Shown in pieces: positions 1 through 64,000 of a DNA stretch of 64,000 nucleotides. The stretch's first letter is position 1. Every line of letters begins with the position of its first letter. The DNA is from Lachnospiraceae bacterium 28-4 (GTDB lineage: Bacteria; Bacillota; Clostridia; Lachnospirales; Lachnospiraceae): contig KE159600.1 in assembly GCA_000403275.2 (NCBI GenBank), positions 579,708 to 643,707 of the forward strand. Reading direction: 5' to 3'. A program made the position numbers and the translations under genes. The notes below the pieces were generated by a model. It saw only the letters and a program-made list of their open reading frames with translations. It had not been told where the DNA came from and did not search any database.

Positions 1-68
1 AGGAGAAGCATCGGCACCACCAGCGCCGCAAAAATAAACTGTTTCCTCTTCTTACCTAATTTGCTCAT
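1..68 (-). CDS. Sugar ABC transporter permease, N-terminal fragment (cut by window edge)
   Basis: Reads MSKLGKKRKQFIFAALVV: a short basic cytosolic start followed by the first hydrophobic segment, as in MalF/UgpA-type permeases. The ATG is preceded at 5-6 nt by GGGAGGT. It lies about 70 bp downstream of a sugar-binding lipoprotein gene in the same direction, the usual gene order of such importers. Family assignment rests on context plus 22 residues. Confidence 0.6.
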   Translation of the reverse strand, partial: MSKLGKKRKQFIFAALVVPMLL

Positions 69-140
69 GACTACCTCCCGGTAATAAGCAGGAGCCGCTC
101 TGCGCAGCCCCCGTTTTCTGGTTACTATCTGCTTTTCGGT

Positions 141-1520
141 TTACTGGATTCCTAATTTTGCCCTTGCTTCCGCCCATTTCGTATTCAGTTCATCCAGCGC
201 CGCATTCAAATCAAAACCTTCCGTCATCATCTGAGCGCCCAGTTTCTTATAATCAAACGTAGTCTCATTTTGGATTGCCGAAAAATCATCACCGCCGCCG
301 TCATACATAACGAGTACTTTATCCGGGCAAAGCGTATCTGCCTCTGCCAAAACAGGATCTTTATCCTTCGGGAAATTCTTCATCGAAGAAGCCGAAGACA
401 CATAATTTATGTAGTCAGGATACCATGCTTCCGAATAGAACCATTCCACAAACGCCACTGCCGCTTCCTGATTCTTGGAGTGAGTCGTTACCCCCATAAA
501 GGAATCGCCCTGAACGATTACATTATAAGGGTCGGATTCCGTATTTCTTGTCGGAAGATAGAATGTCCCAAGCTGGGAAATATCGTCCGTACCATTTGCG
601 ATATTCTGCAGACCCCAGTCTCCCAACGCAAGGATCGCCGCACTCTTAGCTGCAAACAGGCTCGTTACCTGATCGTTTCCAAGCCCTAACGGATCTTTGC
701 CAAGAACTCCCGATGTAAACAGGTTATATACTTTGTTGTAAGCCTTATTGATATCCGTTCCTTCTGCAAAAGGCGCATCCTGGGTTGCCATTGTATTCCA
801 GTTCTGCCCGTTCGCCGATTCCAAAGCCGGCATAAACTCCATATAAGGGTAATCCGGCCATTCATCCTTCAACCCGCAGGCAATCGCCATAAAGTCCGGA
901 TTTTCTTTTCCGAAATAATCCTGCAAAGTCTTTGCCGCCGCCTCAAATTCAGGCCATGTGGTGGGAACCTCCACCCCTGCTTCCTCGAACATATCCTTCC
1001 AATAAAATGCATATTCATAGCCGGATGTCATCGGTATGCCAAGCACCTTTCCGTCCAATGCATAGCCGCTTGCCAGCTCATTGTTGGCACATGCCTCTGT
1101 TCCTGACAAGTCGATCAGATAATCCTTGAATCTAGACAAGGTAAACGGCTTATTAAACATAATGTCGGGAAGCTGGTTTGCCGATGCCCGCATCTTCATC
1201 GCATTCCAATATTCGGAATCGTCCTTGATTTTTTCCACTTCCACATCCACGTTCGGATATTGTTCCTGGAATTTTCCTACCATATCATTTTCTTCGATAA
1301 AATCATTCAAATTATTATCCCAAATGGCAAAAGTAAGCGTACCGCTCAACTCTTCATTAGAAGCTGCGGGCGCCGCGCTCTCTTCCCCGCCCTCTTCTGC
1401 CGCCGGAGCTTCTTCCACGGCAGCTCCTTCCTTTGTATTCCCCCCTGCGCTTCCGCATCCGATGAATAAAGATGCCGCCATTGCACACGTTAAAATAGAA
1501 GCAATAATTCTTTTTTTCAT
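141..1520 (-). CDS. Extracellular sugar-binding lipoprotein (ABC transporter, family 1)
   Basis: 459-residue solute-binding protein that would capture a sugar or oligosaccharide outside the cell and deliver it to the permease that starts 73 bp downstream. The N-terminus is a lipoprotein signal: basic start MKKRII, hydrophobic core, lipobox ending in FIGC, then an acidic Ala/Glu-rich linker (residues about 25-60). The body has the family pattern LTFAIWDNN, PDIMFNKP, and a Trp/Tyr-rich C-terminal half. An ATG 32 codons further upstream is possible but lacks signal-peptide character; the chosen ATG has GGGAGGT about 10 nt upstream. Substrate cannot be read from the sequence. Confidence 0.88.
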   Translation of the reverse strand: MKKRIIASILTCAMAASLFIGCGSAGGNTKEGAAVEEAPAAEEGGEESAAPAASNEELSGTLTFAIWDNNLNDFIEENDMVGKFQEQYPNVDVEVEKIKDDSEYWNAMKMRASANQLPDIMFNKPFTLSRFKDYLIDLSGTEACANNELASGYALDGKVLGIPMTSGYEYAFYWKDMFEEAGVEVPTTWPEFEAAAKTLQDYFGKENPDFMAIACGLKDEWPDYPYMEFMPALESANGQNWNTMATQDAPFAEGTDINKAYNKVYNLFTSGVLGKDPLGLGNDQVTSLFAAKSAAILALGDWGLQNIANGTDDISQLGTFYLPTRNTESDPYNVIVQGDSFMGVTTHSKNQEAAVAFVEWFYSEAWYPDYINYVSSASSMKNFPKDKDPVLAEADTLCPDKVLVMYDGGGDDFSAIQNETTFDYKKLGAQMMTEGFDLNAALDELNTKWAEARAKLGIQ

Positions 1521-1655
1521 TCTAATGATACCTCCCGGATTTTTCTTTCCATTCATTTCCAGCTGGCCAAACTGTGTTTCAAGAATATCAGCTTGACATC
1601 TTCTCCGCCATTTCATATCTTCATTTTTCTTGATATTTTTTCAGATGATGCAGAT

Positions 1656-1702
1656 TGAATATTCTAACGCTTCGGAGCCACCGTTTTATCACTTGAGAGC
1701 CA
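1656..1702 (+). repeat. Left terminal inverted repeat of the IS21-type element
   Basis: Begins TGAATATTCTAACGCTTCGG and matches the reverse complement of 3593-3639 with a single mismatch. A related motif recurs inside at about 1713-1735, giving the tandem internal sites typical of IS21 ends. Confidence 0.85.
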
Positions 1703-1782
1703 TTTGATTTTGGTATTCTAATGCTTGAGAGCCGCCACAACATCTAGTGGTCTTTGATAAGAGAATCAAGGAGGCAACTACA

Positions 1783-2072
1783 ATGGCAAAAAACAACGGA
1801 AATACGACATGGAATATAAAATCCAAGCCGTAAAATTAGCAAAAGAGCTTGGCGGTGCAAAAGCTGCCAGAGAGGGAAGACTGAATGTCGGTTCCGGATC
1901 ACATACTCCGGAAACTGCCATGAATCTTGCAGAAGAACTGGCTCTCCTACGCAGACAGGCCAAGGAGCAGGAAAAGGAAATCCGCCGCCTGAAAGAGGAA
2001 AACGAATTTCTCGAAGAGGCAAGCGCTTTTTTCGCCGCCAGCCGTCGGAAGTCTGCAAGAGGCAGAGAATGA
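1783..2072 (+). pseudogene. IS3-family transposase OrfA, frameshifted and missing its recognition helix
   Basis: OrfA supplies the DNA-binding part of IS3 transposases. The natural start is the ATG at 1783 (AAGGAGG upstream), but a six-A run at 1788-1793 appears one A short: adding one A restores MAKKQRKYDMEYK in frame with the downstream ORF, which otherwise can only start internally at 1809. Compared with remembered family members, residues between GGAKAA and REGRL are missing, which removes the second half of the helix-turn-helix. The C-terminal leucine-zipper-like part (ELALLRRQ, EENEFLEEASAFFAASR) is intact. Comparison is from memory, not alignment. Confidence 0.7.
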
Positions 2073-2974
2073 TGTTTATTGCCTTAAAAACGGAGGACGG
2101 CGTTATCAAAGGAAAGCTTTCTTTCTGCTGCAGGATGCTGAACGTGACACGGCAGGGGTTTTATAAATATCTGGCAGACAAAGACCGTCCGTGGAAATAT
2201 GAGGATTTGGCCGACGCCATGCGGGCAATTGTGGCAGAAGATGTATGCAATGGCACTTATGGAAGAATCCGTATGTATCAGGCGCTTCTGTTGAAACAGC
2301 CGGAAGGCATCCGCATACCTGGGGGGCGGACAGTTTACCGCGTCATGGAGGAAATCGGACTCAGCCACCGCCCAAAGCGCAGACCAAACGGGATTACAAA
2401 AGCTGACCGTCAGGCGCGCAAATCTGATAACCTGCTGAAACGGGATTTCACGTCCGCAGAACCATTCAAAAAATGCGTCACGGGCATAACCGAAATCAAA
2501 GCAAAAGACGGGAAACTCTATGTGTCTGCCATATTTGACTGTTTTGACGCGGCAGTTCTGGGACTGGCAACGGACACGAACATGAAAGCGGCGCTGTGCA
2601 GACAGACGCTTGAGAACGCTGTCCGCTCCTATCCGGCGCTCCGGGAAGCCGTGGTCCATTCAGACCGCGGAACGCAGTACACCAGCAGAACCTATCGTAA
2701 AGCTGTTCAAAAATACGGAATTTTTCAAAGCATGAACAGCGGGGGAGGACGCTGCCATGACAATGCCCGCTGCGAGAGCATGTGGGCGCGGATGAAAGGG
2801 GAACTCCTCTATGGGCGTTACCATACTGAGGAAATGGACATAGAGGAACTGAAAACCCTCATTTGGAGATACTTCATCAGCTATTGGAACAATAGGAGGA
2901 TATGCTCTTCCAATGAGGGACTCCCTCCTATGGTCAAACGACAGAGATATTATGAATCTCTAGATGCTGCTTAG
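2069..2974 (+). pseudogene. IS3-family transposase OrfB (DDE integrase) lacking the first catalytic Asp
   Basis: 301-residue retroviral-integrase-fold transposase subunit. It starts at an ATG overlapping the OrfA stop, as usual for IS3 elements. The second catalytic Asp (HSDRGTQYTS) and the Glu (NARCESMW) are present, but the segment that normally reads TDITE reads TGITE; the codon is GGC instead of the expected GAC. The protein is full length yet predicted catalytically dead. The reading frame is otherwise open, so the change may be fairly recent. Confidence 0.8.
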
Positions 2975-3014
2975 GCATGAATATCCTTGTAAAAAAAGTG
3001 TCAACCAATATTGA

Positions 3015-3488
3015 CAATATCATATAATCACAGGTCCGACCGGTGCTGGCAAAACCTATCTTTCATGTGCGTTGGGAATTGAGGCATGCAAAAAAACTTA
3101 CAGGGTTTTCTACATCCGAATGCCTGATTTAATGCGCAATTTTGAGGACAGGAGGGAGGCCCTTAAAGAGTTGACCCGTTACAGGAAGAGATTGGGTAAC
3201 TACAACATCCTCATAATCGACGAGTGGCTGAACTACAAGCTTAACGAGAGAGATGCAAAGATGCTCTATGAATTGTTTGAGCAGAGAAGTGGAAACAATT
3301 CTACCATCTTTGTCGGACAATTTCCTGTGTCAGAATGGCATGACAGGCTGGGAGGCGGAACACAGGCTGATTCTATAATGGACAGGATTGTTCATAACGC
3401 ATATGAGATTCCGAGCAGCGAAACGAATCTCAGGAAGATATACGATTCCAAAAAGCTTGCTAATCTTAAGGCCGAGATTGAGAAATAG
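3015..3488 (+). pseudogene. istB: IstB, ATP-binding helper of IS21 transposition, 5' truncated
   Basis: IstB is a DnaC-like AAA+ ATPase that directs IS21 integration. The surviving frame opens just before ITGPTGAGKTYL (Walker A, encoded at about 3024-3060), continues through LLIIDEW-like Walker B (ILIIDEWLNY) and ends with GGG-DSIMDRIVHNAY, a hallmark of IstB. Everything 5' of the P-loop has been removed by the IS3 insertion whose right end lies at roughly 3000-3014. No start codon or ribosome-binding site precedes the fragment, so it is not expected to be made. Confidence 0.8.
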
Positions 3489-3592
3489 GCACTTGTAAGA
3501 CCTGTAAAAAAAGTTGGAGCTGTGAGCTCATGCCCATGGCTCCATTACTATATCTTGTGTTTGTGATGGCTCTCAAGTGTTAAAATCCTAGG

Positions 3593-3639
3593 TGGCTCTC
3601 AAGCGATAAAACGGTGGCTCCGAAGCGTTAGAATATTCA
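3593..3639 (-). repeat. Right terminal inverted repeat of the IS21-type element
   Basis: Inverted partner of 1656-1702 (46 of 47 bases). A further copy of the internal GGCTCTCAAG motif lies just inside at about 3567-3580. Confidence 0.85.
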
Positions 3640-3702
3640 TTTATACGGCATGAGCCATGTTTTGAGAGGATTTTATTTGTCCTGACGCTGGACAGGAAGA
3701 AA

Positions 3703-4674
3703 ATGAAAGAACGGATTTTGATTGGGAAAGAACAACAGATCCGCTTCCGGCTGAATGGGAGCCAAAACGCAGAGGTGCTTTGTGATATGACACGACCGCT
3801 GGGAACTCTTTTGATAAACTTTGAGCGGGACACGGACAGAGATTGGAACTTATACGGGCTTTCTCCGCTGCGGCAAGCCCTCCATTCCAACCGATGGAAA
3901 CAGCCGGAGCTGGAGCAGGCGGCAAGCAAATTTCTCTGGGGAAAATATCTTAGCAACGACCCTCTGAAAATGTATGTGGCGTTCCGTATCTGGAACAGCT
4001 ATCTGCTTGCCAGAGAACCCCGTGACCGTAACGCTGCCTGTGACCGCTTCATGGATAAAATGAGCAGCCTGACCGGGGTATTCCATAACGAAACCATGAG
4101 CTTTGACAGGGAGACAGGAAAACCGAAACATTTTCAAGCTGGCAGACTTTATTTCAAAGGCGCACCATCAGAAGATACCCGGCTTGACCTCTGGTTCCCG
4201 GACAACCGGCGCACAGAAGAATGTGTGTCTGCCTATGCGTCCCTCTACCCGTTGATTACCTATTATCTGAACAGACTGAATGACTGGGGGCTTTGCTTCC
4301 GGCGGTGTAAGGTCTGCGGAAAATATTTTCTGGCAAAGAGCCAGCGGTATGAGCTGTGCAGCGACAAGTGCCGCAAAGCACAGGCACTTCAAAACAAGCG
4401 GGAATTTGACGAGAGGGCAAGAGAAAATAACTATGACCTGCTTTATAAAAATGAATGCCAGAACTGGCGCAACAAAATAAACCGGGTAAAAAATACTGCA
4501 GGCTTTCCGGCTGACCGTCTGGAAAAAATACAGGCTGCCTTTGCCGACTTTAAGAAAGAAGCGTTACAGAGAAAAAAGGATGTAAAAACAGGAACAGCCA
4601 GCCCGAAAGAATTTACGGACTGGCTGTATCAGCAGAGTAATGTAATTATTGAATTGTGTGAAATATGGTTATAG
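3703..4674 (+). CDS. Uncharacterised protein with a zinc-ribbon-like cysteine cluster (DUF6076-like)
   Basis: 323 residues, mostly helical and charged. Around residues 200-230 it carries CKVCGKYF followed by CSDKCRKA, a C-x2-C/C-x3-C pattern that probably binds zinc. The general look matches mobile-element proteins I associate with DUF6076, but that name is from memory. No membrane segment or signal peptide. It begins only 64 bp after the IS21 end, so its original promoter or 5' end may have been lost, and its 3' end overlaps the convergent AlbA_2 gene by 6 bp. Function unknown. Confidence 0.6.
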   Translation: MKERILIGKEQQIRFRLNGSQNAEVLCDMTRPLGTLLINFERDTDRDWNLYGLSPLRQALHSNRWKQPELEQAASKFLWGKYLSNDPLKMYVAFRIWNSYLLAREPRDRNAACDRFMDKMSSLTGVFHNETMSFDRETGKPKHFQAGRLYFKGAPSEDTRLDLWFPDNRRTEECVSAYASLYPLITYYLNRLNDWGLCFRRCKVCGKYFLAKSQRYELCSDKCRKAQALQNKREFDERARENNYDLLYKNECQNWRNKINRVKNTAGFPADRLEKIQAAFADFKKEALQRKKDVKTGTASPKEFTDWLYQQSNVIIELCEIWL

Positions 4675-6009
4675 AATAATCCATTTCCCTTTTTGGCTTG
4701 AACCTTCTCTTTTTATAATTCCAGATTTTTTCATGGATTCCATATAATACTTAACTGTACTATACTTTTCTCCAATGACATCTGCAATCTTTTTCTGAGA
4801 TAACGACGGTTCCTCTTGAATTACTTTCAAGATGCGTGTAACTACGGAGTTATCGTTACCTTGGTTAGCTTGGTCAGTAGCTTGGTTAGTATCTTGGTCA
4901 GTGCTACTAACCAAGCTTTTGAACATAACCATAATGTCCTCACGCTTTATCGTATATTCTGGCATAGGATTTCCGGCTTCTTTGCAGCTATCTTTGATTT
5001 TTTCGATTCCACGCCCCCATGCTTCGATAAAACCAGTTCTAAAAAATGTATTGGCAATCAAAGGATTATAAGGTCTTGAACGATGTTTTCCCATTAAATC
5101 ATTGATTGTCCAATCTTCTGGGAAAATACAATCATTCGCAATATAAATCCGATCTACATACACACTGATTTGAATTGGAATTAATGCTCCGTAAAATTTG
5201 TGTGCGATAGCATTAAAAACAGCTTCCCTAATTGCTTCTTTCGGAAAAGGGTAGGTTTCTACTCTTGTTACTCCTTGATACGAAATATCCGCCTTTAAAT
5301 ATTTCGTAAAAATGAGATCAACCACTTTATCTGCCTGCGAAATTAGTGAACCGTGAATTTCATCCTGATAACGTAGTTCAGAATCCGATTCAAAATAGCC
5401 AATCTTGATGTATGCTCCCGGTATCCACTTTTCCGGGTTATGATGGAATAGCAAAATAGCCGCTCTTTTCAAATGACTACTTTCAAGCAAATTCAAACTG
5501 TCCAGTAGCTGTTCATTCGTGGCATCAATGTCTTTCTTGTCCATTCGTTTGCTACGTACTGCCTGCTCCCGGAAAATATCGAAACTGTCATTTCTTAAAT
5601 CTTGTATAGTTACTCCCTGAATCGGCACGCTGTCCCATGTAATTCCCGTTTTCTGTAACAGAAACTGATTTAACGCCTGCCCCTTTAACTGCTGTTTAGT
5701 GCTGCCGCTCCGGTAATGATATTCACCCTTGTAGTTGACGGGGTAACTATTCGAATTCACGCAAATTTCAATGTAGTCTTTTCCATCTTTAGTCAACAAA
5801 TTAACGTCTACAATAATACCAAGAACATCCCGAACTTTATTCGGAATATCTTCCAGTAATTTTTTACTGTCCTGAACACCAATCACTGTGCCGTCATCAT
5901 TCGTTCCAATATAAATCTTGCCGCCCTGTGCATTGGCAAAACCACATATCCATTTAAGATACTCATCTCGCCAAGACTCTTTCCATTCTATATTTTGACT
6001 TTCTGCCAC
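4669..6009 (-). CDS. AlbA_2 (Schlafen-like) ATP-binding domain protein with C-terminal winged helix
   Basis: 446 residues. The N-terminus (QNIEWKESWRDEYLKWICGFANAQGGKIYIGTNDDG region, residues 5-40) is the AlbA_2 or Schlafen-type domain. Residues about 255-345 resemble the GHKL-like C-terminal module of this family (REAVFNAIAHKFY, GRGIEKIKDSCKEAG). After a Gln/Asp/Thr-rich linker (residues about 370-385) comes a winged helix (LSQKKIADVIGEKYSTVKYYM). Proteins of this build act as regulators or defence components. It starts 11 bp after the SIR2-like gene and closes the restriction operon. The linker is encoded by imperfect TTGGTTAG/TTGGTCAG repeats (4859-4903) that could vary in length. Confidence 0.8.
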   Translation of the reverse strand: MAESQNIEWKESWRDEYLKWICGFANAQGGKIYIGTNDDGTVIGVQDSKKLLEDIPNKVRDVLGIIVDVNLLTKDGKDYIEICVNSNSYPVNYKGEYHYRSGSTKQQLKGQALNQFLLQKTGITWDSVPIQGVTIQDLRNDSFDIFREQAVRSKRMDKKDIDATNEQLLDSLNLLESSHLKRAAILLFHHNPEKWIPGAYIKIGYFESDSELRYQDEIHGSLISQADKVVDLIFTKYLKADISYQGVTRVETYPFPKEAIREAVFNAIAHKFYGALIPIQISVYVDRIYIANDCIFPEDWTINDLMGKHRSRPYNPLIANTFFRTGFIEAWGRGIEKIKDSCKEAGNPMPEYTIKREDIMVMFKSLVSSTDQDTNQATDQANQGNDNSVVTRILKVIQEEPSLSQKKIADVIGEKYSTVKYYMESMKKSGIIKREGSSQKGKWIIL

Positions 6010-6020
6010 GCAATCACCCC

Positions 6021-7631
6021 TTAGTTTTCTTTCAATATATTCATCTGATTTTTAGCTGCATTTGAATACTTAAGCCAATCCCATATACTGATACATTTTT
6101 TGAATTGCGAGCGCGATTGATGTCCTTTTCCTACTGCTAGCAGATCAGGGTAATCCTCCAAGGCCTTATTCAAAAATTGCACTAAACTATCTGGTTCTAT
6201 ATCTTCCGGTGCTATTAACGGGATTTTAGATAATGTTTGACTTAATCCATGAGTGTTGTAATAATCCATTATATTTCCCATTTTAAAGTTACCATTATCT
6301 TTAATACGTTTTTTCTCTCCCCACGAAAGTATTTCTTCAAATCTCTCTTTTAGAGAAAATTTTACCTTGTTATTAATACAATCCTTGGATTGACATCTTG
6401 AAACAAATCGACATACAGGTAAAGTACTACGTCCATTATGCAAAGCGGGAACTGCTTCTCTCAAAATCATTTCATCATCATATTCTAATTCAGACTTTCC
6501 AAGCGCATAAAGATATAGTTCTTCCGCACGCAGTCCTCTATAACCAACTTTACCAAATTTGCCATATACGCCTACACCTACAACAAAATCAACATCTGTT
6601 TCCGAATCATCAATACTGGTCGCTACATATAACTTCTCTGTGGGTTTATTAGATTTGACCAATTCATATAGTTGACTTTTTATTCGACGAAGTGCTTTAA
6701 CATCGTATTTTACTGTATTTTCAAGAATTGCATCATATAAATCACTATATTGTGTTAATAACACATTTTTCATCGTGATAGTTTTTCCATTATTAAAATC
6801 AAACAACTTTTCATTAATGCAATCCGATACACTTGAATTTGAATTCCATTCAATAAATATTAGTCGTTCTTTTAATTGTTCAAGTTGATCATTTTCCAGA
6901 CAGTCCGAAACTGATTGGAGAATACGCCTAATATTGGGATCGCTGATACTATACCCCACAAACATTATCGGTCTTTCGAGAAATAGTGTCAAAATTTTCG
7001 AACTCAAATATGCACTTTTTTGATTGAATATATTATAATCATACGAATTGATAACTATAGATTCTGGTTTGGTACAACACCCATGGATTTTATATATTTC
7101 CGCTATCTCATATATTGTCGAAAAAAGTAATTCGCTTTGCCCAATATATGTTTGAAATGCACCATGCCCGAAACTGTTTTCTAAAAACGTGTCATAATTA
7201 GTCGTAATAATACAACTAATGTTTTTGCTTCCGATAGCCTTAAATTTAGAAATTTCTTCAGCATACATTTCTTGAATATTAGCACTAGAATCACGAATAA
7301 AATCTGCAATGCAAAATTTGAAAGGAGAAATTTTTTGTTTCAAGTCCTCCGTATGGAGTTCTCTGCTTTGTTTATAATTGCTATCAGTATACCATACTTC
7401 ATTGAAATCTTCCTCTATATAATCAGCCAATGTTGGATACAACATATCCAGTTGATCTCGGCAAGCCCTTTCTGCTTTACCGTAGTAGTATTCAAATGGC
7501 TTAACACAGAATTTTCGAAGTAACCCTTCCCAATTGGGTAGATCAAGATATCTTCTCGTTAATCCAGAACCTATAAATAAAACTGGCAATGCAGAACTTC
7601 CTGCTAATAACTTTGCAATTTCTTTTTTCAT
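6021..7631 (-). CDS. SIR2-like domain protein, probable NAD-consuming defence effector
   Basis: 536 residues. Sirtuin-fold signatures are visible in order: GSGLT (residues 21-25, nucleotide-binding loop), TTNYD (143-147), KIHG with the putative catalytic His (181-184) and FVGYSISDPNIRRIL (224-238). This is the SIR2_2-type arrangement common in anti-phage proteins that degrade NAD on infection. The C-terminal 300 residues are unassigned; they contain LYVATSIDDSETDVDFVVGVG and a Cys pair (CRFVSRCQSKDC region). It follows hsdR by 39 bp and precedes the AlbA_2 gene by 11 bp, so it is likely co-transcribed. Depletion activity is inferred, not shown. Confidence 0.8.
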   Translation of the reverse strand: MKKEIAKLLAGSSALPVLFIGSGLTRRYLDLPNWEGLLRKFCVKPFEYYYGKAERACRDQLDMLYPTLADYIEEDFNEVWYTDSNYKQSRELHTEDLKQKISPFKFCIADFIRDSSANIQEMYAEEISKFKAIGSKNISCIITTNYDTFLENSFGHGAFQTYIGQSELLFSTIYEIAEIYKIHGCCTKPESIVINSYDYNIFNQKSAYLSSKILTLFLERPIMFVGYSISDPNIRRILQSVSDCLENDQLEQLKERLIFIEWNSNSSVSDCINEKLFDFNNGKTITMKNVLLTQYSDLYDAILENTVKYDVKALRRIKSQLYELVKSNKPTEKLYVATSIDDSETDVDFVVGVGVYGKFGKVGYRGLRAEELYLYALGKSELEYDDEMILREAVPALHNGRSTLPVCRFVSRCQSKDCINNKVKFSLKERFEEILSWGEKKRIKDNGNFKMGNIMDYYNTHGLSQTLSKIPLIAPEDIEPDSLVQFLNKALEDYPDLLAVGKGHQSRSQFKKCISIWDWLKYSNAAKNQMNILKEN

Positions 7632-7670
7632 TTTTCCTCCTGATTTTATGTAAAACCATTATCATTTGCA

Positions 7671-10600
7671 CTAAACATCTTTTCCGTAATGCACCGGTTC
7701 CTCTGCCACCATAGATAGTGTTGGTTCTGTATCATAAAGATATGTAACTTTATCCGGTTCTTTTGAAACCTCTGGGCTAATCAGTCCGAAATATTTCTCA
7801 AAGAACCCTTTCAGTTTTTCAATAACTGTCTGTTTCTTCTTATCACGAGAACCTCCACCTCCGAAACGGGAAACGGGCGGCATCAGTCGGTCAACATCCG
7901 TGCCGGTGGTTTTGAGTACGCCATCACGGAAAGCGTTTTCCACAAATTTTCTTGTTTCCTCCGATTTCAATTTTTCTTCAGTGATCAAAATCTGAATATC
8001 GGTTTCTCTCTGCTCTCTGACAAAACGCTGCCAGTCAGTATTGACATTGGTACTTGTGTTGATGGTAGTAATAAAGTTTTCGATTAGTTCCTTTTTAGAC
8101 CTAAGCTGCAAGCTGGACTTGATTGCTTTATCAATCGCAACAAGGATTTCCTTATCCTCACAGTTGCCATCGTGATACTTCCCAACCAGCATCAGGATAT
8201 AGTCAATGTTGACTTCCACCTGTTTGACAAGCTCCATTTCAAAGACAACATCATCCATAATGCTGTCCTTGCTTCCCGGTTTCGGCTTGATTTCCTCGTA
8301 CACATCATGGTATGTGCCTGTGTAGTCTTGGAAATCAATCGGGGACAGGATTTCATTTCCGGCAAAGCGATCAAAGGCAGCAAGGATATTTCTCAAACGG
8401 AGAATGTTGCCAAACAGGACAATAAAATCTTTCTTGTTTTGCTCTCCGACAATCGGCTGTCCCAAAGGATATTTCTGCAACAGTTCGGCAATTCGTTCCT
8501 CATAACCTTTCTGCTCACGACCTTTATCATCGACACAACCATAGTAATAATCCTCATAGGATTTCAAGAGGACAATGCCGTTTGCTTCCTTGTCTCCGAA
8601 CAATGCAATCGCATCGTTGGTAGCTTCTTCAAGATCACGGAAGCAGACAATATTACCAAAGGACTTAACTGAATTGAGGATACGGTTCGTTCTGGAAAAT
8701 GCCTGTATCAGACCGTGCATTTTCAAGTTCTTATCTACCCAAAGGGTGTTAAGTGTTGTTGCATCGAAGCCCGTCAAGAACATGTTGATTACAATCAGCA
8801 AATCGACTTCACGCTTCTTAACCTTATCGGAAAGGTCTTTGTAGTAATCTTGGAAGCCCTTGCTTGATGTATCGAAATTGGTTTTGAAAATCTTGTTGTA
8901 GTCTTTAATTGCCCTATCCAGAAAGTCACGGGAACTCTGGTCAAGGTCATCGGTGTCAAAACTTTCATCGTCCAGAATACCATCGGCACTATCCGCTTCG
9001 TTTGGAGCGAATGAGAAGATGGTGGCAATGGTCAAATCTCTGTGCTGTTCTGCAATCTGTTTTTTTAGCTCCAGATAATACTTTTTGCAGACAGGAATAG
9101 AACTGACGGCAAACATAGAGTTAAAACCGTTTATTCGCTGACCTTTCAGACTGTAATAGGAATTTCGCATGGTCTTTTGGTCGAAGTGTTCCAGAATGTA
9201 CCTCACAACCTCTGTGATACGCTCCGGCGAACTCAATGCTTCCTCGGTATCAATAGCGGCAACCTGCTTGTCCTGCTTTCCGTTCTTTTGCTTGACTGTG
9301 TTGATATAGTCGATACGGAACGGCAGAACATTTCCATCGTTGATTGCATCCACAATGGTGTAGGTGTGGAGCTTCGCACCAAAAGCCTGTTCGGTGGTTC
9401 TCAAATTCGGATTGCCACCAGTTCCAGCATTAACAGCGAAAATCGGTGTGCCTGTAAATCCGAAGATATGATAATTCTTGAAATACTTGTCCACCTTGAT
9501 TGTCTTTTCGCCCTTTTTGATTTGCCCTCCCACAATTCGGGTGTGCATATCTCCAAACTGGCTACGATGGCACTCATCAAAGACGAGGACAATGTGCTTG
9601 TTTCGGATAGGGTGGCTCGGATTTTTCGTAATGAACACATCCAATTTCTGAATGGTCGTTACGATAATTCGGGAGGTGCTGTCCTCAAGCTGTCTTTGCA
9701 AAACAGCGGTACTCTTGTTTCCGTTGGCAGCACCTTTTTCAAAGCGGTCATATTCCTTAATGGTCTGATAGTCCAAGTCCTTACGGTCAACCACAAACAG
9801 AACCTTTTCGATATACGGCAGTCCTGTCGCAAGCTGGGCTGTCTTAAAGGAAGTCAATGTCTTACCGCTTCCTGTGGTGTGCCAGATATATCCTCCGGCT
9901 TCGATTGTTCCTGTTTTCTTGTAGTTGGTGGACACTTCAATCCTGTTCAAAATACGCTCGGTCGCCACAATCTGATAAGGTCGCATAACGAGCAACAATT
10001 CCTCAGAAGTGAACACGCAGTATTTTGTCAAGATGTTCAGAATGGTGTGCTTTGCAAAGAATGTCTTTGTGAAGTCCACAAGGTCGGGAATGACCTTGTT
10101 GTTGCCGTCTGCCCAATAGGAAGTGAACTCGAAGCTGTTGGAAGTTTTCTTGCTGTGCTTCTTGGCGGAGTTTTCACTTTCCTTGATGTGGCTCGCTCTG
10201 GTGGTGTTGGAATAATACTTTGTGAATGTGCCGTTGGAGATAACGAAAATCTGCACATACTCATAAAGCCCACAACCAGCCCAGAAACTATCACGCTGAT
10301 AGCGGTTGATTTGGTTGAACGCTTCTTTGATGGCTACGCCACGGCGTTTCAGTTCCACATGAACCAAAGGCAGACCGTTCACAAGGATAGTCACATCATA
10401 TCGGGTATCGTGCTTTCCGGCACTTTCCTCGTACTGATTGATAACTTGCAGTCGGTTGTTGTGGACATTCTTTTTGTTAATCAGAGTGATGTTCATAGTC
10501 GTGCCGTTCTCACGGGTCAGATTTTGAACATAGTCTTCTTGAATTTTTCGGGTCTTTTCCACGATGCCCTCATTGGCGTTGACAATTTTGCTTTTGAAAA

Positions 10601-10865
10601 AGCTGTCCCATTCCTTATCCGTAAACTGATAGTTATTGAGTAATTCTAACTGTCTGCGGAGATTGGCAATGAGGGCATCGGCGTCTCTAATGGTCACATA
10701 CTCATAGCCCTGTTCGCCAAGCATTTTGATAAATGCCTCTTCCAGAGCCGCTTCGCTCTGGTAAGCATCAGAGCGTTTGGTCTGTGGCTCGTACTCGGTC
10801 ACAACGGTGCTTTCATTGGTCGAAAGCACGATGTTATATGTACTCACGATTTCACGCTCCTTCAT
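7671..10865 (-). CDS. hsdR: Type I restriction enzyme endonuclease/translocase subunit R
   Basis: 1064 residues, normal length for HsdR. The N-terminal nuclease domain has the PD-(D/E)xK pattern D157...E171-L-K173 followed by a QxxxY-like INRY. The superfamily 2 motor shows HTTGSGKT (329-336), FDECHRSQFG (429-437) and GFTGTPIF. The enzyme, bound to HsdM and HsdS, translocates DNA and cuts foreign unmodified DNA. Its ATG overlaps the stop of the preceding kinase gene by one base (TAATG), pointing to translational coupling. The ORF is unbroken and all key residues are present, so it looks functional. Confidence 0.95.
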   Translation of the reverse strand: MKEREIVSTYNIVLSTNESTVVTEYEPQTKRSDAYQSEAALEEAFIKMLGEQGYEYVTIRDADALIANLRRQLELLNNYQFTDKEWDSFFKSKIVNANEGIVEKTRKIQEDYVQNLTRENGTTMNITLINKKNVHNNRLQVINQYEESAGKHDTRYDVTILVNGLPLVHVELKRRGVAIKEAFNQINRYQRDSFWAGCGLYEYVQIFVISNGTFTKYYSNTTRASHIKESENSAKKHSKKTSNSFEFTSYWADGNNKVIPDLVDFTKTFFAKHTILNILTKYCVFTSEELLLVMRPYQIVATERILNRIEVSTNYKKTGTIEAGGYIWHTTGSGKTLTSFKTAQLATGLPYIEKVLFVVDRKDLDYQTIKEYDRFEKGAANGNKSTAVLQRQLEDSTSRIIVTTIQKLDVFITKNPSHPIRNKHIVLVFDECHRSQFGDMHTRIVGGQIKKGEKTIKVDKYFKNYHIFGFTGTPIFAVNAGTGGNPNLRTTEQAFGAKLHTYTIVDAINDGNVLPFRIDYINTVKQKNGKQDKQVAAIDTEEALSSPERITEVVRYILEHFDQKTMRNSYYSLKGQRINGFNSMFAVSSIPVCKKYYLELKKQIAEQHRDLTIATIFSFAPNEADSADGILDDESFDTDDLDQSSRDFLDRAIKDYNKIFKTNFDTSSKGFQDYYKDLSDKVKKREVDLLIVINMFLTGFDATTLNTLWVDKNLKMHGLIQAFSRTNRILNSVKSFGNIVCFRDLEEATNDAIALFGDKEANGIVLLKSYEDYYYGCVDDKGREQKGYEERIAELLQKYPLGQPIVGEQNKKDFIVLFGNILRLRNILAAFDRFAGNEILSPIDFQDYTGTYHDVYEEIKPKPGSKDSIMDDVVFEMELVKQVEVNIDYILMLVGKYHDGNCEDKEILVAIDKAIKSSLQLRSKKELIENFITTINTSTNVNTDWQRFVREQRETDIQILITEEKLKSEETRKFVENAFRDGVLKTTGTDVDRLMPPVSRFGGGGSRDKKKQTVIEKLKGFFEKYFGLISPEVSKEPDKVTYLYDTEPTLSMVAEEPVHYGKDV

Positions 10866-12373
10866 TAAGAATCTAAAATTTCTTCTATCATCGGCTCAAC
10901 CCCGACATTTTTAATATCGTCAATCATATGTTGTGCGGAGAAGCGATTAACATCTCTGGCTACAAAACGCAAAATATTTGCTGCGGTTTCACTCACCACA
11001 TAGGAAAATCCACCACGCAGAATTTGGTACGCAAAAGATGCAAATGGGTCATAGGCAGCAAAAGACCTCCCACAAACTTCATGATATGACTTATCCACAC
11101 TCTGAATGACGTATTGAGCGTGATCTTCACTAGTTTTCATAAATGCCAGTAGCACATCAACAAATCCCTTTTTCTCATGGAGAACTGCTGTAGATATTTT
11201 CTCTGCACTCAAATCGTATATGTAGCTTTCAATTTCGTCATCAAAAACTTTTCTTGTGATTTTTTCGTCTATACGTGTTTGGTTTTCGGCTTGTTGCTTA
11301 TAGGATACCGCTTTCTCAAAAAAGATGGATAGCTGCCCTGCATCAGCATAACGATATGCTGCATCTGAATTTGTGGCTTTTTCTGCAATATTTCTGTAGA
11401 TATGGTGTGAATTTCTTGGATCGCCCGTCATAATGAAATTTATAACACGACCAAGGGAATACACATCACTACGTTTATCTCCATCTTTAAGCATCATAAA
11501 CTGTTCCGGTGCACAGTAATAGAATTGTCCTACTGCGTTGGTGTGCATTGTTTGGTGGGAGGTAAATACATTTAGGTCTTTTCCCAATCCAAAGTCAGCA
11601 ATCTTTATCATTCCAGAAATAATAAAGATATTATTCGCACTTATATCTCTATGAATAATGTTACGCTTGTGTACTTCCGTCATAATATGAAAGATTTGGC
11701 GAATACAATTCAACTTTATATCATCGGATAAATCGAATGATTTGACATACTTATCAAGCGTTGTCTCCGCATATTCCATTGTATAGGAACTATTACCTTC
11801 ATCGAACGTATAAACTTGAATAATTCCAAACGTATCTTGCAGGGATTTTGTGATGTTGTATTCTCTTTTGAAGCGACTTCTGATACCTGTATCCGTCAAA
11901 TAGTCGTCCTTTAACTTCTTCACTACGAATCCTGTGGACTTTTGCCGATATACATTCGCAAAACCGCCATTCCCGATTGGCTCTAAATCGTCGTTTTCCC
12001 TGACAAGATGATAGCGTCCATTGCTTCGAGTTATCTTACACAAATCTCTATGGATAATACGATTGAATTCGGCGTATATAGTCTCAATTTTTTCGGCGGC
12101 CTCGACTTCTGATAACGATTGTTCTTGCATTAAGTAACTTTTGCCAAGAACAATATTGAAGAACTTGTCAATTTGATGGCTGTTGATTAAATCTACAAGT
12201 TTATCGTGGACATACGCCCACCTTGACGGAAAGCCAGAACGATAGATATCTTTCGTTCCGAAGTTAGAGTTAAAGAACTCTACCAGTTTATATCCTTGCT
12301 TATATGTGTAAAAGTCCGCAATATCACCACAGAAGATGTTTGAAATTTCTTTTAATGAATCTGAACTGAGCAT
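10865..12373 (-). CDS. Hanks-type Ser/Thr kinase embedded in a type I restriction operon
   Basis: 502 residues, no membrane segment. Residues 130-290 hold a complete kinase core: glycine loop GNGGFANVY (134-142), Lys pair at 152-153, HRDISANN (241-248, catalytic D243 and N248), DFG (260-262) and APE (288-290). Residues 1-120 form a separate domain with FFNSNFG-x3-IYRSGFPSRW-x-Y, a pattern I recall at the N-terminus of other defence-linked proteins (AbiJ N-terminal-like; tentative). The last 180 residues are unassigned. A good AGAAAGGAG site precedes the ATG. It sits between the specificity fragment and hsdR, coupled to hsdR by TAATG. Substrates might be the restriction complex or host factors; this is inference. 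Confidence 0.85.
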   Translation of the reverse strand: MLSSDSLKEISNIFCGDIADFYTYKQGYKLVEFFNSNFGTKDIYRSGFPSRWAYVHDKLVDLINSHQIDKFFNIVLGKSYLMQEQSLSEVEAAEKIETIYAEFNRIIHRDLCKITRSNGRYHLVRENDDLEPIGNGGFANVYRQKSTGFVVKKLKDDYLTDTGIRSRFKREYNITKSLQDTFGIIQVYTFDEGNSSYTMEYAETTLDKYVKSFDLSDDIKLNCIRQIFHIMTEVHKRNIIHRDISANNIFIISGMIKIADFGLGKDLNVFTSHQTMHTNAVGQFYYCAPEQFMMLKDGDKRSDVYSLGRVINFIMTGDPRNSHHIYRNIAEKATNSDAAYRYADAGQLSIFFEKAVSYKQQAENQTRIDEKITRKVFDDEIESYIYDLSAEKISTAVLHEKKGFVDVLLAFMKTSEDHAQYVIQSVDKSYHEVCGRSFAAYDPFASFAYQILRGGFSYVVSETAANILRFVARDVNRFSAQHMIDDIKNVGVEPMIEEILDS

Positions 12374-12384
12374 GGTACTCCTTT

Positions 12385-12960
12385 CTATTTAGCTGGCTCA
12401 AAAGTCAGTAGCTTATCACGATAGTATTCGTATTGCTTAGTCCTCGCTTCAATCTCTGCTGGTAAGCCGGAAGAAATGTCATTGCAGAGGGCATCGAAGC
12501 GGTCAAGTATGCCTACAATATGCTCCTGTTCCTTGATAGCAGGAAGCAGAATAGGTATTGTGTTAAGGTTCTTCTGGTTCAGCTTCGGTTGTGCTCCACC
12601 AGAAATAAATTGTGAAAGGTCGATAGAGTTCAAGTAGAACTCGACATATCTTCTCGTTGCATAACAATCAAACTTCAAAACATGAGCATGGTTATTCACC
12701 CAATTCTTGCCCGATATAGAGAACGCAATGGGTGTGCTTCGTGCCACCAGATTGTTGCCATCCTCGGAAACAAGCAGATATTCTCCATCAAAGATATAAC
12801 CACTCACATAATCAACAATGCCGGATGCACCATAGTAAGGGTACTCGCCAGCTTCACGGTTGCTGCTTGTGATAGGCTTTCTCTTACTGTCATGGTTTTT
12901 AGAAATCATGTTCAGCGTAACAGAAACAAAACCAAAAACATATTGACAAAGGACAATCAA
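12385..12960 (-). pseudogene. Orphan HsdS half: one target-recognition domain plus conserved region
   Basis: About 190 codons corresponding to half of a specificity subunit: a recognition domain (EYPYYGASGIVDYVSGYIFDG region, GKNWVNNHAHVLKF, GGAQPKLNQKNL) and the C-terminal spacer helix (LDRFDALCNDISSGLPAEIEAR). It begins 5 bp after the stop of the full hsdS with no methionine homologous to an HsdS start; the frame opens at a TTG or an internal ATG at about 12909. It may be a relic of a second hsdS, a half-S protein able to pair as a homodimer, or a spare recognition domain for recombination. Half-S subunits can work in some systems, so non-function is not certain. Confidence 0.7.
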
Positions 12961-12964
12961 GCCA

Positions 12965-14212
12965 TTAAGCTCGTCTGTCTGTCAAGATTGTATTGCCAGT
13001 TGCAGCATAAGTCAAGAGAGCATCACGGTAGAACTCGTATTGTTTCTGTCTTGCTTCAACCTCAGCAGGGAGACCGATTTTGAGGTCAGAGCAGATAGCA
13101 TCGAAGTTATCCAGAACATACGCAAGGCGTTTCTGAACATCAAGTGGCGGAACAGGAATTTCAAGAGACAGTACCAGAGACGAGTTCAGGTCGCCCCTTG
13201 CTCCTTGTTTTCTGCTAATAAGTTCATCGTATTTGTTATAAATACAGTAGTAGATGTATCTGTACAGTGCTTTCGTTTCATCAATTTCTAAGTTCAAGCA
13301 ATGCTGATTGGTAGTTGCTTTTATTTTGTTAATTGCGCATCTTCCTGCGGTTGCACCAGAAATTGCGACAATGACACAATTCTCTGGTATCCACTTTACG
13401 GCTGTCTCTGCGACTGCCTTTTCTGTGATAAAGCTATCAACTTCAGTTATTTCGTTAAAGCGAACATCCTGTGTTCTTATCCACGGAATAGTGCCATTAT
13501 TATAGTAGTCTATATTTCCTTTTGTTGGAGTAGAGCCGGAACAGCTCTTTTTGACAACAGTGCGAAGCTGAACAATAGGGATACCAGTGTTATCAAAGGT
13601 CAGTAACTTATTTCTGTAATAGTTGTATTGCTTTTGTCGCGCTGTAAGCTCTGCTGTAAGCTCTGCTGTAAGCTTTGTGAAATTGTCCAGAATACGGACA
13701 ATTTCACTCTGCACCTCAAGAGGTGGAATCGGCACTACGATTTTCTTGATAGCTGGAACGCTTGAATGTACAACCTTGCTTTTTACCTTTCCTTTACTTT
13801 TCTGCATCTGTGCATCCGTTGTGGATAGGACATACGCCATGTATTTAGGATTCTGATTGTGTTTCAGCACGACAATATCGCCACCCGCCAGACATTTTTC
13901 GTGTCCGACATAGGCGCATGATTTTGCAATGTCTTCAATGCTTTCACCAGTAATAGCAAAAAGAATGTCACCGTATTCAAAATATTTTGGCGAAGGTACG
14001 TTTTCAAGAACTGTATGAGAAATACACTTATCAAACCATACGCCGTAGGTGGTGTATATTTCGCCGTAGCGGACACAAGGAATACCTTCTTCTGTTACCT
14101 CATCACGCTTTATGCCTGCACCTCTGAATACATCAACAGCTATTTCACCAAGTTTTTTATATTCAACTCCGTTTGGGCAAAGCTCTTGTATCAATTCTGC
14201 CAGTCTACTCAT
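12965..14212 (-). CDS. hsdS: Type I restriction specificity subunit S
   Basis: 415 residues with two target-recognition domains (about 20-165 and 215-370), each followed by a conserved spacer helix (LEVQSEIVRILDNF and LDVQKRLAYVLDNFDAIC). It sets the bipartite DNA sequence recognised by both HsdM and HsdR. The central spacer contains TAELTAEL (182-189), the four-residue repeat known from EcoR124-type (type IC) enzymes, where copy number sets the gap in the recognition site. The start overlaps the hsdM stop by 4 bp (ATGA). Confidence 0.92.
   Translation of the reverse strand: MSRLAELIQELCPNGVEYKKLGEIAVDVFRGAGIKRDEVTEEGIPCVRYGEIYTTYGVWFDKCISHTVLENVPSPKYFEYGDILFAITGESIEDIAKSCAYVGHEKCLAGGDIVVLKHNQNPKYMAYVLSTTDAQMQKSKGKVKSKVVHSSVPAIKKIVVPIPPLEVQSEIVRILDNFTKLTAELTAELTARQKQYNYYRNKLLTFDNTGIPIVQLRTVVKKSCSGSTPTKGNIDYYNNGTIPWIRTQDVRFNEITEVDSFITEKAVAETAVKWIPENCVIVAISGATAGRCAINKIKATTNQHCLNLEIDETKALYRYIYYCIYNKYDELISRKQGARGDLNSSLVLSLEIPVPPLDVQKRLAYVLDNFDAICSDLKIGLPAEVEARQKQYEFYRDALLTYAATGNTILTDRRA
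13641..13676 (-). repeat. 12-bp tandem repeat encoding TAEL spacer units in hsdS
   Basis: Three tandem 12-mers (plus strand GCTGTAAGCTCT twice, then GCTGTAAGCTTT) encode two full TAEL units and part of a third. Since 12 bp keeps the frame, slippage would lengthen or shorten the central helix by four residues per step. Confidence 0.9.
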
Positions 14213-15777
14213 ACGCCCACCTCAATTTCTGCGATAATCTTCGCAATCTCATCACGGAGAACCTGTTCACGGGCAACGATTTCCTCAATCTCAGCATTGA
14301 GCTTCACAATATCAATTACCTCTCTGGTATCCTCCGCTTCAACATAGGTGGACACGGAAAGGTTGTAGTCGTTGCTTTCGATTTCCTCATAGCTTGCCAA
14401 ATGGGAGAAGTGTGCTTCCTCTGCTTGGGCGGCAAAGGTCTCCACGATTCTGTCCATGTTCGCCTGTGTCAGCTTATTGTTGTTCGTAACCTTGATGCAC
14501 TCGTTGGATGCATCAATGAACAGGGTCTTGTTGTCGGCTTTGCCTTTCTTTAGAACCATGATGCAGGTCGCAATGGAAGTTCCGAAGAACAGGTTGCTCG
14601 GCAACTGAATGATGCAGTCAATGAAGTTGTTGTCAATCAAATACTGACGAATTTTCTTTTCAGCTCCACCACGGTACATGATACCGGGGAAGCAAACAAT
14701 AGCCGCTGTTCCGTTGGTAGCAAGCCACGCCAGAGAGTGCATGATAAAAGCAAGGTCAGCCTTGGACTTCGGCGCAAGCACTCCGGCAGGGGAAAAACGG
14801 GGGTCATTTATCAGAACAGGGTTGTCATCGCCCTCCCACTTGATAGAGTAAGGAGGATTTGAAACAATAACCTCAAATGGTTCATCATCCCAATGCTGCG
14901 GAGACAGCAGGGTGTCCTCGTGGGCAATATCAAACTTGTCAAAGTCAATGTCATGCAGGAACATATTGATACGGCAAAGGTTGTATGTAGTCAGATTGAT
15001 TTCCTGCCCATAGAAACCTTGACGCACATTCTCTTTACCGAGGATTTTTGCCGCTTTCAGAAGCAGAGAACCAGAACCGCAAGCAGGGTCATAAACCTTG
15101 TTGACCTCTGTTTTCCCAGCAACAGCCATGCGGGTCAGAAGCTCGGAAACCTCTTGGGGAGTGAAGAACTCACCGCCGCTTTTTCCGGCGTTGGATGCGT
15201 ACATACTCATAAGGTATTCGTAAGCATCACCGAAAGCGTCAATAGAATTGTCCTTGTAGTTGCCCAAGCCCATGTTTGCCACGCCATTGATCAGCTTCAC
15301 GAGGTTCGCATTACGTTTGGCAACGGTAGACCCCAGCTTGTTGCTGTTGATATCAATATCATCAAACAATCCCGCAAAATTATCTTCGCTTTCGCTGCCC
15401 TTTGCTGATTCCTCAATGTGGTTAAAGGCAGCTTCCAAGGTCATGTTCAAATTTTCGTCATTTGCGGCTTTTTTTCTGACATTGCAGAAAAGCTCGCTGG
15501 GCAGAATGAAGAATCCCTTAGTTTTAACCAAGTCCTCACGCGCCTGTTCAGCATCTTCATCGGACAACTGTGCATAATCAAAGTCCACTTCTCCGGCTTC
15601 AATCTCGCCCTCGTTGATGTAATTTGTTAGGTTTTCAGATATATAGCGATAGAACATCATACCCAGCACGTAGGACTTGAAATCCCATCCGTCCACGCTT
15701 CCACGCAGTTCATCAGCAATCGCCCATATCGCCCGATGGAGTTCATCACGCTCTTGTTCTTTTCTAATATCAGCCAT
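14209..15777 (-). CDS. hsdM: Type I DNA methyltransferase subunit M
   Basis: 522 residues from the ATG reading MADIRKEQERDELHRAIW, which has GGAG about 9 nt upstream. An N-terminal helical HsdM_N domain is followed by the methylase fold with the S-adenosylmethionine motif DPACGSG (230-236) and the adenine-methylase motif NPPY (307-310). With HsdS it methylates host sites. The start lies inside the last codons of the upstream xre gene (8-bp overlap) and the end overlaps hsdS by 4 bp, so all three are tightly coupled. Confidence 0.95.
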   Translation of the reverse strand: MADIRKEQERDELHRAIWAIADELRGSVDGWDFKSYVLGMMFYRYISENLTNYINEGEIEAGEVDFDYAQLSDEDAEQAREDLVKTKGFFILPSELFCNVRKKAANDENLNMTLEAAFNHIEESAKGSESEDNFAGLFDDIDINSNKLGSTVAKRNANLVKLINGVANMGLGNYKDNSIDAFGDAYEYLMSMYASNAGKSGGEFFTPQEVSELLTRMAVAGKTEVNKVYDPACGSGSLLLKAAKILGKENVRQGFYGQEINLTTYNLCRINMFLHDIDFDKFDIAHEDTLLSPQHWDDEPFEVIVSNPPYSIKWEGDDNPVLINDPRFSPAGVLAPKSKADLAFIMHSLAWLATNGTAAIVCFPGIMYRGGAEKKIRQYLIDNNFIDCIIQLPSNLFFGTSIATCIMVLKKGKADNKTLFIDASNECIKVTNNNKLTQANMDRIVETFAAQAEEAHFSHLASYEEIESNDYNLSVSTYVEAEDTREVIDIVKLNAEIEEIVAREQVLRDEIAKIIAEIEVGV

Positions 15778-15994
15778 TTTCTTTCTCCTTTTCATCGGGA
15801 ATAAAGTCCAGAATATCATCTACCTTGCAACCAAGAGCAAGACATATCTTTTCGATACTATCCAAAGATACATACTGGTCACGCCTTAGTCGGGTTAGAA
15901 TATTAGCACTAAATCCAGCTTTCTCCGTCAATTCGGCGGTCGGGATGCCCCGGTCTATAAGCAAGTGAAATAGTTTTTTATATGTTACAGCCAT
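15770..15994 (-). CDS. Xre-type HTH regulator heading the restriction operon
   Basis: 74 residues, a single HTH domain: TYKKLFHLLIDRGIPTAELTEKAGFSANILTRLRRDQ with a typical YVSLDSIEKICLALGC continuation. Probably controls the operon including its own gene, timing modification and restriction. The chosen ATG has AAGGAGG 7 nt upstream; an alternative start at 16024 lacks this. Its 3' end overlaps hsdM by 8 bp. Confidence 0.85.
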   Translation of the reverse strand: MAVTYKKLFHLLIDRGIPTAELTEKAGFSANILTRLRRDQYVSLDSIEKICLALGCKVDDILDFIPDEKEKENG

Positions 15995-16027
15995 ATAGTC
16001 CTCCTTGCCATGATAATCACTCATGAT

Positions 16028-16056
16028 ATTATATCACGAAAATGTGAAAATTTCAA
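16028..16056 (-). promoter_or_regulatory. Promoter of the xre-hsdMS-kinase-hsdR operon with operator-like repeat
   Basis: On the minus strand TTGAAA (16051-16056) and TATAAT (16028-16033) are separated by 17 bp. A small inverted repeat TCAC-N6-GTGA lies between the boxes and is a plausible binding site for the Xre protein encoded just downstream. Confidence 0.75.
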
Positions 16057-16241
16057 TTCATCGTTATAGATATTTGTATAGGAATAGTGTAAGAAAAAAG
16101 CCTGATGCAGTAGTTATTACTTACATCAAGCCTTTATCTCTTTTGCAGTTCTGTATAAGCGTGGGTTCGTCATATCTGATGTGGTATCTTTAACTATGGG
16201 AAACTCCTCGTTCCCATTTTGAAATAGCTGCACTTGATACT

Positions 16242-16249
16242 CCTAATTC
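16242..16249 (+). repeat. IS66 target-site duplication, left copy
   Basis: CCTAATTC directly abutting the GTAAGCGC end of the element; the identical 8-mer follows the right end. Confidence 0.9.
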
Positions 16250-16330
16250 GTAAGCGCTCAATAATCCTACGAATGGACAAAATAAAACAGCCCCTACATA
16301 ATGGACTGTAGGAACTGCAAGCATTTTACT

Positions 16331-17947
16331 CTACATTGTACCAGAACATCTGCCAATAACCTCCGGATTCCATGGGGCCAGCCTGGATAGTTCGCTGTCC
16401 GCCATCCTGGTCTCCGGCAGATGCTCAAGCAGATATTTCAGATATTTATAAATATTCAGGTTATGGGCTTTGGCCATCTCAACCATGGTATAAACCATGG
16501 CACTGGCATCCGCACCTTTGGGGGTATCGCTGAACAGCCAGTTGCGGCGGCCTACCGTGAACGGACGGATTGAATTCTCACTCAGATTGTTAGAAAAGCT
16601 GCACCTGCCGTCCTCAAGGTATGTCATGAACTGCTCTCTGTGATTTTGGGCATAGTTCACCGCTTTCTCAAAGCGCGTCCCTTTTTTCGGGGACTGCTGT
16701 GAGACCCATTCCCAGAAAGCGTCCAGCACTGGCATCTCTTTCTGGATCCGGTATTCTTTCCGCTGCTCGTGGCTGTGTCCTTTCTCATGGGACTGCCGTT
16801 CATACTCGAACAGCTTGTTGCAGTACTGCACCCCCTGGGCGGCAGGATTGCCGTAATCCAGCTCCTTCCCTTTCGGAACTGCCTCCACAAAGTACCTGCG
16901 CAGGTGCGCCCAGCAGCAGCACCGCTTCACATCCGGCAGGCCATTGTAGCCCTGGTAGCAGTCCGTCTCCAGATAGCCCTTGAAACCTTTTAAGAAGTCT
17001 GCCGCATTCAACCCTGCCCTGGTCTGCGTATACCGGTAGAGGATGATGGGCGGCAGGCCGTCCTCCCCGGTCCGGAACAGCCACATGAACGAGTCTGTCT
17101 CCGAATTCCGCTCCGGTTCCTTCAGCACCTGGACTCTTGTCTCATCTGCCATCAGGAACTGCCTCTTTATAAGTTCCCGGCGGAAATAGCCATACAGCGG
17201 AGAAAAATAATTCCCGGCGCAGTACAGGATCCAGTTTGCAAGCGTCGCCCTGCTCAAGATGACGCCCATCTGTTTCCAGTCCTGCTCCTGGCGGTACAGG
17301 GGCATGGAATTGGCATATTTCTGGTACATCGTCCATGCAACGGCGGATGCGGACGCATAGCTGTGGGGGATCAGCGCCTCCGGCACATGTGCCTTGGCGA
17401 ACCTTACGGCTTCCGCCATTGCCGGGGCCGTGGAACATACCGGACACTTTGCCGTCTCCCGGTAGATATTGATTACTTCGCCCCTGGCAGGGGTAAAACG
17501 GAATTCCCGACGGACAAACTCCTTCCCGATGGCTTCCATTTCCGCTCCGCATTCCGCACAGTATCTCTGTTCTTCGGAAAGGGGGATGACCTCATCCCTC
17601 GCAGGCACACCCTTAAAGATATCCGCATGGGTGCTCTTTGCCCTGCGGGCATGTTCTCTGACAATGCCTCCTTCCGCCTGTTCCCCTGCGGGGGATGCCT
17701 CCTGCTCAGCCTCATTGAAAAGGCTGAGCTGTCCTTCCACATTTTTAGACTTTTCACTGGATGTGCCGAAGAGTTTTTTCGTAAGATAATCGACCTTTTC
17801 ATTCAGGACCGCCATTGCTTCATTATTAGAAGCAATGGTCTGGCGCAGGGAATCGATAAGCTCATTCTGGCTTCTGATTGTCATATTCAGTTGGCTGATC
17901 GTGTCCTTATACTCCATGATTCTGGAGTCCTTCGGGTCTTTTGCCAT
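16331..17947 (-). CDS. tnpC: IS66 transposase TnpC
   Basis: 538 residues. N-terminal coiled coil (residues 10-60, LNMTIRSQNELIDSLRQTIA), a zinc finger with CAECG and CPVC pairs, then the DDE domain: MADETRVQV (Asp), LETDCYQGYN (Asp) and NNLSENSIRPF (Glu). All catalytic residues are present. It begins 7 nt after GGAGG and follows tnpB by about 115 bp. Confidence 0.93.
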   Translation of the reverse strand: MAKDPKDSRIMEYKDTISQLNMTIRSQNELIDSLRQTIASNNEAMAVLNEKVDYLTKKLFGTSSEKSKNVEGQLSLFNEAEQEASPAGEQAEGGIVREHARRAKSTHADIFKGVPARDEVIPLSEEQRYCAECGAEMEAIGKEFVRREFRFTPARGEVINIYRETAKCPVCSTAPAMAEAVRFAKAHVPEALIPHSYASASAVAWTMYQKYANSMPLYRQEQDWKQMGVILSRATLANWILYCAGNYFSPLYGYFRRELIKRQFLMADETRVQVLKEPERNSETDSFMWLFRTGEDGLPPIILYRYTQTRAGLNAADFLKGFKGYLETDCYQGYNGLPDVKRCCCWAHLRRYFVEAVPKGKELDYGNPAAQGVQYCNKLFEYERQSHEKGHSHEQRKEYRIQKEMPVLDAFWEWVSQQSPKKGTRFEKAVNYAQNHREQFMTYLEDGRCSFSNNLSENSIRPFTVGRRNWLFSDTPKGADASAMVYTMVEMAKAHNLNIYKYLKYLLEHLPETRMADSELSRLAPWNPEVIGRCSGTM

Positions 17948-18063
17948 CTATCCCTGCCTCCTCTTCTGATGCTTTTATTGTACCATAGAAAGCATCTGGA
18001 GTGAAGCCTGGCAGGCCTTGTTTTTCGGGATATTCAGCTTTTTTGAGAAACCCGCCGGTGCTG

Positions 18064-18441
18064 TCAGGAGGCTTTGGGCGGAGGGATATCCCGATCATTT
18101 TCAGGCGGCCTGAACGCTTTGGGCTGTTCTATCTCCAGTCCTGACATGAGCCAGTCGAACTGCTTCCAGGAAATGCCCCTTGCCTCCTGGGAGTCCCTGG
18201 GCCACCGGAAGCGCCCCTGCGCCTCCATCCTCTTATAAAGGAGCAGGAACCCGTCACCTTCCCATAAAAGGGCCTTGATCCTGTCACAGCGTTTCCCGCA
18301 GAAAAGGTACAGGGCGCTACGGCGGGGATCCATGTGGAGCTTTTCCTGCACGATCCCGCAGAGGCCGTCGATGGAACGCCTCATATCCGTGTAGCCGCAG
18401 ACGATATAGATTTCGTCCGCAGCTGAAATGTCTCCTAACAT
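18064..18441 (-). CDS. tnpB: IS66 accessory protein TnpB (Orf2)
   Basis: 125 residues with the characteristic YIVCGYTDMRRSIDGL start, ALYLFCGKRCDRIKALLWEGDG core and RFRWPRD segment. Required with TnpA for IS66 movement; biochemical role unsettled. Overlaps the tnpA end by 7 bp. Confidence 0.92.
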   Translation of the reverse strand: MLGDISAADEIYIVCGYTDMRRSIDGLCGIVQEKLHMDPRRSALYLFCGKRCDRIKALLWEGDGFLLLYKRMEAQGRFRWPRDSQEARGISWKQFDWLMSGLEIEQPKAFRPPENDRDIPPPKAS

Positions 18442-18830
18442 GATCCGCCTCCGATCAGGCGGACGGTTTCTCTCAGCAGCGCCGGATCTGTCCCGTTGGG
18501 GATGCGCAGTACCATACCGGCTACGGATAGTTCCATGGCTGGAACCGGGAATGCCGGATACGCAGTCTCCAAAAGGGGAGGGGAGACATCCCGGCCCTGC
18601 CGGATGTCAGGCTCTATCCTGACGATTTCCTGTTTTGTGCTTACACGCTGGCTGTGAACTGGCTCCGGTATGTCCTGATATCCTTTCTGGCGGAGCCTGC
18701 GCACCCAGCCGTAGAATGTGCCTGGGCAGATGCCATTCTCCCTGCACCACTGGTGGTCCGTCAGGCCGCTGGAGCGGCATTCCATGACTAGACGGTACTG
18801 CTCTTTCGCTTTGACTGGCTTTGCTGGCAT
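18435..18830 (-). CDS. tnpA: IS66 accessory protein TnpA (HTH)
   Basis: 131 residues; the N-terminal half is a transposase-type HTH (YRLVMECRSSGLTDHQWCRENGICPGTFYGWVRRLR region). The ATG at 18830 is preferred over two upstream ones because GGAGG sits 8 nt before it. Confidence 0.85.
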   Translation of the reverse strand: MPAKPVKAKEQYRLVMECRSSGLTDHQWCRENGICPGTFYGWVRRLRQKGYQDIPEPVHSQRVSTKQEIVRIEPDIRQGRDVSPPLLETAYPAFPVPAMELSVAGMVLRIPNGTDPALLRETVRLIGGGSC

Positions 18831-18973
18831 ATATTGAACCTCCATAGGTATAGTGAAATGCTTGCGTTTGCAGAACTCTGGCACAATGCATAGGGTAAGA
18901 TGCTTGCATTTCCACTATCCATTATGAAGCCGAATTAAACCCTTGTCACTCCGTCAGGATATTTTGCGCTTAC

Positions 18974-18981
18974 CCTAATTC
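18974..18981 (+). repeat. IS66 target-site duplication, right copy
   Basis: CCTAATTC, identical to 16242-16249. Confidence 0.9.
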
Positions 18982-19204
18982 GTTAGATAAATCCTGCTGA
19001 GTACGATTTTGTTCTTTTCTGATAGCAGCAATCAAGCTGCCTGTTTTTTGAGCATTCAATTTTTACACCCTCTTTCTGCCTCTTATATTACCACAAGAAA
19101 TACTATATTCAACAAACGCTCCGTTGAAATGGTAAACGCTACATTGAATTTCTGATAAAAAACCGATAATGTGTGGTTTCTCACTTGTTCATTGGCTCTG
19201 TGTC

Positions 19205-19378
19205 TTATACGTCTGGCTCTTTGATGACGGTTACTTGTAAATCCTTTACTTCAATCAAAGTTTTCTGCTTGCACTTCGGGCAGTAGAGAGGATAATTTTT
19301 CAAAACCGTATCTTTCCGCATTTTGTCACGAGTTTTATTACCACATATAGGACATAATATCCATTCACATTTTTTCAT
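19205..19378 (-). CDS. Cysteine-rich KTR-type small protein
   Basis: 57 residues with two zinc-knuckle pairs, CPICGNKTRDKMR and YCPKCKQKTLI. Matches the cysteine-rich KTR family that is common on conjugative elements of Firmicutes. It lies directly downstream of the TetR/membrane-protein pair. Function unknown; likely a mobile-element passenger. Confidence 0.8.
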   Translation of the reverse strand: MKKCEWILCPICGNKTRDKMRKDTVLKNYPLYCPKCKQKTLIEVKDLQVTVIKEPDV

Positions 19379-19390
19379 AAATTCACTCCA

Positions 19391-20122
19391 CTAAAAATAA
19401 TTTTCTTTTTTTGCAATTCCTTTGCTTAAATACATTTTTTTAAAAATGAAAAATACCACAAATAAACTAATACTTTGCTGCCCCCAGTCAAAAATACCTG
19501 TAAGAACTGCATTTTGAGGAAGTAACTTTACTAAAACAATAGACAACATCATCACCAATATCGGATTAACCCAAATAAACCACTTTGCAGTAGACCACAC
19601 GCCTTTTATAGCTGCAATAAACATAACAAATGACAGCATTGCAAATCCTACCGCTGCTAATGCAGAAACAAATATAAATGTAAAAAAGAACTCTTCACTA
19701 ATTTGTTTTGCACATATTACGTTATAATTTGTCAATCTATTGTATAACCATGCAGTAATTGCAAATACGCAATGATACAATGTCCCTACAGCAACAAATA
19801 CAAATGATGATATTAAAAATATTTTTCTATATAATGTATTCCATTTTTCCATTAATAAATAAATAGCAAAAAATCCCCAAAATATTAGTAATAGCGCAAC
19901 TACCCCACATATACCGCCAAAAACAAATCTTATGGCATTTACTTCAGACCATTCCTCAGAAAACGCAGGGAAAAACTTTGCCATTCCTTTTGAACCAGAT
20001 GGATTAAAACAGCCTAAAAGCATATCACCAACAAAACATATTATTGAACCAATGATTGCAATCTTAAAATACATAGCCAGTGTCTTATCTTTATATTCCT
20101 TTTGTAATTTATTCTTTTTCAT
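19391..20122 (-). CDS. Multi-pass membrane protein (DUF6796-like) under TetR control
   Basis: 243 residues, about seven hydrophobic segments, starting MKKNKLQKEYKDKT then FKIAIIGSIICFVGDMLLGCFNPSG. The GDMLLG motif and topology fit the DUF6796 family (name from memory). It follows the TetR gene by 3 bp and so shares its promoter. Fragments of two further relatives occur at 24.9-25.5 and 26.0-26.3 kb. No catalytic motif is evident. Confidence 0.7.
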   Translation of the reverse strand: MKKNKLQKEYKDKTLAMYFKIAIIGSIICFVGDMLLGCFNPSGSKGMAKFFPAFSEEWSEVNAIRFVFGGICGVVALLLIFWGFFAIYLLMEKWNTLYRKIFLISSFVFVAVGTLYHCVFAITAWLYNRLTNYNVICAKQISEEFFFTFIFVSALAAVGFAMLSFVMFIAAIKGVWSTAKWFIWVNPILVMMLSIVLVKLLPQNAVLTGIFDWGQQSISLFVVFFIFKKMYLSKGIAKKENYF

Positions 20123-20125
20123 AAT

Positions 20126-20746
20126 TTATTCTCCATAAAAATCAACGTCATCCATAATCATTTTCCATCCACTGTCAAAAAATTGAGAAACAACTTCCAA
20201 ACAACTTTCTGCTTCTTCCTTTGAATACCCATTTTGAATAACTTGTTTATAAACAGAAAATTGTGCAACAATAATTAATTCCAGCGCTTTTTTATTGATA
20301 CTATCTCCCAAAAAACTATAATAAAATTGTTGTGCTTCTGTTATAATTCGCTGAATCGTTTGCTCAAACCAATTTTCTACAGAACTGCCTTTACTGCAAT
20401 TTAAAAGCAAAATGCAGGCATCATAGTTTGAATACATTAGACTCAAAATATTTTGTGTTTCAAGATGCACAATTTGAACATATTTATCAATGCTTTTATT
20501 TTCAATAGCTGTATAGAATAGTGGCATTAAATAAGTGAATTGCTCATCAAATTTTTTACAAACATCAGAAACAAGGCTGCAAAATAATTCATCCTTATTT
20601 TTATAGCGAGTATAAAGTGCTCCTGTAGTAATGCCTGCTTTTTGAGCAATTCTCCGTAAAGATGCTTTTGTAAATCCCTCTTTTAAAAATTCTTTATTCG
20701 CAGCATTTATAATTTTTTTATCAAGTTCAAAATTTCTAATCGCCAT
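20126..20746 (-). CDS. TetR-family transcriptional regulator
   Basis: 206 residues. N-terminal HTH (KIINAANKEFLKEGFTKASLRRIAQKAGITTGALYTRYKNKDELF region) and a helical ligand domain. It is first in a two-gene unit with the membrane protein and is preceded by a consensus promoter overlaid with twin palindromes, so it probably represses itself and the membrane gene. Confidence 0.9.
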   Translation of the reverse strand: MAIRNFELDKKIINAANKEFLKEGFTKASLRRIAQKAGITTGALYTRYKNKDELFCSLVSDVCKKFDEQFTYLMPLFYTAIENKSIDKYVQIVHLETQNILSLMYSNYDACILLLNCSKGSSVENWFEQTIQRIITEAQQFYYSFLGDSINKKALELIIVAQFSVYKQVIQNGYSKEEAESCLEVVSQFFDSGWKMIMDDVDFYGE

Positions 20747-20755
20747 ATTCCCTCC

Positions 20756-20811
20756 AATAACAATGTTATTGATAACAACGTTATTATACTTGAAAATTTT
20801 TAATTTGTCAA
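20756..20811 (-). promoter_or_regulatory. Promoter with tandem TetR operator palindromes
   Basis: Minus strand TTGACA (20806-20811), 17-bp spacer, TATAAT (20783-20788). Immediately downstream are two adjacent palindromes, AATAACA-A-TGTTATT (20756-20770) and GATAACAACGTTATT (20771-20785), covering the start region: the classic layout for repression by a TetR dimer pair. Confidence 0.85.
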
Positions 20812-20859
20812 ATGAAAAGATAAAGTGATAACTGCAATTTCACAATGCTGCTACTGCTA

Positions 20860-21017
20860 CGGAATTCATTGCATACTTCATATCTTTTTATATCCAAATC
20901 TGAAAGATACCTATCCGATATCGCTCCGTATCCCATCCCGTCATGAATATGAAGTTCTATTGCTTCAATCTTCTCTTCAATTGTAAATTCCTTTTTGCCC
21001 ATAAAATCACTCCCCAT
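20860..21017 (-). pseudogene. Transposase-like HTH fragment
   Basis: Short open frame with KKEFTIEEKIEAIELHIHDG and GYGAISDRYL, which resembles the start of an IS3/IS150 OrfA-type HTH. Nothing recognisable follows, so this is at best a relic. Weak call. Confidence 0.35.
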
Positions 21018-21066
21018 AGTGTAGTCTCGAAATTTTTGTTTTTTCGAGCGTCTACTCTATGGGGAG
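21010..21066. repeat. 57-bp hairpin-forming inverted repeat
   Basis: CTCCCCATAG at 21010-21019 pairs with CTATGGGGAG at 21057-21066, and inside it CTCGAAA pairs with TTTCGAG around a T-rich loop. It separates the HTH fragment from the TnpV gene. Could be a terminator-like structure or an end of a decayed element. Confidence 0.6.
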
Positions 21067-21092
21067 CATATCAACCCTCTGCCGCCTGTCTG

Positions 21093-21467
21093 TTATGCGT
21101 AGATTATTTCCTCATTCACAATCTCCATTGCACAAGCCCTTATGTTATTCATTCTTCCTGTCCATTCTAACGCATTTTCAGCCTTTAGCTGTTCCGTTAT
21201 GCCTTGTGCCTGTTTCATGCCCTCTACGAGCCATTCCAAGCGTTCCTGCGCCTGCCTGTCAATGTCGGCAAGGTATGTATTCAGCCTGCCGCTTGTGAGA
21301 AGATTGGTGTATGTAACCTTACGGTACTGTTTCAGATAGTCCAAGTGCCGCTGTCCCCATGTGCCTATCAGCTGTTCTTCTTCGGCTGGTAAAGCTATAC
21401 ATGGAATTAGATAATCTCCCTGCTTTTCGTATCTGCCGCCCATTTCCTCAAAAAATGATTTTGCCAT
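21093..21467 (-). CDS. tnpV: TnpV-type transposon-encoded protein
   Basis: 124 residues, helical and charged, including LPAEEEQLIGTWGQRHLDYLK and GRLNTYLADIDRQAQERL. Matches the TnpV family found on Tn4451-like and related integrative elements; role unknown. Suggests this region descends from such an element. Confidence 0.75.
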   Translation of the reverse strand: MAKSFFEEMGGRYEKQGDYLIPCIALPAEEEQLIGTWGQRHLDYLKQYRKVTYTNLLTSGRLNTYLADIDRQAQERLEWLVEGMKQAQGITEQLKAENALEWTGRMNNIRACAMEIVNEEIIYA

Positions 21468-21609
21468 TTTGTAATTCCTCCAAATAAGATTATTCTCTCC
21501 ACCTTATTATGTCTGCTGTCTTAAACACAATTTTAAGTTTTCTCCTTATCTGGGTTCATACATGTATTGTAATCCTACAAAGTCCAGTACAAAAAAATTG
21601 AAAAACAGG

Positions 21610-21638
21610 TTGATTCTTTCTCACAATCTGTATATACT
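21610..21638 (+). promoter_or_regulatory. Promoter of the type III antitoxin RNA array
   Basis: TTGATT (21610-21615), 17-bp spacer, TATACT (21633-21638); the expected start at about 21645 coincides with the first repeat unit. Confidence 0.7.
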
Positions 21639-21644
21639 ATGTTT

Positions 21645-21780
21645 AGAAGTAAATGTTTGCCGCTTGCTGATGGTGCGGGGTATAAGTGATTCAGTTCGTA
21701 AATGATGCCACTTGCTATACAGGTGGGGTATAAATGGTATAGTTCGTAAATGCTCCCCATCGGCTGATGTCGGTGGGGAT
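21645..21780 (+). ncRNA. ToxI/AntiQ-like antitoxin RNA: 48-bp tandem repeat array
   Basis: Two full 48-bp units (21645-21692, 21693-21740) and a 40-bp final unit (21741-21780). The last two begin AGTTCGTAAATG; the first is more diverged. Each unit has a short stem whose bases covary between units: CCGC/GCGG, CCAC/GGTGG and CCCCA/TGGGG, which is strong support for a folded RNA. The final, strongest stem may act as the attenuator before the toxin gene. This layout, repeats directly upstream of a ToxN-like gene, defines type III toxin-antitoxin loci. Confidence 0.8.
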
Positions 21781-21822
21781 TTGCATAATACGAAGTTTGA
21801 CCAAAGGAGAATATTACAGTAT

Positions 21823-22306
21823 ATGGAGATACGGCAGGGATATTCTTATCATATCAAAGATGAATTTTTTGATATGGCGCAGGATAGATACTTGATGAGC
21901 AATAAAGAAAATGGGAATTACCGTCCTCATTTCTATGCAATACAAGATAAAAAGAATCAATCTCTTTATTAGATGATCCCCATAAGTTCACAGGTAGAAA
22001 AGTATAAGATTATTATAGAAAAGAAAATATGGAAAATGTAGTACAATAACCATTGGTAAATTTGCAGGGAGAGAGAATGCATTTTTGATTAAGAATGCTT
22101 TTCCCATTATTGCAAAATTTTTTGATCATATACATATAGTCGAAAATAAACCCGTAACAGTACATAATGAATTAAACAGGATTCTTACAGAAAATTTAGG
22201 AGAAGTGCTTGCGTTGTATAACCGTGGGATTCATTTGATATTTATGGATATTGATAAGATAAGGACTATCATGGAACAGGAATTAGAAAATACTGGATGT
22301 CAGTAA
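21823..22306 (+). pseudogene. ToxN/AbiQ-family RNase toxin, broken
   Basis: Type III toxins are sequence-specific endoribonucleases inhibited by their repeat RNA. The start at 21823 (AAAGGAGA upstream) gives MEIRQGYSYHIKDEFFDMA and RPHFYAIQDKKNQSLY, then a TAG at 21970-21972 where relatives carry Trp. Reading continues MIPISSQVEKYKIIIEKK until a frameshift near 22025; the next frame gives YGKCSTITIGKFAGRENAF and NAFPIIAKFFDHIHIVENKP to 22306. Two lesions make a functional toxin very unlikely. Family identity comes from these motifs, recalled from AbiQ-type proteins. Confidence 0.8.
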
Positions 22307-22344
22307 TGCCATTGCTTGTAAAGATGCGAGTAATGGCATTTTTT
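22305..22344 (+). terminator. Rho-independent terminator of the toxin locus
   Basis: AATGCCATT pairs with AATGGCATT around a 17-nt loop and is followed by TTTTTT. It overlaps the end of the toxN relic. Confidence 0.8.
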
Positions 22345-22898
22345 AGTCGGGATAGTTTACATTTGATTTGGCAGCAGTGTTTTATAAAAAGTGAATATCT
22401 ATTGTATCCATGTGTCAGCGTGATAAATGGATTGTCTAAGCATTAATAATACTTTTCTATTTGGTTATTTTTAAGTTTTACCGAACAATAATAAAATACG
22501 TCAACATAAAAAAGCAAAGAAAACCAAGCTTTTCAAGAATTGCGTGTAACACAATATAATATGAAAAATGGTAGAAAGTATTGAAAATAAAGGATTCTAC
22601 CGAACTCCTATTAAAATACTATAAATGTAACATAATAGCCTTAAAAATCTTATAAAAACGCCTAATTTACTGATTTACCGAACATAGATTTTGATATATG
22701 AAATTATGAATAAATGGCGATTTTAGCTATTGTCGAACAAATTTCCGAAAGAACATTATTCTTCAGGACGCTTATATTCGATCAACTCTCCTCCCCCTAT
22801 AATGTTTATCTTAGAGATGGCACAAGATTTTCAGTTCATGTAGAAAAATGTGGAATTTGGAGCATTTGTGGGGTATAATAGAAAAGAATAAATCTTAT
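22345..22898. other. AT-rich intergenic stretch without a recognisable gene
   Basis: About 550 bp, strongly AT-rich, with no open frame of note on either strand. The octamer TACCGAAC occurs three times (22479, 22598, 22676) plus a near copy TGTCGAAC at 22731, irregularly spaced. No promoter or RNA structure stands out beyond the toxN terminator at its left edge. Confidence 0.6.
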
Positions 22899-22913
22899 GG
22901 GAGGATTAGTGTT

Positions 22914-23723
22914 ATGGCTATGATACAATGTCCTGAATGTGGACAAGAAATTTCAGACAAGGCGAAAAAGTGTATTCATTGCGGAAAAGTTTTCGTTGAA
23001 GAAAAACCAGCTAATGAAGAAATCAAATGCAGTGAATGTGGTGCCGTTTTGGCAAAAACAGATGAAATATGTCCTACTTGTGGATGTCCGATAGAAGAAT
23101 TGAAAGCAGATGAACCACAAAAAGTTGAGGTGACAAATGTAAAATTATCTGTGAATAAGAAAAAAGTTAAAATAATACGAGGTGTTGCCATTGTTATTGT
23201 AGCTGTTATTATTGCGGTTGTAGGAATAAAACTTATATCTGAAAAGAACGCAAAAAAAGAATATGTTGATAATTATGAAAAATTAATTTATTTAATCTTA
23301 GATGGGGCAAGTGATGCAGAATCTGCTGGAGGACTTATTCATGATGTCTGGTATAATACAATCTATGAAGAAGATGATTCAAAAACAGACAAGTATACAA
23401 AAGATTCAAATGGAGAGTTTTACGATGATTTTAATATATCACTGATGATGTTAATGTTAAGCGATAGTTTTACTTCTGATATTGATGATATTAAGCGTAA
23501 TCAAGAGCAAGTGCAAAAAATGATGAAAGATATGAAAAATCCACCAGAAGGATATGAGGATGCATATGACGCCTTAAAAGATTTCTATAATGCATATACA
23601 AAGTTAGTTAATCTTGCGATTGATCCGTCTGGTAATTTGTCGGGTTATACAAGTGATTTTAACGAGGCAGATAGTGAAACCATGAATACATATAAAGCCG
23701 CATTATTGTATGTAGAGGATTAA
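22914..23723 (+). CDS. Zinc-ribbon membrane-anchored protein, first of a pair
   Basis: 269 residues from the ATG with GGGAGG 8-9 nt upstream. Two N-terminal zinc ribbons, CPECGQEISDKAKKCIHCG and CSECGAVLAKTDEICPTCG, then a basic stretch, one transmembrane helix (RGVAIVIVAVIIAVVGIKLI) and an acidic extracellular domain of about 160 residues of unknown fold. Such zinc-ribbon/TM proteins are frequent in Firmicutes and usually uncharacterised. The next gene starts 2 bp later with the same plan, so they form an operon. Confidence 0.8.
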   Translation: MAMIQCPECGQEISDKAKKCIHCGKVFVEEKPANEEIKCSECGAVLAKTDEICPTCGCPIEELKADEPQKVEVTNVKLSVNKKKVKIIRGVAIVIVAVIIAVVGIKLISEKNAKKEYVDNYEKLIYLILDGASDAESAGGLIHDVWYNTIYEEDDSKTDKYTKDSNGEFYDDFNISLMMLMLSDSFTSDIDDIKRNQEQVQKMMKDMKNPPEGYEDAYDALKDFYNAYTKLVNLAIDPSGNLSGYTSDFNEADSETMNTYKAALLYVED

Positions 23724-23725
23724 TT

Positions 23726-24274
23726 ATGGCACTTATTAAATGTTCAGAATGTGGTGCTGATATTAGTGAAAAAGCATCAGCGTGTCCTAAATGTGGTTGT
23801 CCTTTAGATATTACAAAGCAGGTTATGTCAGATGCTAAGAAAAAGAAAAATAAGAAAGTGATTATATTTTTTATAGTTGTTTTAGCATTTATTATGATAT
23901 TGTCAATGGGAATTTTCTTTGTTAAGCGCAATAATGATCCTGGCAATATCGCAATTCGTTTAATCAAAAAAGATTTTGGAAATAATATCAGTGTTGATAG
24001 TATTTATTATAATTCCGAAGTCAATGGTTGCATTGTTAAATTCTCAGCAAATGGTGAGGATAATACTGCTACTGTTCATCTGGATGATAAAACAACAGGT
24101 TATCAAAGTGTGATGAATGAATATACAAAGAAATCTGATAATGCAACAACAGATGAAGAAAAAAAGCAGTATGCACAGCAACTTGTAGATTATATGGATT
24201 TGTATGATATATTTTGGGAATATAATTTGCTTATGAATGATTCAGAAGAAAGCGGTTGGGAAAAGATAAAATAG
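23726..24274 (+). CDS. Zinc-ribbon membrane-anchored protein, second of a pair
   Basis: 182 residues: one zinc ribbon (CSECGADISEKASACPKCG), a Lys-rich segment, one transmembrane helix (VIIFFIVVLAFIMILSMGIFF) and a small outer domain. Same design as the upstream neighbour but shorter. A strong terminator follows. Confidence 0.8.
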   Translation: MALIKCSECGADISEKASACPKCGCPLDITKQVMSDAKKKKNKKVIIFFIVVLAFIMILSMGIFFVKRNNDPGNIAIRLIKKDFGNNISVDSIYYNSEVNGCIVKFSANGEDNTATVHLDDKTTGYQSVMNEYTKKSDNATTDEEKKQYAQQLVDYMDLYDIFWEYNLLMNDSEESGWEKIK

Positions 24275-24329
24275 CAATTTAGCATTTTTATTAGTATAAT
24301 CCCGAGTTTAACACTTGCGAAACCAAAAA

Positions 24330-24370
24330 GCGGCTACAAACCCAGTAATTATGCTGGCTGTAGCCGTTTT
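24330..24370. terminator. Rho-independent terminator, possibly bidirectional
   Basis: GCGGCTACA pairs with TGTAGCCG; flanked by AAAAA on the left and TTTT on the right, so it can serve the zinc-ribbon pair and the opposing gene fragment. Confidence 0.8.
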
Positions 24371-24491
24371 CTCTTTGGAAACGATTTGTGCTATTTTCTA
24401 ATTTCTTCTGTTTTGGTGCTTTTTTCACCCAATTTCGCATCGGTGTTTTTTACCGTGTCATGCTTCTTCTCGTTCATCATTTTGGGATGCA

Positions 24492-24914
24492 TCAGCTCCG
24501 CAAGAAGAAATTCGCTGCCAGCATATGCTCCCGTTCTGTTTCATAAAAGAATTTTTTCCTCATTTCAATCAAATCCGGCAGATCCACGTTAAACCAACGA
24601 ATTTTTCCATTGTCCACCCGCGAAAAACGGTCATCGAGTCCGCACCCGATATTGATGCAGACCGCATCGAGATATTTCCGGAGCAGTTTTTTCACCGTTT
24701 CGTCAAACAAAATCGTCCTTGCGATAACACCCTCATAGGAAAAGAACCGATTCAGCTTTTCGGTGTCAACGTCCAGCTCCCTGATAATTTCAACCGCCTT
24801 ATCATCGTGTATTCGCGCCGTCTTCCTTTCCGTTTCATTTGCCCTGATTGCCAGCGGTATCAGAGCCGTTTCCTGAACATCTCCCAGATACTGCTTCGTA
24901 TCCGTATTTTTCAT
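24492..24914 (-). pseudogene. Leucine carboxyl methyltransferase-like SAM enzyme, 3' truncated
   Basis: Starts MKNTDTKQYLGDVQETALIPL and includes the LCMT-type motifs AVCINIGCGLDDRFSRVD (SAM site) and WFNVDLPDLIEMR. It ends soon after YETEREHML; the C-terminal half of the usual 270-residue enzyme is missing. Small-molecule methylation would be the original role. It sits at the edge of a run of decayed genes. Confidence 0.75.
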
Positions 24915-24935
24915 GTTAATATCCATTCCTTTCTC

Positions 24936-25473
24936 TCAATAAATGACGAGTATGTTGGTAAACGCCATTTCTTTCGGAAAAACGGTTTTCCGCATGTTCT
25001 GAAGATAAAACCAGTACAACAAAGGCGGCGGCAGCAAAATCTCACTGACAAGCGGAACCCATGAAAAATGGGCAAACAGAGCTTCGCCAAGAGGCAGCGC
25101 CGCCTCCGCATAGCTGCCCGTACTCATCCATGAAAATGCGTATAATATCATAATATAAAACAAATGCAGCGCAATCCACGGGGTTAGTCCGAACGCGGTC
25201 AATGTGCGGTATACCTTTTGTTTCTTTTCTGTCCGGATGAAATCTTCCAGCGCAAAAACGCGATACCGTATAAGATGATTCCCAGAAAAGCCAGCGCCAT
25301 GGCAAGGGTGTTCCGCCATGCCGGAATCCGCGCCGCCCCGTGTGTCAGCCAATACAAGGTTCCGTCACGCGCGGTATCGCCGTATAGCATCAGCCAGTCC
25401 CCGCCGCCATAACACAGACATCCAAGCATACCGCATGCCAGAGTTATCGTTATTTTTCGCTTTTCTATTTCCT
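24936..25473 (-). pseudogene. DUF6796-like membrane protein, frameshifted
   Basis: Two overlapping frames carry consecutive pieces of one membrane protein: the 5' part reads LGCLCYGGGDWLMLYGD through LAMALAFLGIILYGIAFL, and the 3' part, in another frame, reads ALEDFIRTEKKQKVYRTL through PLLYWFYLQNMRKTVF. One small indel near 25240-25260 separates them, and no convincing start codon precedes the first. Related to the intact gene at 19.4-20.1 kb. Confidence 0.65.
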
Positions 25474-25510
25474 TATCTTTCCTCCGTCTGTTTACTTATC
25501 GCTCGCTCCT

Positions 25511-25916
25511 TTATTTCAAATACTGCCCGGCATCCCGCTCCAGCGTCTGCCAAACGGGATATTCTGCTCCGGCTCCGTCAAAGAATATCCTCATATCCCG
25601 GTTCAGGGCGCTCATCTCTCCGGCAGCATTCATTGCATGGTCACTGGCACAAATCTTCCATTACACTGTCCAGTTGTGTGTAGCGCACCACAACAAAGAT
25701 GACATCGTAACAATCCTCCGGTTCAAGCTGTGTGATAACCGGGACGCGGCTTACGCTCTCCCGCAGATGAAAGATCTTTTTAATTTATAAGCCGTTTTGC
25801 TTTAACTGTTCTGCCCAGGCGCCCCTGGCTAACAGGGTCACGTCCTTTTCTGCATGATACAGGTTATTTGCCAGATTACAGCCCAGTACGCCCGCACCGT
25901 AAACCAAAATCCGCAT
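25511..25916 (-). pseudogene. Ketopantoate reductase-like (PanE/ApbA) oxidoreductase remnant
   Basis: The start MRILVYGAGVLGCNLANNL is a clear Rossmann GxGxxG of the ketopantoate reductase family. A TAA after KQNGL interrupts the frame, followed by IKKIFHLRESVSRVPVI and YDVIFVVVRYTQLD. The middle of the enzyme is deleted, and the frame ends with a C-terminal tail, HAMNAAGEMSALNRDMR through RDAGQYLK. Clearly non-functional. Confidence 0.75.
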
Positions 25917-25958
25917 ATTTACTCCTCCTGCAATATTCCATGTTCTTTTCCTCCTATT

Positions 25959-26345
25959 TTATAAAATCGCAAATATCCCAATCAGTCCCACCATTTCAAG
26001 TCCGGGACTCGGCATGATAATTCCCGGCAGGTCTTGAAACTTTTTCGGATTAATTGCCCGAAATACCCATCCAATCAAAAGAAATATGACGGAATTCAAT
26101 ACTGCCATCCACTTGGGAACTGCCAATGCGCCAATCAGCACGGCAATAGCAATACAGATATCCCCAACCGTTGCGAGCATAATGGAAGCGCCAAATCTCC
26201 ATTCCGCCATTTTGAGCCAGTTGCTGTCAATATTTTTTGAGGTGCCGAGTTTTTGATTTCCGTTGCCCTTCAAATCGAAAAGCACATCTCCCACACAGCA
26301 TAATAAACCACCGATAGGCCCTGCTACCAAAAATAATAAATTCAT
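25959..26345 (-). CDS. Short DUF6796-like membrane protein (probable fragment)
   Basis: 128 residues from an internal ATG, with four hydrophobic segments and the recurring family look (GGLLCCVGDVLFDLKGNGN, RFGASIMLATVGDICIAIAVLIG as separate parts). About half the length of the relative at 19.4 kb. Its frame is fused upstream to part of a hydrolase gene, suggesting a deletion joined two genes. Expression is doubtful. Confidence 0.5.
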   Translation of the reverse strand: MNLLFLVAGPIGGLLCCVGDVLFDLKGNGNQKLGTSKNIDSNWLKMAEWRFGASIMLATVGDICIAIAVLIGALAVPKWMAVLNSVIFLLIGWVFRAINPKKFQDLPGIIMPSPGLEMVGLIGIFAIL

Positions 26346-26374
26346 ATTTACTCTGATTTCCCCTTCCTGCTGCG

Positions 26375-26538
26375 GAAAGCTGCCCGGTTTCGTCAAAACA
26401 GTCATAGGATACACATAAACCGTAAAAGTTTCCCGACAGCTTCGGGATAACTCCTTCAAAGCTTTTCCAGTGACAGCAGGTTCCCGGCAATAGCATGACC
26501 GCCGAATTTTCCTTTTTCCCAAATGTATACACCTTCAT
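26375..26538 (-). pseudogene. Alpha/beta hydrolase, N-terminal fragment
   Basis: Begins MKVYTFGKKENSAVMLLPGT, followed by CCHWKSFEGVIPKL and LCVSYDCFDETGQ: the oxyanion-hole region of small alpha/beta hydrolases. No nucleophile elbow or later part remains. The ATG overlaps the stop of the upstream small protein (ATGA). Confidence 0.6.
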
Positions 26539-26684
26539 TTTTCCCCCATAAATCTGCCATGTATTGTCTTATCGTTTTTGTCCTGCTTCAGCTTTTTACG
26601 GCATGCTGCCTTTATTCCGGTGCAGAAAACCAGTACCAGAAAAGCCGTTGCAGCTACAATAGCCGCACTCTGTAACGTATTCAT
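26535..26684 (-). CDS. Single-pass small membrane protein (49 aa)
   Basis: One transmembrane helix (AAIVAATAFLVLVFCTGIKA) and a basic tail. GGAGG lies 10-11 nt before the ATG. It resembles FeoB-associated or metal-transport small proteins in position and shape, but has few cysteines. It is squeezed between the DtxR relic and the hydrolase fragment. Confidence 0.55.
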   Translation of the reverse strand: MNTLQSAAIVAATAFLVLVFCTGIKAACRKKLKQDKNDKTIHGRFMGEK

Positions 26685-26686
26685 CC

Positions 26687-27061
26687 TTATGTTCCTCCGC
26701 TTCCTTCCGCCACAAGCGCCTTCAATGCCTGATAGCTTTCATTGCTGACCGCATGCTCCATCTCGCAGACATCTGACGTAGCCGTTTTTTTATCCACGCC
26801 GAGTTCCGTCAAAAGCTAGCAGAGCGTATTGTGCCGTTCATAGGTTTCTTCCGCAATCTGCAGCCCTTTTTCCGTCAGATGGACTTCACGCGCATCATCC
26901 ATGAGGATATACCCTTCCTCCTCCAGCGCCTTTAAGGACACGCAGACGGTCGGCCTCGAAACACCGATTGCCCTTGCAATATCGGCCCCATGCACGTCCT
27001 TATTTTTGGAAAGGATATAGACTGTTTTCAGATAATCCTCCACCGATTTTTTCTTTTTCAT
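26687..27061 (-). pseudogene. DtxR/MntR-family metal regulator with a premature stop
   Basis: The winged helix is intact (KKSVEDYLKTVYILSKNKDVHGADIARAIGVSRPTV region), but a TAG after ERHNTLC cuts the frame at 26816-26818. The same frame continues LLTELGVDKKTATSDVCEME, the metal-binding/dimer helix, to a normal end at 26687. Loss of that part should abolish metal sensing. It overlaps the heavy-metal chaperone gene by 4 bp. Confidence 0.8.
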
Positions 27062-27315
27062 GCCTGCCTCCTCGAAAACAGCCCCTTTTTCTCATATGGC
27101 GCCCAGTTTACGCTCATCACATCATACCCTGCCTCCGCAATGACCTTGCGAAGCTCCGGTTCGGGTATCCCCCTCTCCGCCAGGATGACGGTTTCTTTCC
27201 TTATGTTCGAACTGGTCACTTTCTTTACCGGAAAGGCGTTTCGCACCGCCTCATTGATATGCGCCTCACACATACCGCACGCCATCCCGTCAATACCCAC
27301 TATGATCTTAACCAT
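27058..27315 (-). CDS. Heavy-metal-associated (HMA) domain protein, CopZ-like
   Basis: 85 residues from MVKIIVGIDGMACGMCEAHI. The CGMC metal-binding pair and the ferredoxin-like fold pattern (NAFPVKKVTSSN, AGYDV) fit copper chaperone-type proteins. It heads a unit with the DtxR relic and has a TTAG-N6-CTAA operator just upstream. Tail residues WAPYEKKGLFSRR extend past the domain. Confidence 0.85.
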   Translation of the reverse strand: MVKIIVGIDGMACGMCEAHINEAVRNAFPVKKVTSSNIRKETVILAERGIPEPELRKVIAEAGYDVMSVNWAPYEKKGLFSRRQA

Positions 27316-27341
27316 AAAACATCCCTCTCTTTTCTTTCTGG

Positions 27342-27355
27342 TTAGCAAAATCTAA
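27342..27355. promoter_or_regulatory. DtxR-type operator upstream of the HMA gene
   Basis: TTAGCAAAATCTAA, a 14-bp TTAG-N6-CTAA palindrome 27 bp before the HMA start. Same form as six sites in the iron cluster at 36.7-38.8 kb. Confidence 0.7.
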
Positions 27356-27461
27356 CCCCTGCTTTTCAAAAATGCGGCACACCTGCCAGTGGCCGCTGAT
27401 AAAATTTAATAACACCCTTTTTGCCGTCAGACCTTGCGCCGGCCTCCCTAAAATGTTAGGA

Positions 27462-27553
27462 TTATAGTTAACGACATTAGAAATTTCGAGAAGCTACCAT
27501 ATATGGATTCTGCAAGAGGCGGAAACAGAAATTTGTTATGTCGTTTACTATAA
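27462..27553. repeat. 92-bp element with 26-bp imperfect inverted ends
   Basis: TTATAGTTAACGACATTAG at 27462 onward is repeated inverted at 27528-27553 (22 of 26 positions agree), enclosing 40 bp. It lies 44 bp before the DtxR-family gene at 27597. Either a pair of opposed regulator sites or a tiny MITE-like insertion. Confidence 0.6.
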
Positions 27554-27596
27554 CTCACGGACGGGATTCCGTTCCGGAAAGGAGTACAGTAATACC

Positions 27597-27989
27597 ATGA
27601 GTTATATCCGACACAAAGCCGAAGAATCCCTTGAGGATTACCTCGAAACAATACTGATTTTGAGCAGCCGCCTCTCTGTGGTGCGCTCCATTGACGTGGC
27701 GACCGAGCTGAATTTTTCAAAGCCGAGCGTGAGCGTCGCCGTCAAAAATTTGAAAAACCGCGGATACATCACCGTTTCGGAAGAAGGGTATCTCCATCTG
27801 ACGGACGAAGGGCGGAAAATCGCGGAAAGCGTCTATGAACGCCACACCCTGCTGACGGACTGGCTGATCCATCTCGGCGTTGACCCCGTAATCGCGGCGG
27901 GCGATGCCTGCAAAATGGAGCATGACATCACACCGGAAAGCTATGAGGCAATGAAAAAATGCATCCTGTCCGTTTTGGGGCGTGACTAA
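27597..27989 (+). CDS. DtxR/MntR-family metal-dependent regulator, intact
   Basis: 130 residues: winged helix (ESLEDYLETILILSSR, VRSIDVATELNFSKPSVSVAVK) and dimer/metal domain (ERHTLLTDWLIHLGV, DACKMEHDITPESYEAM) with the Glu/His residues expected of metal ligands. AAGGAG precedes the ATG by about 12 nt. It is the intact counterpart of the broken regulator at 26.7 kb and a candidate for recognising the TTAG-N6-CTAA sites nearby. Confidence 0.88.
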   Translation: MSYIRHKAEESLEDYLETILILSSRLSVVRSIDVATELNFSKPSVSVAVKNLKNRGYITVSEEGYLHLTDEGRKIAESVYERHTLLTDWLIHLGVDPVIAAGDACKMEHDITPESYEAMKKCILSVLGRD

Positions 27990-28028
27990 AGCACGATTTT
28001 CCGTTATGCATTTGAATTGGCTGAACTG

Positions 28029-29159
28029 TTACAGTAAATCCTGCATACTTTTCAGGCTGATTGCCAGGGTTGAGGTATTGTGCAGCAGCGCCGAAAACGC
28101 AGACTGTCCGTTCGCTGTCGCCCGTCATCATCACAATCTTTTTTATTCCGCAGACAGGGCGTCAAACCGCTCCTGCATCCCCTCGGGAATGGTACACTGT
28201 TCATCCTGAAAGACAAAATGATAGCTTCCTATGATGACTTTCTGCCCCCCAATGCGGGAGGAAATCCCATGCGCCACAATATACTCCACCCTGGAATGCA
28301 TCTCGCTGTGTTCCAAACCCTTCTGTCCTGCAGCCTCCACCACGGCACGCGCCATCGAATGGGGAAAATGCTCCTCCAGACAGGCCGCAGTCCTTAACAG
28401 TTCATCCGGTTCACCTCCCAGAAAAGGCAGCACATCCGCCACCACCGGCTTCGCTTCCGTCAGCGTTCCTGTCTTGTCAAAAACAATCGTGTCCGCCTCG
28501 GCAAGCGCCTGCTTAAAGACCGCCGCGGATTCCCCTGTCAGGGACGCCTGATTGACCATCCCCTCACCCGAAAGCACCACGCCGTCAAAGGGAACCACAT
28601 TGCCCATGCGCACCACAATCTCATCGCCAATCTTAATATCTAATACTGATGTCATTATCTCCTGTCCGTTTCTGTGCAGCCACACTTTGCTGATATTGAG
28701 CGACATGCTCCTTGCCAGGTCGCCTACCGACTTTTTATGCGTCCATTCTTCCAGAAGCCCGCCGATTCCAAGCAGGAACATAATGAAGCCTGCCATTTTC
28801 ATATCGCCGCGCAATGTCGAAACGCCGATTGCCGTCGCATCTAAGACCGGCACTTCCAGCTTTCCGCTGCAGAGCGTTTTGAACCCAAGCCCGATATAGC
28901 GCAGTGATCTGACCGCAGCAATCCCCGCCCTGACAGGATAAGGAACAAACAGCATGCCGCTATATCTGAAAAGCGCTTTGCCAACCAGCTTTTCCTTATA
29001 CTTTTCATTTAACTCCCTGCCTGAATGCTCATGTACGGTAAAGAAGCAAGCAACCGAAAACAAGAGATAGACCGCCAGCACCACGCTATTCCGAACCAAA
29101 GAAACCAAAGACCAAAAGACAAGCATTATGGAAAAATCAAAACTTTTGGATTTTCCCAC
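28029..29159 (-). pseudogene. Heavy-metal P-type ATPase with several internal deletions
   Basis: Retains ELNEKYKEKLVGKALFRYSG and the actuator loop (LTGES), but LTGES jumps within a few residues to ALAEADTIVFDKTGTLT. The roughly 100 residues normally between them, including the metal-gating membrane helix, are gone. A stop follows ERFDALSAE, then shifted frames give KKIVMMTGDSERT and finally ALLHNTSTLAISLKSMQDLL ending at 28029, the family's C-terminus, again with the intervening hinge region missing. It cannot transport. The start is uncertain (GTG at 29159 is the latest long-frame option). Confidence 0.85.
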
Positions 29160-29381
29160 AATGCCGACTACTGCGGAAGCCTACACATTCCTTTTTTCTT
29201 TCATAAATAATTTTATTATTTGACAAAATAGAACAATTTACCGCTTTACCGTTTTTCGGAAAAGTGAAAATTGAGTAAAAGTTTAGCAGGAGGGATTGGC
29301 AGAAAAATTGCCTTGATTTATAATTTTAGTTATGTATAATTAAAGTTATATATAATATAGATTATAAATGGAGGTGCAAAT

Positions 29382-29957
29382 ATGCCAGCAATCGCGAAAG
29401 TCACAAAAGAAATGATTATAGACGCAGCTTTTGAAACTGTAAAAGAAATGGGAGCAGAAAACATAAACGCCCGGACAGTTTCACAAAAACTCGGCTGTTC
29501 CACGCAGCCCGTTTTATATCATTTTAAAACGATTGAAGATGTCCGAATTGCAACATATAAAAAAGCAAGTGAGTTTCATATTAACTATGTAACAAATTTA
29601 AGCGGCAAATACGAACGCCCTATGTTGGAAGTGGGTATGAGATATATTCAATTTGCCGTAGAAGAAAAAAATCTTTTTCGCTTTTTGTATCATTCAAACT
29701 ATTGTATAGGCATTTCCCTTTCTGATTGGCTTACCGGGAAAAATTTTGATTTTTTATTCCCTATCCTAAGGAAACAAGCAAAGGTAGGCGAGCAACAGGC
29801 ATATAGCATATTTTCGCAAATTTTTTTAGTAACACATGGAATAGCCAGTCTGCTTGCTAATAATGCAATGGTTTATGATGAAGCATATTGTATAAATACA
29901 TTGTCAAATGCCTATTTTGGAGCAATGCATCTGATAGAAGAAGGAAGCTTATTATGA
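29382..29957 (+). CDS. TetR-family transcriptional regulator
   Basis: 191 residues: HTH (MIIDAAFETVKEMGAENINARTVSQKLGCSTQPVLYHFKT region) and a helical C-terminal domain. GGAGG precedes the ATG. The AT-rich upstream sequence has repeated AGTTATNTATAAT-like tracts that may be operator and promoter. Likely regulates the two flavodoxin-fold genes that follow. Confidence 0.88.
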   Translation: MPAIAKVTKEMIIDAAFETVKEMGAENINARTVSQKLGCSTQPVLYHFKTIEDVRIATYKKASEFHINYVTNLSGKYERPMLEVGMRYIQFAVEEKNLFRFLYHSNYCIGISLSDWLTGKNFDFLFPILRKQAKVGEQQAYSIFSQIFLVTHGIASLLANNAMVYDEAYCINTLSNAYFGAMHLIEEGSLL

Positions 29958-30066
29958 AAAAGCAACACAAATACTTTTTCGGTAAGGAAGCAAGGGATGA
30001 GAATAAGCAAAAATGCAAAGCTGATTAACAAAGCGGCAAACCATAATTTGAAAGGGAGATGATGTT

Positions 30067-30582
30067 ATGAATTTAATTATTTCAACACTTAAGAAAGATG
30101 ATTTATATAACAAAAAAATAATTGAAAATATACAAAAAAACATAAATAATGTTGAGGTTATTTATGCAGAAGACATGAATATAAAAGGCTGCATAGGTTG
30201 TAATCGTTGTTGGCTTGTAACACCGGGAATATGCACTATAAAAGATGATTATGAAAGATTGCTGATCAAATTTTTGCAAGCAAAACAAGTTGTTTTTATA
30301 ACAGATTTAAGATTAGGCTTTGTATCGTATAAGTTAAAAAATATTTTTGATAGAATATTACCTCTTTTGACAATGAATTTACGATTTAAAAATGGACAAA
30401 TGAGGCATTGCCTTAGATATAAAAAACATTATAAAATGGGGTTAATATATAAAGGAAATGGGAATCGGGAATTTTTAGAAAAATGGCTTGAAAGAGTTAT
30501 GATAAATTTGGACGGAACATCGATTGGCACATACAATATTGAGAATGAGGAGGAAATTTTAAATGCACTTATTAATTGTTAG
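30067..30582 (+). CDS. Flavodoxin-fold NAD(P)H-dependent oxidoreductase-like protein
   Basis: 171 residues. GCIGCNRCW at about residues 41-49 and a following loop (DLRLGFVSYKLKNIFDR) match the NADPH-dependent FMN reductase-like family, in which the first strand binds FMN phosphate. Co-directional with the TetR gene; its last 20 bp overlap the next gene. Probably FMN-dependent reductase; substrate unknown. Confidence 0.75.
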   Translation: MNLIISTLKKDDLYNKKIIENIQKNINNVEVIYAEDMNIKGCIGCNRCWLVTPGICTIKDDYERLLIKFLQAKQVVFITDLRLGFVSYKLKNIFDRILPLLTMNLRFKNGQMRHCLRYKKHYKMGLIYKGNGNREFLEKWLERVMINLDGTSIGTYNIENEEEILNALINC

Positions 30583-30989
30583 TTGTACTCCGAGGGCGAA
30601 AGAAAAAAGTAATACAGATAAAATATTAGATGAATTAAAAAAGGGATATGAGTATAATGGAAATACAACGGAAACATTATATTTATATAAAAGAAATGAA
30701 TGGGAAAGTATGAGAGAAAAATTCTATGAAAATGATAATATTTTGTTTGCTTTACCATTATATGTAGAGTGTATTCCCGGAATTATGGCAGAATTTTTAG
30801 AAACATTAAAACCAAAGCAAAATTGTAATACCAAAATAGGATTTTTATTACAAAGTGGGTTTGCAGAGGCATCCCAATTAAGGTGTTGTGAATCATATTA
30901 CTATGAAACACAACCTTCCGGGTAGCCCAAAAAGCGCAGACTGCCCCTGTCAAACTCAAAAAAGCTGATTTTAAACTTAACTGACAGGT

Positions 30990-32225
30990 TTATGCGGCAA
31001 CTACTGGAGCTTCCCAACCAAGCGCTTTTAACTTTTTAAGGTATGCATTGATCTTGCGTTCCTTGTTGAACTGGTTGTAATAATCAGCTCCCAGATCCTT
31101 GAAAACAACACCATCCTTGAGGATGTGGTATATCGCAATGAGCATGGAATGGGCAACGGCCACATAGGCACGCCTTGTCCCTCGGTGGGCACTTATCCGC
31201 ATAAACTGAGCATGGAAGTAAGACTTCTTGTTTTTTACAGCTGCATGCGCACAGGTGATCAATGTTGTCCGTAGTAGAGAGTTCCCTTTTCTGGTCTTTC
31301 CAGATTTTCTCTTTTTGGCGCTTTCATTGTCTCCAGGACACAACCCTGCCCAGGATGAAATGTGTTTATCCGTTGGAAAACGCTCCATATCCGTACCAAT
31401 GACAGAAATGATGGCCTGGGCACTGGTATTGCCTATGCCAGTCACGTCCTGGATTGCCTGGGAAGCTTGCTTTTCCTCCGGTTTCATGAAGTTGTCAATC
31501 TCATCATCCAGATTTCTGATGTGAATATTCAGTTCGTCCAAATGGATGAGAAGTTCCTTCATCATCCGGCGCTGGAGAGATGACATGACACCATTGAGAT
31601 CATCAATGATCTGCTCCCTGGTGGCTTTGAGATTATGGGCAATGACCTTCTGATTATACATCTCATCGTATTTTGCCTCATCGATGGGCTCCCCGGTAAG
31701 GAGATACTCCAGGATGCTGCGGGCGCTTTTGCCATTGATGTCAGATACGGTCCCGGACAACTTGATGTTGGCTCCTTCCAGCATCTTCTGGAGCCTGTTC
31801 AATTCTCTGGTACGTTCACCTACAAGGCTTTTGCGATAACGGACTAATTCCCTCAGTTCCCGCTGGTCTTTGTCGGGAATGTAACTGGGCTGAAGCAGAC
31901 CGTGCTGTAAAAGGTCAGCGATCCATTCCGCATCTTTTACGTCTGTTTTTCGACCTGGAACAGCTTTCATATGGCGGGCATTGACCACCATGGCATTCAA
32001 GTCAGAAGATTCAAGGATGTTGTACAGAGGCTTCCAATAAGAGGCTGTACTCTCCATAGCGACCATTTCACAGCCGCCTTCTTTGAGCCAGTCAGCCAAT
32101 GAGAGGAGTTCTCTGGTTGTTGCGCCAAACTCACGCACGTCCTGCTTTTTGCCGCATCGGAAGCAGGCAACGATAAGTTTTTTGTGAACATCAATACCAC
32201 AACAATTGTCGTAAATTCTATCCAT
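30990..32225 (-). CDS. IS110-family transposase (DEDD recombinase)
   Basis: 411 residues. RuvC-like catalytic positions: GIDVHKK (Asp), VAMESTASYW (Glu), KTDVKDAEWIADLL (Asp, Asp). The C-terminal Tnp domain has VTGIGNTSAQAIISVIG and the Ser-containing SSWAGLCPGDNESAKKRKSG. Recombines the element using a bridge RNA in characterised relatives. Open and apparently intact. Confidence 0.93.
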   Translation of the reverse strand: MDRIYDNCCGIDVHKKLIVACFRCGKKQDVREFGATTRELLSLADWLKEGGCEMVAMESTASYWKPLYNILESSDLNAMVVNARHMKAVPGRKTDVKDAEWIADLLQHGLLQPSYIPDKDQRELRELVRYRKSLVGERTRELNRLQKMLEGANIKLSGTVSDINGKSARSILEYLLTGEPIDEAKYDEMYNQKVIAHNLKATREQIIDDLNGVMSSLQRRMMKELLIHLDELNIHIRNLDDEIDNFMKPEEKQASQAIQDVTGIGNTSAQAIISVIGTDMERFPTDKHISSWAGLCPGDNESAKKRKSGKTRKGNSLLRTTLITCAHAAVKNKKSYFHAQFMRISAHRGTRRAYVAVAHSMLIAIYHILKDGVVFKDLGADYYNQFNKERKINAYLKKLKALGWEAPVVAA

Positions 32226-32501
32226 ACTGGCACCTCCTGGTGGAATTTACGGCACGGTACTCTGTCTCTTATCATTTTACTATACGTCCTTTTGCCGTGA
32301 ACCGGGGTTCTTAAATGGCTGGACAGGTGGTGGTGCAAATGAGAGTACCTGAAATCAGTTTAGAAAACGGGCTTCCAGCCCAAAATAAACACGATTTTTG
32401 CCGTTGCCATAAGTATAAATAACGGCACAAACAAAATCAAGAACCTATCGTCTGCACAGTTTCATTTATGGTGGTGCCAAGTGTGCGGGCATGGAGGTTT
32501 A
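32226..32501 (-). ncRNA. Predicted IS110 bridge RNA region
   Basis: The 276-bp non-coding leader of the transposase is where IS110 elements encode their bridge RNA. Two structured segments are visible: 32358-32390, in which GTTTA/TAAAC and GGGCT/AGCCC stems enclose internal loops, and 32400-32426, GCCGTT/AACGGC around a 15-nt loop. Stem-internal loop-stem is the expected shape of target- and donor-binding loops. Guide pairing with the GAAACA target was not demonstrated. Confidence 0.55.
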
Positions 32502-32903
32502 GAAACATTACCATCTTTATTAGGATGTGAGTACAACGGAACGCTATTAAAAGGTGGTATGTTTGCAGTAAGTTTTATAGGCAGCAAAATGGGAAAACAA
32601 ATGGTAGAACCTTTTTATAACATGGGGAAATATTATGCTCAAAATAATTATTTTAATAAAGAAGCGGTAAATGACTTTGCTAAACCAGAATATTTTTCTA
32701 AAAAAGAAATCTTTCTCAACAATGTAGTAAGTCCATTAAATAAATTGTTCATGAAAGTATTTGCTAAAAAATTAGGCTGTAAAGTATCACTTAATGATAA
32801 GCCATATCAAAATTATGTTAAAAGATAATTCAAATTTCCATTTGTAGGGAAGAACAAATACATCATCAAAGAGCCAGATGCATAGACGCCGAGCCGACAG
32901 ACT

Positions 32904-32995
32904 TGTAAGGAATGCACCCACCCGGACGGGCATAACCACAGCGGCAACATTCATGTGCATATCGTAATCAATTCCCTACGGATTGCGGAAGTGCC
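32904..32995 (+). pseudogene. Relaxase (mobilisation protein) fragment
   Basis: Thirty codons read CKECTHPDGHNHSGNIHVH then IVINSLRIAEVP, the metal-binding HxH region of a MOB-type relaxase. No start, no rest of the protein. Direct evidence that a mobilisable or conjugative element once occupied this region. Confidence 0.65.
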
Positions 32996-33068
32996 GTGCC
33001 TTATACCCCATTTGATAGACAAATAGAACAAGCGGTATAATCTATCCAGAAAGTCAGGAAGAAAGATT

Positions 33069-33365
33069 ATGGCACAAACGTACAGTATTGAATTCAAGGA
33101 AGAAGCATGTGAGCGGGTACAGTCAGGAGTACCAGTGGCACAGGTCGCAAGGGAACTGGGAGTTAATGTGAACACCCTCTACACATGGATGTCCCGTTTT
33201 AAAGAACACCCCGCAGATCCATTTGTAGGCAGCGGTAATCTCCATCAGGAAGATGCCGAGCTGCGCGCCCTGAAAAAGCGCATAAAAGACCTGGAAGAGG
33301 AAAATGAATTCCTAAAAAAAAGCAAGCGCCTTCTTTGCCAAGAACCTGAACGGACAGCTTTCTTA
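33069..33365 (+). pseudogene. IS3-family OrfA joined to an unrelated transposase tail
   Basis: MAQTYSIEFKEEACERVQSG then VAQVARELGVNVNTLYTWM is an IS3 OrfA HTH, followed by the zipper EENEFLKK. A seven-A run at 33315-33321 is the usual programmed -1 frameshift site, after which the second frame reads ASAFFAKNLNGQ. Instead of OrfB, the sequence changes at about 33355 to the C-terminus of an IS1182-type transposase. OrfA itself is complete but orphaned. Confidence 0.7.
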
Positions 33366-33924
33366 TATAAAGCCTGCAAACTATGAGATTTCCAAAACCC
33401 GTAAGTATAAAAATGATATCCGGAAAGTCGAAAACATGGAGTATGATTCCGAATCAGACAGCTATACCTGCAGAAACAGCAAAAAGCTGACGGCAGACCA
33501 TATCAGACATTCCAAAAGCAAAACAGGTTATGTAAGTGAAAAAACGATTTATAAATGTGAGGATTGTAGCGGATGCCCTTACAAAAGTGACTGTATCAAA
33601 GGCAACAACTGCAAAACACCTATGGAAGAAAGAACGAAGACGCTTCAGGTTGCCAAAACATTTCTGAAACACAGGAAAGAAGATCTGGAACGGATTCTTT
33701 CGGAGGAAGGCATACTTTTCAGGACAAACCGGAGTATTCAGGCAGAGGGTTCTTTTGGAGATTGAAAACAGGACATGCAGTTCAGGAGATATTTAAGCAA
33801 AGGGGCATCAAATGTGCTTGCAGAAAGCACACTGCTTGCCATGGCACGGAATATAAACAAGCTTCATCATAAGATTCAAAAAGGCAGGACAGGAACACAT
33901 TTATTCCCTCTGAAAAGTGCCTGA
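33366..33924 (+). pseudogene. IS1182-family transposase, C-terminal fragment
   Basis: Begins YIKPANYEISKTRKYKNDI, continues with the cysteine cluster YKCEDCSGCPYKSDC and RTNRSIQAEGSFGD. A frameshift at about 33760 interrupts before KQDMQFRRYLSKG and ESTLLAMARNINKLHHKIQ. The N-terminal two-thirds are missing. Confidence 0.75.
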
Positions 33925-33997
33925 ATTTTAAAATTTCAAAATGTATTTTTAGCCCATCAAAAATGGCTTATTAAAGTATGACTTTATCTTTAAGTCC

Positions 33998-34189
33998 TTA
34001 TTTTCTCAAAGTTTCCGGCTTTGCCGGATGGCAGGCTCCATTCATGGCGCAGCCCGCGCACCCGCAGCCACAGGATGATTTTCCTTTTCTCTTACCGCGT
34101 TTCATACTGACAAGAATCGCCGCCACCACGAAAACCAAAACCGCACTAATGATGATTGTCGCCATATTTTCCATAAGCCATGTAAGCAT
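33998..34189 (-). CDS. FeoB-associated Cys-rich membrane protein
   Basis: 63 residues: one transmembrane helix (MATIIISAVLVFVVAAILV) then a basic, Cys-rich tail CGCGCAGCAMNGAC. This family regularly sits next to feoB. It lies 93 bp downstream of feoB in the same direction with a strong GGAGGG site. Possibly helps iron delivery at the membrane; unproven. Confidence 0.85.
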   Translation of the reverse strand: MLTWLMENMATIIISAVLVFVVAAILVSMKRGKRKGKSSCGCGCAGCAMNGACHPAKPETLRK

Positions 34190-34234
34190 CGAAATCCCTC
34201 CTGTTTCCCTGTTACAAATCTAAAGACGAAACCC

Positions 34235-34260
34235 GGCGCCCCGTATTATGGCGGGACGCC
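34235..34260 (-). terminator. Hairpin between feoB and the Cys-rich gene
   Basis: On the minus strand GGCGTCCCG pairs with CGGGGCGCC with one mismatch. There is no good T-run after it, so it may attenuate or protect the 3' end rather than fully terminate. Confidence 0.4.
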
Positions 34261-34282
34261 TTTAGAAACGCTTTCTGCGCCG

Positions 34283-36685
34283 TTACTTCGCCATTTTCAG
34301 TTTCATATTTGTTGTCAGCTTTGTTGCCTCTTTATACGGTCTGAACAGCATATAAATCATGCCGCCAAGGATTACGATGGCTGCAAGCAGACCAATGACA
34401 TTCAGGTTTCCTGTAAATGCCAAGCCAATCTGATAAACCATCAGCGCCACCGCATAAGCCAGTCCGCACTGATATCCGATAGCAAACCATGTCCATTTCG
34501 CATTGTTCATCTCCCGCTTGATGGCGCCGATTGCCGCAAAGCAGGGCGCGCACAGAAGATTGAACACCAGGAAGGAATATCCCGCAACCTGACTGAAGTT
34601 TGCACCAATTTCAGACCATCCACCCGGATAGAGGATGCCCATGGTGCCGACGATATTTTCCTTTGCCACAAGACCTGTGATAGAAGCCACTGCCGCCTGC
34701 CAGTTTCCCCATCCAAGCGGTATGAAAATCCACGCAATCGCACTGCCGACCGCTGCAAGGAGCGACTGATCCATCTCCTCCTCACCAAGCATCCGGAATC
34801 CTTCCGCAGTAAATCCAAAGTAAGTCGTAAACCATATCACGATAGTGGAAAGCAGGATAATCGTGCCCGCCTTCTTAATGAAGGACCATCCGCGCTCCCA
34901 CATGGAACGCAGCACATTACCCACCGTGGGCATATGGTAAGCCGGAAGCTCCATAACGAAAGGAGCCGGGTCGCCGGAGAACATCTTCGTTTTCTTTAAC
35001 ATAATACCTGAAATGATAATCGCCGCCATACCTACAAAGTACGCGCTCGTTGCAACCCATGCGGAACCGCCGAAGATTGCGCCCGCAACCATGGAGATAA
35101 ACGGCACCTTCGCGCCACAGGGAATAAAGGTTGTCGTCATAATCGTCATACGGCGGTCACGCTCGTTCTCAATCGTCCTCGACGCCATGATACCCGGAAT
35201 GCCGCAGCCGGTACCGATAAGCATCGGAATAAAGGACTTGCCGGACAGTCCGAACTTGCGGAAGATACGATCCAGTACAAACGCGATACGCGCCATATAA
35301 CCGCACGCCTCCAGAAAGGCAAGAAGCAGGAACAATACAAGCATCTGCGGCACAAAACCAAGCACCGCGCCCACGCCTGCTACAATACCGTCATTGATCA
35401 ACCCCGCAAGCCAGTCTGCCGCACCCACGGCTTCCAGTGCGTTCCCGACAAACACCGGAATACCGGGAATCCATACGCCGCAAGCTGCCGGATCGGGCTC
35501 ATCGCCATACTGTTCCATCACCGCAAGCGCACCTTCATAATCTGCAAGGGACGCCGTTTCCACCGCCACCTCCAATGTTTCATCATCCGCCACTTCATAA
35601 GGGAAGTCGCCTGTAGGAGCTGTGCCGTTTTCTTCCACATAAGCATCGTAGCCATCCGCAATCAGCGCTGCATCGCCATATTCCTCAGAAGCCTCTCCAT
35701 AAGCCACGGAACCGATGCCAAACAGATGGAAACCATCGCCGAACAATCCGTCATTTGCCCAGTCCGTAGCGTTTGCCCCCACTGTCACCATGGAGATGTA
35801 ATATACAAGGAACATAATCGCCGCAAAAATCGGAAGCCCCAGAAAACGGTTTGTCACAATCCTGTCAATCTTATCGGAATTTGTCATCTTTCCCGCTGAT
35901 TTTTTCTTTAAGCATCCCTTGATGATACTCCCGATATAAATATACCGCTCGTTGGTGATGATGGATTCTGCATCGTCATCCATCTCCTCCTCGGCCGCCT
36001 TAATGTCCGTTTCAATATGGGAAAGCACCGACTCGCTTAGGTTCAGCTGCTCCAAAACCTTATCGTCCCGCTCAAACAACTTGATGGCGTACCAGCGCTG
36101 CTGTTCCTCTGGCAGCCCGTGTACTGCAGCCTCCTCGATATGGGCAAGGGCGTGCTCGACCGTTCCCGTAAAAGTGTGCATGGGAACCGTCTTTCCGTTC
36201 TTTGCCGCATTGATTGCCGCTTCCGCAGCTTCCATGATGCCGCTGCCTTTCAGGGCCGAAATCTCAACAATCTTACAGCCCAAAGCCTTCGCCAGCTCCG
36301 CCGTATTAATCTTGTCGCCGTTTTTCTCTACCACGTCCATCATATTGATGGCAACGACAACAGGGATGCCAAGCTCGGTAAGCTGTGTGGTCAGGTACAG
36401 GTTTCTCTCCAGATTCGTGCCGTCGATAATATTTAAGATGGCATCAGGGCGCTCGCTGATGAGATAGTTTCTCGCCACTACTTCCTCCAATGTATAAGGG
36501 GAAAGGGAATAAATACCCGGAAGGTCGGTGATGGTCACGCCGTCATGCCTCTTTAACTTTCCCTCTTTCTTTTCCACCGTAACGCCCGGCCAGTTCCCGA
36601 CAAACTGGTTGGAACCTGTCAGGGCATTGAATAATGTCGTTTTCCCGCAGTTCGGGTTGCCCGCAAGGGCAATTCGCATACTCAT
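34283..36685 (-). CDS. feoB: Ferrous iron transporter FeoB
   Basis: 800 residues. N-terminal GTPase: GNPNCGKT (9-16), WPGVTVEKKEG, DLPGIYSL and NMMD. Then the helical GDI domain and a membrane permease with paired Gate motifs (GCGIPGIMASRTIEN, FIPCGAKVPF). An acidic insert between early membrane segments (AYVEENGTAPTGDF region) is outward-facing in similar Clostridial FeoBs. Imports Fe2+ under low oxygen. Downstream of two feoA genes with a DtxR-type site 22 bp before its start. Confidence 0.96.
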   Translation of the reverse strand: MSMRIALAGNPNCGKTTLFNALTGSNQFVGNWPGVTVEKKEGKLKRHDGVTITDLPGIYSLSPYTLEEVVARNYLISERPDAILNIIDGTNLERNLYLTTQLTELGIPVVVAINMMDVVEKNGDKINTAELAKALGCKIVEISALKGSGIMEAAEAAINAAKNGKTVPMHTFTGTVEHALAHIEEAAVHGLPEEQQRWYAIKLFERDDKVLEQLNLSESVLSHIETDIKAAEEEMDDDAESIITNERYIYIGSIIKGCLKKKSAGKMTNSDKIDRIVTNRFLGLPIFAAIMFLVYYISMVTVGANATDWANDGLFGDGFHLFGIGSVAYGEASEEYGDAALIADGYDAYVEENGTAPTGDFPYEVADDETLEVAVETASLADYEGALAVMEQYGDEPDPAACGVWIPGIPVFVGNALEAVGAADWLAGLINDGIVAGVGAVLGFVPQMLVLFLLLAFLEACGYMARIAFVLDRIFRKFGLSGKSFIPMLIGTGCGIPGIMASRTIENERDRRMTIMTTTFIPCGAKVPFISMVAGAIFGGSAWVATSAYFVGMAAIIISGIMLKKTKMFSGDPAPFVMELPAYHMPTVGNVLRSMWERGWSFIKKAGTIILLSTIVIWFTTYFGFTAEGFRMLGEEEMDQSLLAAVGSAIAWIFIPLGWGNWQAAVASITGLVAKENIVGTMGILYPGGWSEIGANFSQVAGYSFLVFNLLCAPCFAAIGAIKREMNNAKWTWFAIGYQCGLAYAVALMVYQIGLAFTGNLNVIGLLAAIVILGGMIYMLFRPYKEATKLTTNMKLKMAK

Positions 36686-36706
36686 AGTTTCCTCTCCTTC
36701 TATATA

Positions 36707-36720
36707 TTAGTTTTCGCTAA
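36707..36720. promoter_or_regulatory. DtxR-type operator before feoB
   Basis: TTAGTTTTCGCTAA, perfect TTAG-N6-CTAA form, 22 bp upstream of the feoB ATG. Confidence 0.75.
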
Positions 36721-36770
36721 CTATCTGTCTGAAAATAAAGGGGATAAACCCCTGCACAAACTTTTTCATC

Positions 36771-36998
36771 TTATGCTCTTTCGACTTCAATCATTTCCGC
36801 ATCTGCCTTCCGGATGGAAAGTTCATAACCGCGGACGGTCACCTCAATCGGATCTCCCAAAGGCGCCACCTTGCGGATCTGCACATCCACGCCCTTTGTC
36901 AGTCCCATGTCCATGATACGGCGTTTGACCGCGCCTTCCCCGTGGAGCTTCACCACCCGGACGGTATCGCCGACCTTTGATTCTTTCAGTGTCTTCAT
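36771..36998 (-). CDS. feoA: FeoA-type SH3 protein (first copy upstream of feoB)
   Basis: 75 residues: VGDTVRVVKLHGEGAVKRRI then MDMGLTKGVDVQIRKVAPLGDPIEV, the standard FeoA beta-barrel. Thought to support FeoB GTPase function. Lies 72 bp before the feoB operator. Confidence 0.92.
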   Translation of the reverse strand: MKTLKESKVGDTVRVVKLHGEGAVKRRIMDMGLTKGVDVQIRKVAPLGDPIEVTVRGYELSIRKADAEMIEVERA

Positions 36999-37165
36999 TT
37001 TGATATCTGCACTCCTTTCTCTGTAGGTTGAAGATTTCAGTTTTCAACCTGTCCTCCTCATTTCATAATTTTTTAATCACGGAATACTGCCCTGGATTCC
37101 ATGATATTGAAACATTTAGTAACCCCTTGCAGCATTCCCTGTTTCCGAAGGGCTTCTTAATGCTT

Positions 37166-37378
37166 TCAGACCATAATCTTCTGTGCCATTTCTTTGCTGA
37201 CCGCAATGCGGGAGTCCTTCACATTCACAATCACATTGCCTCCGATGGCGTTTATTACAGTGACCGCCCCTCCCACAACAAAACCGAGGTTCTCCAGATG
37301 TGTCTTAACTTCCTGTTTTCCTCCGATTTTTCTGATAATGTTTTCCTCTCCGACTTCTGCTAATGTAAGCGGCATCAT
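37166..37378 (-). CDS. feoA: FeoA-type SH3 protein (second copy)
   Basis: 70 residues: MPLTLAEVGEENIIRKIGG, HLENLGFVVGGAVTVINAIGG and NVIVNVKDSRIAVS. More diverged than its neighbour. Tandem feoA genes before feoB are common in Lachnospiraceae. Operators at 37404 and 37438 lie immediately upstream, so this gene probably opens the feoAAB transcript. Confidence 0.92.
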   Translation of the reverse strand: MMPLTLAEVGEENIIRKIGGKQEVKTHLENLGFVVGGAVTVINAIGGNVIVNVKDSRIAVSKEMAQKIMV

Positions 37379-37403
37379 GCATCCACCTTCTTTTGAATAT
37401 GTA

Positions 37404-37451
37404 TTAGTTTTCGCTAACCTTATGCGTTAAATAAAAGTTAGCACTCGCTAA
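37404..37451. promoter_or_regulatory. Two DtxR-type operators before the feoA pair
   Basis: TTAGTTTTCGCTAA (37404-37417) and TTAGCACTCGCTAA (37438-37451), centres 34 bp apart, i.e. about three helical turns, allowing same-face binding of two dimers. Confidence 0.78.
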
Positions 37452-37535
37452 CCATATATTATAATATGACCTCCCTTGATTCTTGTCAACGTTATTTTTA
37501 CAACTTACTCAAGTTTTATCATTCTAACCAATATG

Positions 37536-37549
37536 TTAGGAAATGCTAA
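37536..37549. promoter_or_regulatory. DtxR-type operator between flavodoxin and feoA
   Basis: TTAGGAAATGCTAA, third site in this 200-bp intergenic region; an overlapping CTAACCAATATGTTAG palindrome lies at about 37524-37539. Confidence 0.65.
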
Positions 37550-37580
37550 CTTATCATTTTGTGCAAAATGTCCATACTCC

Positions 37581-38003
37581 CTACACCAGCGCCGCGCCCA
37601 AAGCCTTACAGTCGGACAGCGCGTCCCCGTCCGGCGCCTCATGGCAGATGACGCTGTCATAGACAAATACCGCACCGTCTGACCGGCAGGTATCCTCCCA
37701 GCTCCGCATCCATTCCCCGTCGCCCCATCCGTAAGAACCAAACAGCGCAATCTTCTTTCCGGCGAGCTTTCCCTCACAGGCGGTAAACATGGGTTCAAAA
37801 TCTCCTTCCTCAAGCTGCTCCGCGCCCATGGACGGACAGCCGAACGCCACTGCATCAAACTCATCCATCCGATCCGCGCCAAATTCGCCACAAGACATCA
37901 GGGAAACCTCCGCCCCTTTCTCCTGTGCCCCTTCCGCCACCGCGGTCGCCATCGCCTCCGTATTTCCCGTACCGCTCCAATAAACCACTGCCACTTTACT
38001 CAT
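37581..38003 (-). CDS. Flavodoxin
   Basis: 140 residues from MSKVAVVYWSGTGNTEAMA (FMN phosphate loop), with GCPSMGAEQL and LFGSYGWGDGEWM as the two isoalloxazine loops. Electron carrier that replaces ferredoxin when iron is scarce, which fits its place among iron-regulated genes. GGAG 6 nt before the ATG supports this start over a much longer frame. Confidence 0.93.
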   Translation of the reverse strand: MSKVAVVYWSGTGNTEAMATAVAEGAQEKGAEVSLMSCGEFGADRMDEFDAVAFGCPSMGAEQLEEGDFEPMFTACEGKLAGKKIALFGSYGWGDGEWMRSWEDTCRSDGAVFVYDSVICHEAPDGDALSDCKALGAALV

Positions 38004-38086
38004 AAATTTCTCCATCCTTTCCATTATGTATTTGTCTGTAGATTTTTCTGTATAAATCATAAAACCGTTCCCCGAACAAACAGCAT

Positions 38087-38665
38087 TTACGAACACCTCA
38101 CAACAAGCCTGTCAAACGAACGGTGTTTTTGGAATGCCTCCCAGTACAGGCGTGTGCATTTTTTGTACTGCGCAAACTTACGCTGTGCGGTTTCCACGTT
38201 TCCATACACCTTCCATGTCCCAATATACTTTGCCCCCGTCGCGCCGTTTCTGATAAACTCATCCACGTCCTCCGGCGGATAGCCGAGGAACAGTCCGATT
38301 TCATGCGGAAATGCTTCCTCATCCTTCAGGCGGCGCACCAGCCACACAATGCACTTCTCCGGTTCCCCCACGGGATAGTCCCGCTCCGCTAAAATCTTCC
38401 TCGCCTCGCTGTCGCCCAAATCCTCCCGAAGCCTGTCAGGGCGGTACATGTAAACCAACACGCTTTTTCCCATGTTTTTCAGAGGGACAATCCGCACGCC
38501 CCGCGGAAGCAGACGCCTGTTCATCTCCCGGATGTTTTCCAAGAATGTCCTGTTGTTCTTAACGGGACAATTAAACAGATTTCCGGTTTTCAGACCTGCC
38601 ATTGTCGGCGAACAGTAGAATATCACCAGTTCCTCCGATATATTTTCCGTATCCACAGCTTCCAT
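38087..38665 (-). CDS. DUF3793 family protein
   Basis: 192 residues, soluble. ELVIFYCSPTMAGLKTGNLF, IVPLKNMGKSVLVYMYRPDRL and EIGLFLGYPPEDVDEFI are characteristic of DUF3793, a family often found beside iron or flavodoxin genes in Clostridia. Function unknown. First gene of a unit with flavodoxin (84 bp apart) and preceded by two DtxR-type sites. Confidence 0.85.
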   Translation of the reverse strand: MEAVDTENISEELVIFYCSPTMAGLKTGNLFNCPVKNNRTFLENIREMNRRLLPRGVRIVPLKNMGKSVLVYMYRPDRLREDLGDSEARKILAERDYPVGEPEKCIVWLVRRLKDEEAFPHEIGLFLGYPPEDVDEFIRNGATGAKYIGTWKVYGNVETAQRKFAQYKKCTRLYWEAFQKHRSFDRLVVRCS

Positions 38666-38684
38666 TCATCCTCTTCCTTTCTAG

Positions 38685-38764
38685 TTAGTCTTTCCTAACC
38701 TTTGCGGTAAAGAAAAATGCCCTTCGGCATTCTGTATCTAATTTTTCGGATTAGTTATTTCTAA
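38685..38764. promoter_or_regulatory. Two DtxR-type operators before the DUF3793-flavodoxin unit
   Basis: TTAGTCTTTCCTAA (38685-38698) and TTAGTTATTTCTAA (38751-38764). A small hairpin AATGCC/GGCATT lies between them at 38716-38731. Confidence 0.75.
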
Positions 38765-38910
38765 CTATATGCAGAATATCATGCCATAGAATGTCCTGTC
38801 AATACTATTTTTAAAAATTCTCAAACCGTGCATAAAAACAGGTAAACCAAGCTACCACCTTCTCTCTTTAACAAGATGAAAGATTTTTTCCCCAATGCTG
38901 AAATCGCATA

Positions 38911-40092
38911 TTAGCATTGGGCAAGTGTCCATTCCTCATAACTTCTGGCTCCTTCTGCAAGCCGTTTCAGTCCATCTTCCAACCGGCTGCGTGAGCAGGC
39001 GATATTCATTCTTATAAATGAACTTCCATTTTCCCCATATTGCTGTCCCTCCGACAAATACAATCCCGTATGCTCTCTCAAATATTGTGTAAGCTCAGCA
39101 GCACACCCATGCATTTCCCGGCAGTCCAGCCACAAAAGATAGGTGGCCTGTGAAGGAACCAGCCTGATATGCAAATCCTCTTTCTTCAAAAAATTCTCCA
39201 CAAAATTTTTGTTTTCTTGGATATACTCTCTTAAAGAATCCAGCCACGCCTCCCCTTTCGTAAATGCAGCCACAGCCGCCTCCACTGCAAAGGAATTCGG
39301 TTCTGCCACCTCATCCGTATTCAGTCCCCGCCAGACCTTATGCCGCAGGTTTGGATTTGGAACGGCCACTGCTGCTGTCTGCAGCCCTGCCAGATTAAAG
39401 GCTTTTGTGGGAGCCATACAGGTGATGCTGGTATTCTTACAGTTTTCTGAAACCGAGGCAAAGGGAATATATTCCTGACCGGGACTGGTCAGATCACAAT
39501 GGATTTCATCGGAAATCACGGTCACATGATATTTCCTGCACAGCCCGCCAACCTGCTCCAGTTCCTCTCTGCTCCAGATTCTTCCCACCGGATTGTGGGG
39601 ATTGCATAGAATCATCAGCGTGGTCTGAGGATCAGAAAATTTTCGTTCCAGATCCTCAAAATCCATCTGATAGGTATTTCCGTCATATCGTAACGGGCTT
39701 TCAACAATGTTCCTTCCGTTATTTACAATGGAATTGAAGAAAATATTGTAAACCGGCGTCTGAACTAAAACATTTTCTCCCGCTGTCGTCAGCTTACGCA
39801 CCATACTGGAAATAGCCGGAACCACTCCCGTACAGAAAACAAGCCACTCCTTTTCCATGGAAAAATGATGCCGTTTCTCCCACCAGCCCATATATGCCTG
39901 ATACCATTCTTCAGGCACAATGGAATAGCCAAATACGCCATGGGCTGCCCTTTCCCTGATTGCCTCCTGAATTTCCGGTGCTGTCTGAAAATCCATATCT
40001 GCCACCCACATAGGCAGTTCCTGCTCTTTCACATCCCATTTCAGTGAATGGGTATTTCTCCTGTTGACAGGTTCATTAAAATTGTAAGGCAT
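38911..40092 (-). CDS. patB: PatB/MalY-type C-S lyase (PLP aminotransferase fold)
   Basis: 393 residues from MPYNFNEPVNRRNTHSLKWD with GGAGGT upstream. PLP features: LPMWVADMDF, LCNPHNPVGR, ISDEIHCDL and the Schiff-base Lys in APTKAFNLAGLQ. Such enzymes cleave cystathionine or cysteine conjugates to thiol, pyruvate and ammonia; MalY can also act as a regulator. The precise substrate is not evident. It opens a leftward unit that stands apart from the following genes. Confidence 0.9.
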   Translation of the reverse strand: MPYNFNEPVNRRNTHSLKWDVKEQELPMWVADMDFQTAPEIQEAIRERAAHGVFGYSIVPEEWYQAYMGWWEKRHHFSMEKEWLVFCTGVVPAISSMVRKLTTAGENVLVQTPVYNIFFNSIVNNGRNIVESPLRYDGNTYQMDFEDLERKFSDPQTTLMILCNPHNPVGRIWSREELEQVGGLCRKYHVTVISDEIHCDLTSPGQEYIPFASVSENCKNTSITCMAPTKAFNLAGLQTAAVAVPNPNLRHKVWRGLNTDEVAEPNSFAVEAAVAAFTKGEAWLDSLREYIQENKNFVENFLKKEDLHIRLVPSQATYLLWLDCREMHGCAAELTQYLREHTGLYLSEGQQYGENGSSFIRMNIACSRSRLEDGLKRLAEGARSYEEWTLAQC

Positions 40093-40115
40093 ATTGCACC
40101 TCCAAACTATCGTAT

Positions 40116-40541
40116 TTATTCCAAAGAAAATGTCACAGTCACATCCCCGTTTCCAAGGGCCTCTTCCCAACCCGCCAGATCATCAATATGTCCCAGCCTT
40201 GTATAGCTCCAGGAATTAGAGCCGTAAAATATAACAATCTGGTTTCCGTTATACAAGACAATATCTCCGGCGTGGGTTGTGGTCTGACTGTTGTCTGCAG
40301 GAAGACTGGTTCCCAAAGGGCCTACCTTTTCAAAGCCGGAATAGTCGCTCATTTGAAGCACTACCGGACTTTCCCGCATCATATCCACCAAAGCAGACAC
40401 CGCCACGTTCTCTTCCAATGCGGCTGAAAATATCGTATCACCAACCTGTACATTCATATTCATCACTGCATTCTCCTCTCCGCACGCAGTCAGAGAAAAT
40501 GAGATAACCATAACCCACAGCACTATCCATATTTTTTTCAT
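40116..40541 (-). CDS. Cyclophilin-like fold lipoprotein
   Basis: 141 residues. Lipoprotein signal MKKIWIVLWVMVISFSLTAC then VQVGDTIFSAALEENVAVSAL, GPLGTSLPADNSQTTTHAGD and YGSNSWSYTRLGHI, all characteristic of the cyclophilin-like domain family. Despite the fold name, isomerase activity is not established. Upstream of patB by 23 bp in the same direction. Confidence 0.85.
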   Translation of the reverse strand: MKKIWIVLWVMVISFSLTACGEENAVMNMNVQVGDTIFSAALEENVAVSALVDMMRESPVVLQMSDYSGFEKVGPLGTSLPADNSQTTTHAGDIVLYNGNQIVIFYGSNSWSYTRLGHIDDLAGWEEALGNGDVTVTFSLE

Positions 40542-40586
40542 TTTCGTCCACTCCTCTTTTCACTTTTCTGTTTATTGATAAGGAAT

Positions 40587-40869
40587 TCATATGGAAATTG
40601 CCCGTATAAAAACAAGGATTCCAAACAAGCTTAAAGCTGCCCCGAAAATCCGGTTCATCTTCCGGAAACTTTCTGTCCTTTTCTTTTTTCCGGCAAAAGC
40701 AACCACAGCGGTCAGCCCTCCCCACCAGAAATAGGTTCCGATAAATACTCCTAAAACCACCAGCCAGCCATTTTTTCCTACACCGCCTCCCGCAATGTCA
40801 AACCAGGAAAAAGCAAACAGGTACGCCAAAGATCAACCCGATCAGAATTCCCTTCAAAAACAGGCTCAT
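40587..40869 (-). pseudogene. LysE-type exporter, collapsed by an internal deletion
   Basis: The first 20 codons (MSLFLKGILIGLIFGVPVCF) are the start of a LysE family transporter. They then run out of frame into FSWFDIAGGGVGKNGWLVVL and FIGTYFWWGGLTAVV, the C-terminal third. About 110 central residues are missing. The ATG overlaps the stop of the DUF3737 gene (ATGA). Confidence 0.8.
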
Positions 40870-41729
40870 ACCGCCTCCTTCAGCTCTCTTCTGCATATGA
40901 TCTTTGTCTTTGATGAATCTACCTTATCCGCTTCAACGATCAATTCATCAATGCTGTCTGCTCGGATCACACCGCTGGAAGGGTTCATCACACTGTCAAT
41001 CTTTCCTGTGATTTCTGCATCCACCGTGGAATACTCAAACGCCAGTGTGGTGTTCAGAAGCTTACAGTTTTTCATAACCAGATGATCGATGTAGCACATC
41101 CCCTGCAGGCTCTCAATGGTGCAGTTAATCAGTGTCAGATTCTTTGCGTTCCAGCCCAGATATTCTCCGGAAATAAAGGAATCATATACCGTCACATTCT
41201 CGCTGTTCCAGAAAGCATCCTTGGAAAGCATCCGGGCATTATGAATCTCCATATTCTTTACCCCGTCAAAGGAATAGTTGCCCACCAGCTGGAAATCCCG
41301 CAGCACCATATTCTGGCTGTTCATGGCAAAGTAGTCGCCTTTAGCCGTCACATGTTCCATTGTCACATCTTCACAATTCCAAAGTGTTTCGGCTGCATTG
41401 GGAAAATTTACGTTTTGTAAATTTACGCCCCTGCAGCGGCGGAAATTCTTCGGGGCCTCGATCACTGCGTTTTCCACCGTGATATTGTCTGTATACCATA
41501 CCCCTGCACGGGCCATCTCAAACCAGGTACAGTTTCTGGCGGTAATATTCTTCGCATACCAGAAGGGATACTTCCATTTGAACATGCATCCCTCCAGTTT
41601 GATATCATGGCTCTCTTTCAGCGGCGACTCTCCATCCGCAAAAATACTGTCGTAGATTTCCAAATTCTCTCCCTGGAATAATGCTCTTTCTCCTGTCAAA
41701 TACTCCTGTCTGATTTCTCCTGTCTTCAT
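40866..41729 (-). CDS. DUF3737 beta-helix protein
   Basis: 287 residues made of short repeats such as NCTWFEMARAGVWYTDNITV and NCEDVTMEHVTAKGDYFAMN, indicating a right-handed parallel beta-helix. Matches DUF3737, cytosolic and of unknown function, frequent in Clostridia and Lactobacilli. Starts with GGAGG-type site and is followed without gap by the LysE remnant. Confidence 0.88.
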   Translation of the reverse strand: MKTGEIRQEYLTGERALFQGENLEIYDSIFADGESPLKESHDIKLEGCMFKWKYPFWYAKNITARNCTWFEMARAGVWYTDNITVENAVIEAPKNFRRCRGVNLQNVNFPNAAETLWNCEDVTMEHVTAKGDYFAMNSQNMVLRDFQLVGNYSFDGVKNMEIHNARMLSKDAFWNSENVTVYDSFISGEYLGWNAKNLTLINCTIESLQGMCYIDHLVMKNCKLLNTTLAFEYSTVDAEITGKIDSVMNPSSGVIRADSIDELIVEADKVDSSKTKIICRRELKEAV

Positions 41730-41744
41730 GATTTTTCCTCCTGA

Positions 41745-42386
41745 TTATCTAAAATTTTTTAACTTACATCTCTCTGCGTTTTCTTTCCCATCTTGCTGTT
41801 CTTTTCTGATGTCTATAATAAGGATACCGGACATAGATCGTCTTCTGTTTTCTTCCCATTTTAAGTTCTTTAAAACTTTATCCGACTCTCTTCGCCAAAG
41901 AATGATTCCAATCGGTATTACAACGGCCTCTGCCAGTACAAATGCCAGCCAGATCAACGTCAGATTTCCAAAATGAGATAAGGCTGCAATAAATACCACC
42001 GGCAAGACCACCTGCCTGCCCAACGTAAGCAGCATGCTCTATACTCCCAGTCCAAGTCCCTGAAATACTGCCGAGTAAATAAGACATACATTGGAAAGAA
42101 GATGGCTTACCGCCAAGATCCGAAGTGCCGTTACACCGATGAAAAGCATTTCTGGAGAAGCATCAAACAATAACAGCACCCATTCCGGAAAAACCTCCAT
42201 TATCAGGAAAAATATACTGTAAAATATCACAGAATAAAGCATCGCCCATCTGCAGCTCTGGTAAATTCTCTTTGGCTTTTTTGCGCCGTAATTGTAAGCT
42301 ACGATGGTCTTCATCTGGCCGCTCATCTCATAGCAGTAAATGGGCGTGGCAAATACCAGTACATCCGTATGCAGCATTTTCTCCAC
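41745..42386 (-). pseudogene. MATE efflux pump C-terminus fused to an FMN-reductase scrap
   Basis: The 5' 25 codons (LHTDVLVFATPIYCYEMSGQ) belong to a NADPH-dependent FMN reductase. They switch in frame to IVAYNYGAKKPKRIYQSCRW, the last third of a MATE transporter. A TAG follows GLGLGV, then the frame goes on with MLLTLGRQVVLPVVFIAALS. Deletion fusion plus a nonsense mutation; neither part can work. Confidence 0.8.
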
Positions 42387-42431
42387 AATTCTTACTCATT
42401 TTCACTTTCCTTCTTTCTCTTAGATTTCATC

Positions 42432-42671
42432 CTACCTCTTTCCTCTCGGTTTTCCCTGAATCTGGTAAATCAGATAATCCAGGCAGGAAATCCTTCTTTC
42501 ATCCTTGTGTACTCTTCCAAGCAGACATTCCCTCTGATGTTCCAACAGTTCCAACTGTTTCGCCTGTTGCCCCTTGTCAAACCATCCCATAAAATCCTGG
42601 ATCATCTCGGTTTCACATCCCGCATCCTCCAGATTCTGTATTACAGATTCCCTGCTTCCTGTGGCTATCAT
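42432..42671 (-). CDS. Small conserved protein of unknown function
   Basis: 79 residues, helical, starting MIATGSRESVIQNLEDAGC with KQLELLEHQRECLLGRVHKDER and CLDYLIYQIQ. I recall similar small proteins beside MerR/LysR-type regulators in Clostridia, with no assigned role. Probable leader of the unit containing the DUF3737 gene before decay. Confidence 0.65.
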   Translation of the reverse strand: MIATGSRESVIQNLEDAGCETEMIQDFMGWFDKGQQAKQLELLEHQRECLLGRVHKDERRISCLDYLIYQIQGKPRGKR

Positions 42672-42893
42672 ACCTGCATCCCCCTGACGTTTTTAATAAT
42701 TTTACTATAAGGCTATCTATAACAAATAGCAAATATTTAGATATGATTCATTTGTATAGTTGAAAACTATGGAAAGCTATGATAGAATCTTTTCAGGTCA
42801 ATCTGTTCTGCCGATTGGTTCCTATCCCCTAAAATACATAGGACATTCTTTCAACGTACGGCAGACAATAAACAGACAACAAGGAGCAGATAC

Positions 42894-43796
42894 ATGGAAA
42901 TACGGGTACTTCAATACTTTCTTGCCATTGCAAGAGAGCAAAGCATTATACGGGCCGCCGACTCCCTTCATCTCTCTCAGCCTACTCTTTCCACGCAGAT
43001 TAAAAATATGGAGGAGGAGCTTGGAAAGCAGCTGCTGATTCGCGGCACAAAGGGTTCCCGCAAGGTTACGCTGACAGAAGAGGGAATGATTCTCCGAAAA
43101 AGGGCGGAAGAAATCCTGGATTTGGTAAAGAAAACGAAAAACGAAATTATACTTTCTGACAATGTGATTATCGGAGATGTATGCATAGGCGCCGGAGAAA
43201 CAGATGGTGTCCGCCTGCTGGCAAAGGCTGCCGGAAAACTAAAAAAGCTGTATCCCGGAATCCATTACCACATTTCCAGCGGAAATGCTGTATTTGTCAG
43301 GGAGCAGCTGGATAAAGGATTGATTGATTTCGGAATTATATTTGGAACACCTGATCTGACCAAATACGAAGCATTAAAACTTCCGGCAAAAGATGTCTGG
43401 GGCGTTCTGATGCCAAAGGATTCTCCCCTGGCTGAAAAAGAATTCATTTCCCCCGAAGACCTGTGGGGACAGCCACTGCTGATATCCCAACAGGAAGCAG
43501 CTGGCGGAGAACTTGTCCAGTGGATGAAACGCAGTATATCGGAACTGGATATTGTTATGACTTACAATCTGCTGTTCAATGCCTCGCTTCTTGTGGAAGA
43601 GGGACTGGGGTACGCAATCTGCTTTGACCGAATCATCAATACTTCCGGTGACAGCAGACTCTGTTTCCGCCCCCTGTACCCTACCATCGAGATTGAAATG
43701 TATATGATCTGGAAGAAATATCAGGTTTTTTCCAAACCTGCGGAAAAGTTCTTGTTAATGATGCAGGAAAATATAAACATGATACCTCCTTTGTAA
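42894..43796 (+). CDS. LysR-family transcriptional regulator
   Basis: 300 residues: HTH (LQYFLAIAREQSIIRAADSL, SQPTLSTQIKNMEEELGKQL) and a periplasmic-binding-like effector domain. Divergent from the small-protein/MATE/DUF3737 unit, which is its likely target. Short palindromic sequence around CTATCTATAACAAATAG at 42712-42728 could be its site. Confidence 0.9.
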   Translation: MEIRVLQYFLAIAREQSIIRAADSLHLSQPTLSTQIKNMEEELGKQLLIRGTKGSRKVTLTEEGMILRKRAEEILDLVKKTKNEIILSDNVIIGDVCIGAGETDGVRLLAKAAGKLKKLYPGIHYHISSGNAVFVREQLDKGLIDFGIIFGTPDLTKYEALKLPAKDVWGVLMPKDSPLAEKEFISPEDLWGQPLLISQQEAAGGELVQWMKRSISELDIVMTYNLLFNASLLVEEGLGYAICFDRIINTSGDSRLCFRPLYPTIEIEMYMIWKKYQVFSKPAEKFLLMMQENINMIPPL

Positions 43797-43880
43797 AATA
43801 CATTATTTGGAATAATACAAAAAAAGGAAACAAATGCGGATAGCCCTCACATTTTCTGAAAAAATTGATTCCAGTTCCAA

Positions 43881-44723
43881 TCAGACCAAAAACTCCCTTA
43901 AAAGCTCTTCCAGTTCTTCCGCCTCCTGATGGGAAAATACCGCCGCCTTCTCTTCCCCTTCCTCTACGTTTCCGCCATCCCCTTTTTCCTGTTCCGCAGG
44001 GTGCGCAAAAGCTGTTATTTTTGCAGGATCCGCTTCTCCCCTTTCCGCAGAAAGACCAATCCCCTCTCTGAGCGACTTTTTCTTTTCCTTTTCATCCACC
44101 GCTTTCTTTTCTTTTTTCTTTCCTTCTTTTTTATCTTTCTTCACCTTAGACGCGCTCAGAGTTTCGCCCGTCAGTTCTTCCCAGTCGATATCCGACTGTT
44201 TCAACTTATTCGCCATATGATTTTCCAGATAATCTACCAGATTTATTTTCAGCCGTTCTTTTTTTCCTGCAATATCCACCAGCCCCGTTATCGAAAAATA
44301 TACATATAATCCAAGAAAACTGACAACATAATAAGGAAGTATCCTTCCCACGGTTTCGCCCTGCGTGATCTCGTAACATGCCCCCGCTCCTGCCGCGACT
44401 ACAGAAAGCAGAACAAACTGGCCCGCCAGGTGATGCAGCCCTGTCATGGATATGCCGAGAAACGATATTTTTGATATGGACTTGTCCACAAAAACGGAAA
44501 TATTGGAAACCTCGCCGCTCAACTGGTAACAATTAATAAATTTTAATTTACATTGTTTTAAAAATTTACTTTTAGCCGTGGATATATGATCCGTTTCCTT
44601 TATTAACCGCAGATATATCACACCGATCGTTATCTGGCATATTATGCTTAATAATAAAAATGCCAGGAAAACGCAGCTTAAAATCCTTTGTTCCATATAC
44701 ACCATAAAAATACCTTCAAGCAT
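43881..44723 (-). CDS. Membrane protein with long charged C-terminal tail
   Basis: 280 residues. Start chosen at MLEGIFMVYMEQRI because GGGAGGT is 7 nt before it. One N-terminal membrane helix, a soluble stretch, two further helices (GQFVLLSVVAAGAGACYEI; ILPYYVVSFLGLYVYFSI), and a Lys/Glu-rich tail (VKKDKKEGKKKEKKAVDEK). No family recognised. The tail suggests a cytosolic interaction region. Confidence 0.7.
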   Translation of the reverse strand: MLEGIFMVYMEQRILSCVFLAFLLLSIICQITIGVIYLRLIKETDHISTAKSKFLKQCKLKFINCYQLSGEVSNISVFVDKSISKISFLGISMTGLHHLAGQFVLLSVVAAGAGACYEITQGETVGRILPYYVVSFLGLYVYFSITGLVDIAGKKERLKINLVDYLENHMANKLKQSDIDWEELTGETLSASKVKKDKKEGKKKEKKAVDEKEKKKSLREGIGLSAERGEADPAKITAFAHPAEQEKGDGGNVEEGEEKAAVFSHQEAEELEELLREFLV

Positions 44724-44911
44724 ATGCGTACCTCCCATCCTGATTTTAATATTATAAACAAAACCCGTTTATATCTCAATATTCCGAAGGGTGTAAGGCA
44801 TTTGCAAATTTCGACAGATTATACGATACTACTGGTAAAATCATACCGGTTCTGGTATAATATTTGTGCTTCAACCTGACTCTACAGGCAAGCGGAAATG
44901 GAGGATCTTGT

Positions 44912-45148
44912 ATGAAATACCAACCCAAAGGCGTTTGTTCGACATCAATAGACATTCATTTGGATAACGGCATTATCCGTTCGGTTTCTTTTACAGGGGG
45001 ATGCAATGGCAATTTACAAGGTATCTCAAAACTGGTAGAAGGCATGGATGCGAAAGAAGCCATCGAGAGGCTCAAAGGCATCCGCTGCGGATTTAAGTCC
45101 ACTTCCTGCCCCGACCAGTTGGCACAGGCATTAGAAACCATGATCTGA
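44912..45148 (+). CDS. TSCPD domain protein (TIGR03905 type)
   Basis: 78 residues: YQPKGVCSTSIDIHLDNGII, FTGGCNGNLQGISKLVEGM and STSCPDQLAQAL. The TSCPD motif occurs at the end of vitamin B12-dependent ribonucleotide reductases and as this stand-alone family. The Cys residues suggest metal or redox function; role unknown. GGAGG precedes the ATG. Confidence 0.88.
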   Translation: MKYQPKGVCSTSIDIHLDNGIIRSVSFTGGCNGNLQGISKLVEGMDAKEAIERLKGIRCGFKSTSCPDQLAQALETMI

Positions 45149-45210
45149 AATTTTTATTTATGAAAGTCAATAAAGTTTAATGAAGATAGGAATCTGGAGG
45201 CAAATGATTG

Positions 45211-46293
45211 ATGGCAAAAAAAATCGTTCTTACTGGTGGTGGAACAGCCGGCCATGTTACTCCCAACATCGCTTTAATACCAAGGCTCAAAGAACTGGAT
45301 TATGAAATATATTATATAGGCTCATATGACGGCATCGAAAAGAAATTGATTTCCGACTACCGTATTCCTTATTACGGTATTGCCACCGGCAAATTCCGCA
45401 GATATTTCGATCCCAAAAACTTTACAGATCCCTTCCGCGTTATGAAAGGTTATGGGGAAGCGAGAAAATATTTAAAGCAGATCAAACCGGATATCGTTTT
45501 TTCCAAAGGCGGTTTTGTCAGCGTTCCCGTTGTACGGGCAGCGGCCTCCCTGGAAATCCCATGCATTATCCATGAGTCCGATATGACGCCCGGATTAGCA
45601 AATAAACTTTGTATTCCCGTCGCGCAAAAAATATGCTGCAATTTCCCGGAAACCGTCCCCATGCTTCCCGAAGGGAAAGCCGTTCTCACAGGCTCGCCCA
45701 TCAGGGAAGAACTATCCAAAGGCAACAAGATTGCCGCTTATGATATGTGCAATTTCACTTCCAACAAGCCCGTCATTATGGTGATCGGCGGCAGCCTGGG
45801 AGCCGAAGCCATTAACAAAACAGTGCGCGATGCCCTTCCCCAGCTTTTGGAAGATTTCCAAATCGTTCATATCTGTGGCAAAGATAAGGTGGATAACCTG
45901 ATGTTGCAGATTGAAGGTTATAAACAATTTGAATATCTGAAATCGGAATTAAAAGATGTTTTTGCCATGGCCGACATCGTCATATCCAGAGCCGGCGCCA
46001 ATTCCATCTGCGAACTGCTTGCCCTGAAAAAGCCCAATCTGCTCATTCCGCTCTCGGCGCACAGCAGCCGGGGCGATCAGATTTTAAATGCCAAATCCTT
46101 TGAATCACAGGGATTCAGCCTGATTATTGACGAAGATTACCTGACGGAAGATCTTTTAGTTGAAAAAGCACACGAGCTTTATTTCACAAGGCAGACTTAT
46201 ATTGATGCCATGAGCAGAAGCAGCCAGCTTAACTCGGTTCGGACGATCACGGATCTGTTGGAAGAAACCTTGGGAAAAGGGGAGAATAAATGA
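45211..46293 (+). CDS. murG: MurG-type UDP-GlcNAc glycosyltransferase (paralogue)
   Basis: 360 residues. MAKKIVLTGGGTAGHVTPNIA, FSKGGFVSVPVV, IIHESDMTPGLANKL and VIGGSLGAEAINK are MurG signatures; MurG adds GlcNAc to lipid I at the inner membrane face. Not surrounded by the usual mur/fts cluster, so it may be a secondary copy or a related transferase. The gene is coupled to the next one by an ATGA overlap. Confidence 0.9.
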   Translation: MAKKIVLTGGGTAGHVTPNIALIPRLKELDYEIYYIGSYDGIEKKLISDYRIPYYGIATGKFRRYFDPKNFTDPFRVMKGYGEARKYLKQIKPDIVFSKGGFVSVPVVRAAASLEIPCIIHESDMTPGLANKLCIPVAQKICCNFPETVPMLPEGKAVLTGSPIREELSKGNKIAAYDMCNFTSNKPVIMVIGGSLGAEAINKTVRDALPQLLEDFQIVHICGKDKVDNLMLQIEGYKQFEYLKSELKDVFAMADIVISRAGANSICELLALKKPNLLIPLSAHSSRGDQILNAKSFESQGFSLIIDEDYLTEDLLVEKAHELYFTRQTYIDAMSRSSQLNSVRTITDLLEETLGKGENK

Positions 46294-46964
46294 ATTTTTT
46301 ATTTGCCTTTATTCCCCGGAGAATCAGTAACAAAACGGTCATTGCTTTCTACGAACTGCTGCGAAAAATACAAAAATTCCAAAAAGCATCCTGGCGGGAA
46401 CATCTTTTTATCAACCAAAAAGCTTTTTCCGGCCACTTGAACGCCATTTCGAAAAACAAAGGTTACATTGAAGACCAAAACAGCTACACCGATATGCCTT
46501 ACGGCAAAGCAACCATGCAATATTCGGGCTGCGAAATTTTTGCAGTATATAACGCTGCCTATAGTCTGCTGGCGCATCCTCTTATGGATCTGCCGGAACT
46601 GATTTCCTTCTTTGAAAAAGACGGAATGGCTCTTGGAGGGAAATTCGGCACATCCCCCAAAGCTCTCCGGGATTTTCTGGAGTCAAAGGGATTTACCACT
46701 TTTTTCAGCACAATGGAAAAAGACTTCGATACGCTGGCAGCCGCATATCCAAGTCTTATATTCACTATGTATAACGATAAAAACGACATCCGAAAAGAAA
46801 TCCATACCATACATATTTCAAAAAGTAATGATCAATACACTGCCCATAATGTATATTGTAACGGTACAACGGTCGGCCCCTGCCCAAGCTTTCAAGAATT
46901 AATCAAAAGCATTAACTACGGCAAGGCAAAAGGAATCTCCTTAATAGGCATTCGGAAGTCTTAA
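46290..46964 (+). CDS. C39-like papain-fold protein coupled to MurG
   Basis: 224 residues. A central QYSGCEIFAVYNAAYSLL puts a Cys at the start of a helix, as in papain-type nucleophiles, followed by GGKFGTSPKALRDFLESKGF and a later IHTIHISKSN as a possible His segment. This pattern fits C39-like domains. No signal peptide is clear. The 4-bp overlap with the MurG gene implies joint function, perhaps in wall-precursor handling. Confidence 0.6.
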   Translation: MNFLFAFIPRRISNKTVIAFYELLRKIQKFQKASWREHLFINQKAFSGHLNAISKNKGYIEDQNSYTDMPYGKATMQYSGCEIFAVYNAAYSLLAHPLMDLPELISFFEKDGMALGGKFGTSPKALRDFLESKGFTTFFSTMEKDFDTLAAAYPSLIFTMYNDKNDIRKEIHTIHISKSNDQYTAHNVYCNGTTVGPCPSFQELIKSINYGKAKGISLIGIRKS

Positions 46965-47034
46965 TTCTTTTTTCTTAATGCCTTTCTTATTTTTTCCTTT
47001 GTTTTATTTCAAACTTCATTTACTTCGTTTTATC

Positions 47035-48141
47035 TTATATTTCAATCAACTCATATTCCGCATTGCCAATTCCGATCTTCTCCGCATGTTCTATCATAGA
47101 CCTCCAATTTGTCTGGGGCGCGGAATCTATAAAATGATCATGATGTACATGGGGCATGCGATCCAGCTGACTATTGGCAATGACAGGCTGTTTATTCACC
47201 GCATCGGCGCAAGCCACATCCAATGCCACGGGATCGAAAGACGCAAACATACCAACGTCAGGCACGATAGGTATATCGTTTTCCGCATGGCAGTCGCAGT
47301 TCGGAGATACATCCACCACCAGACTGATATGGAAATGAGGACGGCCCTGCACCACTGCCTTGCTGTATTCCGCAATCTTCCTGTTCAAAATATCATTGGA
47401 CTCATCCGCTGCAGGTTCTACCGCATCCATAGGACAAACACCGATGCAGCGCCCGCAGCCCACGCATTTAGCCTGATCTATGTATGCCTTTTTGCCCGAT
47501 ATCGACGGAGCGTCATGGGCACATATTTTTATGCAGCGCCCGCAGCCGATGCACTCCTCCTTGTTGACCTGCGGCTTTCCGGCGCTGTGCATCTCCATCT
47601 TGCCGGCTCTGGAACCGCAGCCCATGCCGATATTCTTAAGCGCTCCGCCAAAGCCGGTAGCTTCATGGCCTTTAAAATGGTTTAACGTAATAAAAATATC
47701 CGCATCCATCACCGCTCTGCCGATTTTTGCTTCTTTTACATATTCCCCGCCTTCTACCGGAACCAGCACATCGTCCGTCCCTTTCAGGCCGTCTGCAATG
47801 ATCACGTGGCATCCTGTGGAAAAAGGTGAAAAACCGTTTTCATAAGCGGCGTCCATATGATCCAGCGCATTTTTCCTGCCGCCCACATACAACGTATTGC
47901 AGTCCGTAAGGAATGCCTTGCCCCCCAGCTCCTGGATTACTCTCACCACGACCGCCGCATAATTCGGCCTGAGATATGCCAGATTTCCAGGTTCACCAAA
48001 GTGAATCTTAATCGCTGCGTACTTTTTCTTAAAATCAATCTCCTTAATACCTGCCGTTTTTATTAATCTCTCCAGCTTTTGTGGAAGATTCTCCGTAAAC
48101 GACGTCTTCATATTTGCATAATATACTTTTGATACTGCCAT
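47035..48141 (-). CDS. DUF362 protein with two [4Fe-4S] ferredoxin motifs
   Basis: 368 residues from MAVSKVYYANMKTSF (GGAGG upstream). DUF362 region with KIHFGEPGNLAYLRPNYAA and HFKGHEATGFGGALKNIGMG, into which a double ferredoxin domain is placed: CIGCGRCIKIC and CVGCGRCIGVCP. Probably an electron-transfer or iron-sulfur oxidoreductase; often annotated as a ferredoxin-like protein of unknown partner. Confidence 0.9.
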   Translation of the reverse strand: MAVSKVYYANMKTSFTENLPQKLERLIKTAGIKEIDFKKKYAAIKIHFGEPGNLAYLRPNYAAVVVRVIQELGGKAFLTDCNTLYVGGRKNALDHMDAAYENGFSPFSTGCHVIIADGLKGTDDVLVPVEGGEYVKEAKIGRAVMDADIFITLNHFKGHEATGFGGALKNIGMGCGSRAGKMEMHSAGKPQVNKEECIGCGRCIKICAHDAPSISGKKAYIDQAKCVGCGRCIGVCPMDAVEPAADESNDILNRKIAEYSKAVVQGRPHFHISLVVDVSPNCDCHAENDIPIVPDVGMFASFDPVALDVACADAVNKQPVIANSQLDRMPHVHHDHFIDSAPQTNWRSMIEHAEKIGIGNAEYELIEI

Positions 48142-48178
48142 ATATTCCTCCATTCCGCCCTACAGGGCAATTTTATTC

Positions 48179-48844
48179 TTACCCTTCGTTTTTATTATTA
48201 TTTTTCATATAATCCAACACATCCAACAAGGAATAGAACTTGCCATAAAGCATCGCTTCGATTTCAGGCGTGGGTTCTATCAGATCCGGCACCATCACCG
48301 GTTTCATTCCCGCCCGATATGCCGAACGAACCCCGTTATGGGAATCTTCAATAGCGACGACATTTGTCGGCGTAACCCCCAGCTCTTCACATGCCTTCAA
48401 ATAAATATCAGGATCAGGCTTGCTATGCTCTACCATATCACCCGTAATCACCGCGCGAAAATATTTTTCCAGCCCTGTTTCCTTCAAATGCCCCATGACG
48501 CTTTCCTTGCTGCTGGAAGAAGCCATACCAATAATATAACCATTTTCTTTCAAATACTCCAAGATTTCCCTTACCCCTTCTTTTACGGGAGTTCCTTCCT
48601 CTAACAAACGTTTTTTCATAAGAATATGCACCGTTTCGGTAAATTCATCAAAAGGAAAATCTTCTCCATAGAGATCGTACATCAGAGCTTCCGCATCATT
48701 CCGATTCAAACCGATACACCCTCTGATGCCTTCGCTCAAATCGCCAAGCCCCATTGCCTCTCCGATTTCCTCCCAGCATTCATAGCTGATCCGTTCCGTA
48801 TCGAACAATACTCCGTCCATATCGAATATAATTGCATTTGTCAT
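48179..48844 (-). CDS. HAD-family phosphatase (beta-phosphoglucomutase-like)
   Basis: 221 residues from MTNAIIFDMDGVLFDTERIS: the HAD nucleophile motif DMDG, later MASSSSKESV (motif II Ser), KPDPDIYLKA (Lys) and IEDSHNGVRSA (acidic motif). Cap type C1. Dephosphorylates or isomerises a small sugar phosphate; substrate not evident. The start at 48844 begins directly at the HAD motif; a longer start at 48877 is possible. Confidence 0.88.
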   Translation of the reverse strand: MTNAIIFDMDGVLFDTERISYECWEEIGEAMGLGDLSEGIRGCIGLNRNDAEALMYDLYGEDFPFDEFTETVHILMKKRLLEEGTPVKEGVREILEYLKENGYIIGMASSSSKESVMGHLKETGLEKYFRAVITGDMVEHSKPDPDIYLKACEELGVTPTNVVAIEDSHNGVRSAYRAGMKPVMVPDLIEPTPEIEAMLYGKFYSLLDVLDYMKNNNKNEG

Positions 48845-49006
48845 GGTATGCTCACGCCTTTCCCTTATGTAAGTCATTATAATTATATATAAGCCCTATA
48901 CTGATTTTCATCTGTAAAGGGCATAGCATCATTATAACCTATGAAATTATTGGAGGCAATAGGTATTTCATCAAGTAACTTTTTAAAACCAGTCCTCCGT
49001 ATTCGT

Positions 49007-49462
49007 TTAATCCTTATAATAGTCCAACATATATTCATAAATGTTTCTGGTCTGTTCTTCATCTCCCCATGACAAAGGGTCATCCGCATAGCATAGAGTC
49101 CAAAATGGTTCTATGTTCTGAATGTTCCCAGGCAGACTTTCCCATAAATGATACATCCGACTTGCAAAACATTTTATATCCGAACAATTTACATAAACCG
49201 CCTTTAATTTACTTATTAAAATTCTGCCACACCGTTCAATCTCAAGATTATTGTAATCAATATTTGTTCTTATGTAAATAATGGCTTTTTTTATGTCTGT
49301 TTCCCATTCTAAATAAAGCAAATCTTCGTTTTCGGGATCGTTGAGAAATAATTCATCAAGCCGTTTGCTGTATTCGTTTTCTGTTACTAAATCCTCGTAA
49401 AGCAAAATCGCATAAACTAACAACTCCTCCACAATAGTATTCCCTGCCCTTCGATTTATCAT
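49007..49462 (-). CDS. Small acidic protein, immunity-like
   Basis: 151 residues, acidic and helical, with ELLVYAILLYEDLVTENEYS, LLYLEWETDIKKAIIYIRTN and a Trp/Asp-rich end (FWTLCYADDPLSWGDEEQTR). Such proteins often neutralise polymorphic toxins, but no toxin gene is adjacent. A 120-bp open stretch after its stop (to 48883) in a different frame could be a remnant of something further. Identity uncertain. Confidence 0.45.
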   Translation of the reverse strand: MINRRAGNTIVEELLVYAILLYEDLVTENEYSKRLDELFLNDPENEDLLYLEWETDIKKAIIYIRTNIDYNNLEIERCGRILISKLKAVYVNCSDIKCFASRMYHLWESLPGNIQNIEPFWTLCYADDPLSWGDEEQTRNIYEYMLDYYKD

Positions 49463-49496
49463 CCTGTTTTTTTCATTTTATCATAATCCCAAGGGC

Positions 49497-49691
49497 ATGA
49501 AAATAGAGAGAAAAGCTCAACCTTCATGTGGGTTCTTTTATATACTCGCCCGAAAGGAAACGGACACACAGAGCGCATATGAGATTTACCGGGAGATCAT
49601 CAAGGACAATATCTCTTACGACATTCTCATGCAGAATATGAAGTTTGACGGGGACAGGCTATTCCCTATTGTTTTCACCCCAGACACATAA
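49497..49691 (+). pseudogene. RepA/DUF6017-type fragment from an integrative element
   Basis: ETDTQSAYEIYREIIKDNIS then YDILMQNMKFDGDRL resembles the linker and C-terminal DUF6017 module of replication initiators on conjugative elements. No start motif and cut off by the HxlR gene. Another trace of an element. Confidence 0.45.
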
Positions 49692-49991
49692 CTGATCCAA
49701 AACATCCATCAAGGACCTGCCCCTGTCACTCAGACTGTATTCCACCTTTGGCGGTATCTGTGGATATTCTTTTCTGATAATAAGCCGGTCCGCCTCCAGC
49801 TCTTTCAGATTGCTGCTGAGTGTTTTGTCTGACACATTTTTCAGATACCGTTTTAACTCATTGAACCTGACAACGCCAAACTCCATCAGGCAGTAAAGGA
49901 TGACCATTTTGTGCTTGCCAGATATCAGGGACAGCGTATAACTGAACCCCGTATCCTCAAAATTCGCCTCGCCAATATAATTCTTTATCAT
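49659..49991 (-). CDS. HxlR-family transcriptional regulator
   Basis: 110 residues, winged helix: LSLISGKHKMVILYCLMEFG, VRFNELKRYLKNVSDKTLSS and YPQIPPKVEYSLSDRGRSL, all typical HxlR. Usually senses redox or toxic electrophiles. It is divergent from a flavin reductase gene, its probable target, with a 25-bp palindrome in between. Confidence 0.9.
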   Translation of the reverse strand: MIKNYIGEANFEDTGFSYTLSLISGKHKMVILYCLMEFGVVRFNELKRYLKNVSDKTLSSNLKELEADRLIIRKEYPQIPPKVEYSLSDRGRSLMDVLDQLCVWGENNRE

Positions 49992-50094
49992 CTTACGCTT
50001 TCCTTTAAGATAGTACTTGTATTTTTCCTGTTACCTGCTACAATTATATGCACAAACGCTGGTTCTGTCAATCCCATATAGAAACGAGGTAATA

Positions 50095-50119
50095 GATTGA
50101 AAATTAAAAATTTTCAATC
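50095..50119. promoter_or_regulatory. 25-bp perfect palindrome between hxlR and the flavin reductase gene
   Basis: GATTGAAAATT, three A, AATTTTCAATC: 11-bp perfect arms. Either the HxlR operator or a hairpin in the leader of the flavin reductase transcript. Confidence 0.65.
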
Positions 50120-50120
50120 C

Positions 50121-50175
50121 CAAGTTTGTGTCTGCGCGGCATCTACAAACTTGATATACGCAAAAAGCCGCGCAG
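50121..50175 (+). ncRNA. Pseudoknot-like leader element before the flavin reductase gene
   Basis: Two perfect 9-bp inverted repeats interleave: CAAGTTTGT (50121-50129) with ACAAACTTG (50145-50153), and CTGCGCGGC (50132-50140) with GCCGCGCAG (50167-50175). This order (5'A, 5'B, 3'A, 3'B) is an H-type pseudoknot or a pair of alternative hairpins. The second stem ends 4 nt before the GGAG of the gene at 50190. It may control translation, or be a palindromic repeat that inserted here. Confidence 0.5.
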
Positions 50176-50189
50176 AAATGGAGTAAACA

Positions 50190-50756
50190 ATGAGAAAAAA
50201 ACTCAGCATAACAGAAGGCATCTTCCCGATGCCGGTCTTAATGGTAGCAACCTACAATGAAGACGGCAGCGTGAATGTCATGAACGCTGCCTGGGGTACC
50301 ATGCAGGAAAGAGGCAATGTCGCCCTCAATCTGACGGAAACGCACAAGACCGTAAAAAATATCAAGGCAAGGGGCGCTTTTACGGTAAGCATCGCTGACG
50401 CAGCCCATGTGGTGGAAGCTGACTATTTCGGTGTTGAATCCGGCAACCGGGTTGCAGGAAAATTCGAGAACAGCGGCCTGACCGCAAGTAAAGCAGAAAC
50501 CGTAGACGCCCCTGTCATTAATGAATTCCCTCTCTGTCTTGAATGTGAGTTTATTGAATACCAGGACGGGGAATATGGATGCGGCGTCATCGGCAGAGTG
50601 GTAAATGTCACAGCAGACGAAAATGTCATGGCCGGTGACAAAGTCGATATGTCCCTGGTAAACGCAATCGCCTTTGATCCTTATACACATGGCTACTATA
50701 AGGTGACCGAAAGGATAGGGGAAGCATTCAAAGACGGCTTACAGCTCAAAAAATAA
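50190..50756 (+). CDS. Flavin reductase family protein
   Basis: 188 residues: MPVLMVATYNEDGSVNVMNA, ERGNVALNLTETHKTVKNI and FTVSIADAAHVVEADYFGVE are the FMN-binding split-barrel motifs of the flavin reductase (flavoredoxin) family. Likely FMN-dependent electron transfer or FMN reductase. Probable HxlR target; terminated at 50769-50803. Confidence 0.9.
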   Translation: MRKKLSITEGIFPMPVLMVATYNEDGSVNVMNAAWGTMQERGNVALNLTETHKTVKNIKARGAFTVSIADAAHVVEADYFGVESGNRVAGKFENSGLTASKAETVDAPVINEFPLCLECEFIEYQDGEYGCGVIGRVVNVTADENVMAGDKVDMSLVNAIAFDPYTHGYYKVTERIGEAFKDGLQLKK

Positions 50757-50768
50757 TACTGATGCGAC

Positions 50769-50803
50769 ACAGGGATTCCCAGAAATGGGGACTCCTGTTT
50801 TGT
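50769..50803 (+). terminator. Terminator of the flavin reductase gene
   Basis: ACAGGGATTCCC pairs with GGGGACTCCTGT across a short loop (a mismatch and a bulge) and is followed by TTTTGTTT. Confidence 0.7.
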
Positions 50804-50809
50804 TTCATT

Positions 50810-51028
50810 TTATTTCAGGAAACTGTCTAATGCTATGGAAAAGCTGCAGAAAACCCATTCACTTTCAGCAAGCAGCGCAATATCATCCTCCGCTTGCACC
50901 GTTTTCCCGTCCGCCTCAAAGCCGGAGGACACCCAATATAAGTGCCGATACGGATAATATTTGTGCCCTCCTGCATAGCATTTTTTGCCCTCGTAACAGA
51001 GTCCAAGACCATAACCGTTTTCTGTCAT
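50810..51028 (-). CDS. Short protein or gene remnant of unknown function
   Basis: 72 codons: MTENGYGLGLCYEGKKCYAG, HKYYPYRHLYWVSSGFEADG, VQAEDDIALLAESEWVF. The composition looks protein-like, but there is no clear ribosome-binding site and no family match. May be the end of a lost gene. Confidence 0.35.
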   Translation of the reverse strand: MTENGYGLGLCYEGKKCYAGGHKYYPYRHLYWVSSGFEADGKTVQAEDDIALLAESEWVFCSFSIALDSFLK

Positions 51029-51067
51029 AGCCTTTTAAGGATTGAGAAAGTCCCTTTGTTTAACTTG

Positions 51068-51697
51068 TTATTGATTTAAAATCGTTTTTTCTATAATATC
51101 CACCGCTCTTTCGTTCTCCTGTTGGCATAAAGCAATGACTTCCTCGTCTCCTTTTTCTATCGCCGCTTCCGTATCCGCCCCCAGCTGTACAAAACAGATA
51201 TAAGGCTCGATTACCTCTATCCGGGACGCCTGTACCTTTCCAAGCTCTTGCGGCCTCTCTCTATATTTTACCAGCAAAGAATCTCTATATGCATTCAACA
51301 TCTTTTCTATTTCCGGCAAATATTCCGCTTTTGCCTTCAAAATAATCATGATATCGATATCCGTTTCTATATTCATTTTTTCTGCCAGAAAATCATCATA
51401 CATTTCCTCGGTAATTCCCGTTTCTGTCCTCAGTTCCGCTACCGTAAGCTGCTTATCCGGCCAATAATTTTCTCCAAGAATATTCACTACCTCATTTTTA
51501 ATCTTACTCATGGGAATATATATACTAACGCTTTCTTCCCCCGGATTGCTGCCTTCGTTATTCCGCCTCACATTTTCCACACTGTTTGTATTAGAATCAG
51601 ACACCAGCTCTTCGCCGCATCCCGTCATAACCGGCGCCGCCAAAACCCATATGCTCAATACCATTACCAATGTCATAGCTAATGTACGTATTTTCAT
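51068..51697 (-). CDS. DUF4358-like lipoprotein
   Basis: 209 residues from MKIRTLAMTLVMVLSIWVLA, a lipoprotein signal ending in VMTGC, with GGAGG upstream. The mature part includes MSKIKNEVVNILGENYWPDK, TGITEEMYDDFLAEKM and a C-terminal helical end, consistent with the DUF4358 family of Clostridial surface lipoproteins, unknown function. Confidence 0.75.
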   Translation of the reverse strand: MKIRTLAMTLVMVLSIWVLAAPVMTGCGEELVSDSNTNSVENVRRNNEGSNPGEESVSIYIPMSKIKNEVVNILGENYWPDKQLTVAELRTETGITEEMYDDFLAEKMNIETDIDIMIILKAKAEYLPEIEKMLNAYRDSLLVKYRERPQELGKVQASRIEVIEPYICFVQLGADTEAAIEKGDEEVIALCQQENERAVDIIEKTILNQ

Positions 51698-51847
51698 AAT
51701 AATCCTCCATACTACCAACAGCCCGCTAATTCTGCCCCTGATTAATACTTACTTTTTATCTCTTTTCATTATTTCCCAATCTATAAAATTTATTCCAAAT
51801 AGCTATGAAAGAGAAAGTTTGCCTTGGAAATCGGTTATTCTGAAAAA

Positions 51848-51887
51848 TAAAAAAAGACTACCCCGATTCCATATGAAAATTGGGGCA
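51848..51887 (-). terminator. Terminator of the hicAB operon
   Basis: Minus strand CTGCCCCAATT pairs with AATCGGGGTAG, then TCTTTTTTT. Lies 12 bp after the hicB stop. Confidence 0.8.
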
Positions 51888-51898
51888 GCCGATAGGTG

Positions 51899-52324
51899 TT
51901 AAGTCTGTATTTTGGAGAGAAGTGCCTCTTGTAATACTTTTGAAAAGTTGATGCTTTTTTCTTCGCAAAGGGTATTCAGCCACATGGGGATGCTCAAAGT
52001 CTTTTTCACTGCCTTATCGCTATGTTGCCTTGCGTATTCGGTCATATCCACCAGCACCATATTGACAAAAGCATTATCAGCAGAGAATTCCATTTCAAGA
52101 TCTTTCAGAATGGCAGCGGGATTGATTTTGCCTAATGCACTAGGAGCAGGGAAGGGTTCGCCGTCACGCAGGGCGGTAAAGAGATACTGTCCGCAAACAT
52201 CAACCGCCATGCGCATAGCATCTGCTATATTATCTCCAAAGGTTGCGAGATTCCCCAAATCAGGAAAAATAACGGATATTTTACCTTCTTCCTCATAGAA
52301 AATAGCCGGGTACACATAATTCAT
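51899..52324 (-). CDS. hicB: HicB antitoxin
   Basis: 141 residues. N-terminal partial RNase H-like fold: YVYPAIFYEEEGKISVIFPD, FGDNIADAMRMAVDVC. C-terminal part (LSIPMWLNTLCEEKSINFSK) is a helix-rich DNA-binding end. Neutralises HicA and represses the operon in characterised pairs. Lies 43 bp after hicA. Confidence 0.92.
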   Translation of the reverse strand: MNYVYPAIFYEEEGKISVIFPDLGNLATFGDNIADAMRMAVDVCGQYLFTALRDGEPFPAPSALGKINPAAILKDLEMEFSADNAFVNMVLVDMTEYARQHSDKAVKKTLSIPMWLNTLCEEKSINFSKVLQEALLSKIQT

Positions 52325-52367
52325 AAATCAATACTCCTTTTCACAATTTATTTCGAAGGGCAGGGGC

Positions 52368-52550
52368 TTATTTCAGCCCCGCCTGGTTTCGTATGGATTT
52401 AACAACACTTTTTGGGATGTCGCCGGGATGATTCGGGACGCTTACTTTTCCAGGCTTTATTGGATGTTTATATTGATAATGTGAGCCACTTATGTCTGAC
52501 ACGTACCATCCATCATCCTTTAGCATCCGGTCGGCTTCTCGGAACTTCAT
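52368..52550 (-). CDS. hicA: HicA mRNA interferase toxin
   Basis: 60 residues from MKFREADRMLKDDGWYVSD, with the active-site GSHYQYKHP and a basic dsRNA-binding-like end (VSVPNHPGDIPKSVVKSIRN). GGAGG precedes the ATG. Cleaves mRNA without ribosomes when not bound by HicB. Length and catalytic His fit a functional toxin. Confidence 0.92.
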   Translation of the reverse strand: MKFREADRMLKDDGWYVSDISGSHYQYKHPIKPGKVSVPNHPGDIPKSVVKSIRNQAGLK

Positions 52551-52694
52551 GTATGTTTCCTCCTTACAACTACATATTAACACGTATTTTACGTATAATC
52601 AAGATTTTTTTCCAGGGAACTGTTGAAAGATTCAGCCAAAACTTTCCATTTCTTAATTATTTAAATAACTGTTATGAATATGTTTTAACTATGG

Positions 52695-52780
52695 TATAAT
52701 AAGGAAGCGCACTGATGTGCGCGCAGGTCAGCAGCCTCGCGGCTGGTGACAAAGCATAATAAGGAAGCGCACTGATGTGC
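52695..52780 (+). repeat. Direct repeats with hairpins; possible small RNA
   Basis: ATAATAAGGAAGCGCACTGA plus TGTGC occurs at 52696-52720 and again 60 bp later (52756-52780). Each copy can form GCAC/GTGC around TGAT; the first extends to GCGCAC/GTGCGC. Between the copies GTCAGCAGCC pairs with GGCTGGTGAC around TCGC. A TATAAT (52695-52700) lies within the first copy, so a transcript could begin here. Confidence 0.6.
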
Positions 52781-52820
52781 ATATTAAGATAGGATATTTG
52801 TGAGAGCGATAAACTTGCTG

Positions 52821-52973
52821 AATATTCTGGCAATATGTTTTCTGAAAAGCTTTTTATGCCGCGGAATGGAAACCATAAAAACAGGAGGGTCTCTGCCCGA
52901 GTGTTTTTGCTTTCCTGGGTTCCATGAAGCGTCCGGCATAACTGCTTTTCAGAAAACATATTGCCAGAATATT
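52821..52973. repeat. 153-nt giant inverted repeat (30-bp perfect outer arms)
   Basis: AATATTCTGGCAATATGTTT begins a 30-bp arm (52821-52850) that is exactly inverted at 52944-52973. Inside, TTATGCCG/CGGCATAA (52854-52861, 52934-52941), TGGAAACC/GGGTTCCA with one mismatch and GGG/CCC around the tip continue the stem. No ORF. It lies 65 bp before the MBOAT gene. Could be a MITE, a regulatory RNA or an RNase III substrate. Confidence 0.8.
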
Positions 52974-53038
52974 CCCACAACCCCCTATCCCCTCACACCA
53001 CCCTATCCCCCACTACTACGAAAGGTACCACATAACCA

Positions 53039-54535
53039 ATGCTTTTTAACTCCTATATATTCATTTTCATCTTTCTTCCCGCCGTCCTCCTCGGATGGTA
53101 CGGACTGAATAAACTGCAAAAATATGAACTGGCAAAGGTTTTTTTGACCGGCATGTCCCTATGGTTCTACGGTTATTTTAATACTTATTACCTTTTCATC
53201 ATTATTGCCAGCATTCTTATTAATTATCTGATCAGCTACTTACTGACTTTTTGTAAAACCAGGCGCGCAAACCACTTCGGACTGTTCGCCGGCGTTGCCG
53301 CCAATCTGGCGATTCTTTTTTATTTTAAATACTATGACTTCTTCATTGAGAATATCAATTACGTTTTCCGGGCGGATTTTAATTTAAAGCATATTCTTCT
53401 GCCTCTGGGGATCAGTTTTTTTACTTTCCAGCAGCTATCCTTTATCATTGACCGGTGTACCGGAAAAACGGAGCATTATTCTTTTATCAATTACGCTGCT
53501 TTTGTCACCTTTTTTCCCCAGCTGATCGCCGGACCTATCGTTTTGTATAAGGAAATCATTCCCCAGTTCGATGACCTTTCCAGGAGAAATTTTGATATTG
53601 GCAGTTTTGCCAGAGGTATTTCTCTTTTTGTTATAGGGTTAAGTAAAAAGGTGCTTTTAGCCGACGTGCTTGCCCTCGTTACAAATTTCGGCTTTGAACA
53701 GACTTATTTTTTGGATTCGCCCTCCACTCTGCTCGTAATCCTGTCCTATACCTTTCAGATTTATTTTGATTTCAGCGGTTATAGTGATATGGCGATTGGA
53801 CTGGGATATATGTTTAATGTGCAGCTTCCGGTAAACTTTAATTCTCCTTATAAAGCATGTTCCGTAAAAGAATTGTGGCAGCGCTGGCATATGACCCTTT
53901 CCCGTTTTTTTGTCACCTATGTTTATATTCCGCTGGGAGGCAGCAAAAAAGGAAAGGCACGGACGATTTTAAATACAATGGTCATTTTTTCCTTAAGCGG
54001 CCTTTGGCATGGCGCTAACTGGACTTATGTAGCATGGGGCGTTATGCAGGGACTTTTGGTTGTTTGGGACAATCTGGGTATCATAGGGGTCAGGGGAAGT
54101 CAGGAAAAAAATCCTTCCCGTTTTTATATTCCAAGATGGCTGGGATGGCTTTTTACCTTTTCCTTTTTCAATTTATCCCTGTTTTTCTTCCGCAGCGAAA
54201 GTATGGCCCATGCTTTCCAAATGTTTAAAAACCTCTTTTCCTTCCGAAATACGGGATACATTCACAAGCTGGTTATAAATATGGATATTCCTGAATTTTA
54301 TATTTTTAAACAGGCCGTTACCATGTTCGCTCCGGAAATGCTTCCTGTTGCTTATATTATACTATTCCTGCTGATTCTGATCGCCAGTGCATTCATCCTG
54401 ACAAGAAAAAATGCGTTGCAGATCGTAGAAACGGCAGATTACGGTTCCGGATTCTGCTGGTTCATCGTTATCCTCTTTATCTGGTCGCTTATTTCCTTTT
54501 CACAAGTCAGTACATTTATTTATTTTAATTTTTAA
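53039..54535 (+). CDS. MBOAT O-acyltransferase (AlgI/DltB/PatA type)
   Basis: 498 residues, about ten membrane segments. Family marks: LPLGISFFTFQQLSFIIDRC, FVTFFPQLIAGPIVLYKEI, SGYSDMAIGLGYMF, RWHMTLSRFFVTYVYIPLGG and GLWHGANWTYVAWG with the active-site His. Transfers acyl groups across the membrane onto exported polysaccharide or wall polymer. Pairs with the next gene. Confidence 0.93.
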   Translation: MLFNSYIFIFIFLPAVLLGWYGLNKLQKYELAKVFLTGMSLWFYGYFNTYYLFIIIASILINYLISYLLTFCKTRRANHFGLFAGVAANLAILFYFKYYDFFIENINYVFRADFNLKHILLPLGISFFTFQQLSFIIDRCTGKTEHYSFINYAAFVTFFPQLIAGPIVLYKEIIPQFDDLSRRNFDIGSFARGISLFVIGLSKKVLLADVLALVTNFGFEQTYFLDSPSTLLVILSYTFQIYFDFSGYSDMAIGLGYMFNVQLPVNFNSPYKACSVKELWQRWHMTLSRFFVTYVYIPLGGSKKGKARTILNTMVIFSLSGLWHGANWTYVAWGVMQGLLVVWDNLGIIGVRGSQEKNPSRFYIPRWLGWLFTFSFFNLSLFFFRSESMAHAFQMFKNLFSFRNTGYIHKLVINMDIPEFYIFKQAVTMFAPEMLPVAYIILFLLILIASAFILTRKNALQIVETADYGSGFCWFIVILFIWSLISFSQVSTFIYFNF

Positions 54536-54573
54536 TCAAACGGAATTATCTTCACGAAAGGACAGACTATTTC

Positions 54574-55668
54574 ATGTTAAAAACATCGGAACTTCAAGAG
54601 CATACGGCACGGAAATTTGTAAAATGTTTTTTCCGGCGCATCCTTTTTCTTATGGTGATTATAGGCGCTGTCGTTGTTCTTATCGACCCGTTTTTTCACT
54701 ACCATAAACCATGGTTTGGATTGAAAGCGGTTCTCACTGATAAAGAATATCAATGCATCGGTTCTTTACGGACTTTCGAATACGACAGCCTGATCGTGGG
54801 CTCCTCCGTAGCGGAAAATTATAATAACGGCTGGTTTAACGATGGTTTTGATTGCACCGCCATCAAAGCAGTCCGTTCCTACGGCGCTACTGCGGATCTT
54901 TGTTATCTTCTGGACGCCGCCTATGAAAAACACGATTTAAAATATGTATTTTACAGCATGGACACTTCCTCCCTGGCAGCATCCCCTGTCCCCACTTACG
55001 AACTGACGGGATGCCCCATGTATCTGTATAACAAAAATTATTTTGACGATGTGGAATACCTTTATAACAAAGGCGTTCTTTTTGAGAAAATACCTTATAT
55101 GATCGCCAATACTTTTTTGGGGGATTATGATGCCAACGATTCCTATAACTGGGCGCAATGGAAAGAATTTAACCAGGATATGGCGCTTGGCCTTTATATC
55201 CGCACGCCGGAAATCGCTCCTATGAAAGAAAAAGATTATTACCGCGATACCTTGGACGCCAATATTAATTTAATCAGAAAGCAGGTGGAAGATCATCCGG
55301 AAACGAAGTTTAAGATTTTCTTCCCGGCTTATTCCATGCTCTTCTGGGACAATCTTTACCGCAGCGGAGATTTGGAAGCCTATCTTTATAATATGGAACA
55401 GACCGCTGCCGTCTTGCTGACATACGATAATGTGGAACTATTTTATTTCCAGGATGAACGGGAAATCGTTACTAACCTGGATAATTATATGGATACCCTG
55501 CATTTCTCGCCGGAGATCAATCAGTATATGGCGGAAGCTATCATTCATGGAAACAACCGGCTTACAGAGGATAATTACAGGCAGAAATTTTCCCTTATGA
55601 AAGATTTCGCTTATGAAATCGTCCATGAACTTATACTTCCTTATGAAGATTCCATTAGGGTAGGGTAA
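54574..55668 (+). CDS. Membrane-anchored SGNH-like partner of the MBOAT acyltransferase
   Basis: 364 residues. One N-terminal transmembrane helix (RRILFLMVIIGAVVVLIDPF) then an outer domain with LIVGSSVAENYNNGW (Ser block of SGNH hydrolases) and YMDTLHFSPEINQYMAEA (Asp-x-x-His block). This matches the secreted acyl-transfer partners (AlgJ/AlgX or DltD-like) that finish acylation outside. Start 38 bp after the MBOAT stop. Confidence 0.8.
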   Translation: MLKTSELQEHTARKFVKCFFRRILFLMVIIGAVVVLIDPFFHYHKPWFGLKAVLTDKEYQCIGSLRTFEYDSLIVGSSVAENYNNGWFNDGFDCTAIKAVRSYGATADLCYLLDAAYEKHDLKYVFYSMDTSSLAASPVPTYELTGCPMYLYNKNYFDDVEYLYNKGVLFEKIPYMIANTFLGDYDANDSYNWAQWKEFNQDMALGLYIRTPEIAPMKEKDYYRDTLDANINLIRKQVEDHPETKFKIFFPAYSMLFWDNLYRSGDLEAYLYNMEQTAAVLLTYDNVELFYFQDEREIVTNLDNYMDTLHFSPEINQYMAEAIIHGNNRLTEDNYRQKFSLMKDFAYEIVHELILPYEDSIRVG

Positions 55669-55751
55669 TAATCTCCTATTGGGAATTCACTGCGTTTGAA
55701 ATATCCGCAAATACGGTTTTTCCTTTTTGTGGAAAAGAGTACCGATTAGAG

Positions 55752-56543
55752 TCAATCCTGCCTCTTTCCGAAAGCAGCCCGGAAGTCAGAAGGTGTCATT
55801 CCCGTTTCCTTTTTAAATACTTTGCTGAAATACAACTGATCCGCATACCCGGTGATTTCCGCAATTTCCCTTACCGTCAGGAACATATTTTCCAAAAGCA
55901 GAGCCTTCGCCCTTTCAATTCGCAGCCTGTTCAAATAATCGGAAGGCGACATTCCCTGCTCCTGGCGAAATAATGTACTGAGATAAGAGGGAACCAAACC
56001 AAACTTTTTTGACAACTCTTTTGTTGTAATCTTTTCCCCATAATGGCCCTCCAGATATTGCCTTACGGACTCCGCTAGCTGCTCTTTCCCGCTGCCGTCT
56101 TCTTTTTTTTCTCCTCCCCCAACGCCGACAGCAGAAAAAATCTTCTGGTAATGTTGTTCCTTTTCCCTTTCAACTAATAAAACTTTCAACTTTGCCAGCA
56201 GTTCCTTCATATTATCAATCGAAACCGGTTTCAACAGGTATTCCGATGCATGGTATTTTAATGCTTTCCGCGCATAATCAAAAATCTCATATCCGGATAT
56301 GACAACTGTAATTATATTCGGATAGTCACGGTCGATCCGGCGCAATACTTCAATACCATCCATCCCCGGCATACGAATATCCGTCAGAACCACATCAAAG
56401 CTTTCTTCCTCCAACCGCTCCAACGCGGCTTCTCCGTCATATACACAGGCACATACCTCAAACTCCGGCCCGAACCGTTCCATCATTTTCCGTATGCTGT
56501 CGCCAATAAAAGGCTCATCTTCCGCAATCAGCACTTTATACAT
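55752..56543 (-). CDS. Response regulator, REC plus AraC-type HTH
   Basis: 263 residues. Receiver: IAEDEPFIGD, phospho-acceptor D55 in LTDIRMPGMDG, K105 in LLKPVS. AraC HTH at the end: SKKFGLVPSYLSTLFRQEQG and VREIAEITGYADQLYFSKVF. Last gene of the operon, overlapping the kinase by 8 bp. Likely activates the transport and hydrolase genes upstream of it. Confidence 0.93.
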   Translation of the reverse strand: MYKVLIAEDEPFIGDSIRKMMERFGPEFEVCACVYDGEAALERLEEESFDVVLTDIRMPGMDGIEVLRRIDRDYPNIITVVISGYEIFDYARKALKYHASEYLLKPVSIDNMKELLAKLKVLLVEREKEQHYQKIFSAVGVGGGEKKEDGSGKEQLAESVRQYLEGHYGEKITTKELSKKFGLVPSYLSTLFRQEQGMSPSDYLNRLRIERAKALLLENMFLTVREIAEITGYADQLYFSKVFKKETGMTPSDFRAAFGKRQD

Positions 56544-58320
56544 TCATTTCACCGCCTATTTCAACTGTGCAGTATTCCCCATCCTCCCCTTTATCATGTA
56601 TTTTAAAAAACGCTTTTTTTCCATATGCTATTTTTAACCGTATAATAACATTAATAAGACCATATCCGCCGATTCCCAGACTGCCGATATCATCGCTCAA
56701 ATTATCCTGCCAATTTTCCAGTTTTTCGTCCAGCTTTTCCATGGCTTCTCTTCCGAATCCTCTTCCGTTATCGCTGACCTTGACGAACCAATGATTTTCT
56801 GCTTCCTTAATTTCAATAACAATCTTCCACTCCGTTTTTATTTCCCGCAAGCCATGTTGGAAACAGTTCTCTACAATAGGCTGAAGAATCAGTTTTGGCA
56901 CCCTTATTTTTTCCGCTCCCTCTTCCGCCCTGATTTCATATCTTATCCTCTCCTTAAACCTGCATTTCATAAGTTCCAGATAATTCCTTGTATGGTTTAT
57001 TTCTTCCTCCATACTTACTTTATTCATATTAAAGGCACCCGCATAACGCAGCATACTGGAAAGATGTTGGCAAATATCCATAATCTCATCCGCTCCATAT
57101 TCAAATCCAATCGCATTGATCACAGACAGGATATTATATAAAAAATGAGGATTCATCTGCGCCTGAACGGCCAGCATCCGAGTTTTCGCCTCCTGTAGTT
57201 TTACATAATCCAATTCATCTTTCGATAATTGAAGATTTTTATATAAAGATTCAAAAGCGGTATCAATGACACGGATCTCATCCCTTTCCTCGGCCTCCTC
57301 CGCCAGCATTTTCTCTGTCTGTGCTCTGTCCGCATGCCTGATTCTTTCCTGAAGCTTCTTCAGCGGCTTCGTCAACCTGTCCGCGATCAGTCCGGTAAAT
57401 ACCAGCATCACAAGCAGCAGGACTATGGCAATAAGCAAAGCTACCCCCACTACGGGAAAAACCGCCTTCCGCAATACATTTACCGGCTTCACTACAGCAA
57501 AATACCAATCCGTATTTTCGCTTTTTTCATAACAAAAGTAGCTCTTTTCTCCGTTTAAACTGATTTTAACAATTCCCTTTTCCCCTTCTATGCAGGAAAT
57601 CAACTGCCCAACATCCGTACCGGCTCTTGTATCATTGCTATAGATCAATTCTCCTTCCCCTGTAAAAAGATATTGCTTCTGTTCCTGCCCGCCAAAAAAT
57701 AATTCCTCCAATTTCCGTACCGGATATTGAATCTCCACAAGTCCATAAGAAGCATAGGAATTGATATCCACGATTTCCCTGATTACAGAAATCATTTTTT
57801 CTTTATCTGCCCAAAAATCGTCATGCGGGGGCAGCTTTTCGCTGCTGTTGCGCTTTGGAACGACGGAATCATACCATTCCGTATAATCCGGCATTTTCAT
57901 ACGCGCTCCGATCGCCTTTTGGTCATCCGGTATTCCAATACTGATATAAGAACCAAAACGATTAAAAATACTTACTCGCAGAGATCCCAGGTTTACCGCA
58001 CTTATGGATATCAGCGTATTGGATGCCATATTTCCCATGTCGCTGTAACTGTTCGGAATCCCCTCTTTCGATAAGTTCTGCATATATTCCTGAATAAAAG
58101 GATTTGAGACCACCTCAATCGTGAGCCGGTCCATCTCCTTTATCCTGTTATCCAGTTGTCCTGTCATTTCTTTTACTGACAATTCCATGTTCTGCAGTAT
58201 TTCCGTCTGGAGCCGCTTTACAATATACGCGTAAACGGCTCCAAATCCCAATAAAATCACCAGAAAAACTATGGCGGAATAATACAGAAACAATTTTTGC
58301 CTGAATTTCAGTTTTTTCAT
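56536..58320 (-). CDS. YesM-type sensor histidine kinase
   Basis: 594 residues. Transmembrane helices near residues 12-33 and 285-310 enclose an extracellular sensing domain of about 250 residues; then HAMP, a short linker, the phosphoacceptor segment QAQMNPHFLYNILSVINAIG and a GHKL ATPase (VSDNGRGFGREAM, GIGGYGLINVIIRL). Paired with the response regulator; presumably senses a sugar handled by the locus. Confidence 0.93.
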   Translation of the reverse strand: MKKLKFRQKLFLYYSAIVFLVILLGFGAVYAYIVKRLQTEILQNMELSVKEMTGQLDNRIKEMDRLTIEVVSNPFIQEYMQNLSKEGIPNSYSDMGNMASNTLISISAVNLGSLRVSIFNRFGSYISIGIPDDQKAIGARMKMPDYTEWYDSVVPKRNSSEKLPPHDDFWADKEKMISVIREIVDINSYASYGLVEIQYPVRKLEELFFGGQEQKQYLFTGEGELIYSNDTRAGTDVGQLISCIEGEKGIVKISLNGEKSYFCYEKSENTDWYFAVVKPVNVLRKAVFPVVGVALLIAIVLLLVMLVFTGLIADRLTKPLKKLQERIRHADRAQTEKMLAEEAEERDEIRVIDTAFESLYKNLQLSKDELDYVKLQEAKTRMLAVQAQMNPHFLYNILSVINAIGFEYGADEIMDICQHLSSMLRYAGAFNMNKVSMEEEINHTRNYLELMKCRFKERIRYEIRAEEGAEKIRVPKLILQPIVENCFQHGLREIKTEWKIVIEIKEAENHWFVKVSDNGRGFGREAMEKLDEKLENWQDNLSDDIGSLGIGGYGLINVIIRLKIAYGKKAFFKIHDKGEDGEYCTVEIGGEMNV

Positions 58321-58323
58321 TCC

Positions 58324-60342
58324 CTACCTATAAGAAAGTGCTATCATCCGATGCCCTTCCACCTTCGCTACCTTGATATGAACATATCCATCCTCCAGCC
58401 GCATGTCTACAGGTTCTCCTTCCGGCACGAACATAGCTCCCTCCGGCTTCTTTTCTGTTTTTATCCATACCTCCACATGATATAATGGTATGATCTCTTC
58501 CACCGTATCCACATATTCGCTTCTATGCTGCGGAATGTAATGCAGCAAATGAAGGATCAGCCTTTTTTCCTCCTTTTGCTCCAACAGTTCCACTTCCAAC
58601 GAAGAAGGGCCGTTATGTTTCACGATGGGATTTGGCAGAAGCATATTCATTATATTACAGAACAGCTTCCTGCACCACCCCGGACGATATAAATGATAAA
58701 TAGTAAATATGGGATGTGCAAAGTAAAAAGAATTTTCTCCTTCCACGATTCCCGGATAAACCTCTTCCCCGGAAGACGGCGCGTGCATATGCGAAGAAAA
58801 ATGTTCATAAGTCCGGTTAAACACCGGCCTTTTCACCATACAGCATACTTTTCCCCGATCCGTTGCCTCCACTTCACTTCCTCTCACATACATTACATGC
58901 TCCACACAAGGCAGCCCTTCTCCGGCCTCCCCCTTTGGAACGATAAAATCCGGTTCATAAGGAGCCTCCCCTTTATAAGAGATCCCCCAACGAGGCAATG
59001 CAAATTCCCTGATTCCTTCCTTCTCTTTGATAAGCCCTGCTTTATGGGACAAAAATATTTTTCCCCCGCCGTCCATAAATCTATCCAGCTTTTCTTTCAG
59101 TTTTTTATCCACCGGAATCAGATCGGGCAAAATCAAAAGCCTGTATTTCCCAAAATCCATCTTGGAATCTACAAATTCAAATTGGTAGCCGCCCTCCTGA
59201 AGCAGCCGGCAAGCCCCTTGAGAAGCTCCCGGAAGATTCCCCGCTCCGGCTCCGGTAAATTCCTCCGGTACCAACACCGCTATCTCGGAAACCGGCAGCG
59301 CGCCGACACACCATGGCTCCTTCTCTTCCACTCTGCGATATATATCTCCAATCAGATCATAGACCGGTTTCGACAGGATTCCCGACGGTTCCAGCTGATC
59401 GCCGATATTGCACCCCCCGCCCAAGGCCAGCATACGAAAACATTCGTATTCCAGCGACACCGGATCTCTGAAGGAATGGAAATCTCCCCACGAGGTATGG
59501 AATTTTCCGGTCAATCCCACTGTTGGAAGTCCCCAATTACGTATATACCTCTGGGAATGGGGAAAGTCCAGATAATCCCAGGGGCCTCCCGGCAGAGATT
59601 CCATAGCGACATAGGTATAACCATCCTTTACCGGGCGATCCGGCTTTCCTACATGCCCTTTATTATAAAAAATATCATAATTCGGATGCAGTTCTCTGAT
59701 AAAGCCTGACATATCCCGTACAAAATCCTGATATGTCAGTTCCGCAAACTCTTCCCTGTCTTTCTTGCTGCGCGGCTCCAGTCCAGCCGCCCTCATCTTT
59801 TCCATACACGTCTCACAGCAGCATTCCACCACGAAAGATGCATCAAACCATATCCCGTCCGCCGGAATCGCTTCCATCAGCTCCCGGAGATGCTCCTTCA
59901 GAAAATCCCTGTAACCGGTGTTTACACAAAGATTCTTATAAAATCCCGCTTCAAAAAATGCCTTATGCTCATAATCGCTAAGAGCTCCATTTTCATCAAT
60001 GCATATCCATTCTCTATGATGTTTTACCGTATAAACATCCCAGCGCACACTGGTGTACAGATTCACTTTAATTCCCCTCTCCCTGCAGCATTTTGTCTGT
60101 TCCTCCAGCAAATTCGCTACTTTTAAATGAGGATGCATTCTCTCAGGAAAATGCTCCGACTGGTAATACATCATACCATGATGGCAGCGCGCAAATAAAT
60201 TGATAGAATTTACATGGGCATTTTCAAGAGTATCCGCAAATTTTTCCCCGGAAAAATCTCCTGCAATATTTTTGATCTCTTCGCTGTTATGAAAATCCAA
60301 ATGGATCTGCCTCATTGGGAATTTATTTTTATGATCCCTCAT
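58324..60342 (-). CDS. GHL6/GH42-type glycoside hydrolase-like protein
   Basis: 672 residues, cytosolic. A TIM-barrel-like N-terminal half: VNSINLFARCHHGMMYYQS, LYTSVRWDVYTVKHHREWI, IPADGIWFDASFVVECCCET. Then a trimerisation-type Rossmann domain (YRLLILPDLIPVDKKLKEKL, FMDGGGKIFLSH) and a C-terminal beta domain. This plan fits GHL6 plus the GH42 middle domain; some such proteins are alpha-L-fucosidases (GH151), a tentative link. Catalytic residues were not pinned. Overlaps the GH32 end by 14 bp. Confidence 0.75.
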   Translation of the reverse strand: MRDHKNKFPMRQIHLDFHNSEEIKNIAGDFSGEKFADTLENAHVNSINLFARCHHGMMYYQSEHFPERMHPHLKVANLLEEQTKCCRERGIKVNLYTSVRWDVYTVKHHREWICIDENGALSDYEHKAFFEAGFYKNLCVNTGYRDFLKEHLRELMEAIPADGIWFDASFVVECCCETCMEKMRAAGLEPRSKKDREEFAELTYQDFVRDMSGFIRELHPNYDIFYNKGHVGKPDRPVKDGYTYVAMESLPGGPWDYLDFPHSQRYIRNWGLPTVGLTGKFHTSWGDFHSFRDPVSLEYECFRMLALGGGCNIGDQLEPSGILSKPVYDLIGDIYRRVEEKEPWCVGALPVSEIAVLVPEEFTGAGAGNLPGASQGACRLLQEGGYQFEFVDSKMDFGKYRLLILPDLIPVDKKLKEKLDRFMDGGGKIFLSHKAGLIKEKEGIREFALPRWGISYKGEAPYEPDFIVPKGEAGEGLPCVEHVMYVRGSEVEATDRGKVCCMVKRPVFNRTYEHFSSHMHAPSSGEEVYPGIVEGENSFYFAHPIFTIYHLYRPGWCRKLFCNIMNMLLPNPIVKHNGPSSLEVELLEQKEEKRLILHLLHYIPQHRSEYVDTVEEIIPLYHVEVWIKTEKKPEGAMFVPEGEPVDMRLEDGYVHIKVAKVEGHRMIALSYR

Positions 60343-61840
60343 TCCTTCCCTGCCTTTCCCTGTTGTCCTTACTATTTCTCTTTATGCTCAAATCATAAAA
60401 TTCCCCGCATCCTTCCGAAACAAATACTCCTAATCTGCCTCTTTTTATGTTATAAATCCTGGAAGTCATCGCGGTCATCCCTTCCACATACACCACACAT
60501 ACCGTATCGTCCACAAGCACGGAAACCACATACTCTTCTCCCGGCTTTAACGGACAATCCCGCTCCAGTTCCGGGAAAAACGGCTTATCCCCGTTAATCT
60601 CCCACGTATCTTCATTCTCCCCTTTTATTTTCCTTGGCCACATATCAAAAACCATCCGGTTTCTATAAGGTTCCAAACGTATATAATAACTTTGTTCCGC
60701 TTCCCCATCGCTGCGGAGCAATATCCCCAACGCTCTCGTTCCCTCTTCAAAACACATTTTCGCTGTTATCAGGCATCTTCCCGGCAGTTCCTCCTCCGTT
60801 ACTGCCGCCGAAAACAAATTTCTGCCATTCATCCTGAATCTTCCATTTTTTTCTTTGAATAAATTCCCGCATATTTTATTTAATAAAAACGGCACTTCCT
60901 GTTGAAAATATCTCTTTATGCCGGAAGGCATCCCAGCATATAAAATACCGTTTTTTCTTTGCATCAGCTCATGAACGACCAAATTTCCGGCCCACTCGTA
61001 ATCTCCATAGTCATTTTCTTCCTTTTTGGTCGGAACCCAGCCGAAAATAAAACGTTTTTCTCCATCGGACGCCGTCTTTCCCGCATAAAATCCTCTTCCA
61101 TCAAAAGTATCTTCCCGGGGCGAAACAAAATCTCCCTCTGCCGCTCCCACGATCCGATAATGGGTGGCAAACCTTTCCGAAAAAGTGGAAAACAACAAAT
61201 ATTTCCACCTCCCCATTCGGAATGCTTCCGGGCATTCATGGGTCATATACAACCCGGGCGCATAGTATGCCTCCGACGCCTTCCAGTCCAGCAGATTATC
61301 CGACCGGCATAATCCCACGCACCCTCTTTTTCTTCCGGAGCCTTTCCGCTGTCTGGCTGCCAGCAGCATTTCATACTCCTTCCTTTCCTCATTCCAGAAA
61401 ACAAAAGGATCTCTCCAATCGGAGAATTCATAATAATCCTCCGACGCATAAAAAGTCTTTTCCGGCAATTTCTCCCACGTAAAGAGATTATTGCTTTTCG
61501 CCATCATAACTGCCTGTAAAGGCTCTCCCTGTACCCGGAATTCCGAATGCGCGTTGTACCCCGTGTAATATAAATAATAAACACCATCATTTTTATAAAT
61601 AGAACCTGTATATGCATTCAAATCCTGGTCTTCCTCTGTTCCATGCGCCAATACTTCCCCATACTCTTTATAGTGGATAAAATCTCTCGTGGTCACCAGA
61701 TACCATGACGTTCCCTCTTCATATTTTTTGCGGGAAGCATATAAAAAATAAAGATAATAAATTCCATCTTCATAATAGGGAATCACATCCCCCACATAGC
61801 CTTTTTCCGGCCGGTAAAAAAAATCCCTCAATCCTTCCAC
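60329..61840 (-). CDS. GH32/GH43-like five-bladed propeller glycosidase
   Basis: 503 residues starting at a GTG right after the permease stop, with AAAGGAT upstream. Propeller motifs: DVIPYYEDGIYYLYFLY near the nucleophile position, SDWRDPFVFW (142-145, WRDP) and MTHECPEAFRMG (E202 in ECPE) as acid/base. A C-terminal beta-sandwich domain follows (about 340-490). WRDP and EC motifs favour fructan-type GH32. No signal peptide, so it acts on imported sugars. Confidence 0.85.
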   Translation of the reverse strand: MEGLRDFFYRPEKGYVGDVIPYYEDGIYYLYFLYASRKKYEEGTSWYLVTTRDFIHYKEYGEVLAHGTEEDQDLNAYTGSIYKNDGVYYLYYTGYNAHSEFRVQGEPLQAVMMAKSNNLFTWEKLPEKTFYASEDYYEFSDWRDPFVFWNEERKEYEMLLAARQRKGSGRKRGCVGLCRSDNLLDWKASEAYYAPGLYMTHECPEAFRMGRWKYLLFSTFSERFATHYRIVGAAEGDFVSPREDTFDGRGFYAGKTASDGEKRFIFGWVPTKKEENDYGDYEWAGNLVVHELMQRKNGILYAGMPSGIKRYFQQEVPFLLNKICGNLFKEKNGRFRMNGRNLFSAAVTEEELPGRCLITAKMCFEEGTRALGILLRSDGEAEQSYYIRLEPYRNRMVFDMWPRKIKGENEDTWEINGDKPFFPELERDCPLKPGEEYVVSVLVDDTVCVVYVEGMTAMTSRIYNIKRGRLGVFVSEGCGEFYDLSIKRNSKDNRERQGRNEGS

Positions 61841-62665
61841 CTATCCTTTCACCGCTCCTACCGTCAATCCGCCAACAATATATTTTTGAAGATAAAAATA
61901 CAAAACAATCATAGGAAGCGACGCGATAACCAGATCTGCAAACACCAAATTCCAATCCCGAAAATAACTGCCATAAAATTGATATACCGATAAAGACACC
62001 GGCGTTTTCTCAGGACTGTTCACCATATATAACGGTATCATCATATCGTTCCATATGTTCATCGCAATAAATACGATATTTGTAGCGATGATCGGCTTCA
62101 GAAGCGGCATTACCACCGTAAAAAACAATCTTATAGGCCTGCATCCATCGATAAAAGCCGCCTCATCCAGTTCTCTCGGTACATTTTTCATAAAGCTTGT
62201 AAACAAAAAGACGCTCCAGGGAATATACATTCCGGCGAACACGAGAATTACGCTGAAATAAGTCCCGTAAATATGCAGCGCCTTCAGAAACGCCAATGTG
62301 GGAATCACCATAAGCGGGGCTACCATTCCCACATTAATATACATATATACCCCCTCCGTAACGCGGGAAGACCTTCGTTCCATAATAAAAGCACAAAGCA
62401 TGGCACATATCGTACACACCGATACACCAAATACAGAATAGATGAAACTGTTGAAAGTAGCTCTCCCCAGCTTTCCGGAAGTAAATACATATATGTAATT
62501 TTCCAAATGCCATTCTTCCGGCAAATCTATCGTAAACCGAGCCGCTGCCGCCGCATCCTTAAAAGAACCAAATATCAGCATAAGCAGCGGAATGAGAATA
62601 ATACCACTAAGTGCTAACATGCATAGCTCAAATATTATCTTTCCCACACAGCGTCTGCTTTTCAT
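61841..62665 (-). CDS. Carbohydrate ABC transporter permease (MalG/UgpE type)
   Basis: 274 residues, six membrane helices, EAA loop ELDEAAFIDGCRPIRLFFTV. Second permease of the importer, coupled to the first by an ATGA overlap. Confidence 0.93.
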   Translation of the reverse strand: MKSRRCVGKIIFELCMLALSGIILIPLLMLIFGSFKDAAAAARFTIDLPEEWHLENYIYVFTSGKLGRATFNSFIYSVFGVSVCTICAMLCAFIMERRSSRVTEGVYMYINVGMVAPLMVIPTLAFLKALHIYGTYFSVILVFAGMYIPWSVFLFTSFMKNVPRELDEAAFIDGCRPIRLFFTVVMPLLKPIIATNIVFIAMNIWNDMMIPLYMVNSPEKTPVSLSVYQFYGSYFRDWNLVFADLVIASLPMIVLYFYLQKYIVGGLTVGAVKG

Positions 62666-63588
62666 GTCATATTTTCCTCCTTTCGGTGCAAAATACCGGA
62701 AAGGCTAACGGAAATGATCGAAATAAATACAAATAGTACGATGCCCATCGCCGCGCTTTTTGCCAGCCTTCCTTCAGAAAATGCCTGATATATCATGGTA
62801 TTCAATACCTGTGTGGCAAAACCCGGACCTCCGTTGGTCATGACAAAAACCTGATCGAACACCTTAAATCCTCCGATCACACACATCGTGACATTGACCG
62901 TAAAGGAAGGAATCAGAAGGGGAAGAGTAATAAACCAAAACGCCTGAAAACTGCCCGCGCCGTCTATTTTCGCCGATTCATAATACTCCCGGGAAATTCC
63001 CTGCAAACCGGCAAGAAAAACCGTCATAACATATCCCGACCATTTCCACACTTCCACCGCTATAATACAGCCAAGGGCTGTCTGTGTACTTCCCAGCCAG
63101 TCATGGCCGATCTCTTTATGCAGAAAGATCCCAAGCATCCGATTCAGCATCCCATCCGTGCGCAATATGGAAGAAAACAATACCCCTACCACAATATAAC
63201 TCAACACCGAGGGGATATAATATATCGTCCTCAAATATTTCTGGGTGCGCAGCCCGCGGTTAAGCGCCAACGCCAGCAGCAAACCTGCCAAAAGTTTTAT
63301 CATCGTTGTCGCCACCGCAAAGACTACCGTGTTTCTCAAAGAAAGCAGAAAATGCCTGTCCCTGAAAATCGCCAGGTAATTATCCAATCCTTTAAAATGA
63401 AGTCCCTCCATATTCAGGAAAGCTCCCTTAAATGACAGATTTTCCACATTCCAGTTCGTAAAAGACATAACCAGCCCTATCACAAGAGGAATCATATAAA
63501 ATGCAGTATAGATAAACAGCGCCGGCACCATCAGCCGATATGGATACATTCTTATTCCTTTTGCTTTTCTTTTTCTCATATGCACCAC
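62662..63588 (-). CDS. Carbohydrate ABC transporter permease (MalF/UgpA type)
   Basis: 308 residues, six membrane helices, EAA loop REYYESAKIDGAGSFQAFWF. The frame opens with a GTG at 63588 (AAGG about 8 nt upstream); the ATG at 63579 is an alternative. Starts 7 bp after the binding-protein stop. Confidence 0.92.
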   Translation of the reverse strand: MVHMRKRKAKGIRMYPYRLMVPALFIYTAFYMIPLVIGLVMSFTNWNVENLSFKGAFLNMEGLHFKGLDNYLAIFRDRHFLLSLRNTVVFAVATTMIKLLAGLLLALALNRGLRTQKYLRTIYYIPSVLSYIVVGVLFSSILRTDGMLNRMLGIFLHKEIGHDWLGSTQTALGCIIAVEVWKWSGYVMTVFLAGLQGISREYYESAKIDGAGSFQAFWFITLPLLIPSFTVNVTMCVIGGFKVFDQVFVMTNGGPGFATQVLNTMIYQAFSEGRLAKSAAMGIVLFVFISIISVSLSGILHRKEENMT

Positions 63589-63595
63589 TTATACC

Positions 63596-64000
63596 TTAAA
63601 ATCCCGTTTGTTCTGTTTCCGCCATATATTCTTCATATTTTACCTGCCATTCCTCCACAATCTGCAACGGAGTAGAACCTCCATTTACCATGTCCACGTA
63701 GTTTTTCCACAAGTCCGGCAGAATGGACGACATTTCCGGTATCGCGCCATTCATTTCGATAAAATATTTATTTGTCTCAACATAGTTATCCACAATACTT
63801 TGTACGCACTGAGGAACCTGTCCGCCATCCACATCGGAAAATGCAGGGAATCCCGGCAACTGCTCATAATAAAGATTCATATATTCCGGCCGCGAAAAAC
63901 ATTCCAATACTTTTAATGCTGCGTCCGTATTCTGTCCGTTTTTGCATACATAAACAGAACTTACATAGGCTCCGATGGAAGTCGCATCCTGATCTGCAAA
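63596..64000 (-). CDS. Sugar-binding protein of ABC transporter, C-terminal part (cut by window edge)
   Basis: 135 codons of the C-terminus: DQDATSIGAYVSSVYVCKNG, LECFSRPEYMNLYYEQLPGF and LPDLWKNYVDMVNGGSTPLQ, then IVEEWQVKYEEYMAE, typical of family 1 extracellular solute-binding proteins. First visible gene of the glycan operon running left to the response regulator. Confidence 0.85.
   Translation of the reverse strand, partial: FADQDATSIGAYVSSVYVCKNGQNTDAALKVLECFSRPEYMNLYYEQLPGFPAFSDVDGGQVPQCVQSIVDNYVETNKYFIEMNGAIPEMSSILPDLWKNYVDMVNGGSTPLQIVEEWQVKYEEYMAETEQTGF

Follow-up and report, generated by a model that had tools for sequence, protein, structure and literature searches.

Results

Organization of the locus

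The window analysed here is a 64,000-nucleotide stretch of the Lachnospiraceae bacterium 28-4 genome (G000:C3:579708-643707; genome of 4.28 Mb in 7 contigs). The region of interest within it is flanked by hicA (PF07927), a HicB-like gene (PF15919) and, downstream at 53039-54535 on the + strand, the gene for an MBOAT O-acyltransferase (PF03062, E 3.4e-36). An earlier note on this DNA had described 52695-52973 as one structured region, in which hairpin repeats lead into a giant hairpin. The region is indeed structured (the RNA fold of 52690-52980 reaches -123.5 kcal/mol, z -9.4, with 0/200 shuffles as stable), but it holds two separate repeat families side by side, which we call repeat family A and element B, and element B runs past 52973 to 53005.

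Repeat family A (52696-52780, + strand) comprises two identical 25-nt repeats and two small hairpins. The repeats, ATAATAAGGAAGCGCACTGATGTGC at 52696-52720 and 52756-52780, confirm the 60-nt spacing noted before. They come right after a -10-like box, the extended -10 TGGTATAAT at 52692-52700, within a promoter-like block upstream of MBOAT (52651-52707, + strand) that is conserved at the orthologous locus of genome G004 with 98% identity over 57 nt. A generic promoter scan did not report this block, so that its reading as a promoter is one that we infer. Repeat A folds with a z of -2.2 on the + strand and -3.4 on the - strand. Terminator-like stems were reported solely within the family-A repeats, on the minus strand, and a terminator reading of element B was rejected on that ground. 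In several genomes of the genus, repeat A appears as a leader-like module right behind TATAAT-like boxes of different genes (around position 1501 of L003, L040, L042, L049 and L054); the first stem varies among these copies and the second hairpin is similar (AGGTCA-CAGCC..GGCTG-TGAC). Neither of the two copies tested against Rfam (L003, L040) gave a match.

Element B, read against its relatives, occupies 52790-53005 on the + strand (216 nt), with decayed ends, TAGGATATTTGTGAGAGC on the left and ..CCCTA on the right. Its left arm (52820-52850, + strand) starts with the self-complementary octamer GAATATTC (52820-52827), and its right arm (52944-52974, + strand) ends with the same octamer (52967-52974). 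The arms are 100% complementary over 31 nt, one more than first described, and enclose 93 nt; the giant hairpin is therefore present as reported, with a span of 155 nt in place of 153. As single-stranded DNA, 52820-52974 folds at -52.8 (z -14.5; 0/200 shuffles as stable). We agree that no known protein explains the hairpin, which is crossed by three listed, putative ORFs of 51, 102 and 102 aa. The 93 nt between the arms (52851-52943, + strand) form a conserved structured core, matched by a covariance model of the core, R2, at G000:C3:632558-632650 with 94.8 bits. The window gave 0 Rfam matches at gathering score, and searches of copies at permissive E-values returned sub-threshold matches only (e.g. 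MIR6217, MIR1858, MIR2118); with no match at the former level and no family at the latter, an Rfam identity for element B was rejected. An attC-like reading was set aside on motif grounds.

Copies and host range

The hairpin recurs in the genome and is therefore not a chance structure. Searched at the nucleotide level, the genome yielded eight more places with 70-80% identity over 100 nt or more, plus several short ones, and the matches listed for R1, a covariance model of the hairpin, place element B at no fewer than 18 distinct sites, window copy included. R1 was built from alignment A1, which holds 26 copies from this and related genomes (26 of 29 hairpin places, three partial ones being left out), and it matches 11 of 16 genomes of the genus, that of the window among them. 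Ten of the genus genomes, with 83 places, yielded 69 distinct cores; 54 of these make up alignment A4 and model R2, and most of the remaining 15 differ from them in the apical stem or have it shortened. In a sample of 397 family genomes (334 genera), R2 has a match in 23 (19 genera), the window's genome counted, and two or more matches in 16 of the 23. In a sample of the class it matches 3 of 391 genomes, all three in the same family. The true numbers of genomes may be higher, as no more than a few candidates per genome (10 in the family and class samples) were scored. The earlier note had proposed a search for other copies and held that their absence, together with the lack of a transcript and of sequence conservation in relatives, would refute its reading; two of these three conditions are contradicted, in that copies occur in the genome, the genus and the family, and their core is conserved.

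A 19-base core pattern matched at least 119 stretches in named genomes. Among the 80 matches listed, 59 are labelled Lachnospiraceae (the family itself, Roseburia, Coprococcus comes, Blautia, Lachnospira), and the rest are mostly labelled Clostridium, Eubacterium, Eubacteriales or just 'bacterium'. At two loci of genome G013, of the same genus, the two flanks tested show complete identity to a record named uncultured Lachnospiraceae. Single matches labelled Brevibacillus, Desulfobacula and Gastranaerophilales showed no R2 core match. One record bears the label Alistipes, a genus from another phylum than the remaining hosts, and two of its cores score 83.2 and 81.5 bits with R2 (L288, L292); they may stem from a mislabelled assembly, from transfer or from a real exception, and either that label or the restriction to the family may be wrong. 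One viral contig (L385) also bears the 19-base pattern. Runs of N, that is assembly gaps, lie at the centres of three elements (L358, L359, L360), and many contigs of genome G014 start close to an element end. Gaps of this kind at element centres may be one reason why the family escaped notice.

Ends, target duplications and hairpin-free forms

Ends of the form TAGGYAATTGCGAAA and target duplications of 11 bp are seen in better-preserved relatives. Of 43 end pairs, a few of them probably spurious or entered twice, 14 agree in at least 8 of the 11 flank bases, compared with 5 of 2000 mixed flanks; in some of the remaining pairs the flanks match, by eye, after a shift of 1-2 bases. The length is 213-216 nt in 16 of the 43 pairs, and the same landmarks give 216 nt for the window element. 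With its decayed ends, the window copy itself escaped the end-pair scan, which tolerated 3 substitutions, and no target duplication can be recognised at it. A MITE had been among the candidates first put forward, with target duplications as a check. Scattered copies, and relatives in better condition with terminal inverted repeats and duplications, uphold that candidate, although the duplications are seen in the relatives and not at the window copy.

First-type ends, TAGGYAATTGCGAAA, number 97 in G014, 145 in G215 and 85 in G430, where the reversed pattern has 0 or 1 matches, and 0 in G135. A second end type, ATTCGGGTGTCAAAAG, holds related cores in G013 and other genomes. Among the places listed there was no transposase and no long autonomous copy, and none of the end pairs listed, all from genomes other than G215 and G430, enclosed a transposase gene.

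Forms without the hairpin exist as well. Five elements of 63 nt carry a single GAATATTC where the hairpin would be expected. The orthologue of the window locus in the sister species G004, identified by the 57-nt block and the MBOAT gene, has neither repeat A nor hairpin and shows end-like sequence around a single GGATATTC; the hairpin was either lost in G004 or gained at the window locus. Four elements (L358, L360, L371, L377) have the same ends and another middle (TGATTCTGCAC.. or its complement), with a length of 67 nt or, where the centre is unsequenced, of ~367 nt.

Covariation of the core

Pairing is retained across copies far beyond shuffled controls. In A1, which covers the whole hairpin, 97.3% of cells are paired against 86.9% after shuffling, with two-sided changes in 37 of 55 pairs. 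In A4, aligned with MAFFT, the figures are 97.1% and 78.0%; 23 of 24 pairs changed on both sides, giving 295 two-sided cells against 78.6 in shuffles, and the number of further pair types is unremarkable (93/500 shuffles reach it). Two more alignments, which count all model matches and are fitted to the model, agree: all R2 matches (100 distinct rows) are 97.3% paired against 74.5% shuffled, with 23 of 24 pairs changed on both sides, and the cores from named records (76 distinct rows) are 97.5% paired against 84.6%, with two-sided changes in 19 of 24 pairs, the apical helix of this last set being unable to vary because its members were picked by a fixed apical 19-mer. Sliding the partner by 1-3 columns abolished the pairing signal in all four alignments.

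Unpaired G and A columns of the + strand are near invariant in A4 (G15, A53 and G64 in 54/54; A17, A24, G81 and A83 in 53/54). Among the pairs of 173 unique cores, 3866 cells are Watson-Crick, 50 are G-U and 24 are A-C; this excess of G-U over A-C weakly favours the + strand as the folded one. The G-U share is low beside RNA families in general. Judged from these alignments, the core is evolving like a folded nucleic acid.

Divergence and matching of the arms

The arms behave differently from the core. The 30 nt adjoining the core were compared under a penalty for end gaps, and medians are given. Arms in the genome of the window are 0.97 identical within a copy and 0.70 between copies, a contrast that comes in part from mixed element subtypes. 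Across 21 genomes of 18 genera, arms of different genomes reach 0.50, which is also the value for shuffled arms, and arms within a copy reach 0.87, whereas the cores are 0.66 alike against 0.54 when shuffled. A more lenient identity with free end gaps, by which shuffled cores score 0.68 and real cores 0.72, puts the arms of the window's genome at 1.00 within a copy and at 0.76-0.79 between copies. The within-copy match exceeds the between-copy identity in G000, G014, G271 and G003; it is little above it in G002 (0.90 versus 0.83), close to it in G430 (two copies) and below it in G013 (0.80 versus 0.90). Arm homogenisation is thus not uniform across genomes.

Copies at the same locus in different genomes allow arm changes to be followed in place. 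In eight orthologous or partly orthologous pairs, one of which (L271/L240) is matched on one flank only, 560 base pairs were compared on structures obtained by folding the first member. There are 15 two-sided changes, a count that takes in those keeping pairing and not those losing it, and 23 one-sided changes that keep pairing and 23 that break it. Fewer than 3 two-sided changes would be expected by hand estimate from independent change at the observed rates, and we conclude that the arms change together in place. Arm mismatches comprise 178 G-U and 217 A-C beside 6512 Watson-Crick pairs; since G-U does not exceed A-C, no RNA strand is favoured in the arms. The copy in G146 (L210, 1501-1591) has 107-nt arms with zero mismatches; the set in which it was measured contains 171 of 188 copies, 17 with less than 60 nt of flank being left out, and at least four of its loci are one place entered twice.

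Orientation and gene context

The element is reversed between the members of one pair of orthologous loci (L212 and L213, about 1501-1596), the flanks of which are 97-98% identical; this difference is seen between species. One copy in the window's genome (L018/L123) has, by our reading of the sequence, a core flipped relative to the element ends. A phase-variable element, the third of the candidates first put forward, is a possible reading of these two cases, neither of which concerns the window locus. All 10 close core pairs found (less than 800 nt apart) are head to head with their 5' sides facing (L119, L121, L122, L128, L204, L215, L216, L226, L244, L275).

A first count of gene context in 83 copies gave an antisense ratio of 43:8. 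Under other gene-calling rules, with duplicates removed by flank, this became 37:19 and 18:11 in two sets, and the strong bias of the first count was abandoned. Relative to co-directional neighbours, the ratios are 34:14 or 40:15 in the first set and 20:10 or 15:11 in the second, depending on the ORF cut-off. We regard the antisense bias as moderate; it is not significant in the second set. A bias in GC skew is confined to one set (20 positive versus 56 negative) and absent in the other (25:35) and in the window's genome (8:10). Recurrent neighbours of the copies are transporter families, regulator families and spurious ORFs, with no transposase among the 14 largest neighbour-gene clusters. 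The suggestion of an RNA that regulates genes of surface acylation is unsupported as it was put, in that the copies adjoin many different genes.

Discussion

Our data make it likely that element B is a transposable element of the non-autonomous kind, in which selection maintains a folded core and template switching homogenises the arms. The stretch 52790-53005 would be one member of a family of such elements in Lachnospiraceae-type bacteria, and a full member would have three layers: short terminal inverted repeats, fast-changing arms that match one another, and a folded core of ~93 nt that includes conserved non-Watson-Crick positions. The ends are presumably recognised in trans by a transposase. 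In resident copies, the arms are most likely kept matching by replication template switching between the inverted repeats, which, according to PMC8604942, leads to arm homogenisation and spacer inversion; a single process could in this way account for both footprints seen among the copies. By itself, template switching would be expected to wipe out the conserved mismatches in the core, so that two processes are needed, the second being selection on the folded strand. The core is probably selected as a folded single strand, RNA or single-stranded DNA, and probably as the + strand, which the pairing counts weakly support. At the window locus, element B has MBOAT on one side and, on the other, family-A repeats at a likely promoter; it is therefore probably part of the MBOAT mRNA leader, and it might have some effect on MBOAT.

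Alternatively, element B could be a conserved structured RNA family, either a cis-acting leader or an sRNA, that has spread, its arms being kept matching by selection on RNA pairing alone. Such an RNA would be expected to look much as the core does, with strong covariation, conserved purine-rich internal loops on the + strand and more G-U than A-C pairs. The arms do not follow suit, as their mismatches favour no RNA strand; copies are also somewhat more often antisense to co-directional neighbours, and the ends and target duplications show DNA transposition. We consider this explanation possible and, on balance, doubtful.

Another proposal, which we judge unlikely, is that element B is an ordinary MITE that spread recently and whose arms match merely because they are its long terminal inverted repeats. 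It accommodates the ends, the target duplications and the internal-deletion forms, and the copies of G013 fit it, those of G002 nearly so. Recent spread would not explain why arms in the window's genome match better within than between copies, or why the arms of orthologous copies have changed in step where they stand; compensatory changes in the cores, and related cores between two different end types, are likewise at odds with it.

Arms that are near perfect in each copy and different between copies could also arise by fold-back synthesis, in which mobilisation passes through a hairpin single strand and the 3' arm is re-copied from the 5' arm, each new copy being perfect. The arm mismatches, which lack a clear strand bias, are compatible with this route, but it concerns new copies, and orthologous copies change their arms in coupled fashion in place; the places and gene neighbourhoods listed also showed no hairpin-using transposase, and we hold this route to be improbable. 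Least probable of all is an inverton-like regulatory switch in which the 93-nt centre flips between the arms. The long inverted repeats of the arms, the inverted pair L212/L213 and the flipped core of L018/L123 would agree with it, yet a consensus scan found no promoter-like site in 52851-52943 and there are many copies per genome, beside different genes.

Element B is a structured repeat found in gut bacteria and unmatched in Rfam, and our results suggest that mobile repeats of its structured kind have not been described before. The literature searched, with most subscription papers outside its reach, held no description of it. Its arms, divergent between copies and matched within each, offer many natural replicates for measuring homogenisation by template switching.

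Bacterial MITEs of the RUP, Correia and ERIC type are short, non-coding, multi-copy elements with inverted ends, target duplications, hairpin potential and internal-deletion forms. Element B shares with them its size, its non-coding nature, its copies, ends, target duplications and hairpin, and its internal-deletion forms. It is non-coding, multi-copy and dispersed, and it has terminal inverted repeats and target-site duplications in its relatives, the window copy not being among the 43 end pairs; as far as tested, it fits the description of a MITE in everything other than a proven autonomous partner. Unlike MITEs, it has a folded core that is common to elements with different ends, and arms that covary within a copy; its target duplications are 11 bp, and in the two genome samples searched it occurs in one bacterial family only. 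REP and BIME elements are dispersed intergenic palindromes. Element B is likewise a dispersed intergenic palindrome, but it is longer and has target duplications.

Mutation by template switching at quasipalindromes, as PMC8604942 and PMC7202029 describe it, leaves the same two footprints, arm homogenisation and spacer inversion. It is a mutational process rather than an element, however, and leaves the conservation of the core unexplained.

A further parallel is TwoAYGGAY (Rfam RF01731), which a table in PMC2864571 marks as 'probably' an RNA. It too is a conserved core within long matching arms, and dispersed. There are 37 matches in the genome of the window and none in the window itself, and the arms of the 13 examined extend 29-150 nt beyond the model match. 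By eye, the matches include four head-to-head pairs, and TwoAYGGAY cores were noted at L372, L373, L374, L375, L120, L125, L129, L123, L154, L134 and L135. The two cores differ, that of TwoAYGGAY having two hairpins. TwoAYGGAY adjoins copies of element B at seven loci, where its matches lie beside, never on, the core of element B. It occurs in 16 of 32 genomes with element B and 5 of 25 without, and the two are therefore not obligately linked. The comparison shows the TwoAYGGAY motif anew, as a repeated core within long palindromes. More tentatively, and with no great confidence, we propose that the core of element B is a functional module, a folded RNA or single-stranded DNA, that is carried by transposon ends of two or more kinds and accepts arms of any sequence provided that they match, and that together with TwoAYGGAY it represents a 'hairpin cargo' class in Lachnospiraceae. 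If so, the elements of this class would be recognised by structure and not by sequence.
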